Source of the DNA: Comamonas sp. lk
GTDB lineage: Bacteria > Bacteroidota > Bacteroidia > Chitinophagales > Chitinophagaceae
Reading direction: 5' to 3'
DNA length: 40,479 nucleotides
NCBI GenBank assembly: GCA_943327245.2
Contig: CALPWK020000003.1
Location: forward strand, 1-40,479
The translations under genes were made by a program, and so were the position numbers. Positions 1 to 40,479 of the stretch are shown one piece after another; positions within the stretch are counted from its first letter, which is position 1; each line of letters starts with the position of its first letter. A model generated the notes under the pieces. That model was not told the origin of the DNA and did not search any database. It saw nothing but the letters and a program-made list of their open reading frames with translations.

Positions 1-89
1 AAAAATGGCAATCAAATCAAGTCTTAAAAATTAAGTACAATAATAAATCAAGTTTTAAAATAATTAAGCAAAATAATAATTGATAAATC

Positions 90-1241
90 ATGAGCCATAA
101 AAATAACCTAGGAACAAAATATATTCACGCCGGCGCGCATCCCGACCCAACCACTGGAGCTATAATGACTCCTATTTATCAAACATCTACCTACGTTCAG
201 TCTGCACCAGGTGTACATAAAGGATTTGAATATGCAAGAAGTCAAAATCCGACAAGATTCGCTTTGGAAGAGGCTTTTGCCGTTATTGAAAATGGAAAAT
301 TTGGACTAGCATTTGCTAGTGGAGTGGCTGCAACAGATGCAGTTTTACGTTTATTAGTACCCGGTGACGAAGTAGTTGCTGCCAATGATATGTATGGAGG
401 CTCTTATAGATTATTCTCAAAAGTACATGAGAAAATGGGCATCAAATTTGTATATGTAGACACTTCAAATGCAGACAATGTATCCAATGCTATCACACCT
501 GCTACAAAATTAATATGGATTGAAACACCAACAAACCCATTAATGAATATCACCGATATTGCAGCAGTGTCAGCTATTGGGAAAAAACACAATTGTATTG
601 TATGTGTAGATAACACATTTGCTTCTCCCTATTTACAAAACCCTTTGGATGATGGTGCTACCATTGTAATGCACTCAGCTACTAAATATTTAGGTGGTCA
701 TAGCGATGTGATACAAGGATGTTTAGTGATGAATGACCAAGACTTAAGAGATCAATTATATTTTATACAAAAAAGTACAGGCGCTGTTCCAGGCCCACAG
801 GATTGCTTCTTAGTATTGCGTGGCATAAAAACCTTGCATGTAAGAATGCAAAGACATTGTGAAAATGGAGAAAAAGTAGCAGCCTATTTACGCCAACATC
901 CAAAAGTAGCAAAAGTTTACTGGTGTGGATTCGAAGACCATCCTAATCACGATATTGCTAAAAAGCAAATGAGGGGATTTGGGGGTATGATGAGTTTTAC
1001 TTTAAAAGACGATAGTGCTGCTGCAGCAACTAAAGTTTTATCCAGTACAAAAATATTTTCATTGGCCGAAAGCTTAGGTGGTGTAGAGTCTTTAATTAAT
1101 CACCCCGCTAGTATGACACATGCTTCCATTCCACGTGAACAAAGAATAGCCAATGGATTAACAGACGGCTTAATTCGATTGAGTGTTGGTATTGAAGACG
1201 CAGAAGATATTATTGCTGACCTAGCTCAAGCAATTGGGTAA
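90..1241 (+). CDS. Cystathionine gamma-synthase/lyase family PLP enzyme
   Basis: This is a 383-residue cytosolic Cys/Met-metabolism PLP enzyme. The PLP-binding lysine is K199 in the signature SATKYLGGHSD. The ETPTNP motif (145-150) and the cofactor-site segment VDNTFASPYL (173-182) are also present. Length and motifs fit cystathionine gamma-synthase (metB) or cystathionine gamma-lyase, which join or split cystathionine in Met/Cys interconversion. The two activities cannot be separated reliably by eye, so no symbol is given. The stop overlaps the next start as TAATG, so it is probably co-translated with the TIGR02757 protein. The ATG at 90 fits the usual N-terminus, which begins a few residues before the GTKYIHAG segment. 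Confidence 0.93.
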   Translation: MSHKNNLGTKYIHAGAHPDPTTGAIMTPIYQTSTYVQSAPGVHKGFEYARSQNPTRFALEEAFAVIENGKFGLAFASGVAATDAVLRLLVPGDEVVAANDMYGGSYRLFSKVHEKMGIKFVYVDTSNADNVSNAITPATKLIWIETPTNPLMNITDIAAVSAIGKKHNCIVCVDNTFASPYLQNPLDDGATIVMHSATKYLGGHSDVIQGCLVMNDQDLRDQLYFIQKSTGAVPGPQDCFLVLRGIKTLHVRMQRHCENGEKVAAYLRQHPKVAKVYWCGFEDHPNHDIAKKQMRGFGGMMSFTLKDDSAAAATKVLSSTKIFSLAESLGGVESLINHPASMTHASIPREQRIANGLTDGLIRLSVGIEDAEDIIADLAQAIG

Positions 1242-2020
1242 TGCCATTCGCATTAAAAACATTCTTAGATTTAAAAGTCAAGGAATATAATAGGGCTTCT
1301 TTTATACCAAAGGACCCAATATGTATTCCGCATGCCTATAAAAAGCAGCAAGACATTGAGATTGCCGCTTTTTTTGCAAGTATTTTTGCGTGGGGTAATC
1401 GCATTACCATCATTAATAAAAGTAGAGAACTACTAGACAGAATGGACAATGCTCCCTATGACTTTTGTATGCAGCATACTAGTAAGGACTTAAAAAAATT
1501 ATTGGGATTTGTACATCGTACTTTTAATGATACCGACTTATTATATACAATAGCTTTTTTTAATAAACATTATGCTACACAAGTAAGTTTAGAAACTGCC
1601 TTTTCTACAAATCAAATGACAGGAGAAAAATTGCAAACTGTAGAAGCTGCTTTAAATCATTTTCAGTCTTATTTTATGTCTTTGGAAGATGCCCCTGCCA
1701 GAACCAAAAAGCATATTTCTAGCCCTACTTCGGGCTCCACCTGCAAAAGACTCAATATGTTTTTAAGATGGATGGTAAGGCATGATAAACATGGAGTTGA
1801 TTTTGGAATTTGGAAATCATTACAACCTGCTGATTTGATTATTCCTATTGACGTTCACGTTGCAAGAGTATCCAGAAGCTTTGGTATTTTAAAGAGGCCA
1901 AAAACAGATTGGACTGCAGCCATAGAATTAACGGAATATTGCCGAACTTTAGATCCGAAAGACCCTGTTAAATATGACTTCGCACTATTTAGCTTGGGCG
2001 TCATCGAAAAGTTTAACTAA
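1241..2020 (+). CDS. TIGR02757 family (DUF2400) protein
   Basis: This 259-residue protein matches the TIGR02757/DUF2400 family of unknown function. Recognisable segments are the N-terminal DPICIPHAY, the IAAFFASIFAWGNR stretch (about 41-54), and the C-terminal block LIIPIDVHVARVSRSFGIL, which resembles the helix-hairpin-helix region of DNA glycosylase folds. A DNA-repair-like fold is therefore possible, but no activity is known. Its ATG shares one base with the stop of the upstream PLP enzyme (TAATG), which indicates translational coupling. It lacks a signal peptide and is predicted cytosolic. Confidence 0.85.
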   Translation: MPFALKTFLDLKVKEYNRASFIPKDPICIPHAYKKQQDIEIAAFFASIFAWGNRITIINKSRELLDRMDNAPYDFCMQHTSKDLKKLLGFVHRTFNDTDLLYTIAFFNKHYATQVSLETAFSTNQMTGEKLQTVEAALNHFQSYFMSLEDAPARTKKHISSPTSGSTCKRLNMFLRWMVRHDKHGVDFGIWKSLQPADLIIPIDVHVARVSRSFGILKRPKTDWTAAIELTEYCRTLDPKDPVKYDFALFSLGVIEKFN

Positions 2021-2036
2021 GTAAAACAATCCTCTT

Positions 2037-2354
2037 ATGGAAATTAATTTACAAGCTTTAGAAAAACTAGCTGTTCCAGATTTGGAGACAGCAATTAATG
2101 AGTTAATTAAAAATGATTTCTCCAAATTGGTACAGTTGCTATACCGAATAGACGTGTCAGAAGCGAAACTTAAAAATATATTACAAGCGCACCCTAACGA
2201 GGATGCTGGCAAATTAATTGCACAAGTTGTTTTAGAAAGATTAGCTGCTACAAAAAATGCTAGAGAAATGTTTTCAAAACCAAATGACACAAATTCCTCC
2301 ACTACACACACAAGTCAGGGTGCTAAAGAAATAGATGACGAAGAAAGATTATAA
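2037..2354 (+). CDS. Small conserved hypothetical protein
   Basis: This is a 105-residue acidic, mainly helical soluble protein starting 16 bases after the TIGR02757 gene. Residues about 5-85 look like a compact helical domain with alternating hydrophobic positions. The last 25 residues are polar and probably disordered (Ser/Thr-rich, then DDEERL). I do not recognise a characterised family. Small proteins of this sort follow TIGR02757 genes in other Bacteroidota as far as I recall, but no function is known. The overlapping minus-strand reading frame at 1985-2311 is Ser/Cys-rich and unconvincing, which supports this frame as the real gene. Confidence 0.75.
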   Translation: MEINLQALEKLAVPDLETAINELIKNDFSKLVQLLYRIDVSEAKLKNILQAHPNEDAGKLIAQVVLERLAATKNAREMFSKPNDTNSSTTHTSQGAKEIDDEERL

Positions 2355-2362
2355 GAAAATGC

Positions 2363-3061
2363 TTACAAATCTCCCAACTGTGGACGCATAATAATATCCT
2401 CTACTAATGCTTGAGGACTTAAATGAGCGGCAGCAAAAATCATTTTAGCAATATCATTTGCTTCCATAATACGTGATTCTTCCACTCCAGAACCCTTCCA
2501 GCTATTAGTATATGTAGCACCAGGACAAACTGCAGTTACTTTAATGCCTTTATCTTTTAATTCTAATCTCAAATTTTTTGAAAATCCTAATAACGCAAAC
2601 TTACTAATACTATAAGATCCCCCATTCGGATACGCTTGTAAGGAAGCAATAGAGCAAATATTAAAAATATGTCCTTGCCCATTTTCGATCATAGTAGGTA
2701 GTGCAGCTCTTGTGGTATGATAAGCAGCATATAAATTAGAAGCCATTTGTTGTTCCAGCGTTTCTGCTGCTTCGTCTGCAATATTACCTGGCAAGAAAAA
2801 GCCAGCATTATTTACTAAAATATGGGGTGTTCCTTTTTCTAAACACCAATTGATAAAATTAACACATTGCTCCTTTTGAGATAAGTCGGCAGCTAGATAC
2901 TGAATAGTGGCATTAGGATAAGCCAAAGACAATTTTTCAGCAGCTACTTTTATATTGGCGGGTGTTTTACTACATAAAAACAAATTGTATCCTGCTATTG
3001 CAAATGATTCCGCAATGGCATAACCTATTCCTTGAGAAGCGCCTGTGATTATAATATTCAT
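2363..3061 (-). CDS. Short-chain dehydrogenase/reductase (SDR)
   Basis: This 232-residue classical SDR is predicted to be an NAD(P)-dependent cytosolic oxidoreductase. The cofactor motif TGASQGIG is at residues 6-13 and NNAG at 84-87. The catalytic residues are Ser138 (ICSIAS), Tyr150 and Lys154 (YSISK). The PG motif follows at VCPGATYT. It resembles the 3-ketoacyl-ACP reductase/sepiapterin-reductase-like group, but the substrate cannot be deduced. It is convergent with the 105-aa gene, 8 bases away, with no hairpin between them. It is divergent from the HAD gene at 3158. Confidence 0.92.
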   Translation of the reverse strand: MNIIITGASQGIGYAIAESFAIAGYNLFLCSKTPANIKVAAEKLSLAYPNATIQYLAADLSQKEQCVNFINWCLEKGTPHILVNNAGFFLPGNIADEAAETLEQQMASNLYAAYHTTRAALPTMIENGQGHIFNICSIASLQAYPNGGSYSISKFALLGFSKNLRLELKDKGIKVTAVCPGATYTNSWKGSGVEESRIMEANDIAKMIFAAAHLSPQALVEDIIMRPQLGDL

Positions 3062-3085
3062 AAATTGATCTAATTGTTGTTAAAT

Positions 3086-3101
3086 ATGGCATTTACGCCA
3101 T
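3086..3101. promoter_or_regulatory. Inverted repeat in the SDR/HAD divergent intergenic region
   Basis: A 5-bp perfect inverted repeat, ATGGC-ATTTAC-GCCAT, lies in the 96-bp gap between the SDR gene and the HAD phosphatase gene. Partial further symmetry exists in the flanking A/T bases. It could be an operator or simply a chance hairpin; no known regulator site is recognised. Confidence 0.2.
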
Positions 3102-3157
3102 TATTTAGATAAAGATAAGAAGCAATATTGTAAATTAGCAATTCATAAAATGCACAC

Positions 3158-3853
3158 ATGGCTTATACAGATTTGTTTTTTGACTTAGATCATACCATTT
3201 GGGATTTTGAATTAAATTCAAAAGAAACTATTCAGGAATTATTTGATACCTACGAACTTAAGAACTTAGGTTTATTAGATTTTGATGCTTATTTTACTCA
3301 ATACAGTATGCATAATCATCGTTTATGGGATAGGTATACAAAAGGCTTTATTAAGCAAGAAGAATTAAGATGGAAACGTATTTACTTAAGTTTACTAGAC
3401 TTTAAAATTGCCGACGAAAAGTTAGCGAAACAAATGTCAATTGATTATTTAGACATATTACCTAATAAGACAAACCTATTTCCCTATACTATTGAGATTC
3501 TTGACTATTTGAAAAATAAGGAATATAAAATGCATTTAATTACAAATGGATTTGAGGCTGTACAGTTTAAGAAAATTCAAAATTCAAATTTAGCATCCTA
3601 TTTTATTGAAGTCATTACATCTGAAGCAAGTAATAGCTTAAAGCCCCATAAAGAAATATTTGAATATGCCTTGGGTAAAACCAATGCTAGTGTGGAATCA
3701 AGTATTATGATTGGCGATAATGAATCGGCTGACATTCAAGGGGGGATAAATATGGGTATGGATACCATTTTCGTGAACCATATAAATGCAGTGCCCACTA
3801 TTCCTGCAACTTATACTATCACTCACTTAAAGCAATTAGAAGACATTTTATAA
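3158..3853 (+). CDS. YjjG-type HAD nucleotidase
   Basis: This is a 231-residue HAD-superfamily phosphatase. Motif I is DLDHT with nucleophile D9 and acid D11. Motif II is ITNG with T129, motif III has K162, and motif IV is IGDNESAD with D187 and D192. The helical cap between about 15 and 105 fits the YjjG/noncanonical pyrimidine nucleotidase subfamily (TIGR02254-like), which removes phosphate from nucleoside monophosphates, including damaged ones. The stop codon is directly followed, with no spacer, by the stop codon of the convergent psd gene. Confidence 0.88.
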   Translation: MAYTDLFFDLDHTIWDFELNSKETIQELFDTYELKNLGLLDFDAYFTQYSMHNHRLWDRYTKGFIKQEELRWKRIYLSLLDFKIADEKLAKQMSIDYLDILPNKTNLFPYTIEILDYLKNKEYKMHLITNGFEAVQFKKIQNSNLASYFIEVITSEASNSLKPHKEIFEYALGKTNASVESSIMIGDNESADIQGGINMGMDTIFVNHINAVPTIPATYTITHLKQLEDIL

Positions 3854-4510
3854 TTACCAAGAAGCTAAAATAGTAACTCCCCCTTTTACGGTATCTCCAA
3901 TTTTGGTATGAATTTTTGTTCCTATAGGTAATAATAAGTCTACTCTACTTCCAAATTTAATGAAACCATATTCTGCACACTGCTCGTATTTTGCACCAAC
4001 AGTTGTATAGTTACAAATTCTTCTTGCCAAAGCCCCTGCAATTTGTTTACATAAAATACTTCCTTTCTCGTTCTCCACTACCACAGACCATCTTTCATTG
4101 TCGGTAGAAGACTTAGGATGCCATGCGACTAAAAATTTACCTGGATGGTATTTGTTATAAATAATGTTGCCAGCAATTGGCATGCGATTTACGTGCACGT
4201 TTGCTGGACTCATAAATACACTTAGTTGAATTCTTCTCTCTTTGTAAAATTCATCGGGTTCCACTTCCTCAATTACAACTACTTTACCGTCAGCAGGTGC
4301 AACAATTGCAGAATCGTTTATAGTTAATGTTCTATTAGGCATTCTAAAGAAAGAAACTATAAATAAAAATAAACCTAGCAATATGGCAAATACTACCCAA
4401 GCACCTAAAGCAGTGATTGGAAATAAGTATGAAAAATTGACAATATTTAAAATTCCAACTATTAATGCAGTTAATGAAATAGTAGCTGTTCCTTCCTTAT
4501 GAATGGTCAT
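3854..4510 (-). CDS. psd: Phosphatidylserine decarboxylase family protein
   Basis: This 218-residue membrane-bound proenzyme belongs to the short phosphatidylserine decarboxylase family. It makes phosphatidylethanolamine from phosphatidylserine at the inner membrane. Two hydrophobic helices occupy about residues 10-30 and 33-55. The catalytic part includes VAPADGKV (70-77), the SPANVHVNR segment (101-109) and the self-cleavage site FGSRVD, where G187-S188 would be split and S188 turned into the pyruvoyl group. It follows cdsA by 31 bases on the same strand, so the two phospholipid-synthesis genes form a unit. The start ATG at 4510 is well placed just ahead of the first membrane helix. Confidence 0.92.
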   Translation of the reverse strand: MTIHKEGTATISLTALIVGILNIVNFSYLFPITALGAWVVFAILLGLFLFIVSFFRMPNRTLTINDSAIVAPADGKVVVIEEVEPDEFYKERRIQLSVFMSPANVHVNRMPIAGNIIYNKYHPGKFLVAWHPKSSTDNERWSVVVENEKGSILCKQIAGALARRICNYTTVGAKYEQCAEYGFIKFGSRVDLLLPIGTKIHTKIGDTVKGGVTILASW

Positions 4511-4541
4511 AATATTATTTTGAGTAACAAAGATAAAACAT

Positions 4542-5420
4542 CTAAAACAGAATCTGAAGTATTAACCAAACAAAGGGTACTGCAAATAAGATAGAATCAA
4601 ATCGGTCTAAGAATCCGCCATGCCCAGGCATCATATTGCCACTATCTTTTACACCCGCTAACCTTTTCAATTTACTCTCAAAAAGGTCCCCAAAAGTGCC
4701 CGCAATACTTGCAGTTAAACTAATAATAAATATATATGTCTCTTGAATAGGTATCCAAATACCCAAAACCTTGGTTACCAATAATACCGACAGCACAATA
4801 CCAGCAATGGTGCCTTCCCAGGTTTTATTGGGAGAAATAGAAGACAATGGCGTTTTACCAATAAAAGAACCTACTATATAGGCAATAGTATCATTCACCC
4901 AAATAGAGGCAATCACTAATAATGGGATTGAAAAAGACCAATCCATAAAAAAGGTGCTCACCATAAATGCTCTCAATTGAAAAAATAAAGACAAGCACAT
5001 TGGAATATAAATTAAACCAAAAAATGAAATAGCTAAATTATGTAACACCATGCCCTTGTCTTTATTTTTAATAAAATCCCAGGCTGTAAAGGCTATCATT
5101 AATCCAAGGACAGCATACATTACTTTGTTACCAATATATTTTATACTTATTCCATTAATTCCTAAAGTCCTTGGCGCCAATACCATCATCATAACAATGC
5201 CTAAAATCAATAAACTCCATTTATGAATTGGTCCAATTGACTTGTACGAAGGAAAAATTAAAGCCATTAGCTTTTGATACTCATATAAACACCCAAACTG
5301 AATGATGGTAAACAATGCGAAGAAGGTCCATTGGTTCCAAACCAAACCTGCAATCATTAAAACAGCAAATACAATTGCCGACATTGCTCTTACTTTAAAC
5401 ACAGAAAAATTTAACGCCAT
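4542..5420 (-). CDS. cdsA: Phosphatidate cytidylyltransferase
   Basis: CDP-diglyceride synthase, an integral inner-membrane enzyme that makes CDP-diacylglycerol from phosphatidate and CTP. The C-terminal CdsA signature is complete: SKLKRLAGVKDSGNMMPGHG followed by GFLDRFD, about residues 249-275 of 292. The upstream SPNKTWEG motif is at 196-203. Seven to eight hydrophobic segments cover the rest. I chose the ATG at 5420 (MALNFSVFK), because this matches where family members in related organisms begin as I recall them. An in-frame ATG at 5453 would add 11 unconvincing residues. It is followed by psd and preceded by the DUF2007 and CPBP genes. Confidence 0.92.
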   Translation of the reverse strand: MALNFSVFKVRAMSAIVFAVLMIAGLVWNQWTFFALFTIIQFGCLYEYQKLMALIFPSYKSIGPIHKWSLLILGIVMMMVLAPRTLGINGISIKYIGNKVMYAVLGLMIAFTAWDFIKNKDKGMVLHNLAISFFGLIYIPMCLSLFFQLRAFMVSTFFMDWSFSIPLLVIASIWVNDTIAYIVGSFIGKTPLSSISPNKTWEGTIAGIVLSVLLVTKVLGIWIPIQETYIFIISLTASIAGTFGDLFESKLKRLAGVKDSGNMMPGHGGFLDRFDSILFAVPFVWLILQILF

Positions 5421-5466
5421 ATTTATTTTTTTAAAATCATTTTTGTAAAACATAGACGCCCGTTTC

Positions 5467-5688
5467 TTAATCAGGCGCTACACTTGTTAGGTTTAAATCA
5501 TTAATTACTTGCATAGCAATATCATATTGTGTTTCTTGAACATACACTTCTACTTTTCCTAAAAAAACAAAGGAAGAGTCTTGCTTGTTTAATAATTTAG
5601 CTGCAATGCCATTTTCATTTAGCATTCCCATAACCATGGAAGCAGTGGCTAATTGCGTGCTGCTAAATACTTTTTTCCAGTCCTGCAT
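5467..5688 (-). CDS. DUF2007 domain protein
   Basis: This 73-residue protein consists of one DUF2007 (PF09413, 'putative signal transducing protein') domain. It has the typical pattern: a start of the form W-x-x-V-F-S-S, an A-x-M-x-x-x-M-L-x-x-x-G-I helix (about 16-28), the short LLNKQDSS linker, a V-x-V strand, and a helix containing A-x-x-V-I-N-D-L. These domains resemble PII/ACT-like ligand-binding folds, but their role is unknown. The start overlaps the end of the CPBP protease gene by 26 bases, so translation is probably coupled. Confidence 0.85.
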   Translation of the reverse strand: MQDWKKVFSSTQLATASMVMGMLNENGIAAKLLNKQDSSFVFLGKVEVYVQETQYDIAMQVINDLNLTSVAPD

Positions 5689-6580
5689 TGTGCGTGTTGT
5701 TTTTTAATTGCTTCAATAAAAAATATACTACAATAATAGCAACAAAAGTCCAATAGTAGGTAAGATTGCCTTCCAATACCGATTCTACTTTTTTAGGGTC
5801 ATTACGAACAAAATATAAAGCGGTAATGCCAATCGTATTATTTATAAAATGCATTACCATGGGTAACCAAATACTCTTTGTAAAATAATATATTAAGCCT
5901 AGTACAATACCTAAAGACATTCTAGACAGGAAGCCAAAATAAGAAAAATGAAAAGCACTAAATAAGATGGCAGTAACTACAATAGCTATATAAGGCTTAC
6001 CCGACCAGTCTATTAATATTTTTTGAAGGCTAGCTCTGAAAAATAATTCCTCCACTATGGCTGGTACCAATGCAACCGCTATAATCGCATACAATAAATC
6101 TAAAATGGACTTCATTTGTGTCATAGCCACTAAAGCCTGTTTATATTGCGCTTCTAAGCCATCCGCCCAAGCTTTTATGCCAGACGTAACAGGAATTTTA
6201 TCAGTAAGGTCCCCTAATGCCCCACTTAAAAACAAACCTGCTATAGCTAATAAGACCACCAATATCATTTGCTCGTTCTTGGGTTTCACCTGCATTCCCA
6301 TATTATTAGCCAATTTGCCCTTAGTAAAAGCTGCCACCAGTATACTAGGTAAGCCAAAAGCAATAATAGAAGCCAACGCATTGGCAAATTGAGCCAATTT
6401 GCTGTTTTCTGGTGCTAAGATAATGGACTGTAATTGATTAAAAGGAACATGTAAATAAGCTGCGACCAAGGAAAAACTAATCAACGCACCTAAAATCATA
6501 CTAATACCGGTTGCACCCAAAAACAAGGCCATTCTATAGCCAGGGGACATATTAAAAATTGAATGCGTTGATGACTCCAT
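5663..6580 (-). CDS. CPBP family intramembrane metalloprotease
   Basis: This 305-residue polytopic membrane protein carries the CPBP (CAAX protease and bacteriocin-processing, PF02517) motifs. Motif 1 is EELFFR with E177, E178 and R182, motif 2 is FHFSYFG with H211, and motif 3 is VMHFINN with H244. About eight hydrophobic helices are present. Family members cleave inside membranes or act in immunity to peptides; no substrate is evident here. I chose the ATG at 6580 (MESSTHS). The longer frame begins with TTG at 6628 and adds a low-quality extension into the dusB promoter region. The 3' end overlaps the DUF2007 gene. Confidence 0.88.
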   Translation of the reverse strand: MESSTHSIFNMSPGYRMALFLGATGISMILGALISFSLVAAYLHVPFNQLQSIILAPENSKLAQFANALASIIAFGLPSILVAAFTKGKLANNMGMQVKPKNEQMILVVLLAIAGLFLSGALGDLTDKIPVTSGIKAWADGLEAQYKQALVAMTQMKSILDLLYAIIAVALVPAIVEELFFRASLQKILIDWSGKPYIAIVVTAILFSAFHFSYFGFLSRMSLGIVLGLIYYFTKSIWLPMVMHFINNTIGITALYFVRNDPKKVESVLEGNLTYYWTFVAIIVVYFLLKQLKNNTHNAGLEKSI

Positions 6581-6598
6581 GTAAATACAATTTATTGG

Positions 6599-6606
6599 TA
6601 CCTTTG
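6599..6606 (+). promoter_or_regulatory. Candidate Bacteroidota -7 element for dusB
   Basis: TACCTTTG matches the Bacteroidota -7 consensus TAnnTTTG exactly and lies 36 bases before the dusB start, in the gap between divergent CPBP and dusB genes. A clear -33 TTTG was not found at the usual distance, so this remains a candidate. Confidence 0.4.
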
Positions 6607-6642
6607 CAACCGTATCGGTTAGATGCAAGATAATGAATTCAT

Positions 6643-7683
6643 ATGGTTTCTATAGGTCCTATACAATTACCGGATTTTCCTTTATTACTCGCTCCAATGG
6701 AGGATGTAAGTGATCCCCCATTTAGAGCAGTGTGCAAAGACAATGGCGCAGACCTCATGTATACTGAGTTTATCAGTAGTGAAGGGCTTATTCGGGATGC
6801 TATAAAAAGTAAGCAAAAGCTTGATATCTATGACTATGAGCGTCCAATTGGCATTCAAATATTTGGAGGAGACGAGGAAGCTATGGCATTATGTACCAAA
6901 ATAGTGGATACGGTAAATCCAGACTTAATAGATATTAATTTTGGATGCCCTGTCAAAAAAGTGGCTATGAAAGGCGCAGGGGCTGGGGTTTTGAAGGACC
7001 TGGACTTGATGGTTAGATTAACCGAAGCAGTAGTAAAAAGTACCAACCTACCTGTAACTGTAAAGACTAGATTAGGATGGGATGAGTCTACTAAAAATAT
7101 ACACGAGGTTGCTTTACGTTTACAAGACGTAGGTATTAAAGCATTGGCTATTCACGGAAGAACTAGAATGCAAATGTATAAAGGAGAAGCAGATTGGACT
7201 TTAATTGGAGAAATAAAAAATGACCCAAGAATTCATATTCCGATTTTCGGAAATGGAGATATTAATTCCCCAGAGAAGGCATTAGAATATAAAAATAGAT
7301 ATGGGATTGACGGGATAATGATTGGTCGAGCTGCTATAGGATATCCTTGGATATTTAGAGAGATCAAGCATTACTTAGCAACAGGTGAAAGAATGGCAGA
7401 CCCTACTATTGAAGAAAGAGTAGAAGTAGCTAGAAAGCATTTGATTAAATCCTTTGAATGGAAAGGACCGGTTGCAGGAATTAATGAAATGAGAAGGCAT
7501 TACGCCAATTATTTAAGAGGCCTTCCTAATATTAAAGAGTACCGAGCTAGATTAGTGACAATAACTGAGCAAGCTGAGGTAGAAGCGGTGTTAGATGAAA
7601 TCAAAGAAACTTATAAAGGCATGGTGATTGAATCAGGTCATATCGTACTTGAAAATTACCACGATCATTGCCCTATCAATTAA
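6643..7683 (+). CDS. dusB: tRNA-dihydrouridine synthase B
   Basis: This 346-residue FMN enzyme reduces specific uridines in the tRNA D-loop to dihydrouridine. The N-terminal TIM barrel starts with the LAPMEDVSDPPFR segment (16-28). The catalytic cysteine is C102 in INFGCPVKKV. The FMN-phosphate-binding parts are GNGDI (around 203-207) and GIMIGRAAIGYPW. The helical tRNA-binding domain follows to the C-terminus. Length and motifs match the DusB/NifR3 subfamily (TIGR00737). A strong intrinsic terminator follows at 7711-7744. Confidence 0.95.
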   Translation: MVSIGPIQLPDFPLLLAPMEDVSDPPFRAVCKDNGADLMYTEFISSEGLIRDAIKSKQKLDIYDYERPIGIQIFGGDEEAMALCTKIVDTVNPDLIDINFGCPVKKVAMKGAGAGVLKDLDLMVRLTEAVVKSTNLPVTVKTRLGWDESTKNIHEVALRLQDVGIKALAIHGRTRMQMYKGEADWTLIGEIKNDPRIHIPIFGNGDINSPEKALEYKNRYGIDGIMIGRAAIGYPWIFREIKHYLATGERMADPTIEERVEVARKHLIKSFEWKGPVAGINEMRRHYANYLRGLPNIKEYRARLVTITEQAEVEAVLDEIKETYKGMVIESGHIVLENYHDHCPIN

Positions 7684-7710
7684 TTTAAAAATTGCCCTAC
7701 CAACTAATAA

Positions 7711-7744
7711 AAAAAATGAGTCTCGTTGGAGACTCATTTTTTTT
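7711..7744. terminator. Bidirectional rho-independent terminator
   Basis: A 9-bp perfect stem, ATGAGTCTC / GAGACTCAT, with loop GTTG, is flanked by an A-run on the left and a T-run on the right. It can therefore stop both dusB on the plus strand and the glutathione peroxidase gene on the minus strand, which end either side of it. Confidence 0.92.
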
Positions 7745-7762
7745 ATCTTGCTAATCTTAAAA

Positions 7763-8437
7763 TTATTTACCCTCCACAGCCGCAATCACTTCTGCCGCTA
7801 ATGGGTCAACTGTCATTGGGAAGTAATGCGTTAATACCCCTTGCTCATTAATTAAATATTTACAAAAATTCCAAGCGGGTTCTTGATGACACCATCCATT
7901 AATAGTCATGTCGGATAACCATTTATGCACTTCATTTTGATGGTTCTTTTTAATTACAATTGATTTTTCCATCAAAGGAAAACTAACCCCATAATTCTTC
8001 TTACAAAAAGCGGCAATGTTTTCATTACCCCCTTTTTCTTGTTCTTTAAAATCATTAGAAGGAAAACCAATGACTACTAATTTATCAGCATACTGTAAAG
8101 ATAGTTTCTCAAGCGCTTCATATTGACCCGTAAAACCACAATCACTTGCCGTATTAACGATCATTATTTTCTTTCCTTTAAATTGTTCAAAACTAACATC
8201 TTTACCATTAATGTCTTTCATTTTTAAAGTGTAAAATGAAATTACAGGAGCAATATTTTGCTTGTTGATTAAAGTTTGCTTTTTACCACTAGACTTGCTA
8301 GACCACATTATAACTGGATACAATGTTTTTAAGACGGACTGCTTATAAGACATTTCTTTTCGCTTCATTAGCAAAGTAGCGGCCATTAAAACACCAATGG
8401 CAATAGCAATTTTTATCATAATATTTTTTTTAAGCAT
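7763..8437 (-). CDS. Membrane-anchored glutathione peroxidase family protein
   Basis: This is a 224-residue thiol peroxidase of the glutathione peroxidase family. The catalytic Cys100 lies in VNTASDCGFTGQY, Gln133 in FPSNDFKEQE, and the Trp-Asn pair at about 189-190 in EPAWNF. The first 50 residues are an addition: a hydrophobic helix (about 9-24) followed by a basic linker, so the domain is probably tethered to the inner membrane facing the periplasm. In bacteria such enzymes usually take electrons from thioredoxin-like proteins. I chose the ATG at 8437, because its first base is the last base of the upstream aldehyde dehydrogenase stop (TAATG). ATG 8419 is the alternative. Confidence 0.9.
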   Translation of the reverse strand: MLKKNIMIKIAIAIGVLMAATLLMKRKEMSYKQSVLKTLYPVIMWSSKSSGKKQTLINKQNIAPVISFYTLKMKDINGKDVSFEQFKGKKIMIVNTASDCGFTGQYEALEKLSLQYADKLVVIGFPSNDFKEQEKGGNENIAAFCKKNYGVSFPLMEKSIVIKKNHQNEVHKWLSDMTINGWCHQEPAWNFCKYLINEQGVLTHYFPMTVDPLAAEVIAAVEGK

Positions 8438-9804
8438 TATCCAATCAACTTTTTCAGTAACCAACCTTTGCCCTTATAAGGAGGATATTTTAAATCCGGG
8501 TCTATCCAGGTAGGTGTTTTCATAACCGCTTTTAAATGCGTGAAAGTATCAAAACTTAGTTTACCATGATATCCACCCATTCCGCTGTAACCCCTTCCGC
8601 CAAAAGGTAATGCATGATTCGTTAAATGCCAACTTGCATTATTTACACAGGCTCCGCCAGAAGGTACTTGCGTCAACCAATAGTCTTGCGTTGCCTCATT
8701 ACTTGTGAAAACATAAAACGCTAATGGGTTAGGATGCCGATTTATAATTTCCAATGCTTCTTCATTACTGTCATAAGTTATGACAGGTAAAATAGGGCCA
8801 AATATTTCGTCTTGCATGACTTTGGCGTCTGCTATAATATTTGTTAAAATAGTAGGTTCTATATATAAACTTGCGGCATCCGACTTCCCGCCATAAGCAA
8901 TTTTTCCTTCGTTAAAATATTGAACTAATCTTGACCACTGTTTGTTATTAATTATTTTACCATAGCCTTCGGTATGCGCTGTATCTTTCCCATAAAACTG
9001 CTCAATAGCTTTAATTAATTCTTCAATTAAAACATCCTTAAATGCAGTAGGCACTAATATATAGTCTGGTGCCACGCACATTTGTCCAGCATTAGAAAAC
9101 TTAGTATTGGCAATTCTTCTTGCAGCGACTCTCATATTGGCATCTGCCGCTATCAGCGCTGGACTTTTACCCCCTAATTCCAATGTTACTGGAACTAATT
9201 TTTCTGCAGCTGCTTTATAAATAATTTTGCCAACTTCGGTACTGCCAGTATAGAAGATATGATCGAATCTAAATTCACTAAACATAGGAGGCAATACTTG
9301 TGCCCCCTCTCCTTCTACATACAAAATATAATTGTCTGGGAATAAAGAATTTATAATCTGCTGCATGACTTTAGATGTGGCAGGTGCAAATTCACTAGGC
9401 TTAAGCACCACACAGTTTCCCCCTGCAATCGCACCAATTAATGGTGTAAACAATAATTGAAAAGGATAATTCCATGGACCTATAATACAAACCACTCCTA
9501 AAGGTTCTCTGATAGTGAAACAGCTAGAAGGTTGATTTAATAAGTTAGTAGACACCGTTGTAGGCTGCATCCAAGACTTGATATGTTCAATGGTAAAATT
9601 CAACTCATTCATGAAAAATCCAATCTCGGTAGCCCAAGCCTCCTCCTTTGTTTTTTTCAAATCGGCGTATAATGCTTCATTTAAAGCTTTTTCTGACTCT
9701 AAAACAGCCTTTTTAAGTCTGTTTAGTTGTAATAATCTAAAAGCTAGGGTTTGAGTAGCTCCAGACATAAAGTATTGTCTTAATTGTAGCAAAGAGGAAT
9801 TCAT
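8437..9804 (-). CDS. Aldehyde dehydrogenase, class 3 / fatty aldehyde-like
   Basis: This 455-residue NAD(P)-dependent aldehyde dehydrogenase carries all active-site elements: the GPWNYPF segment with oxyanion-hole Asn112, Glu209 in LELGGKSPALI, and the nucleophile Cys243 in NAGQMCVAPDY. Its short length and C-terminal FGGRGYSGMGGYHGK segment fit the ALDH3/coniferyl- or fatty-aldehyde dehydrogenase group rather than the 480-500-residue classes. I chose the ATG at 9804 (MNSSLLQLRQ). A frame extension to 9831 is poor. The gene is joined to the glutathione peroxidase by a TAATG overlap, so aldehyde removal and peroxide reduction are co-expressed. Confidence 0.93.
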   Translation of the reverse strand: MNSSLLQLRQYFMSGATQTLAFRLLQLNRLKKAVLESEKALNEALYADLKKTKEEAWATEIGFFMNELNFTIEHIKSWMQPTTVSTNLLNQPSSCFTIREPLGVVCIIGPWNYPFQLLFTPLIGAIAGGNCVVLKPSEFAPATSKVMQQIINSLFPDNYILYVEGEGAQVLPPMFSEFRFDHIFYTGSTEVGKIIYKAAAEKLVPVTLELGGKSPALIAADANMRVAARRIANTKFSNAGQMCVAPDYILVPTAFKDVLIEELIKAIEQFYGKDTAHTEGYGKIINNKQWSRLVQYFNEGKIAYGGKSDAASLYIEPTILTNIIADAKVMQDEIFGPILPVITYDSNEEALEIINRHPNPLAFYVFTSNEATQDYWLTQVPSGGACVNNASWHLTNHALPFGGRGYSGMGGYHGKLSFDTFTHLKAVMKTPTWIDPDLKYPPYKGKGWLLKKLIG

Positions 9805-9957
9805 AAAACAGATATTAATATGATAAAGCAATTTAGGTTATAATAACGAAAAGAAAACTGATAATATTCACTCATAAAAATTATTCCTCATATTGGTAAA
9901 TTTTTTATAATTTAACATGGTCATTAATTAACGATTATTAATATTTAACGAATTGCT

Positions 9958-11412
9958 ATGTCCAAGAAAAAATCAGATAATTCTAGGAGAGATTTTATTA
10001 AAAACGCCTCCCTTGCAATGGGTGGTTTTTATATCTTACCAAGACACGTATTAGGTGGGAAAGGATTTATTGCCCCGAGTGATAAATTACAAGTTGCCGG
10101 TATTGGTGCCGGTGGAAAAGGAGAAGGTGACTTATGGTCATTCTACCAAAGTGGAAAAGCAGATATCGCTTTTTTATGTGATGTAGATGAGCGTCAAACA
10201 GCTAAAAGCCGTGAGCGTTATCCAAAAGCAAAAGTTTACACAGACTATAGAGAGATGTTAGAAAAAGAAGCAAAGCATATTGATGCTGTTTCTGTTTCAA
10301 CACCCGACCATATGCATGCCGTTCAAGCAATGGCTGCTATGCAATTAAAGAAGCACGTATATGTTCAAAAGCCAATGGCACATGACATTTACGAAGCTCG
10401 TATGATGACTAAAGCGGCACACGATTATAATGTAGTTACGCAAATGGGTAACCAAGGATCTTCAGGTGACGGTGTACGCATGTTGCAAGACTGGAATGAA
10501 GCTGGTTTAATTGGAGACATTCATACTATTTATTGTTATACCGACAGACCAGTATGGCCTCAAGGTGTTATGCGTCCAACAACTAATTCACCTATCCCTG
10601 CTGGATTGAATTTTGACTTATGGTTAGGTACAGCTCCTCAAAGAGATTATTTTGATGGCTTGTTACCATTTAACTGGAGAGGATGGTGGGATTACGGTAC
10701 CGGCGCATTAGGTGATATGGCTTGTCATATTATGGCTCCTGCATTTGCAGTTGCTGGTTTAGGATATCCTATTGCTGCAGAATGTAGTGTTGCAACAAGA
10801 TACACCGCACCTTGGCAAAGACTGAATGCACCAGACAGTGGGCCAATGTCATCTCATATTATTTTAACTTTCAAAGGTCAAAATGGTAAACCAGACATTA
10901 AATTACATTGGATGGACGGTGGAATTCAACCTGAAAGACCAGCAGAACTAGGACCTAACGAGGTTATGGGTGATGGTGGAAATGGAGTGATTTTTGAAGG
11001 AACCAAAGGAAAAATGATGGCAGGTACTTATGGAGTAAATCCACAGTTATTGCCTACCAACTTAACTAATACTACAAAAGTGCCTCAAATAATTGAAAGA
11101 GTTAAGGGCGGTGCCGAAGGTCACTATGCAGCTTGGGTGGAAGCTTGTATTGCAGGACCAGGTAGTAGAGAAGCGAAAATGTTAAGTTCTCATTTTGATA
11201 TTGCAGGACCTTTAACAGAGTCCGTTTTAATGGGCAATCTTGCTATTAGAAGTTATGACGTTAAAGTGAACGACAAAAAAGGATTAACTACTTACCCAGG
11301 CCGTAATATTCAATTATTATGGGATGGACCAAATATGAAGATTACCAATTTCGATCCAGCGAATCAGTTCGTTAAAAGAACGTATCGTGATGGTTGGTCA
11401 TTGGGCGTTTAA
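9958..11412 (+). CDS. Tat-exported Gfo/Idh/MocA family oxidoreductase
   Basis: This 484-residue protein has a twin-arginine signal (SRRDFIK, R10-R11, then a hydrophobic stretch to about residue 27), so it is exported folded with its dinucleotide bound. The nucleotide-binding loop is GIGAGGKG (48-55). The usual E-K-P triad of the family reads V-Q-K-P here (136-139). A GDMACH segment (252-257) supplies the conserved Asp and His of the active site. Family members oxidise, reduce or eliminate at sugar carbons, often as closed redox cycles with bound NAD(P). It stands alone on the plus strand before a terminator, beside the 3-keto-sugar cluster. The substrate is unknown. Confidence 0.93.
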   Translation: MSKKKSDNSRRDFIKNASLAMGGFYILPRHVLGGKGFIAPSDKLQVAGIGAGGKGEGDLWSFYQSGKADIAFLCDVDERQTAKSRERYPKAKVYTDYREMLEKEAKHIDAVSVSTPDHMHAVQAMAAMQLKKHVYVQKPMAHDIYEARMMTKAAHDYNVVTQMGNQGSSGDGVRMLQDWNEAGLIGDIHTIYCYTDRPVWPQGVMRPTTNSPIPAGLNFDLWLGTAPQRDYFDGLLPFNWRGWWDYGTGALGDMACHIMAPAFAVAGLGYPIAAECSVATRYTAPWQRLNAPDSGPMSSHIILTFKGQNGKPDIKLHWMDGGIQPERPAELGPNEVMGDGGNGVIFEGTKGKMMAGTYGVNPQLLPTNLTNTTKVPQIIERVKGGAEGHYAAWVEACIAGPGSREAKMLSSHFDIAGPLTESVLMGNLAIRSYDVKVNDKKGLTTYPGRNIQLLWDGPNMKITNFDPANQFVKRTYRDGWSLGV

Positions 11413-11434
11413 AATATTCGACTTACTTATTTAC

Positions 11435-11467
11435 AGTCCCTCTCGATTTACCGGGAGGGACTTTTTT
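11435..11467 (+). terminator. Rho-independent terminator after the exported Gfo/Idh gene
   Basis: The stem AGTCCCTCTC / GGGAGGGACT (10 pairs, one G-T) is followed by six T. It lies 22 bases after the stop of the Gfo/Idh/MocA gene. The hairpin closely resembles the one at 22390-22422. Confidence 0.9.
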
Positions 11468-11551
11468 GTATCCCAACTTCAATTTATAAAAAACGTATCT
11501 TCATGAATAGAAATTATTTGATTAAAAATAATTAGCAATACAATATAAATT

Positions 11552-12730
11552 ATGGAAAATTTAGCAAGCCAATTTTTATTAAGAAAGGATATTAATTTTT
11601 TAAACTTTGGGTCCTTTGGCGCTACGCCAAAGCCAGTATTTGATTATTACCAACAATGGCAAAGAGTATTGGAGGCAGAACCAGTGCAATTTATTGCGTT
11701 TGACGGTCCCGAATATTTATCAACTTCCCGAGCTGCTTTGGCTAAATTTATACATTGTGAAGACAAGGACGATCTGGTATACATAACCAACCCTTCCTTT
11801 GGAATAAATATCATTGCAAAAAGCTTTCCATTAGAAGAAGGAGATGAAATTTTAGCTACCGACATTGAATATGGGGCTTGCGATAGAACCTGGGAATATT
11901 ATTGTGAGAAGAAAAAAGCTATTTATAAAAGACAAAAAATTAGCTTGCCAATTACTACTAAAGAGCAATTCATTGAAGATTTTTTTAAAGGTTTAACCCC
12001 AAAAACAAAAGCTATTTTTATTAGTCATATTACAAGTGCTACTGCCTTAATATTTCCTGTTAAAGAAATATGTGAAATTGCAAAGTCAAAAGGCTTAATG
12101 ACTATTGTTGATGGGGCACATGCACCGGCACAAGTAGACTTAAGAATTAATGAATTACTAGTAGACTTTTATGTTGGGGCTTGTCATAAATGGATGATGG
12201 CTCCAAAGGGAGCAAGTTTTTTATACGCACATAAAAGCGTTCAGCATTTATGCGAACCCTTAGTGGTAAGTTGGGGTTATAAAGCGGCTAAACCTTCCGA
12301 GTCTAAATTTTTAGACTACCATCAAATGATTGGTACTAGAGACTTCTCTGCGTTTTTAGCAGTTACTATGAGTATTATTTTTATGCATGAAAATAATTGG
12401 CCTGCAGTTTCCAAAAAATGTCATGAAATGGTTTTAGCAAATGCTCCTGTTTTTTATGAGTTATTAGGTACACAACCAATTAGTCCATTAACTAGTGAAT
12501 GGATTGGACAAATGATTAGTATTCCTATTAAAACAAATGAGCCCGAAATATTACAAAGAAAATTATTTAAGGAGTTTAATATAGAAATCCCCATTATGCG
12601 TCAAGGAGACGATATTTATATGAGATACTCTATCAATGCATTTAATACTGTTCAGCATTTAGAAGCATTACATATCGCACTAAGTACTATCATTAAAACA
12701 ACTGACTTGATTGAAGTAAATAAAAAATAA
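11552..12730 (+). CDS. Class V aminotransferase-fold PLP enzyme (isopenicillin-N epimerase-like)
   Basis: This is a 392-residue cytosolic fold-type I PLP enzyme. The PLP lysine is K213 in GACHKWMMAPKG and the ring-binding Asp is D187 in IVDGAHAPAQVD. The N-terminal FLNFGSFGATP segment is typical of the CefD (isopenicillin-N epimerase)/kynureninase-like subgroup of class V. Real reactions in this subgroup include Cys desulfuration, epimerisation and hydrolysis, and none can be assigned. It sits between two terminators, so it is probably its own transcription unit. It shares a bidirectional terminator with the convergent TIM-barrel gene. Confidence 0.9.
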   Translation: MENLASQFLLRKDINFLNFGSFGATPKPVFDYYQQWQRVLEAEPVQFIAFDGPEYLSTSRAALAKFIHCEDKDDLVYITNPSFGINIIAKSFPLEEGDEILATDIEYGACDRTWEYYCEKKKAIYKRQKISLPITTKEQFIEDFFKGLTPKTKAIFISHITSATALIFPVKEICEIAKSKGLMTIVDGAHAPAQVDLRINELLVDFYVGACHKWMMAPKGASFLYAHKSVQHLCEPLVVSWGYKAAKPSESKFLDYHQMIGTRDFSAFLAVTMSIIFMHENNWPAVSKKCHEMVLANAPVFYELLGTQPISPLTSEWIGQMISIPIKTNEPEILQRKLFKEFNIEIPIMRQGDDIYMRYSINAFNTVQHLEALHIALSTIIKTTDLIEVNKK

Positions 12731-12758
12731 ACGCTTTTAGAAATTAGTATTGTACTAC

Positions 12759-12795
12759 AAAAAAAATGGCCTCCAATTTGGAGGCCATTTTTTTT
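12759..12795. terminator. Bidirectional rho-independent terminator
   Basis: A 9-bp perfect stem, ATGGCCTCC / GGAGGCCAT, with loop AATTT has A7-8 on the left and T8 on the right. It lies between the convergent aminotransferase-like gene and the TIM-barrel gene and can serve both. Confidence 0.93.
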
Positions 12796-12810
12796 GTAAA
12801 CCAACTTGTT

Positions 12811-13671
12811 TTACCAAGTCAATGTTTTCATATACGCTGCGTCGTCTTTTGCAGCATCTAATTCATTTGTTCCTGTATAAGCTTCTTGCTCCACAATAAA
12901 GTATTCTACTCCTTGTTTAGCAACCTTAGGCAATAAAGTTTTATAGTCAATAGTACCTTTGCCAATTATGCAAGACTCATGTCCTTCTGCGGTATTAGTT
13001 TTTACTAAATCCTTAACATGTACCAATTTGAAACGGTTAGGGAATTTTTTCATGTAAGCAATTGGATCTACTCCTGCTGCAATTGTCCAATACATATCCA
13101 TTTCAAAGTCTACTGTGTCCGGATTTGTTAACTCAATCATGATGTCCTGAGGTACTTCCCCATTCATATTTACAAAAGAATAATCATGATTATGGTAAGC
13201 AAAACGAATACCATGTTTTTTAGCAATGTCTCCACTAGTATTAAACTCGTCAGCAAATTGCTTAAAATTGTCTATTGATTTTTGTGCCCCTTTGTAAGGA
13301 CATATTAAATATTTCATTCCAATTTCAGCAGCTTCTGCCGCTTTACGATCAAAGTCTTTTACATTATCACAATGCGCTGAAACCATTTTCATTCCTAAGC
13401 CATCCAAGGTTTTTTTGAACTCTGTATTTTTCATGCCCCAGAAAATACCTTGAGCACCTTCAAAGCTTTCTATTTGCTTATACCCACTTGCCGCTAAATG
13501 CTTTAAAACCCCAACAGGGTCTTTAGCTAATGCGTCTTTCACTGACCATAATTGTATGCCAAATTTATTTTGTTTATTAGCCATTGCTAATAATTCGTTA
13601 CGAAACGGCACACTCAACGCTAATCCTGCTAATGCTGAATTACGGAGAAAACTTCTTCTTGAATTGTTCAT
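12811..13671 (-). CDS. Tat-exported sugar phosphate isomerase/epimerase-like TIM barrel
   Basis: This 286-residue AP-endonuclease-2 (PF01261) TIM barrel has a twin-arginine leader (NNSRRSFLRN, R5-R6) and is therefore periplasmic. Barrel elements visible are the first strand FGIQLWSVKDAL, AYHNHDYSF with likely metal-binding His residues, FEMDMYWT, VHVKD, the IGKGTIDY strand before helix 8, and FIVEQEAY with a terminal Glu ligand. Relatives isomerise or dehydrate keto-sugars. I chose the ATG at 13671, because the frame upstream to 13731 would put 20 hydrophobic residues before the twin-arginine motif. A hairpin separates it from the upstream dehydrogenase subunit gene. Confidence 0.9.
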   Translation of the reverse strand: MNNSRRSFLRNSALAGLALSVPFRNELLAMANKQNKFGIQLWSVKDALAKDPVGVLKHLAASGYKQIESFEGAQGIFWGMKNTEFKKTLDGLGMKMVSAHCDNVKDFDRKAAEAAEIGMKYLICPYKGAQKSIDNFKQFADEFNTSGDIAKKHGIRFAYHNHDYSFVNMNGEVPQDIMIELTNPDTVDFEMDMYWTIAAGVDPIAYMKKFPNRFKLVHVKDLVKTNTAEGHESCIIGKGTIDYKTLLPKVAKQGVEYFIVEQEAYTGTNELDAAKDDAAYMKTLTW

Positions 13672-13713
13672 AAAATATGATTTAAAATGTAAGCAACCGT
13701 TTGCAATAATTAG

Positions 13714-13750
13714 AAAAAAAAGAGTCCACAATTATGTGAACTCTTTTTTT
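13714..13750. terminator. Hairpin with T-runs between dehydrogenase subunit and TIM-barrel genes
   Basis: Stem GAGTCCACA / TGTGAACTC with one mismatch and loop ATTA, flanked by A7-8 and T7. On the minus strand it lies only 6 bases after the subunit-3 gene and 42 bases before the TIM-barrel start. It may stop or attenuate transcription inside the cluster. Confidence 0.8.
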
Positions 13751-13756
13751 ATTTTC

Positions 13757-14323
13757 TTAAGAGGTAGCCCAAGCTTTTTCTCCCTTAACATATGGTACTG
13801 AACCTTCAAATTTACCTGGAACAGCAACATATCTTAATGCTTTAGTAGCTCCTACTTCGGATGTAAAGAATCCAGTAAGCGTTAACTGCTTGAACATGGT
13901 GAAATAATGTTTAGGATCTTCTGGTTTTGCAGCCGCTTGATAGTCTTTAGCTTCTTTGTCTAATGCCACTAATAAATCATGGCGACCTTTAGCGTCAGCA
14001 TCCAAGAAGGACTTACCATTTAATTTGGTAGAAGCATCGTCTAGTTTTTTCAAACCTTCCATAAAAATGGTTTGGTCTTTTGCTTCGTAACAATCTGTTA
14101 CCATTACTTGCATGAACTCACCCACTTTAGCTTCTTTAGCTCCTGGAGTTTTTGTAGCAGGCAAAATAGTTTCCGCCACTTCATTTAAAAAGGAGATATT
14201 CTCTTTTGTAAATGTAATACCTGTTGTCGCAGTTTTGCAACCAGATAAAAATGCTTCTGCGCCTAAAACAGTTCCACCCATAATGATGGCTACTCTTGAC
14301 AAGGCTTCTCTTCTGTTGATCAT
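13757..14323 (-). CDS. Gluconate 2-dehydrogenase subunit 3 family Tat lipoprotein
   Basis: This 188-residue protein matches the Gluconate_2-dh3 family (PF13618), the small chaperone-like subunit of membrane-bound GMC sugar dehydrogenases. The leader has a twin-arginine (NRREALSRVA, R3-R4), a hydrophobic core and a lipobox-like LSGC near residue 29, so it may be a Tat-exported lipoprotein. The mature part is helical and includes EVAETILPATKTPGAKEAKV and a C-terminal FFTSEVGATKAL segment typical of the family. In related FAD-dependent dehydrogenases this subunit carries the signal for the partner flavoprotein. It follows the GMC gene by 36 bases. Confidence 0.92.
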   Translation of the reverse strand: MINRREALSRVAIIMGGTVLGAEAFLSGCKTATTGITFTKENISFLNEVAETILPATKTPGAKEAKVGEFMQVMVTDCYEAKDQTIFMEGLKKLDDASTKLNGKSFLDADAKGRHDLLVALDKEAKDYQAAAKPEDPKHYFTMFKQLTLTGFFTSEVGATKALRYVAVPGKFEGSVPYVKGEKAWATS

Positions 14324-14359
14324 AATATTATTATTTAAAAAATTTAATAATTAGTGCAA

Positions 14360-16042
14360 TTATAAGTTTCCTTTTTTCAATTCATTAACAGCAAATTCAA
14401 CTGCTCTAGCAGTAAACGCCATATAAGTTAAAGAAGGGTTTACGCAAGAAGCACTTGCCATAAACGCACCGTCAGTAACAAATACGTTAGGGGCATCCCA
14501 AACTTGGTTGTTGCCGTTTAATACAGAAGTTTTAGGATCTCTACCCATACGTGCTGTACCCATTTCATGAATACCACGACCAGGAGTACCGTCACCTTCA
14601 CGCGCTTTTACGTTTTTAACCCCAGCTTTCTCTAACATTTCTTGTGCATCAACGATGATATCTTTACGCATTTTCTTTTCGTTGTCTTTCAATTCACAAT
14701 CAATATTCAAGACGTTTAATCCCCACTTGTCTTTAACTGTTTTGTCTAAGGTTACTTTATTAGTTGGATCTGGTAACATTTCACCAAAGCCACCCATACC
14801 AATAGTCCATCCACCTGGTTCAGTCATGGCGTCTTTGAAATCACCACCAATACTAAATTCTGCAACCTCATGCTGCCAACCTTGTCTTGTACCACCACCT
14901 TGGTAACCAAATCCACGTAAGTAATCACGCTTATCCGTTCCAACGTTTCTGTAACGAGGAATATAAAAACCATTTGCACGACGTCCGAATGTGTACTGGT
15001 CTTCAAATCCTTCCACAGTTCCACCTGCACCAATACCTAAATGGTGATCCATTAAATTTTTACCTAAAGCATCGCTACTGCTACCTAATCCACCTTCCCA
15101 AACGTCTGTAGCAGAATTCATTAACAACCAAGTACTATTTAAAGTAGACGCATTTACAAAAATAATTTTTGCTTTGTACTCAATCGTCTTATTTGTTTCC
15201 GCGTCTAAAACAGTTACACCTGTTGCACGCTTTTTATCTTTATCGTATTTAATTTCTGTAACAATACTCCAAGGTCTTAAAGTCAAATTTCCTGTAGCCA
15301 TTGCAGCTGGTAAAGTAGAAGACTGCGTACTAAAGTAGCCGCCGAATGGACAACCTAACCAACACTTATTTCTAAATTGACAACCTGGACGTCCACCATG
15401 AGGCACTGTGATATTTGCCGTACGGCCAATAATCAAATGACGATCTCCTTTATATATATCTTTTAGTCTTGCAGCAACGTCCTTCTCCACGCAAGTCAAG
15501 TCCATTGGAGGTAAAAATTGACCGTCTGGCAAAACTGCCAAACCATCACGGTTACCACTAATACCAGCAAATTTTTCTACATAGTCATACCATGGTTCAA
15601 TTTCCTTATAACGTACAGGCCAATCAACACCCACGCCTTCTTTACCATTCGCTTCAAAATCCAAGTCAGACCAACGGTAACTTTGACGACCCCACATTAA
15701 AGAACGACCACCAACATGGTATCCTCTAAACCAATCAAAACGCTTCGTCTCAGTATATGGACTTTCTTTATCAACGCACCAATAATCTAAATTGGTTTCA
15801 TTCAAAGGATAATCACGTTTCAAAACAGGATAGTCTTCGATCATTTTTTGAGTTCTTCCACCACGATGTGGATGATCCCAAGCCTCCTTGTTCGCATTTA
15901 CATAATCTTTGATGTGCTCGATATTTCTACCGCGCTCTAACATCAAAACCTTTAACCCTTTTTCTGTTAACTCTTTTGCAGCCCATCCACCGCTAATTCC
16001 AGAGCCAACTACGATTGCGTCATACTGTTGTTGATCAGCCAT
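14360..16042 (-). CDS. GMC family FAD-dependent sugar dehydrogenase, large subunit
   Basis: This 560-residue glucose-methanol-choline flavoprotein has the FAD-binding GSGISGG (13-19) and LERG (35-38) motifs, a GGRSLMWGRQ segment (111-120), and the C-terminal catalytic region with His492 (GIHEMGTARMG) and Asn535 (CVNPSLTYM). Three cysteines, C221, C227 and C231, in CQFRNKCWLGC may bind an Fe-S cluster as in the Burkholderia-type FAD glucose dehydrogenase. It has no signal peptide, although its partner, encoded directly downstream, has a Tat leader. It resembles gluconate 2-dehydrogenase and glucoside 3-dehydrogenase large subunits, which oxidise sugar hydroxyls, the latter to 3-keto-glycosides. 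The exact substrate is not readable. Confidence 0.94.
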   Translation of the reverse strand: MADQQQYDAIVVGSGISGGWAAKELTEKGLKVLMLERGRNIEHIKDYVNANKEAWDHPHRGGRTQKMIEDYPVLKRDYPLNETNLDYWCVDKESPYTETKRFDWFRGYHVGGRSLMWGRQSYRWSDLDFEANGKEGVGVDWPVRYKEIEPWYDYVEKFAGISGNRDGLAVLPDGQFLPPMDLTCVEKDVAARLKDIYKGDRHLIIGRTANITVPHGGRPGCQFRNKCWLGCPFGGYFSTQSSTLPAAMATGNLTLRPWSIVTEIKYDKDKKRATGVTVLDAETNKTIEYKAKIIFVNASTLNSTWLLMNSATDVWEGGLGSSSDALGKNLMDHHLGIGAGGTVEGFEDQYTFGRRANGFYIPRYRNVGTDKRDYLRGFGYQGGGTRQGWQHEVAEFSIGGDFKDAMTEPGGWTIGMGGFGEMLPDPTNKVTLDKTVKDKWGLNVLNIDCELKDNEKKMRKDIIVDAQEMLEKAGVKNVKAREGDGTPGRGIHEMGTARMGRDPKTSVLNGNNQVWDAPNVFVTDGAFMASASCVNPSLTYMAFTARAVEFAVNELKKGNL

Positions 16043-16095
16043 TGTTTAAAATTTATAAGTGTTATTGTTTATTATTAATATTTGAATTCAATTTA

Positions 16096-16995
16096 TTAAA
16101 TATCACAAATAGTTACCGCTTGTTGTAAGGAAGCTAAATGATCGGTACGCGTTGGCATAAATTCGTGGGCCACATAACCAGTATATCCTGTTGCTTTGAT
16201 AGCACGCATAATAGCCGGATAATTTAATTCCTGTGTGTCGTCAATCTCATGTCGTCCTGGAACACCTGCTGTGTGATAGTGTCCAAAATATTGATGATTG
16301 TTTTGAATAGAACGAATAATATCACCCTCGTCAATTTGCATATGATAAATGTCAAACAATATTTTAAAATTAGGAGAACCTAAGCGCTTGCAAAGCTCAA
16401 TACCCCATGCAGACTTGTCCCCCATATAGTCTTTGTGATCAATTCTGGAATTAAATAATTCAATTTGAATGGTCACTCCTTTAGCTTCTGCTAATGGCAT
16501 AATTTTTTTCAATCCTGTTACACAGTTGTTCAAACCCGTCTCGTCGTCCATGCCATTTCTATTTCCTGCAAAACAAATTAAATTTTTATAACCAGCCGCA
16601 GCTACTAGTTCAATGCCTTCTAAATAATCTTTCACTAACCAATCATGATTTTTTAAGTCATTCCAACCCTTCGTTAAACTAGTTTCTCCAGCGGTATAAC
16701 ACATGGAGCTATATAGTCCATATTGTTTAGCAATAGGCCATTCATTGGGCTTTAATAAATCAATAGCACCAAAACCAATTTGCTTAACTGCTTTACAAAG
16801 ATCCTCTAATGGAATTTCACTAAAGCACCATCTGCAAACCGAATGATTTATATTACCTTTTAAGAATGTAGAATTGGTTTCATTTTTATCAAAAGCCGCT
16901 AATACATTTTTTGGAATGGCAACACCTGCAGCAACAGCGGCAGATCCTGACAATACTTGCTTTATAAGCTTACGTCTGTTAACTAAGTTTGGCAT
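16096..16995 (-). CDS. Tat-exported hydroxypyruvate isomerase-like TIM barrel
   Basis: This 299-residue PF01261 barrel resembles hydroxypyruvate isomerase (Hyi/YgbM-like). The leader carries a twin-arginine (VNRRKLIKQ, R7-R8) and an Ala-rich hydrophobic core ending near AAF. Metal-ligand segments typical of the family are IQIELFNS (Glu), LFDIYHMQIDEGD (Asp, His), FGHYHTAGVPGRHE (His) and VAHEFMP (Glu). Export is odd for a hydroxypyruvate isomerase and suggests a different keto-sugar substrate. It is the first gene of the minus-strand arm, with its start 176 bases from the divergent Gfo/Idh gene, and is followed by the GMC gene after 53 bases. Confidence 0.9.
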   Translation of the reverse strand: MPNLVNRRKLIKQVLSGSAAVAAGVAIPKNVLAAFDKNETNSTFLKGNINHSVCRWCFSEIPLEDLCKAVKQIGFGAIDLLKPNEWPIAKQYGLYSSMCYTAGETSLTKGWNDLKNHDWLVKDYLEGIELVAAAGYKNLICFAGNRNGMDDETGLNNCVTGLKKIMPLAEAKGVTIQIELFNSRIDHKDYMGDKSAWGIELCKRLGSPNFKILFDIYHMQIDEGDIIRSIQNNHQYFGHYHTAGVPGRHEIDDTQELNYPAIMRAIKATGYTGYVAHEFMPTRTDHLASLQQAVTICDI

Positions 16996-17171
16996 GGCAA
17001 TACAATCTTGAATGAGTGTATAAATGTAAATTTTATTTGTAATCTTTTGAAATATTTTTATTCAAAAAATGGTGTTTTTTAAGAAATTATAAGGAAATTG
17101 CTTGAGGGTAATACCTAAAGTGTTATAATGACACAATAAAACGATTTCGCAAGCTAAAAAAAACCTTTAAA
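16996..17171. promoter_or_regulatory. Divergent promoter region of the sugar-oxidation cluster
   Basis: This 176-bp, strongly A/T-rich gap separates the two arms of the cluster and must hold both promoters. No exact TAnnTTTG element was found on either strand; TAATCTTTTG near 17040 is a near match with one extra base. An imperfect palindrome at 17120-17134 is listed separately. No reading frame of note lies here. Confidence 0.6.
17120..17134. promoter_or_regulatory. Imperfect palindrome, possible operator
   Basis: GTGTTATAATGACAC pairs at six of seven positions around a central A. It contains TATAAT and lies 37 bases before the cytosolic Gfo/Idh start. It could be a regulator site or a promoter core for the plus-strand arm; no regulator gene is nearby to match it. 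Confidence 0.3.
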
Positions 17172-18329
17172 ATGAATAGAAAATTACGCATGGGAATGGT
17201 AGGTGGTGGTAAAGATGCCTTTATAGGCGCCATTCACAGACTCGCTGCCAATATGGATGGATTAATTGAATTGAGTTGTGGTGCATTAAGTATCAACCCC
17301 GAAGTTGCTGTTGCCTCTGGTGAAGCATTATTCTTACCAAAAGAAAGGACCTATTTAACATACGAAGAAATGATCAAAGCGGAAGCGGCTTTGCCAGCAG
17401 ATAAGCGTATTGATTTTGTTACTGTAGTGACTCCTAATTTTGCGCATTTTGCTCCAGCTATGATGGCTTTAGATCATGGTTTTAATGTAGTTATTGAAAA
17501 GCCAATTACTTTTTCATTAGACGAAGCAAAGCAATTAAAACAAAAATTACAAGAAACAGGTTTGACACTTTGTTTAACACATACTTACTCAGGATACCCA
17601 ATGGTAAAACAGGCTAAGGCGATGGTGCATGAAGGTAAATTAGGTAAAATTCGAAAGGTATGGGTAGAATATCCTCAAGGATGGTTGAGTAGACTTTCTG
17701 AAAGAGAAGGAAATGCACAAGCAGCTTGGAGAACAGATCCAAAAAAATCTGGAAAGAGTTCTGTAATGGGTGACATTGGAACACATGCTGCACATTTATC
17801 AGAATATATTACCGGTGCAAAAATTACTGAAATTTGTGCTGAATTAAATACATTGGTTGATGGCCGTGCAATGGATGATGACGGCGCTGTTATGTTGAAA
17901 TTTGACAATGGTGCTAAAGGAGTATTGATGGCTTCTCAGGTTGCAGCTGGCGAAGAGAATGCTTTAAAAATAAGAGTTTATGGAGAATTAGGAGGCATTG
18001 AATGGTTCCAACATGAGCCCAATTCTTTAATCGTAAAATGGCTAGATCAACCTACTCAAATTTTAAGAGCAGGAAGTGCCCATTTATCAAGCATCGCATC
18101 GCATAATTGCCGCACTCCGGCCGGACATCCAGAGGGATATTTAGAAGCCTTTGCCAATATCTACCGCAACTTCGCATTAACATTAGGTTGTAAAATAGAC
18201 GGCACTACTCCTACGGAAGCTATGTTAGATTTTCCAGGAGTAGAGGATGGTTTAAGAGGTATGGCCTTTATTGATAATGTAGTTTTGTCTGCACATTCAG
18301 ATAAAAAATGGACACCTCATACCTTTTAA
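17172..18329 (+). CDS. Cytosolic Gfo/Idh/MocA family oxidoreductase
   Basis: This 385-residue oxidoreductase has no signal peptide. The nucleotide-binding loop is VGGGKDAF (10-17), the family triad E-K-P is intact at 109-111, and the active-site block GDIGTHAAHL supplies D201 and H205. It resembles inositol/glucose 2- or 3-dehydrogenase-like enzymes that interconvert hydroxyl and keto sugars with NAD(P). It leads the plus-strand arm and is followed by a TIM-barrel gene after 25 bases. An inferred role is reduction of a 3-keto-sugar released by the DUF1080 protein, or the reverse oxidation. Confidence 0.93.
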   Translation: MNRKLRMGMVGGGKDAFIGAIHRLAANMDGLIELSCGALSINPEVAVASGEALFLPKERTYLTYEEMIKAEAALPADKRIDFVTVVTPNFAHFAPAMMALDHGFNVVIEKPITFSLDEAKQLKQKLQETGLTLCLTHTYSGYPMVKQAKAMVHEGKLGKIRKVWVEYPQGWLSRLSEREGNAQAAWRTDPKKSGKSSVMGDIGTHAAHLSEYITGAKITEICAELNTLVDGRAMDDDGAVMLKFDNGAKGVLMASQVAAGEENALKIRVYGELGGIEWFQHEPNSLIVKWLDQPTQILRAGSAHLSSIASHNCRTPAGHPEGYLEAFANIYRNFALTLGCKIDGTTPTEAMLDFPGVEDGLRGMAFIDNVVLSAHSDKKWTPHTF

Positions 18330-18354
18330 TTAACCCTGCTATAATAATAAAATA

Positions 18355-19407
18355 ATGACAACAGTAAAAGGACCTGCTATATTTTTAGCGCAGTTTTTAG
18401 GAGACGAAGCGCCATTTAATACTCTAGAAAGTATTTGCAAATGGGCAGCAGGATTGGGTTTCAAAGGAGTTCAAATTCCAAGTTGGGATCCAAGATGTAT
18501 TGACTTACAAAAAGCTGCAGAAAGTAAAACCTATGCAGACGAAATAAAAGGAATTGTAAATGCAGCAGGATTAGAAATCACAGAATTGTCTACGCACTTA
18601 CAAGGACAACTCATTGCGGTACACCCTGCTTATGATGCACAGTTTGACGGATTTGCTCCTAAAGAAGTGCATGGTAATCCAAAAGCAAGAAGCGAATGGG
18701 CGGTACAACAATTAAAGTATGCTGCAAAAGCATCTCAAAACTTAGGGCTTAATGCACATGCAACATTTAGTGGTGCATTACTATGGCATACTGTGTATCC
18801 TTGGCCACAACGACCTGCAGGATTGGTGGAAACAGGTTTTACAGAATTAGGTAAAAGATGGCTTCCTATCTTAAATGAGTTTGATAAGGTAGGGGTTGAC
18901 TTATGTTATGAGATTCATCCAGGAGAAGACTTGCATGACGGTGTGTCTTATGAAATGTTTTTAGATAAAGTAAATCAACATCCTAGAGCTTGTTTATTAT
19001 ATGACCCATCGCATTTAGTATTACAGTGTATGGATTACAAAGGATTCATTGACATTTACCATGAGCGTATTAAAATGTTCCATGTAAAAGACGCTGAATT
19101 TAACCCAAGTGCAAAACAAGGAGTGTACGGTGGCTACCAAAATTGGATTGACCGTGCTGGAAGATTCAGGTCATTAGGTGATGGACAAGTAGATTTTAAA
19201 AGTATCTTTAGCAAGTTGGCTGCTTATGACTACAAAGGATGGGCAGTAATGGAATGGGAATGTTGCTTAAAACATCCAGAAGTGGGTGCTGCAGAAGGTG
19301 CTGTATTTATTAAAAATAATATAATCAAAGTGACAGAAAAGGCATTTGATGATTTTGCAAATACAGGATCAGACGAAGCATTTAACAAAAAAATATTAGG
19401 ACTTTAA
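18355..19407 (+). CDS. Cytosolic sugar phosphate isomerase/epimerase-like TIM barrel
   Basis: This 350-residue PF01261 barrel is the third of its fold in the cluster and the only one without a leader. Visible barrel elements are FKGVQIPSWDP after strand 1, ELSTHLQGQL, YEIHPGEDLHD with probable metal-binding Glu and His, YDPSHL (Asp, His), MFHVKDAEF, a G-x-W-I-D-R-A-G-R-F-R segment, and VMEWECC with the last Glu ligand. It is cytosolic and co-transcribed with the Gfo/Idh enzyme, which suggests that the two act on the same keto-sugar inside the cell. The reaction (isomerase, epimerase or dehydratase) is unknown. Confidence 0.92.
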   Translation: MTTVKGPAIFLAQFLGDEAPFNTLESICKWAAGLGFKGVQIPSWDPRCIDLQKAAESKTYADEIKGIVNAAGLEITELSTHLQGQLIAVHPAYDAQFDGFAPKEVHGNPKARSEWAVQQLKYAAKASQNLGLNAHATFSGALLWHTVYPWPQRPAGLVETGFTELGKRWLPILNEFDKVGVDLCYEIHPGEDLHDGVSYEMFLDKVNQHPRACLLYDPSHLVLQCMDYKGFIDIYHERIKMFHVKDAEFNPSAKQGVYGGYQNWIDRAGRFRSLGDGQVDFKSIFSKLAAYDYKGWAVMEWECCLKHPEVGAAEGAVFIKNNIIKVTEKAFDDFANTGSDEAFNKKILGL

Positions 19408-19472
19408 ACCTAGCAAAAGACTTATAAAAAAAGATCGCTTAAAATATTGAATGAAAAATTAAAAATTAGACT

Positions 19473-19865
19473 ATGAAAAAGGTATTTGGAACATTAGCAG
19501 CAGTTGTCGTATTAATGGCATGTGGCGGCGGAACAGAAAAAAAAGCAACTGAAGAAACAGCAGCACCAGCAGCTACAGCAGCAAATGATTTGTCAGCTAA
19601 TCCTGATTATCAAAAAGGCTTAGCTTTAGTTGCAGGAAGTGATTGTTTAACTTGTCATAAAATAAATGAGAAAAATATTGGACCTGCTTACAAAGACGTT
19701 GCAGCAAAATATGAAAACAACGAGGAAAATATTAAAATGTTAGCTACTAAAATAATTAAAGGGGGTGCAGGTGTTTGGGGCGCAATACCAATGACTCCAC
19801 ATCCACAAATCAAAGAAGAAGATGCAGAAGCAATGGTTAAATATGTATTGCTTTTGAAAAAATAG
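19473..19865 (+). CDS. Lipoprotein c-type cytochrome
   Basis: This 130-residue protein has a lipoprotein signal with lipobox L-M-A-C (C17), then an Ala/Thr/Glu-rich linker (18-40) and a class I cytochrome c domain. The haem site is CLTCH (C58, C61, H62), and Met107 in IPMTPHP is the likely sixth ligand, as in cytochrome c551/c552. It is therefore tethered to a membrane and exposed to the periplasm. Next to a GMC dehydrogenase it most likely accepts electrons from the flavoprotein and passes them to the respiratory chain. It starts 65 bases after the TIM-barrel gene and 39 bases before DUF1080. Confidence 0.94.
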   Translation: MKKVFGTLAAVVVLMACGGGTEKKATEETAAPAATAANDLSANPDYQKGLALVAGSDCLTCHKINEKNIGPAYKDVAAKYENNEENIKMLATKIIKGGAGVWGAIPMTPHPQIKEEDAEAMVKYVLLLKK

Positions 19866-19904
19866 GTTTTAAATATTGAGCTTAAAAAACAAAAACGATT
19901 TATT

Positions 19905-20600
19905 ATGAAAACACTCTTGCTTGCCCTTTTAACTACATTTGTTTGTGTTCAAACAAATGCACAAGACAAATGGATTGCTTTATTTGACGGAAAAACAACC
20001 AATGGCTGGCATACTTATGGCAAGGATGCTGTAGGAGAAGCTTGGCAAGTAGTAGACGGTGCAATAGTATTGAACCCATTAAATAAAGCATCGTCCCAAG
20101 TTAAAGGTGGTGGTGATATTGTTTCGAATGAAAGCTTTAATGATTTTCATTTGCAATTAGAATGGAAAATTTCAAAGAACGGCAATAGCGGTGTCATCTT
20201 TTTTGTACAAGATGAACCAAAAAAATACAATCATATTTGGTATACAGGTCCAGAAATGCAAGTCTTAGATAATGACGGACATCCAGATGCAAAAATCTAC
20301 AAGCACAGAGCTGGTAATTTATATGATTTAGTTGCTGGAGTAGAAGGTGCTACTAAGCCAGTTGGAGATTGGAACTTGGTAGATATTATTAATGAAAAGG
20401 GAACATTGACTTTGAAATTAAATGGTATTACTACAGTTACTACTACATTAGGTGATGCAAATTGGGCTAACTTAATTAAAGACAGCAAATTCTCAAAAGG
20501 AGAATCACCAGACTTTGGAAAAGTTTTTTCTGGACATATTGGTTTACAAGATCATGGTAACCAAGTTTCCTATAGAAATATCCGTATTCAAAAGTTATAG
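19905..20600 (+). CDS. DUF1080 (3-keto-disaccharide hydrolase family) protein
   Basis: This 231-residue secreted protein has a Sec signal (about 1-20, ending TNAQ) and a single PF06439 concanavalin-like domain. Conserved pieces are WIALFDGKTTNGW (23-35), GDIVSNESFNDFHLQLEWK (70-88), NGNSGVIFF (92-100), GPEMQVLDNDGHPDA (115-129), and the closing GHIGLQDHGNQVSYRNI (210-226). Pfam names this family after 3-keto-disaccharide hydrolase, and family members act on glycosides already oxidised at C3. Its position in the same unit as a cytochrome and across from a GMC dehydrogenase fits that role. It ends four bases before tadA. Confidence 0.92.
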   Translation: MKTLLLALLTTFVCVQTNAQDKWIALFDGKTTNGWHTYGKDAVGEAWQVVDGAIVLNPLNKASSQVKGGGDIVSNESFNDFHLQLEWKISKNGNSGVIFFVQDEPKKYNHIWYTGPEMQVLDNDGHPDAKIYKHRAGNLYDLVAGVEGATKPVGDWNLVDIINEKGTLTLKLNGITTVTTTLGDANWANLIKDSKFSKGESPDFGKVFSGHIGLQDHGNQVSYRNIRIQKL

Positions 20601-20604
20601 AAAT

Positions 20605-21045
20605 ATGACCCCCGATCATGAACATTTTATGCGTCAGGCCCTCGTGCAAGCACAGAGGGCCTTTGACGTTGATGAAGTACCAGTTGGTGCTGTAGTGGTA
20701 ATGCATGGAAAAATTATTGCGAAGGGACATAATCAAGTGCAATTATTAAAAGATGTTACAGCCCATGCTGAAATATTAGCTATTACTAGTGCCTGCGAAA
20801 GTTTACAAGAAAAGTATTTAACAGAAGCTACCCTATATGTTACTGTTGAACCTTGCTTAATGTGTGCAGGAGCTTTATACTGGAATAAAATTGGTCATAT
20901 TGTATTTGGAGCTAGTGACGAGAAAAACAGTTACAGACGCGTTACCGAAAAAAATCCATTCCACCCTAGCACTACTATTATAGGCGGGGTATTACAAGAA
21001 GAATGTGCTGCACTCATGCAATCCTTTTTTCGAGCAAAAAGATAG
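20605..21045 (+). CDS. tadA: tRNA adenosine(34) deaminase
   Basis: This 146-residue zinc deaminase converts A34 to inosine in tRNA-Arg, which allows decoding of CGN codons. The zinc site is H54-A-E56 (E56 the proton shuttle) and P83-C84-x-x-C87 in EPCLMCAGALYWN. The FHPSTTI segment and the C-terminal FFRAKR tail are normal for TadA. I chose the ATG at 20605; the open frame reaches back to 20515 inside the DUF1080 gene, but that extension is unrelated to the family. Only four bases separate it from DUF1080, so read-through from the sugar cluster is possible. Confidence 0.94.
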   Translation: MTPDHEHFMRQALVQAQRAFDVDEVPVGAVVVMHGKIIAKGHNQVQLLKDVTAHAEILAITSACESLQEKYLTEATLYVTVEPCLMCAGALYWNKIGHIVFGASDEKNSYRRVTEKNPFHPSTTIIGGVLQEECAALMQSFFRAKR

Positions 21046-21066
21046 TTTATTCTAATAAATCCTATG

Positions 21067-21074
21067 TAATTTTG
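21067..21074 (+). promoter_or_regulatory. Candidate Bacteroidota -7 element for sodA
   Basis: TAATTTTG matches TAnnTTTG exactly and lies 33 bases before the sodA start. An upstream GTTTATTC about 20 bases away is a weak -33 candidate. Confidence 0.45.
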
Positions 21075-21107
21075 ATGCTCATTCAAGAAACATTTAAATA
21101 AAAAAAT

Positions 21108-21713
21108 ATGTCATTTACATTACCTGCATTACCATATGCACACGAAGCATTAGAGCCTCATTTTGATACATTAACCATGCAAATACACCATGGCAAACAC
21201 CATCAAGCTTACGTTGATAATTTAAATAAAGCGGTTGCTGGTACTCCTAATGAAGGAAAAAGCATAGAAGAATTAGTAGCAGTTGCTGGTACTATTAGCC
21301 CTGCTGTTAGAAATAATGGTGGTGGTCACTGGAATCACTCTTTCTTTTGGGCAAGTTTAGCACCCAATGCAGGTGGCGTTCCAACTGGTGCTCTAGCGGA
21401 TGCAATCACTGCTGCTTTTGGAAGCTTTGATGCTTTTAAAGAGCAATTTGCAAACGCAGGTATGACTCGTTTTGGAAGTGGCTGGGCTTGGTTATTAATG
21501 AAAGACGGTAAATTAGAAATTAGCTCTACTCCAAATCAAGACAATCCTTTAATGGACGTTGCAGAAGTAAAAGGAACTCCAATTTTAGGCGCTGACGTTT
21601 GGGAACACGCTTATTATTTAAAATATCAAAACAGAAGAGCTGATTATTTAGCTGCTTTCTGGAATGTAGTGAACTGGTCAGTCATTGCTGATCGTTTAGC
21701 TGCTGCAAAATAA
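21108..21713 (+). CDS. sodA: Superoxide dismutase, Mn/Fe family
   Basis: This 201-residue enzyme dismutates superoxide and is cytosolic, as it has no leader. The metal ligands are His27 (QIHHGKHH), His77 (HWNHSFFW), Asp163 and His167 ([18 protein letters not shown]). The outer-sphere glutamine comes from TPNQDNPL (Q144) with a Gly-rich stretch before HWNH, which is the Mn-type arrangement; Fe-type enzymes place it differently. Cambialistic metal use cannot be excluded. It converges on yidD with seven bases between and no hairpin. Confidence 0.95.
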
Positions 21714-21720
21714 ATATATT

Positions 21721-21957
21721 CTAAGGAACGGGGTCATAACCATGGCCTCCCTTTGGATGACATTTACTTAATCGTTTGGCCCCAAGAAGGATTCCTTTTA
21801 TGGGGCCATACTTTTGTATAGCCTGAGCTGTATATTGAGAGCAAGTTGGAGTGAATCTACATTTACTTCCACCTAAATAAGGAGACAGTACGTATTGATA
21901 GAATCGTATTAATGCGATGAAGGGAAAGGAAATAATTTTTTTAAGCAATGACTTCAT
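21721..21957 (-). CDS. yidD: Membrane protein insertion efficiency factor YidD
   Basis: This 78-residue YidD/DUF37 (PF01809) protein helps insertion of proteins at the inner membrane. The family core is intact: [12 protein letters not shown] (18-29), the [11 protein letters not shown] block with C33 and C39, a [14 protein letters not shown] segment, and the GGHGYDPVP terminus. I chose the ATG at 21957 (MKSLLKK); the ATG at 21975 would add six residues. The start lies inside the end of rnpA (17-base overlap), so the two are coupled, as in many bacteria. The usual yidC partner is not downstream. Confidence 0.93.
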
Positions 21958-22363
21958 TAGATAAATTAATTGCATTTATTTTAACCGCCAATTTTACAAG
22001 AAGCACTTGAACCTTTGCTTGAATTTCTTTTTGAGGAAGTACATTCAAGTCGGTATATAAAAAAAATACGGCTACTTGTTTATTTTTTATCTGTATTGAT
22101 TTTTCGAACGCAGGTTTTTCTAAGCGATAGCCTTCTCTCAATAAACGCTTTACTCTATTACGTGCAACTGCTTTTCTAAAAGTTCTACTAGGGGCGCCAA
22201 CACCTACATTCAGTATGCCTTCTGGCGCACTGCTATGGTCTTGAATGGTATAAATTAATCTAACTGGAAAATTAGTAATAGCATGCCCATTAGAAAACAA
22301 AAATTGCATTTGCTTCCTACTTTTTAGCTTATCCTTTTTTTGATATGTAAAAACCTTTGGCAA
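21941..22363 (-). CDS. rnpA: Ribonuclease P protein component
   Basis: This 140-residue basic protein assists the RNase P RNA in trimming tRNA 5' ends. The family signature is [16 protein letters not shown] (about 65-80). The N-terminal [17 protein letters not shown] segment aligns with the usual K-x-x-x-F-x-x-x-F/L-x-x-G start. It is flanked by rpmH upstream and yidD downstream, the common order. A hairpin with T-run sits between rpmH and this gene. Confidence 0.94.
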
Positions 22364-22389
22364 TAAATAAATTATTAATACTAGACATT

Positions 22390-22422
22390 AAAAAAGTCCT
22401 CTCGATAATTCGGGAGGACTTT
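22390..22422 (-). terminator. Rho-independent terminator or attenuator between rpmH and rnpA
   Basis: On the minus strand the stem AGTCCTCCCGA / TCGAGAGGACT (11 pairs, one G-T) with loop ATTA is followed by six T. It lies 33 bases after the rpmH stop and 27 bases before the rnpA start. Confidence 0.88.
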
Positions 22423-22454
22423 AAAATTATAAGTTTCTACGGATAGTGATTAAA

Positions 22455-22610
22455 TTATTTTAATCCTTTCTCGCTAGATACAGTTAGTTTCTTGCGTCCT
22501 TTCTTACGGCGACTTGCTAATACTTTACGACCATTAGCAGATTCCATACGCTTACGGAAACCATGAACTGATTTACGACGACGTTTATGAGGTTGGAAGG
22601 TTCTTTTCAT
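22455..22610 (-). CDS. rpmH: 50S ribosomal protein L34
   Basis: This 51-residue, extremely basic protein starts [20 protein letters not shown] and contains [20 protein letters not shown], the L34 signature. It is a structural protein of the large ribosomal subunit. At 51 residues it is a few longer than many L34 proteins, with a Bacteroidota-type C-terminal tail ending EKGLK. It precedes rnpA and yidD in the standard order. It is short and easily missed. Confidence 0.97.
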
Positions 22611-22693
22611 CTTGTTTGTTTTACTTACTTAGTTCGCTAATATTGTTTCCACGTTCAATAGCAGTCACCATACCACTACCTGTGAAAGGACGG

Positions 22694-22701
22694 CAAAAAT
22701 A
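22694..22701 (-). promoter_or_regulatory. Candidate Bacteroidota -7 element for rpmH
   Basis: On the minus strand TATTTTTG matches TAnnTTTG exactly and would start an mRNA with a leader of roughly 75-80 bases before rpmH. No clear -33 element was seen, and the A/T-rich context allows a chance match. Confidence 0.35.
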
Positions 22702-22718
22702 GGGTATTTTTTGAATTT

Positions 22719-23540
22719 CTAAGCTAAATCTGTATGATTTGCTTCAATTTTTTGGCCAAAGAATAAGCTAGCCTGTTTTTCAAAGGTTTCGGCGTTGTCG
22801 GTAGTGAAAAAAGCCATTTGGCTATTTTTGCTACATTTTTGGTCCATTTCGGGGTGATTTTGCAGGTATTTGACCAAACTATGGGCAATTATGTCTCCTT
22901 GTGCTATAATTTTTACCCCTGCTGGCACATGCGCTTTGATTTTGGACTCCAATAAAGGATAATGAGTACAAGCTAGCAAAACCGTATCGATGCAATTAGA
23001 TTGGCTGAAAAGCTCATTTAGATACTGCTTAACAAAGTAGTCGGCGCCCGGCTTATCAAACTCTCCATTTTCAATTAAGGGTACCCACATAGGGCAAGCT
23101 TGTTGATACACTTTTAAATCAGGATAAAATTTAGCCAATTCAATGGGATAACTATTACTCTGTATAGTTCCGGTAGTTCCTAAAATACCCACTTCATGTG
23201 ATGTAGAATAACTTCCTAACACTTCACTCGACGGACGAATCACTCCAAGCACTCTTTTACCAGGAGTCTTATTCGGTAAATCTAATTGTTGGATATTTCT
23301 AAGTGCTTTTGCAGAAGCCGTATTGCATGCTAAAATAACTAATTCACACCCTTGGTCAAAAAACCAGTTTACAGCTTCCAATGTATATTGATATACTGTT
23401 TCAAAAGATCGAGTCCCATATGGCGCGCGCGCATTGTCTCCCAGATAGATAAAATCATGTTGAGGCAATTTTTCCTTCAATGCTTTTAATATGGTGAGTC
23501 CACCATATCCACTATCAAAAACCCCAATTGGCGCTGCCAT
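22719..23540 (-). CDS. murI: Glutamate racemase
   Basis: This 273-residue cofactor-independent racemase supplies D-glutamate for peptidoglycan. The two catalytic cysteines are C72 in LACNTASAKAL and C191 in LACTHYPLLE. The N-terminal GVFDSGYGGLT (6-16) and the LGDNARAPYG segment (33-42) are standard. The gene follows the two ompH genes, a frequent order in Bacteroidota, but a large hairpin lies between. Confidence 0.95.
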   Translation of the reverse strand: MAAPIGVFDSGYGGLTILKALKEKLPQHDFIYLGDNARAPYGTRSFETVYQYTLEAVNWFFDQGCELVILACNTASAKALRNIQQLDLPNKTPGKRVLGVIRPSSEVLGSYSTSHEVGILGTTGTIQSNSYPIELAKFYPDLKVYQQACPMWVPLIENGEFDKPGADYFVKQYLNELFSQSNCIDTVLLACTHYPLLESKIKAHVPAGVKIIAQGDIIAHSLVKYLQNHPEMDQKCSKNSQMAFFTTDNAETFEKQASLFFGQKIEANHTDLA

Positions 23541-23570
23541 AATTAAGTTATTTGCTTTCTGCTGTAAAAC

Positions 23571-23603
23571 TAAGAACCTCGTTGCATAACAACGAGGTTC
23601 TTA
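23571..23603. terminator. Long perfect hairpin between ompH and murI
   Basis: A 14-bp perfect stem, TAAGAACCTCGTTG / CAACGAGGTTCTTA, with a five-base loop. On the minus strand it is followed by TTTT after one G, a weak T-run. It is either the terminator of the bamA-ompH-ompH unit or a hairpin in the murI leader. Confidence 0.75.
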
Positions 23604-23604
23604 T

Positions 23605-23612
23605 CAAAAATA
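23605..23612 (-). promoter_or_regulatory. Promoter-like TATTTTTG just before the hairpin upstream of murI
   Basis: On the minus strand TATTTTTG fits TAnnTTTG and lies one base before the 14-bp stem. If used, the murI mRNA would start at or inside the hairpin. The surroundings are A/T-rich, so chance is possible. Confidence 0.25.
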
Positions 23613-23626
23613 TTATTTATTAAATA

Positions 23627-24235
23627 TTATCCTTTTTTAGCTGGAGCTGCTGCTTTTGCAGGAGCGCCACCAGTTGCAGCTTTGAAAGCTTCTTCTACCT
23701 CTTTAGGTAAAGTCAACTTCAATTTCATTGCAACACGAATAGTCAAGTTGTCTGCAATAGAAGGTTGTGCATATGGAGATAAAGACTCGGCCTTTAAAAC
23801 CATTGTATATTTATTTTCAGCAACTACTTCACTTAATGCAGCGGCAATTTTTTGTCTGAAGGGTAACAATAAACCTTCTTGCTTTTGTTGCATAGCTTCT
23901 TGTTGGTATTGTTGCCAGTTAATTAACTTGTATTTTAAACGATTTAAGTCGTCTGTAGCCATTTGTAAAGCCTTAGGTCTTTTAGACAAATCAACTGAGT
24001 CTCTTTTGAAAATACTATCCTTAACTTGATAATCCTTCAAAGTATAGTTATACTCGTCTTGTAAAGAATCTTTAGCATAAGATTGCATAACTGTGTCTAA
24101 TTTTTCTTGGATACCAGGAAACAAAGCAATTACACTTTGATCATCAAAATAACCAATCTTAGTTTGTGCAGTAGCACTGTTTGTAAAAGATACTGCAACT
24201 AATAAAATCGCTGCAAATAATAAACCTTTTTTCAT
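23627..24235 (-). CDS. OmpH/Skp family periplasmic chaperone (second copy)
   Basis: This 202-residue exported protein has a Sec signal (about 1-24, ending ATAQ) and then the Skp/OmpH start TKIGYFDDQSVIALFPG. The middle is a long charged helical region (about 50-135) typical of the coiled-coil tentacles that hold unfolded outer-membrane proteins. The last 20 residues are an Ala/Pro/Lys-rich tail (APAKAAAPAKKG) not seen in the neighbour copy. It follows the first ompH by 29 bases and lies downstream of bamA, which fits outer-membrane protein assembly. Confidence 0.85.
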   Translation of the reverse strand: MKKGLLFAAILLVAVSFTNSATAQTKIGYFDDQSVIALFPGIQEKLDTVMQSYAKDSLQDEYNYTLKDYQVKDSIFKRDSVDLSKRPKALQMATDDLNRLKYKLINWQQYQQEAMQQKQEGLLLPFRQKIAAALSEVVAENKYTMVLKAESLSPYAQPSIADNLTIRVAMKLKLTLPKEVEEAFKAATGGAPAKAAAPAKKG

Positions 24236-24264
24236 AGAATCTATTTTTTTTGGTGTGTTTGTAC

Positions 24265-24789
24265 TTAATTAATAATACCTAATTCTCTCAAAACGTCATC
24301 GCTTTTGTCCAATTTAGGGTCTGCAAATATAATGGTTATTCCTTCACTTTTATCCAAAATGAAGTCATACGAACGAGCGGTAGCCAATTTTTGTACTGCA
24401 TTGTATACTTTATCTTGGATTGGTTTAACTAATTTTTGTCTTTCCTTAAACAAATCCCCTTCGTATCCAAAGCGTTTCTTTTGTAAATCTCTAAGTTCCT
24501 TCTCTTTCGCAAATAATTCATCCTCTCTTTTCTTCTTTAAATCGTCAGACAACATGAATTGCTCTGCTTCGTAGTTTTTATACATTTTATCTAAGATAAT
24601 TTGCTTGTCATCAATTTCTGACTGCCATTGATCCCCTAGAACTTTCAACTTTTTATCTGCTTCTTTATATTCTGGAATTTTATCTAAAATATACTTTGTA
24701 TTAATTACTGCATAACGACTTTGTGATTGAGCAGTAAAAACAGAAAGAAACAGGACCAATATTACTAAGCTAATTTTATTGAATTGCAT
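24265..24789 (-). CDS. OmpH/Skp family periplasmic chaperone (first copy)
   Basis: This 174-residue exported protein has a signal peptide (about 1-22, ending AQSQ) and an OmpH/Skp core: SRYAVINTKYILDKIPEY at the start, a charged, Lys/Glu-rich coiled coil (about 50-115), and a C-terminal strand FILDKSEGITIIFADP. It is expected to bind unfolded outer-membrane proteins in the periplasm and deliver them to BamA, encoded 33 bases upstream on the same strand. Confidence 0.88.
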   Translation of the reverse strand: MQFNKISLVILVLFLSVFTAQSQSRYAVINTKYILDKIPEYKEADKKLKVLGDQWQSEIDDKQIILDKMYKNYEAEQFMLSDDLKKKREDELFAKEKELRDLQKKRFGYEGDLFKERQKLVKPIQDKVYNAVQKLATARSYDFILDKSEGITIIFADPKLDKSDDVLRELGIIN

Positions 24790-24822
24790 ATTGATAAATT
24801 TAAATGAATTATTAATCTTTAT

Positions 24823-27561
24823 TTATTCTGGCTCATATCCTAACATGAAGGTAAATCTACCTGCATCTTTTAATGAATTATTAGTGTTTAATCTATCCAA
24901 ACCTACTCCGTAATCAAATCCCAATAATCCAAACATAGGTAAGTAAAAACGCATACCTATACCTACTGAACGGCGTAAGTTAAATGGATTGTAGTCTTTC
25001 ATGCTATACCATCCATTGGCAGCTTCGAAAAATGTTAATGCATAAATAGTACTGCTTGACGCCAAACTTAAAGGATATCTAAGTTCAACTGCATACTTAT
25101 TGAACATGGTAAATTTTTGCTTAGAAGATTGTTGGTCAGGATTGATTTTAGGATTAGACGACTCATACACAGGATATCCTCTTTGTGCAATGATATCATA
25201 ACCTAATAAAGCAAACTGATTACTTAAACCTGCATCTCCCAACTGGAAACGTTCAAATGGAGAGATTGTTAAATCACTATTATATTTTCCTAAGTAACCA
25301 AACTTAGCAGCAAATTTTAATACAAATTGTTTGTTATGGTCTTCTCCCGCAGGCTTACCTAATGGGACATACCATTCTCCGTTGAATCTCCACTTATGAT
25401 ATTCTAATAACTCATATGGATTTGACTTTGTTGCAAAATTAGGATCGAACAAAGAATAAGGAGGAGTAATTTGAGCGCTTAATAAAAAAGTAGATCCTGT
25501 TCTTGGAAACAAAGGTTGGTCAATAGAAGTTCTTTGTAATGCAAACTTAATATTAAGGTTATTTACAATGCCATTATCAAAATTGGGCAAATTATAAGGA
25601 TCAATTGCATAATTCTTTAAAGTATATCTAGTAAAGTTAAGACCAGTGCTAAATGAGAAGTAATCGTCTGGCCATGCTAATTGACGCGCAAAAGAAACGG
25701 TAGCACCCGTTGTAGAAATATATCTTGAATCGGCTGCATTTGGATTGTACATACCAGTTACTAAATCATAGCTCTGACCGTATTTGGTATTGTATACACT
25801 TACTGTTAAAGAGTTTCTTTTTATACCCCCAAACCAAGGCTCCGTAAATGACAAGTTGGTAGACCTAAATGCTTTACCATTACTTTGAACGCGCAATGAT
25901 AGTTTTTGACCATCCCCCATTGGTAATGGATCCCAAGCAGATTTTTTAAATAAATTTTTTGAAGAAAAGTTATTGAAGGTAACACCTAGTGTTCCAGTCA
26001 ATCCAATATAGCCACCCCATCCTGCACTCAATTCTAATTGATCACTTGATTTTTCTTCTACCCCGTAATTAATATCTACTGTTCCGTCTTCTGGATTTGG
26101 GATTGGATCAATTTTAATTTTCTCCTGATCAAAATAGTTTAACTGCGCTATTTCACGTTGAGAACGTATTAATAAAGAGCGGCTAAATTTATCACCTGGA
26201 ATAGTTCTAATTTCACGACGAATTACAAAATCTTTTGTTTTCTCATTACCAGCAATTCGAATTGTTTTAACAGTAGCTTGAGGGCCTTCCATTAATCTAA
26301 TTTCAAAATCGATGGTATCGTTATAAACTGCAGTTTCTATAGGATCAATACGAAAAAATAAATAGCCATCGTCTTGATATTGACCACTTACATCCCCACC
26401 TTCTGCAGTAGGTGTCTTACCTAATTTATTATATAAAATTTCACGATTATAAATATCCCCTTTTTTTATATTTAATACACTAGTAAGTAGAGAGTCTGAA
26501 TATTTTGTATTCCCTCTCCAAGTAATATTTCCGAAATAATATCGTCTACCTTCTTTTAATTGAATATCTACATTCAAATTGCCCACCGCATTATGATACA
26601 CCGTATCATTCTCAATTACCGCGTCTCTATACCCTAATGAATTATAATAGTTCAATAAATTATCCTTACTCTCATCGTACTTCTTGACATTATACTTTGC
26701 AGAAGATAATTTGAAACGTAAATAAGGGTTTAGGATTTTTCTTGTTTTTGTAAAAGTTAAATACCCTTTTTCTTTTAAATATTGCTCAAAGGAATAAGGA
26801 GAAGTTTTTACAATAACAGGCTTGTCATTGATAGGAAATAAAGTCATTCTAGACTTTTCATGAATCTCTTTCAAGCTTTTCTTCAACTTTACTTCTTCTA
26901 TTTGATTCCCACCAATATTAATATTGTTGATTCGAACTTTAGGACCTCTATCTACTAAAAATTCAAGTACTAAATTATTTTTTCTAACTGCGTCTTTTTG
27001 TTCTTTGATAATTACACTAACGTCTTGAAAACCTTTTTCTGCATAATATTTTTTTATCCCTTCAATAGCAGTGATTTTCATGTTTTCTGTAATAACTCTA
27101 TTAGGAGTTAAACCTGTCTTTCCAGACAATTCATCTTTCTCCGACTTCCTAACACCAATCAGGTCAAATCGTGATAATCTAGGGCGCTCTGTAACATTAA
27201 TTTCAATATCAATTTCCTTGTCTTTCAGATCGGTGATATAAACACTTACATCACTAAAATAATTCTGACCCATTAATTTATGAATCGCTTTAGCAAAGTT
27301 ATCACCTCCAGGAATTTGTACTTCGTCACCAATATTTAATGTGGACAAGGACAGTAATAAGTTTTCATCAAAAAATTGATTACCAACTACTTTGATAGCT
27401 CTTATCTTGTATTTGGCAGGTGCTTTTTGATTATAAATACCAAGCAACTTTACATTAATCTGAGATACTGAATCTTTCACAGGAACTTCCTGAGCAAAAC
27501 AAGTCGACGATAATACAAGTACCGATAATAATCCTATGATAAATTGGGTCAATTTCTGCAT
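24823..27561 (-). CDS. bamA: Outer membrane protein assembly factor BamA
   Basis: This 912-residue Omp85 protein folds beta-barrels into the outer membrane. A Sec signal occupies about 1-23. Five POTRA-like repeats can be traced by their G-N or equivalent turns: IKVVGNQFFDENLL, FDLIGVRKSEKDEL, INIGGNQIEEVKLKK, ITWRGNTKYSDSLL and IRIAGNEKTKDFVIRREI. The membrane barrel begins near ELSAGWGGYIGLTG and closes with FTFMLGYEPE. It is longer than the E. coli protein (about 810 residues), as is common in Bacteroidota, mostly through insertions in the barrel loops. Its downstream neighbours are two chaperone genes. Confidence 0.94.
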   Translation of the reverse strand: MQKLTQFIIGLLSVLVLSSTCFAQEVPVKDSVSQINVKLLGIYNQKAPAKYKIRAIKVVGNQFFDENLLLSLSTLNIGDEVQIPGGDNFAKAIHKLMGQNYFSDVSVYITDLKDKEIDIEINVTERPRLSRFDLIGVRKSEKDELSGKTGLTPNRVITENMKITAIEGIKKYYAEKGFQDVSVIIKEQKDAVRKNNLVLEFLVDRGPKVRINNINIGGNQIEEVKLKKSLKEIHEKSRMTLFPINDKPVIVKTSPYSFEQYLKEKGYLTFTKTRKILNPYLRFKLSSAKYNVKKYDESKDNLLNYYNSLGYRDAVIENDTVYHNAVGNLNVDIQLKEGRRYYFGNITWRGNTKYSDSLLTSVLNIKKGDIYNREILYNKLGKTPTAEGGDVSGQYQDDGYLFFRIDPIETAVYNDTIDFEIRLMEGPQATVKTIRIAGNEKTKDFVIRREIRTIPGDKFSRSLLIRSQREIAQLNYFDQEKIKIDPIPNPEDGTVDINYGVEEKSSDQLELSAGWGGYIGLTGTLGVTFNNFSSKNLFKKSAWDPLPMGDGQKLSLRVQSNGKAFRSTNLSFTEPWFGGIKRNSLTVSVYNTKYGQSYDLVTGMYNPNAADSRYISTTGATVSFARQLAWPDDYFSFSTGLNFTRYTLKNYAIDPYNLPNFDNGIVNNLNIKFALQRTSIDQPLFPRTGSTFLLSAQITPPYSLFDPNFATKSNPYELLEYHKWRFNGEWYVPLGKPAGEDHNKQFVLKFAAKFGYLGKYNSDLTISPFERFQLGDAGLSNQFALLGYDIIAQRGYPVYESSNPKINPDQQSSKQKFTMFNKYAVELRYPLSLASSSTIYALTFFEAANGWYSMKDYNPFNLRRSVGIGMRFYLPMFGLLGFDYGVGLDRLNTNNSLKDAGRFTFMLGYEPE

Positions 27562-27652
27562 CTGCTGGTGGGGCTAAAATTTATGATTTTAAAAGTGTCG
27601 CAAATTACTCGTATTATTTCAAAGTCTTTGTTAAAAAGGAGAAAATAACATA

Positions 27653-28402
27653 TTATTTATTTTCTTCATCTAATACAACCTGAGCACTGGTTTTACCAAA
27701 CCTGCGCTCCCTTGACTGGTAATCTAAGATAGCATCTATCAAGTGTGGCTTTCTAAAATCAGGCCAACGAGTGTTAGTAAAATAAAGCTCTGCGTAGGCC
27801 AATTGGAAAAGTAAGAAATTACTAATACGGTGTTCTCCACTTGTTCTTATCATTAATGCTGGATCGGGAATGCCTTTGGTAGTAAGTGCTTCAGCAAATA
27901 CTTGCTCATTTATTGCTTCCGGAATTAGGTGTCCTTCTTGAACACGATTCGCAAGTATTTGAGCTGCGTTTACTATTTCCCATCTACTACTATAACTTAA
28001 TGCAATGATCAATTTAAGACCTGTATTAGCTGCAGTTTGGGCGGTAGATTCCTCTAAAGCCTTTCTTGCCTCGGCCGGTAATTGACTCAGATCCCCTATA
28101 AATTGAAGCTGAATATTATTTTTATTTAAATCTGGGACTTCTTTTGCGATGGTTTCAACAAATAAGGTCATTAATCCAGTGACTTCCTCCACCGGTCGAT
28201 CCCAATTTTCGGTGCTAAATGCATACAAAGTAAGGTATTCTATTCCTATTTCAGCAGCTGCTTCTACCACTTTCCTTACACTTACTACGCCTTGATAATG
28301 ACCAAATAGCCTGTCCTGGCCTTGCTCTTGTGCCCATCTTCCATTTCCGTCCATAATAATGGCAATATGCTTTGGGAGTCTATTTAGGTCCAAATTTTCC
28401 AT
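27653..28402 (-). CDS. uppS: Isoprenyl transferase (undecaprenyl diphosphate synthase)
   Basis: This 249-residue cis-prenyltransferase makes the C55 lipid carrier for peptidoglycan and surface glycans. The catalytic Asp18 is in IIMDGNGRWA (15-24). The substrate-binding basic cluster follows at GRWAQEQGQDRLFGHYQG, and AFSTENW (61-67) and RTSGEHRISNFLLFQ (186-200) are the other conserved regions. It sits upstream of bamA in the order nadK - DUF6089 - uppS - bamA - ompH, an envelope-biogenesis group. Confidence 0.95.
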   Translation of the reverse strand: MENLDLNRLPKHIAIIMDGNGRWAQEQGQDRLFGHYQGVVSVRKVVEAAAEIGIEYLTLYAFSTENWDRPVEEVTGLMTLFVETIAKEVPDLNKNNIQLQFIGDLSQLPAEARKALEESTAQTAANTGLKLIIALSYSSRWEIVNAAQILANRVQEGHLIPEAINEQVFAEALTTKGIPDPALMIRTSGEHRISNFLLFQLAYAELYFTNTRWPDFRKPHLIDAILDYQSRERRFGKTSAQVVLDEENK

Positions 28403-28429
28403 GAAGTAAAATTAATAAAAATAGTATCG

Positions 28430-29227
28430 CTAATTACGTTTAAATAGCTTGAAAATGTTCATTTTACTAGACTTACTACCTTTAGTATCGATATCGGTAC
28501 CCGTATTTTTATGCTTTTGTTGTTTTATAGGATCAGGTCCATACACTTTTCTGAAATTATAAGAAACACCAATTTGAACACTCAGTAAATTGTCTTTTCC
28601 TGACTTGCTTCCTTGAAACCAAGCACCTGTGGCTAGATTTTTATATAATCGAATGTCCGATAAATGATCAATGTAGTCGGAAGTTGTAAAACTATATTTG
28701 TATTCTGCAAATACATTAATGTGATTCGAGATACTATATTTAAGCCCCAAATTAATTGGTATTACGGGGTATTGATTATTAGAACTTCCATTGGAAGAAT
28801 TATCAACAGAAGTGCTTATTAATAATCCAGCTCCAAAACCTAAATAAGGCGAAAATCTATAATTATCTCTTCCACTTATGAATCTATTAAAATAGAGTTG
28901 AGACATTAAAGTTAGTTCATGAAAATTTCTTTGGAAATTAAAATCTCTTGCAATAGCATAAGAATTTGAAGACTTATTATCATTTACACTAAGACTAAAA
29001 CTTTGATAATTCAATCTGATGCCTATAAATTCGTTGACTTGTTTTTTATAAAAAGCACCATAATTCATTTTAATAAATTGTACATCGGGTGCAATATCCC
29101 CATTATAAGAACCATACCCTACCATTACACCTGCTTCTCCTTTATCATCCATTAATTCAAGATGCTGCCCAAAACTATTTGCACAGAAAAATAAAAATAT
29201 AAGAATTAATAGATGTTTAATATTCAT
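28430..29227 (-). CDS. DUF6089 family outer-membrane beta-barrel protein
   Basis: This 265-residue exported protein has a signal peptide (about 1-20, ending NSFGQ). It has the family start of the form E-A-G-V-M-V-G-Y-G-S-Y-N-G-D-I-A-P, and then alternating aromatic/polar strands that suggest an eight-stranded porin-like barrel. The C-terminus is basic and Lys-rich (about 240-265), possibly a periplasmic tail. DUF6089 proteins are found next to nadK and bamA in many Bacteroidota, but no function is known. I chose the ATG at 29227, which follows the nadK stop; the upstream ATG at 29254 would put nine charged residues before the signal. Confidence 0.82.
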   Translation of the reverse strand: MNIKHLLILIFLFFCANSFGQHLELMDDKGEAGVMVGYGSYNGDIAPDVQFIKMNYGAFYKKQVNEFIGIRLNYQSFSLSVNDNKSSNSYAIARDFNFQRNFHELTLMSQLYFNRFISGRDNYRFSPYLGFGAGLLISTSVDNSSNGSSNNQYPVIPINLGLKYSISNHINVFAEYKYSFTTSDYIDHLSDIRLYKNLATGAWFQGSKSGKDNLLSVQIGVSYNFRKVYGPDPIKQQKHKNTGTDIDTKGSKSSKMNIFKLFKRN

Positions 29228-29229
29228 GT

Positions 29230-30111
29230 TTAATTTCTTTTGTCTAATCCCCAAGTCAACTTGTTTCTTAATGTGGTTAAATAGCTATTCTCATTAAGTC
29301 TTATAAAGCTTACTGTAAAATTTTCTTTCTTAACAGCAAGTTCAATTGTTTTGGCAACAATTTCTTTTCGTGCATCCAAAGCGCAAATTAATTCTTCAGT
29401 TCTACCCTCTATTTCAAAGGAGATAACAGAGGTATCCGGAACGACTATAGACCTTACATTTAAATTATGGGGAGCCACTGGAGTAATAACAAAACTTGCA
29501 GACTCTGGAAATAGAATAGGACCATTGCAGCTCATATTATATCCCGTTGAACCCGTAGGTGTAGAAACAATTAATCCGTCAGCCCAGTAAGAATTTAAAA
29601 ATTCGCCATTTAAGTAAGTGTGAATTTTAATCATTGGTGAGGTATCTCTTTTATGGACTACAAACTCATTCAATCCAAATGGAGTATCTCCAAAAACTGG
29701 GGTATTAGAGTCTAAATGAATTAAGGTTCTTTTGTCAATTACATAAGATCTATTAACCAATGCTTCTACCATTAAACTTAATTCGTCTTTTGAAATAGAT
29801 GCTAAAAATCCAAGTCTTCCATAGTTCACCCCTAAAATAGGAATATTAGTATCGCCGATTAAAGTAATTGCGTCAAGCACAGTACCATCACCCCCTACAC
29901 TTATTAAACAGTCAATAGTATTATGTAATTCTAAAGCAGATTGAAAAGGTATTAAGGGTGCTTTGCCAATTGCCGCAGTAAGGTTGAATTTATTTATTAG
30001 ATCCTCAAAGACATATATAGTTACGTCATAACGATATAGCTCAAACAACAATGCATTCAAAGATTGTTGTTGATCCATATCTACCCCTCTACTATATATT
30101 GCAACTTTCAT
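29230..30111 (-). CDS. nadK: NAD kinase
   Basis: This 293-residue enzyme phosphorylates NAD to NADP. Key motifs are GGDGT (73-77, with the catalytic Asp), GLNEFVVHK (the N-E dyad in the diacylglycerol-kinase-like fold), and DGLIVSTPTGSTGY followed by S-C-N-G-P, which form the nucleotide site. Length is normal. It starts 10 bases after the Omp85-like gene and is followed by DUF6089, uppS and bamA. Confidence 0.95.
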   Translation of the reverse strand: MKVAIYSRGVDMDQQQSLNALLFELYRYDVTIYVFEDLINKFNLTAAIGKAPLIPFQSALELHNTIDCLISVGGDGTVLDAITLIGDTNIPILGVNYGRLGFLASISKDELSLMVEALVNRSYVIDKRTLIHLDSNTPVFGDTPFGLNEFVVHKRDTSPMIKIHTYLNGEFLNSYWADGLIVSTPTGSTGYNMSCNGPILFPESASFVITPVAPHNLNVRSIVVPDTSVISFEIEGRTEELICALDARKEIVAKTIELAVKKENFTVSFIRLNENSYLTTLRNKLTWGLDKRN

Positions 30112-30120
30112 CGATCTAGT

Positions 30121-31497
30121 TTAAAAATTAAGCCCACCGTGCAAATATAAACCTTTGTCTCCAAGCTGGTTCACACTATAGTCCACTTTTAATACAAAAT
30201 CGTAAATACTTATAACATCTATTCCAATACCGGCAGTTCTTAATAATGTATTTGACAGTTTATTACTACTTAATGGATGTGCATCATAAACATACCCTAG
30301 ATTAGAAAATAATTTTATCCAAAAATCATATTTTATATTCGGCAGGTATTTGGAAGTAAGTATGTTAGGGACAGTTATACTACCCAAAGCATGGTTAAAG
30401 GAAGCTTTTAATATAGTTCCTGCATTTCCTTCAATAACATAATATTCCAATCCATTCATTTGCATGTTACCATATCCCATTAATTTTTGATCATTATAAT
30501 TCCGGTTAGGAAGAATTTTAAAAATAGAATTAGATTCTACATAAATAAAATTACTAGTAGAAAAAGAATGCGCTTTAATTTTTCTAAACTGGAATGAAGT
30601 GAGATTTCCTGCTGCTGCAATTCTTTGAAATGCAACAAATTCCGTACTGTTCCCTTGAGTAGGATAGGCATTATAATTAAATCGAGTTTTAGAAAAAGAA
30701 AAACTCAAGTCGGCATATGACATTGATTTTGCATAACTAGGCAATAAATTAGGTTGTTTCAAAAAGGCAGAGTCGGAAATATGGTCTTCTCCAAATCCAA
30801 TTTGAACAGCATGTCGTTCAAATAAATTAGGCCTATAAGATAAATTCAGGTTAGCGCGATAACCACTCCGAATAACCCCGTCTGTTTTATAAAAAACTTG
30901 CTTGTCATTTTGAGTAGTGTAATTAATTTCTTTTTGCGTAAGGTATTGGAAACCTGCACCAAGACCGAAATGTAAATTTTTATCAATAAAAGGGAATTGA
31001 TACCGCACAATAGCTTGTTGCGTATAGCCAGTTATTAACCCTAGTACCAATTTGTCATTATTCCCAGTAACATTACTTTGTCTAAAATTAACCCCATAGT
31101 TAACTCGCTCTAAGCTTCTATTTTGTTCATTCCACCATTGGCTAAAGTTCCTATCAACCCACCTAAAATAGGGTAATGGAAAAAAATACCATCTTTCTTT
31201 AACTTGGATTTTGAGTTGTACATGTGCACTATCTAATTCAACAGTTGACACAACCACTTCATTAAATAGTGTGGTGTTTACTAATTGACTTTGTGCAATT
31301 TTATTCAGAATGGCAATCGAATCTTTAGAAATTACATCCCCAACTTTATAGGGCAATTCTCTGTAAATAATATAAGATTTCGTTTTGTGGTTACCCTCTA
31401 TGTCAATAGCATTAATTGAAAATTGAGCATGGGCTTTATGAATTCCAGCTAGTATAAATAAAAAAAATAGAAAAGAGAATTTCAAAGATTTAAACAT
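30121..31497 (-). CDS. Small Omp85-like outer-membrane protein with one POTRA
   Basis: This 458-residue exported protein has a signal peptide (about 1-24, ending AHAQ) and one clear POTRA-like domain: INAIDIEGNHKTKSYIIYREL, then VGDVISKD and a closing VQLKIQVKERW strand (about 27-105). The rest is rich in alternating aromatic residues and Gly, ending KGLYLHGGLNF with a terminal Phe typical of outer-membrane barrels. It resembles a shortened BamA/TamA/ShlB-type protein. The role is unknown, perhaps assembly or lipid transfer. It overlaps the CBS gene by eight bases. Confidence 0.78.
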   Translation of the reverse strand: MFKSLKFSFLFFLFILAGIHKAHAQFSINAIDIEGNHKTKSYIIYRELPYKVGDVISKDSIAILNKIAQSQLVNTTLFNEVVVSTVELDSAHVQLKIQVKERWYFFPLPYFRWVDRNFSQWWNEQNRSLERVNYGVNFRQSNVTGNNDKLVLGLITGYTQQAIVRYQFPFIDKNLHFGLGAGFQYLTQKEINYTTQNDKQVFYKTDGVIRSGYRANLNLSYRPNLFERHAVQIGFGEDHISDSAFLKQPNLLPSYAKSMSYADLSFSFSKTRFNYNAYPTQGNSTEFVAFQRIAAAGNLTSFQFRKIKAHSFSTSNFIYVESNSIFKILPNRNYNDQKLMGYGNMQMNGLEYYVIEGNAGTILKASFNHALGSITVPNILTSKYLPNIKYDFWIKLFSNLGYVYDAHPLSSNKLSNTLLRTAGIGIDVISIYDFVLKVDYSVNQLGDKGLYLHGGLNF

Positions 31498-32149
31498 CTA
31501 GATAATTCATTAAATGATGATAATGTTCCTCGATATCATTGTTTACAGTGGCTTTCCCAAAATAATGAAGTACTTGGTAGTTATATCTTTGAAACGTTGC
31601 AATAATTGCTTGCGCCTCCTCTTGATTAATTTTAATAGTAACAATAAAAGCACCAGAAACTTCGTCAAACAAAGTATTTAATTGAATGATTTGTGCATTA
31701 TTCGTTTCTACCAATCTGCTCATCTCTGTTAGAGAGTACTGGTAAGGAGAAATAGAAATAACTAACATCGCACCTGGCTGAGACACTCCTAAAAACTGAG
31801 CGAGCATTTCATTCAAATTTTTTTGTGGTATCACACCAATACATTCTTGTTGTTCATTTAAGACTGGCAGTAAACTTAAATCATGTTTTGAAAAATTATC
31901 TAAAGCAGTTAACACATGTGCGCTTCCTAAAATTCCAATACGTTTAATTTGATCAGCAATAGTGGCAATTTTATTAGTACCGTCCATGTCTAACAAATCA
32001 TCTTTTTCAACTAAGCCAATATAGTAATCGTCTTTAACCACAGGTAATTGCTGTACCTCGAAATCATCCATATTTTGTAACGCAAAATTGGCAGTGTCTT
32101 CCATATGAAGAATCGGGAACCCCTGTATAGCAATAGAAGCAGCAATCAT
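31490..32149 (-). CDS. CBS-pair and ACT-like domain protein
   Basis: This 219-residue soluble protein contains two CBS motifs (about 8-55 and 70-120), which usually bind adenine nucleotides. A C-terminal ACT-like domain follows (about 127-195; VISISPYQYSLTEMSRLVE, IIQLNT, GAFIVTIKI). The combination resembles AcuB-like regulatory proteins that sense nucleotide or amino acid levels. It lies eight bases downstream of an alpha/beta hydrolase gene, overlaps the Omp85-like gene and is one gene away from nadK. A link to NAD(P) level is only a guess. Confidence 0.83.
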   Translation of the reverse strand: MIAASIAIQGFPILHMEDTANFALQNMDDFEVQQLPVVKDDYYIGLVEKDDLLDMDGTNKIATIADQIKRIGILGSAHVLTALDNFSKHDLSLLPVLNEQQECIGVIPQKNLNEMLAQFLGVSQPGAMLVISISPYQYSLTEMSRLVETNNAQIIQLNTLFDEVSGAFIVTIKINQEEAQAIIATFQRYNYQVLHYFGKATVNNDIEEHYHHLMNYLDV

Positions 32150-32157
32150 AGCTAATT

Positions 32158-32919
32158 TTATTTAGGCAATGATTGAAGGAATTTCTCTAAAATATTATTG
32201 AACTCATTTGGCACTTCCATCATAGGAGCATGACCACATTTGTCAATAAAGTGCAATTCACTATTAGGAATTAATTTATTAAACTCTTCCCCAACAAAAG
32301 GAGGCGTAACTGTGTCATTCTTACCCCAAATTAATAGCGTAGGTTGTTGAATTTGATTCAGCTCGTCCCCTAAATTATTTCTGATGGCACTTTTAGCAAG
32401 TGCAATAATTTTTATTACTTTGATTCGATTTTTTGTAATCTCAAAAACCTCGTCTACTAATTCCGGAGTTGCCATAGCTGGATCATAAAATGTCAATGCC
32501 GTTTTATTCTTAATATATTCATAGTCTCCTCTTTTAGGATAAGAGTCTCCCATTGCATTTTCGAACAAACCGCTACTTCCAGTCAATGTCAAAGACTTTA
32601 CTTTTTCCGGATATTTTAAAACATAAATTAGCGCGACATGTCCCCCCAATGAATTACCTAGCATATGAATATGATCATACCCTTTGTGATCAATAAATTG
32701 GTGAACGTGTTTCGCTAAACCCGTTACACTTGTATGTAAAATATCTAAATCGAATAAGGGAAGCATTGGAATAACCACCTTATGTGTATGTCTGAATTTT
32801 TCAATCAAATCTGAGAAATTACTCAACGCGCCAAAAAGTCCATGCAAAAGCATTAGGGTTTCCCCTTTACCCACTTCAACATAATCAAATTTTCCGTCCT
32901 TTATTATTTCGTATTCCAT
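32158..32919 (-). CDS. Alpha/beta hydrolase
   Basis: This 253-residue serine hydrolase has the catalytic triad Ser90 (MLGNSLGGHVA), Asp202 (IWGKNDTVTP) and His230 (CGHAPMMEVP). The oxyanion segment is LLHGLFGAL. It has no signal peptide and is cytosolic. It resembles meta-cleavage hydrolases and esterases of the same fold; the substrate is unknown. I chose the ATG at 32919 (MEYEIIKDG), which matches the fold's first strand better than the in-frame start at 32940. Confidence 0.9.
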   Translation of the reverse strand: MEYEIIKDGKFDYVEVGKGETLMLLHGLFGALSNFSDLIEKFRHTHKVVIPMLPLFDLDILHTSVTGLAKHVHQFIDHKGYDHIHMLGNSLGGHVALIYVLKYPEKVKSLTLTGSSGLFENAMGDSYPKRGDYEYIKNKTALTFYDPAMATPELVDEVFEITKNRIKVIKIIALAKSAIRNNLGDELNQIQQPTLLIWGKNDTVTPPFVGEEFNKLIPNSELHFIDKCGHAPMMEVPNEFNNILEKFLQSLPK

Positions 32920-33016
32920 ATAAATCAATGCTTTATGCACAAAAGATAAGCAATTCTGACGAATTGGACCTTTTTCTGCTAGCCTTATAAAGATAATTAA
33001 TTCATTATTAACAAGA

Positions 33017-33520
33017 TCAAATGAACTGGACTAATGTCTTTTTTATAGAGGGGACTAATATGCTCATTTTATCCATAAAGAAAGGCCACCATTTTTGCAA
33101 ATAAGGATATACAAAAGCGGCTTTCATTTTAGCAGGTTCAATCACCCCCAATATTTGCATAAAATAAATAATCGCACTTAAGATAGTTCCATAGATAAGT
33201 GCATATAAAAAGATACCTAGTAACTTATTTAGCCATCCCAACATTAGCCATTCTGCAGTTTGTTGTAAAATTCCGGTGATCATTTTTAGCAAAATCATCA
33301 CTAAAATAAGCACTAATAGGAATGCTATAAATGGCAACCAATGAGATTCAATTTTAGTATGTTCTTTTAATTGGGTAGCAACATATCCAGCTAACTGAAA
33401 TGCTAAAACCAATCCTACAAACAAAGAACAAAAAGAGATCAAGGCTTTGATAAAGCCATGACGATATCCTTGTAAGATGGCAACTATAAAAACAGTTCCA
33501 GTTAAAATATCTAACCACAT
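33017..33520 (-). CDS. CvpA family membrane protein
   Basis: This 167-residue inner-membrane protein has four hydrophobic segments (about 2-20, 24-50, 62-85, 100-125) and the CvpA-family opening LDILTGTVFIVAILQGYRHG, with the conserved G-x-x-x-G turn. CvpA-like proteins are linked to colicin V production and envelope stress tolerance, but their activity is not clear. It starts three bases after the GatB/YqeY-domain gene and is probably co-expressed with it. Confidence 0.88.
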   Translation of the reverse strand: MWLDILTGTVFIVAILQGYRHGFIKALISFCSLFVGLVLAFQLAGYVATQLKEHTKIESHWLPFIAFLLVLILVMILLKMITGILQQTAEWLMLGWLNKLLGIFLYALIYGTILSAIIYFMQILGVIEPAKMKAAFVYPYLQKWWPFFMDKMSILVPSIKKTLVQFI

Positions 33521-33523
33521 ATA

Positions 33524-33976
33524 CTAAGGAGTCAATAATGATTTAGCAACTGCCGAGATTAATTTACCGTCAGCTTGACCTGCCAATTGCTTTGTAGCTA
33601 AACCCATTACTTTACCTAAATCCTGAGGGCCCCCTGCACCAACTTGTGTAATAATATCTTGCACTGTGGCTTTCACGTCTTCCTCACTCATTTGCGCTGG
33701 TAAGAATTTTTCAATAATAGCAATTTCTTCTGATTCCTTAATTGCTAAGTCTGGTCTATTTTGCTCTTGATAAATAGTTAAAGAATCACGACGAGATTTA
33801 ACTAGTTTCTGTAATAATTTAAGCTCTGTGTCTTCTGAAATGGTACCATTAGCACCTGGATCAGTTTTTGCTTTTATGATTTCAGCCTTGATAGCTCTTA
33901 GTCCTCTTAACAAGGCTTCGTCCTTACTTTTCATTGCGTCTTTCATTAAAGACATTACTTTTTCTTCTAAACTCAT
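33524..33976 (-). CDS. GatB/YqeY domain protein
   Basis: This 150-residue cytosolic protein is a stand-alone YqeY domain (PF09424), related to the C-terminal tRNA-binding part of the GatB amidotransferase subunit. The start SLEEKVMSLMKDAMKSKD, the long helix with LRAIKAEIIKAKTD, the IIEKFLPAQMSEEDV hinge and the LGKVMGLATKQLAGQADG motif are all typical. Its exact role is not known, though a tRNA-related function is usually supposed. It lies six bases after gldC. Confidence 0.92.
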   Translation of the reverse strand: MSLEEKVMSLMKDAMKSKDEALLRGLRAIKAEIIKAKTDPGANGTISEDTELKLLQKLVKSRRDSLTIYQEQNRPDLAIKESEEIAIIEKFLPAQMSEEDVKATVQDIITQVGAGGPQDLGKVMGLATKQLAGQADGKLISAVAKSLLTP

Positions 33977-33982
33977 AAAACG

Positions 33983-34330
33983 TTATTTAGGATTTTGAGC
34001 TAATTGACTTGCTCTAAATTTATTATAAAATGATTTAGCAAAGGTTTTAAATTCTTCTGCTAAAGCTTGGTCTTGAGTGGCTCTTAAATAGGTGTCGCCC
34101 ATGCCCATTAAATTCTGATAAAAAAAGTCCGCCATTTCGTCCACCATCATATCCTTAGTCCATAAGTCAATTCTTAATGCTGTTTTGTCTGTTGGATCCC
34201 AAAAAGTTAGCATCATTGCACGAGCAGATTGTGCTTCTTGAGCAGAACTGTCTGTAGCGGACCATTCAATGTTTTGAGGAATTTTTTGCTCGTCCAAATT
34301 AATTTGAACGTTTATATTAGATTGCTGCAT
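33983..34330 (-). CDS. gldC: Gliding motility protein GldC
   Basis: This 115-residue soluble protein matches GldC: the NVQINLDEQKIPQNIEWSA opening, AQSARAMMLTFWDPTDKTAL, then RIDLWTKDMMVDEMADFFYQ and MGDTYLRATQD. GldC was described in Flavobacterium gliding motility, and homologues occur widely in Bacteroidota, including non-gliders, so motility cannot be concluded. I chose the ATG at 34330 (MQQSNINV) over the upstream ATG at 34351. No other gld genes are visible. Confidence 0.9.
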   Translation of the reverse strand: MQQSNINVQINLDEQKIPQNIEWSATDSSAQEAQSARAMMLTFWDPTDKTALRIDLWTKDMMVDEMADFFYQNLMGMGDTYLRATQDQALAEEFKTFAKSFYNKFRASQLAQNPK

Positions 34331-34363
34331 TATAAAATAATTATGGTGCAAAAGTACAATTTA

Positions 34364-35440
34364 TTATTTTAAGCACATAGGGAGTTTCCAGTCAAATTGT
34401 AGTTCCCCATTTGTATTTTGCTGATTTAGCCAAGCATGCCCCATATTAGATCTTGCCTGTCTATATACTTCGTCTTTATAGTATAATTTGAAATGATTAG
34501 ATAATGCTAGTTTAGGAGAAAAATCAAAATATTCTCCTGCCTTTGACCATGCATCTGGCAAGTGGCTATTCGTGTTTAAAAGTAATGGTATATGGTATTG
34601 TACCGCCTCCTCCATTAAAAAACTACTATCAAAATTTACCCCGCTCCACAAAGCAGCATAAGTAGCCGCAATCCATTCTTTTTTAAGATTGGACTTAGGT
34701 AGCACAAAAATGGATTCCCTGAATTTATATCCTTTTAACAAGCTTTTCGCTTTAGCACAGGTGGCTTCATTTTCAAAAACAAAAACTAAAGCCATAGCGG
34801 TTTGTTGCCATTTTTTAAAAATAGAGAACTCCTTTAATGTTGCGATCATTTCATTCAAAGGAATGAAAGCCAAGAAATAATTATTCCCAGCTGTAATCTC
34901 GTCTTTACAAGCTGCCAAATGATGCCATTCGAAAATGGGCAAAGCTGCTGTTGGTAAATAGCCTAGACTAGCTTTAAAAGCATATTTAGGATGAGTTGTC
35001 TTGATAGTTTCAAGTACCCATTCGTTTAAGCAGATAGTCTTAATTGACTTTTTAATAAATAACTCGAATTTTCGCTGCTGCACCCAGTTTTGTAATAAAG
35101 ACAAATCACCATTGTAATTGGGGTGCCCTAATGGGATAAAATATTGCGGGAATTTTTCACTTCCCTTTAATTCAGCACCAAAATGAACTATGACAGCGTT
35201 GGTTATAGTTGTCATAAGCTTTTGTGCCTCTTGAAAGCTCACTATTTCAACATTTGTATATTCATTGTAATTCGAATGACTATTAAACAAATTAGTAAAA
35301 TTCGCTGGAATAGCATCCCCCACAATGTAAAAATGAACTTGGTCCATAGGTTTGCCAGCTTCCACTAAATCCCATGCCTTTTGATAAATCAAGGAAGCTG
35401 AATTAGCAAAAAAACTATCTGTTAATATAAAGAGGCGCAT
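34364..35440 (-). CDS. Unassigned glycosyltransferase-like protein
   Basis: This 358-residue cytosolic protein is not recognised with certainty. Its layout suggests a GT-B-like Rossmann pair. An N-terminal half starts with MRLFILTDSFFANSASLIYQ and ends with IKTTHPKYAFKASLGYLP. A C-terminal half has the segment YAALWSGVNFDSSFLMEEAV, which resembles the nucleotide-sugar-binding E-x-x-x-x-G/A region where a Glu sits in an 'xxEA' motif. No complete known motif is seen, so substrate and reaction are open. The ATG at 35440 is chosen because the longer frame starts with TTG two codons earlier. gldC follows 33 bases downstream. Confidence 0.6.
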   Translation of the reverse strand: MRLFILTDSFFANSASLIYQKAWDLVEAGKPMDQVHFYIVGDAIPANFTNLFNSHSNYNEYTNVEIVSFQEAQKLMTTITNAVIVHFGAELKGSEKFPQYFIPLGHPNYNGDLSLLQNWVQQRKFELFIKKSIKTICLNEWVLETIKTTHPKYAFKASLGYLPTAALPIFEWHHLAACKDEITAGNNYFLAFIPLNEMIATLKEFSIFKKWQQTAMALVFVFENEATCAKAKSLLKGYKFRESIFVLPKSNLKKEWIAATYAALWSGVNFDSSFLMEEAVQYHIPLLLNTNSHLPDAWSKAGEYFDFSPKLALSNHFKLYYKDEVYRQARSNMGHAWLNQQNTNGELQFDWKLPMCLK

Positions 35441-35514
35441 TAGCAAATTTACAGCATACTTAACAATTTATCCACCAATCATTTGTAAAGCTTTATTCTT
35501 ATTATTAGTCCCCC

Positions 35515-35522
35515 TAACTTTG
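35515..35522 (+). promoter_or_regulatory. Candidate -7 element directly before the MerR gene
   Basis: TAACTTTG matches TAnnTTTG exactly and ends four bases before the start codon. If functional, transcription would begin at or very close to the ATG, giving a leaderless or nearly leaderless mRNA. It could also be a chance match. Confidence 0.35.
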
Positions 35523-35526
35523 TTGC

Positions 35527-36141
35527 ATGGCGAAGCACTTACAGCAATTAGATTTATTTGGAAATGAACTACCCCAATCGGTACATATTGCTGCGCCCAC
35601 AAGATCTAAAGCAGGAAAGAAAACAAGCTCAGACAAATCGAGAAAGCCTTTGGCATTAGTTCAAGCACATCTTAATGAACTTAGGGAGGCGGAACCACTT
35701 CCTTCTGTTTCTAGGACCCCCATGAACTTTAATGCCACTGTAATCAAACAAAAAAGAGGTAGAAAGTCATTTGCTTCTATGGACGGGGATATGGATAAAT
35801 TACAAGTTCCAAGTGCAGAAATTTTAGCAAAAAAATTATACTACCCTATTGGAGAAGTGGCCAATTGGTTTAATGTAAATACTTCCCTAATTAGATATTG
35901 GGAAAAAGAGTTCAAACAATTACAGCCAAGAAAAACAAGAAAAGGAGATCGATTATTCAGGTCACAGGATATCGCTTTCTTAAAGCAGATATATTTTTTA
36001 CTACGTGAGAAAAAATATTCTATTGACGGTGCAAAAACTTATTTGAAAAATAATAAAGAGAAGGCAGAAAAAGACATGGCCTTATTAAACAGCTTGAAAA
36101 ATATAAAAAATTTTTTAACTGCTTTGAAGTCAAGCCTATAA
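35527..36141 (+). CDS. MerR family transcriptional regulator
   Basis: This 204-residue protein has a basic, probably disordered N-terminal region (1-95) and a MerR-type winged helix domain (about 104-176: YPIGEVANWFNVNTSLIRYW, then RKGDRLFRSQDIAFLKQIYFLLREK). The short KRGRKSF segment (76-82) looks like an AT-hook, in which the second Gly-Arg-Pro core has Lys instead of Pro. There is no C-terminal effector domain, as is common for the Bacteroidota MerR group of unknown signal. It is convergent with the MscS gene, four bases away. Confidence 0.9.
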   Translation: MAKHLQQLDLFGNELPQSVHIAAPTRSKAGKKTSSDKSRKPLALVQAHLNELREAEPLPSVSRTPMNFNATVIKQKRGRKSFASMDGDMDKLQVPSAEILAKKLYYPIGEVANWFNVNTSLIRYWEKEFKQLQPRKTRKGDRLFRSQDIAFLKQIYFLLREKKYSIDGAKTYLKNNKEKAEKDMALLNSLKNIKNFLTALKSSL

Positions 36142-36145
36142 ATGG

Positions 36146-37207
36146 CTACACATTATTTGCAAATTTTATTTGATTCGCATTCGCAAATTGAATAGCCGCT
36201 AAATTAATGTTTTCTCGAAGCAATTGAAATTTTAAAAATTCAAGATTAATATCAACAAAAATTTCAGCATGAATTATATGTGTCAATTTTCCTGACTCTG
36301 CTAGAAATACAACCGAACTAATTACTCCTTCTTGTTCTGCAATATGTATTCTCAAAAATTGAGTAAAGTTAGCAATCATCTCCGAACTTGTTTGTACACT
36401 TAATTGTAAGTCCATTTCTATTTTTCGTTCCGTCCTCATACTAATATTGTCTACTATATTGTCTACCATTTGTTTATTAGGAACGGAAATATATGTTTTT
36501 TCTTGTGTACGAATACGTGTACTTCGCAATCCAATTTTTTCAATCGTGCCAGTAAAACTATTTACTTTAACCAAGTCTCCAATAGAAAAAGGCTTATCAA
36601 AAAAGATAATAAAGGAAGCAATAATATTTTCAAGGCTTTCACGCATAGACAATGCTATAGCAGCTCCTACGATACTTAAGCTAGTTACCAAATTACCAAT
36701 ATTCTCATTGAATACATAATGCAGAATTAACAGCACCCCAATGATATATAAAATCACTTTAAAAAAATCTCTAAAAAATAAAACCAATTGGTCGTCACTT
36801 TGGTCCTTTGTTAATTTTGATTTTTCTTCCAGTATGATAGCAATGAATTCTAGTGTTCGTAAACAAACTCGAATAAATAAAATGATGAAAATTAATTTAA
36901 CAATGGAATCAATTCCCTGTTGTAGCGTTAGTTTAAATAAATGCACATTCCAAACAGCCGGAAATTGTAATTCATATAAAGCAACAATAGCAACTAAAAA
37001 AATTAAAAACCATTCAATGGGAACAACTAATCTGTGTACATGAATTTTTCTAAGTTCTGAATGATTTTTTTTGTCAATCCAAGTATAAATTAGACTAGCA
37101 AAAAAACGAGAGACTAGTCTTTTTATAATAAGCGTCCCTAATATAATGCCTAGTATAATTAAATAACTCTTAATAGGGTTACTCAATATTTGTTGGTCTA
37201 AATTCAT
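36146..37207 (-). CDS. MscS-type mechanosensitive ion channel
   Basis: This 353-residue inner-membrane protein has four to five membrane helices (about 13-30, 62-80, 100-125, 149-166, and the pore helix 172-200 with GNLVTSLSIVGAAIALSMRE). The beta domain follows with FDKPFSIGDLVKVNSFTGTIE (203-223) and the loop of conserved R-S-T-R-I-R-T and V-P-N-K motifs. It is expected to open under membrane tension and release solutes during osmotic downshock. It is longer than the 286-residue E. coli MscS because of two N-terminal helices. Confidence 0.92.
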   Translation of the reverse strand: MNLDQQILSNPIKSYLIILGIILGTLIIKRLVSRFFASLIYTWIDKKNHSELRKIHVHRLVVPIEWFLIFLVAIVALYELQFPAVWNVHLFKLTLQQGIDSIVKLIFIILFIRVCLRTLEFIAIILEEKSKLTKDQSDDQLVLFFRDFFKVILYIIGVLLILHYVFNENIGNLVTSLSIVGAAIALSMRESLENIIASFIIFFDKPFSIGDLVKVNSFTGTIEKIGLRSTRIRTQEKTYISVPNKQMVDNIVDNISMRTERKIEMDLQLSVQTSSEMIANFTQFLRIHIAEQEGVISSVVFLAESGKLTHIIHAEIFVDINLEFLKFQLLRENINLAAIQFANANQIKFANNV

Positions 37208-37231
37208 CTTAATTTTATTTATAAAAAGGAA

Positions 37232-37990
37232 TTAATCTTCCCATTTTTCTAGACGCATGGATTGCCCATCAAATACACCATATGTATTTAGTCGGATCCA
37301 ATCCCCTAGATTAATATATCTTGTCTTGTCGTTTATTGGGAAATCAATGGCATAATGTCGATGGCCAAAGATGAAATAATCAACCTCTATTTCTTTTGCT
37401 TTTTGCTTTGTATAAACAATAAGCCATTCCTTGTCTTCCCCTAAGAAAATTTCGTCTGAACTACCCGTTTTAAGCCTGCTTTGTCCACTAAAATAATTGG
37501 CTACCCGAATACCAATGTCAGGATGAATCCAACGGAACAACCATTGACAAATAGGGTTAGTGAAAAATTGCTTTAAGAATTTATAGCCCTGGTCTCCTGG
37601 ACCTAATCCGTCTCCATGTCCTATTAAGAATTTTTTTTCAGCAAGTTGAAATTCATGTGGTTCAAAGTAGACTTTTGCATTAAACTCTTTTTCAAAGTAA
37701 TCCTGCATCCATAAATCATGATTGCCTGTGAAAATATGAATAGGAATTCCCGCATCACTAATTTGTGCTAAACAGCCTAAAATACGAACAAACCCCTTTG
37801 GAACTACTGTTTTATATTCAAACCAAAAGTCAAAAATGTCTCCAACTATAAAAAACGCCCCTGCGTCTTGCTTAGCTTGATTTAAAAAACGCACCAATCG
37901 GTCCTCGCGCTTTCTACTTTCTTGCTCATTGGGTGCGCCCAAATGAAAATCAGATAAAAAATATACTTTTTTGCCAGGAGCTAAGTCCAT
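37232..37990 (-). CDS. lpxH: UDP-2,3-diacylglucosamine diphosphatase (LpxH-like)
   Basis: This 252-residue calcineurin-type metallophosphatase has metal-binding motifs DFHLG (D14, H16), GDIFDFW (D51), GNHDLW (N90, H91), IGHGDG and FGHRHYAID. The layout fits the LpxH/LpxH2 family, which cuts UDP-diacylglucosamine to lipid X in lipid A synthesis at the inner membrane. The WFEYK segment (56-60) after motif II is characteristic. LpxH2-type relatives of uncertain substrate exist, so the exact substrate is not proven. It precedes the MscS gene by 24 bases. Confidence 0.85.
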   Translation of the reverse strand: MDLAPGKKVYFLSDFHLGAPNEQESRKREDRLVRFLNQAKQDAGAFFIVGDIFDFWFEYKTVVPKGFVRILGCLAQISDAGIPIHIFTGNHDLWMQDYFEKEFNAKVYFEPHEFQLAEKKFLIGHGDGLGPGDQGYKFLKQFFTNPICQWLFRWIHPDIGIRVANYFSGQSRLKTGSSDEIFLGEDKEWLIVYTKQKAKEIEVDYFIFGHRHYAIDFPINDKTRYINLGDWIRLNTYGVFDGQSMRLEKWED

Positions 37991-38015
37991 GAAATAGGTG
38001 GTTTTAATAAAGGTA

Positions 38016-38657
38016 CTAATCCGTTTGTTTATCCACTAAAAAACAATACACTTCTTTAGGTCCATGAATCCCCACTACCAATGTCTTTTCAATATCGGCT
38101 GTACGACTTGGTCCAGTGGCAAAACTAATCATGCTTGGAATGGAGCCTGACTCTTTTTTAAACTGATTCAAACTATCAGAAATATCAAAAACTAATTGAT
38201 TAGTATATGCGATGCAAATATGGATTGGGGCATATACACTTACGGTACGCCCACTTAATTGTTGACTACTTAATACAATGGTACCTGTTCTTGCAATCAA
38301 ATGCTCGCAAAGCGTAATAGCTGCATCACAGCCCGCTAAGTCGTCTGTATTAACAGGATCAAATTGGTATTCTTTCATGTCATCTAGCCAGCCTGATTCA
38401 CGCGAATAAATTTTAGTCCAATTATGTGCACGAATTAATTGACTAAGTTGACTTACTAATTCAGCTTCGTCAGCACAGTAAACAAATTTACCTAGCAATT
38501 CAGTAAATTTTTCAGCAAACCCAATGGTCAATTCTTGTTCTGACGGAAAAAAAATAGGGGTCTCTGATACTTGATCAGGAAAAGGAACAGGCACTGGTGA
38601 CTTTAGTGCCTGTTTTATCTTTTGTAATATTTTGCTTCTAGCTCCTTGTGATTCCAT
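38016..38657 (-). CDS. LUD domain (LutC/YkgG-like) protein
   Basis: This 213-residue protein matches the LUD domain (PF02589) of LutC/YkgG, a component of non-flavin lactate oxidation complexes in some bacteria. Typical segments are CEHLIARTGTIVL (117-129), SGRTVSVYAP and FATGPSRTADIEKTLVVGIHG (179-199). No lutA or lutB partner lies nearby. In Bacteroidota single LUD genes often follow ftsH, as here (17 bases away), so a role in lactate use should not be assumed. Confidence 0.9.
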   Translation of the reverse strand: MESQGARSKILQKIKQALKSPVPVPFPDQVSETPIFFPSEQELTIGFAEKFTELLGKFVYCADEAELVSQLSQLIRAHNWTKIYSRESGWLDDMKEYQFDPVNTDDLAGCDAAITLCEHLIARTGTIVLSSQQLSGRTVSVYAPIHICIAYTNQLVFDISDSLNQFKKESGSIPSMISFATGPSRTADIEKTLVVGIHGPKEVYCFLVDKQTD

Positions 38658-38674
38658 TGGTATGAATTCAATGA

Positions 38675-40479
<1,805 letters not shown>

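Follow-up and report, generated by a model that had tools for sequence, protein, structure and literature searches.

Bacteroides and Alistipes reportedly possess the 3-keto-glycoside enzymes that Nasseri described in 2024. These (BT2157, BT2158 and the 3-keto-β-glucopyranoside-1,2-lyases AL1 and BT1; PDB 8tcd, 8tct) comprise barrel lyases, DUF1080 proteins and Gfo/Idh 3-dehydrogenases, the last of which carry out the oxidation. For Agrobacterium tumefaciens and two other operons, oxidation, elimination, hydration and reduction have been published as a series (PMC10628242, available part), and a four-step pathway is also described in the available part of PMC13273386. LacABC-type genes near DUF1080 genes have been published for Caulobacter and Bacteroidetes; as far as the available part of that paper goes, the Caulobacter lactose route makes no mention of a hydratase, an OGE-type lyase, a Gfo reductase or a barB (PMC9007349). 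Finally, the FAD-dependent glucoside 3-dehydrogenase of Rhizobium radiobacter uses a mono-haem c acceptor (PMC9915066, available part).

We analysed a 40,479-nucleotide stretch of DNA (the window), in which the following features are discussed here.

9958..11412, + strand: Tat-exported Gfo/Idh oxidoreductase, relative of the B. theta glycoside 3-dehydrogenase BT2158 (NCBIfam, PDB 8tdf)
12811..13671, − strand: barA, Tat-exported PF01261 barrel of the 3-keto-β-glucoside 1,2-lyase (β-eliminase) type (fold, active-site residues)
13715..13750, − strand: terminator-like hairpin of 16 pairs (4 G-C) between subunit 3 and barA (consensus scan only)
13757..14323, − strand: subunit 3 (PF13618), Tat lipoprotein, carrier/small subunit of the GMC dehydrogenase (Pfam match, RR motif, lipobox)
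14360..16042, − strand: GMC flavoprotein, catalytic subunit, probable respiratory glucoside 3-dehydrogenase (Pfam match, motifs)
16096..16995, − strand: barB, Tat-exported hydroxypyruvate-isomerase-like PF01261 barrel
16996..17171, no strand: divergent intergenic region between the arms, 176 bp, no permease gene
17172..18329, + strand: cytosolic Gfo/Idh oxidoreductase, probable 3-keto-glucose reductase (Pfam, 3v5n)
18355..19407, + strand: cytosolic PF01261 barrel, 2-hydroxy-3-keto-glucal hydratase type (match to 8ro4)
19473..19865, + strand: mono-haem c lipoprotein, which probably accepts the dehydrogenase's electrons (Cytochrom_C match, invariant residues)
19905..20600, + strand: exported DUF1080 / 3keto-disac_hyd protein, second 3-keto-glycoside lyase/hydrolase (PF06439, solved homologues)

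In common with the A. tumefaciens GlycDH/AtOGE/AtHYD/Gfo operon (PMC10628242, available part; PDB 8bvk, 8ro4), the window has a GMC-type dehydrogenase with a TAT protein, an OGE-type barrel, a hydratase barrel and a Gfo reductase, and its products would perform the same four-step chemistry. It differs from that operon in that its OGE-type barrel is Tat-exported and in its additional DUF1080, cytochrome c, barB and BT2158-like genes. The barrel lyase, DUF1080 and Gfo/Idh 3-dehydrogenase families are shared with Bacteroides and Alistipes, to which the window adds a flavoprotein-cytochrome system and a cytosolic hydratase/reductase pair. Compared by description, it resembles Caulobacter in that a LacABC-type dehydrogenase and an exported DUF1080 protein are encoded close together (PMC9007349, available part) and R. 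radiobacter in pairing an FAD enzyme with a mono-haem c protein (PMC9915066, available part). The novelty suggested originally is limited: the oxidation-elimination-hydration-reduction series and the LacABC/DUF1080 neighbourhood are already in print, and the route itself is already known from other bacteria. A search joining GMC, subunit 3 and DUF1080 returned no paper on this cluster by title, which does not prove its absence in print. The host bacterium is a relative of Sediminibacterium.

The divergent cluster was confirmed, with all eight genes of the two arms at the positions and in the families originally proposed. The eight proteins exceed the curated Pfam cut-offs (PF13618, 132.9 bits; GMC_oxred_C, 80.9; GMC_oxred_N, 61; Cytochrom_C, 41.6; GFO_IDH_MocA_C3, 97.1; 3keto-disac_hyd or PF06439, 166.7 against a cut-off of 26.8; and the three PF01261 barrels, 67.1, 89.9 and 120.8). 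To gauge conservation, 80 loci were fetched by their GMC protein, 42 of which extended 8 kb or more to either side, and in these a partner was counted if a match above threshold lay anywhere on the stretch. barB, the cytosolic Gfo gene and the hydratase were each present in 41/42 full-flank loci, subunit 3 in 40/42, DUF1080 in 39/42, the cytochrome in 38/42 and barA in 33/42. Across the 80 loci, each partner, where found, lay on a constant strand relative to the GMC gene, with at most one exception each (L076 or L066). The grouping is not due to chance. The modules are nonetheless separable, because only 29 of the 42 full-flank loci hold all seven partners and the hydratase is missing from 11 of 44 genomes with the GMC enzyme, these co-occurrence counts ignoring kinship. 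The functional set also reaches left of the cluster first described, to the Tat-exported Gfo/Idh gene at 9958-11412. For promoter-like and terminator-like sites, the region scanned showed no excess over shuffles (terminator-like, 7 vs. 6.0, s.d. 2.1).

Taken together, the protein families, the conservation of active sites and of the locus, the export signals and the co-occurrence argue, with a probability of roughly 85%, that glycosides are cut here by a stepwise, redox-assisted route; from this we infer the individual reactions, the substrates, an α/β division of labor and an import step. The window's genes look like a complete set for cutting sugar bonds by prior oxidation rather than ordinary hydrolysis, supporting the idea of an alternative to glycosidases with periplasmic GMC oxidation and DUF1080 cleavage. 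Going by these counts, a good share of the Bacteroidota has this non-hydrolytic route, masked by public names such as sugar phosphate isomerase/epimerase, hydroxypyruvate isomerase and putative glycosyl hydrolase.

First, in the periplasm, C3 of the glycoside sugar would be oxidised by the GMC flavoprotein, which would cross by the Tat system as cargo of lipoprotein subunit 3; the electrons would go to the mono-haem c lipoprotein and from there into the respiratory chain. The window has the composition of LacABC/GlycDH-type systems, namely a GMC subunit, a PF13618 Tat subunit and a cytochrome c. The GMC protein carries an FAD motif at 13, a three-Cys motif from C221, His492 and Asn535, with the Cys motif present in 125/127 and the His motif in 126/127 GMC ORFs of the loci. 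Export was scored as a twin-arginine pair within the first 45 residues, which was found in all 75 subunit 3 orthologues (68/75 also have a lipobox-like motif) and in 0/80 GMC proteins. In the haem-c lipoprotein C17, C58, C61, H62 and M107 are invariant among 55 sequences, the window included. The best PDB matches of the GMC protein are fructose and glucose dehydrogenases (120–136 bits), so that C3 chemistry, as originally predicted, is backed by its partners and not by its own sequence. These matches would suit a glucose 1- or aldonate dehydrogenase in a cluster for direct sugar oxidation or inositol breakdown, and barA and the cytosolic barrel do score weakly against myo-inosose-2 dehydratase IolE; yet their 55.0 and 60.9 bits fall far below the NCBIfam TIGR04379 cut-off of 290, the hydratase and lyase relatives act on C3-oxidised glycosides or the glucal derived from them (PMC10628242, available part), and the cluster linkage is conserved, making this explanation highly improbable. 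The GMC protein is probably a glucoside 3-dehydrogenase, as predicted from its partner genes.

Plasmid clusters gave a more distant comparison, their DUF1080 proteins being only 24–29% and their barA-like barrels 24–35% identical to those of the window. An OGE-like barrel also occurs on plasmid stretches of Rhizobium and Agrobacterium, with no GMC gene annotated in the part examined; Paracoccus and Palleronia plasmid stretches had no annotated cytochrome gene, and on the UR115 stretch nothing matched GMC at more than 60 bits.

The resulting 3-keto-glycoside would then be cut by β-elimination, β-linked substrates mainly by barA and α-linked ones probably by DUF1080, releasing an aglycone or second sugar and 2-hydroxy-3-keto-glucal. 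The fold of barA is that of solved 3-keto-β-glucoside 1,2-lyases and O-glycoside β-eliminases, which rank above other PF01261 enzymes, and the AtOGE metal ligands H132, D163, H189 and E233 and catalytic H134 are all aligned and conserved in it (the catalytic His is H161 of barA in alignment numbering, H162 counted from Met), pointing to predicted β-eliminase activity on 3-keto-glucosides. Its start is most likely ATG 13671, directly before the Tat motif, and not TTG 13731 as first proposed. DUF1080 matches 8tda, 8rr2 and 3osd (153 bits), and residues common to solved homologues are kept, so that the original reading is not refuted on this point, with E117, Q119, D122, H126 and H217 (the last in a QDHG motif) among those invariant in 55 sequences, the window included. 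Counting back from the 290-residue BT2157, H217 would correspond to H275, the His needed for hydration by the B. theta lyase, and DUF1080 may also hydrate the glucal. Thus, a role for DUF1080 in periplasmic cleavage stands, but not as the sole bond-breaker, because barA carries a β-eliminase active site. Counter-evidence is that in Pedobacter 0/10 DUF1080 genes had a lactose phenotype (PMC9007349, available part), and B. theta deletions of BT2157 or BT2158 grow normally on raffinose-family sugars (PMC11501099).

Import of the product into the cytosol would use a permease whose gene, in this lineage, lies elsewhere. The gap between the arms was measured in 67 loci: it is shorter than 500 bp in 32 and long in 35; nine ORFs were taken from the 35 long gaps, and all eight scanned were MFS_1. 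Comparison of these gaps indicates that an in-cluster permease is absent from the window's clade. For the MFS gene of one relative (L044), the window's own genome gave no match, an empty answer that is no evidence of absence. Contig 65 of this genome carries a nucleoside-permease-type gene, 57% identical to a Hymenobacter one and beside another Gfo/Idh gene.

In the cytosol, the hydratase would yield 3-keto-glucose, which the Gfo/Idh enzyme would reduce to glucose with NAD(P)H. Over residues 1–350, the cytosolic barrel matches 8ro4 (AtHYD) at 584.8 bits with 239/350 identical residues (68%); it is of the hydratase type, with hydration its predicted reaction, rather than the isomerase first envisaged. 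The partner Gfo/Idh enzyme matches 3v5n (347.5 bits), and in the plasmid clusters compared it adjoins the hydratase or lies one gene off. A levoglucosan dehydrogenase and route were rejected for this enzyme (104.7 bits vs. an NCBIfam cut-off of 650). Consistent with the original division into exported and cytosolic barrels, the twin-arginine pair occurs in 72/79 barB and 62/62 barA orthologues, but in 0/58 hydratases and 0/64 cytosolic Gfo proteins.

The exported BT2158-like enzyme would be a second, NAD-type 3-dehydrogenase. It scores 475.7 bits against NCBIfam BT_2158_fam (NF058561), below the cut-off of 750, and was therefore filed as a relative, not an equivalog; it matches PDB 8tdf at 347.5 bits, and 43/80 loci have a match of at least 55% identity. 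It could work in parallel with the GMC enzyme on different substrates, functionally uncoupled from it, a possibility we consider evenly balanced. BT2158 acts in the periplasm as a glycoside 3-dehydrogenase (PMC11300592, available part), and among the 45 genomes holding the BT2158-like gene, four have no close GMC enzyme and 30 have the two genes as non-neighbours. However, both enzymes occur in 41/45, the genes lie within 12.5 kb of each other in 15/45, spanning four families, and in Mucilaginibacter (L076) GMC and subunit 3 flank the BT2158-like gene. The window's locus brings together the two kinds of 3-dehydrogenase, the two kinds of lyase and the enzymes that follow them.

barB would act on the GMC enzyme's 3-keto product. 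Away from GMC genes, barB was found in 9 of 12 stretches (L096, L099 and L100 gave none under the ORF filter), the one neighbour there to match a window protein being a DUF1080 relative (30%) some 4.5 kb off in L103. Hydroxypyruvate isomerase, YcjR and ketose epimerases could not be told apart for barB by fold. One role would be that of an exported 3-keto-glycoside epimerase at C4 or C2, which would let galacto- and manno-substrates into the gluco-type route and give 3-keto-galactosides a fate; this is doubtful, given that barB is nearer hydroxypyruvate isomerase (74.0 bits, 3ngf) than epimerases (38.5) or YcjR (30.8), reaches only 57.7 bits against a cut-off of 300 for D-psicose 3-epimerase, and has active-site loops modeled with low confidence. 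Hyi and 2-oxo-tetronate isomerase are its closest families (99.3 and 101.4 bits), which would fit movement of the carbonyl between C3 and C2 to rescue 2-keto-glycosides formed spontaneously, an isomerisation reported in the available parts of PMC10628242 and PMC13273386. This, too, is unlikely, as barB falls far below both curated cut-offs (353.45 and 325) and PMC13273386 describes the isomerisation for a C-glycoside. barB is less likely still to be a further lyase acting on other 3-keto-glycosides, for example of the C-glycoside-cleaving kind: other folds score higher and, two residues after the first metal ligand, barB reads E179-L-F where AtOGE H134 is expected, in a gapped part of the profile alignment with invariant H187 close by. 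We tentatively propose, at clearly less than even odds, that barB is a step of the respiratory 3-keto-glycoside route and acts beside the carbonyl on the GMC enzyme's 3-keto-glycosides, as a C4/C2 epimerase or 3-keto/2-keto isomerase. Many sugars could then pass through one gluco-type lyase, hydratase and reductase set, which interchangeable GMC subunits, often in tandem, would feed and, jointly with the NAD-type BT2158-like enzyme, prime. barB is found only in genomes that hold the dehydrogenase (38/38), and with this enzyme the fate of non-gluco 3-keto sugars such as 3-ketogalactose becomes directly testable.

All eight genes that the original prediction had set on two divergent arms were confirmed in position and in family match. 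A ninth, the BT2158-like enzyme, lies to their left:

9958..11412 (+), BT2158-like enzyme, Gfo/Idh
12811..13671 (-), barA, PF01261 barrel
13757..14323 (-), subunit 3, PF13618
14360..16042 (-), GMC flavoprotein
16096..16995 (-), barB, PF01261 barrel
17172..18329 (+), cytosolic Gfo, Gfo/Idh
18355..19407 (+), hydratase, PF01261 barrel
19473..19865 (+), cytochrome, mono-haem c lipoprotein
19905..20600 (+), DUF1080 (3keto-disac_hyd) protein

We scored export as a twin-arginine pair within the first 45 residues of orthologues from 80 loci of relatives, fetched with the GMC protein. As predicted, both exported and cytosolic barrels occur: the pair is present in barA (62/62) and barB (72/79), whereas the hydratase lacks it (0/58). 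It was also found in subunit 3 (75/75) and the BT2158-like enzyme (42/48), and in none of the GMC (0/80), cytosolic Gfo (0/64), DUF1080 (0/55) or cytochrome (0/55) sequences. A lipobox-like motif occurs in 68/75 subunit 3 and 42/55 cytochrome orthologues, and DUF1080 has, by eye, an ordinary signal peptide. Together, these export signals and the DUF1080 signal peptide predict oxidation and cleavage in the periplasm and two enzymes in the cytosol.

The GMC protein retains the FAD motif, His492, Asn535 and a three-cysteine motif from C221, which lines up with a Cys-rich stretch in fructose dehydrogenase. Of 127 GMC ORFs in the loci, 125 have the Cys motif, 126 have the His motif and 109 match a simple Asn pattern. 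By analogy with related glucose and fructose dehydrogenases, the cysteines presumably ligate an iron-sulphur cluster, and the subunit is presumably carried by the Tat substrate, subunit 3. Solved (PDB) relatives oxidise fructose or glucose, so we infer C3 specificity from the partner genes. The cytochrome keeps C58, C61, H62 and M107 across 55 sequences; in Rhizobium radiobacter, glucoside 3-dehydrogenase hands its electrons to a mono-haem c (PMC9915066).

On the cytosolic arm, the barrel at 18355 aligned over its full length with 8ro4 (239/350 identical), which is AtHYD, the hydratase of A. tumefaciens. The role of AtHYD is termed preliminary in PMC10628242; the later PDB title of 8ro4 names it a hydratase. 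The cytosolic Gfo, which scores under the levoglucosan dehydrogenase cut-off (NCBIfam), is taken as the counterpart of the reductase in the AtHYD operon. The enzyme at 9958 is a relative of BT2158, under the curated equivalog cut-off; BT2158 itself is a periplasmic glycoside 3-dehydrogenase required for disaccharide use (PMC11300592). We speculate that a flavin enzyme passing electrons to respiration could supply the first 3-keto sugar for a tightly NAD-bound enzyme.

We next consider barB, whose nearest family by sequence is hydroxypyruvate isomerase and which retains an E-D-H-E metal set. Its predicted model (mean pLDDT 78.8; weak loops 182-193 and 245-249) did not discriminate between candidate folds. 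In the barA profile, E179 aligns at the position of AtOGE H132, where C-glycoside eliminases also have Glu; in this alignment barB lacks the catalytic His two residues past E179, but an invariant H187 is close by. Across a single set of 148 genomes from the window's phylum, a close GMC was found in 44 (five genomes with weak matches alone, best E-value 1e-63 to 1e-86, being excluded), the hydratase in 33, barB in 38 and the BT2158-like enzyme (E up to 1e-100) in 45. GMC was present in 33/33 hydratase, 38/38 barB and 41/45 BT2158-like genomes (hypergeometric values 9e-19 to 2e-29, kinship ignored); the hydratase was missing in 9 barB genomes and barB in 6 GMC genomes. A GMC gene lay within 12.5 kb of barB in 20/38 genomes, and of the BT2158-like gene in 15/45, from four families. 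Because barB tracks GMC rather than the hydratase, its substrate is probably the 3-keto-glycoside itself; C2/C4 epimerisation, carbonyl shift and further elimination would all fit as candidate reactions.

The closest GMC relatives come from Sediminibacterium and further members of the Chitinophagaceae, or from unclassified Bacteroidetes; most of these genomes derive from metagenomes, and the relative in L001 is 99% identical. The 80 loci are close relatives, not independent samples. In the 42 loci with at least 8 kb either side of GMC (threshold 70 bits; cytochrome, 45), each partner was present in 33 to 41 and all seven together in 29. The BT2158-like gene passed threshold in 29/42, weak matches (identity down to 27%) among them; at 55% identity or more it occurs in 43/80. 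Wider support comes from plasmids of Hymenobacter volaticus, Xanthomonas sacchari, Paracoccus liaowanqingii and Palleronia, which carry GMC (67-71% identity to the window), subunit 3, barB (54-57%), hydratase (61-79%), Gfo, a barA-like barrel (24-35%) and DUF1080 (24-29%) within about 9-11 kb, in differing orders; a cytochrome gene is annotated on the first two only. Importers are of nucleoside-permease type in Hymenobacter and Xanthomonas and ABC type in Paracoccus and Palleronia. Most of the set is present in the unannotated Halomonas PA16-9 record, where a search gave no DUF1080 match; barB and DUF1080 are absent from the Ketogulonicigenium stretch shown.

The route chemistry was reportedly published by Nasseri (2024) and Kastner (2024), both cited in PMC13273386. 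It is described in PMC10628242 and PMC9007349, so the predicted variant pathway is not new in its chemistry; the gene combination and the barB association were not met in the open-licence literature searched. Tandem GMC arrays were not met there either, in searches without the array name as query.

Such arrays, two to five full-length same-strand GMC genes mostly 3-200 bp apart, occur in 22/80 loci (L042, L049, L053, L055, L059, L062, L065, L071, L072, L073, L075 and 11 more). Their proteins are 47-82% identical to the window's GMC. The stretches examined hold exactly one subunit 3 gene in 18 of these loci, two in 1 and none in 3, and the tandem GMCs look like interchangeable catalytic subunits with one common Tat carrier.

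The Gfo-barB gap, measurable in 67 stretches (66/80 loci and the Xanthomonas plasmid), is long in 35 and short in 32, including the window's clade. Of nine ORFs read from long gaps, eight were scanned, and all eight matched MFS_1.

Right of 22 kb, nine of ten proteins scanned belong to families unconnected with the route and one has no family; the left 9.9 kb was assessed by eye. An aminotransferase class V-like gene (11552-12730, +) between the BT2158-like gene and barA has a relative in 26/80 loci, and reached the curated cut-off of none of the 25 NCBIfam families listed. A terminator-like hairpin (13715-13750, -; 16 pairs, only 4 G-C) separates subunit 3 from barA, which might have its own promoter. 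In L007, a gene of about 3 kb (13288-16215, +) lies right of barA, with similar gaps in L009, L010, L014 and L018; its 975-residue product, read in L007 alone, looks by eye like an FAD-linked oxidase / Fe-S fusion. The window's own genome has five DUF1080 domains (contigs 3, 16, 25 and 188); for two of them, on contig 25, the open frame listed has 683 residues. Its contig 65 holds a second related locus, with a nucleoside-permease-type gene, then another Gfo/Idh-like gene, and a GMC relative (43%) at the contig's far end.
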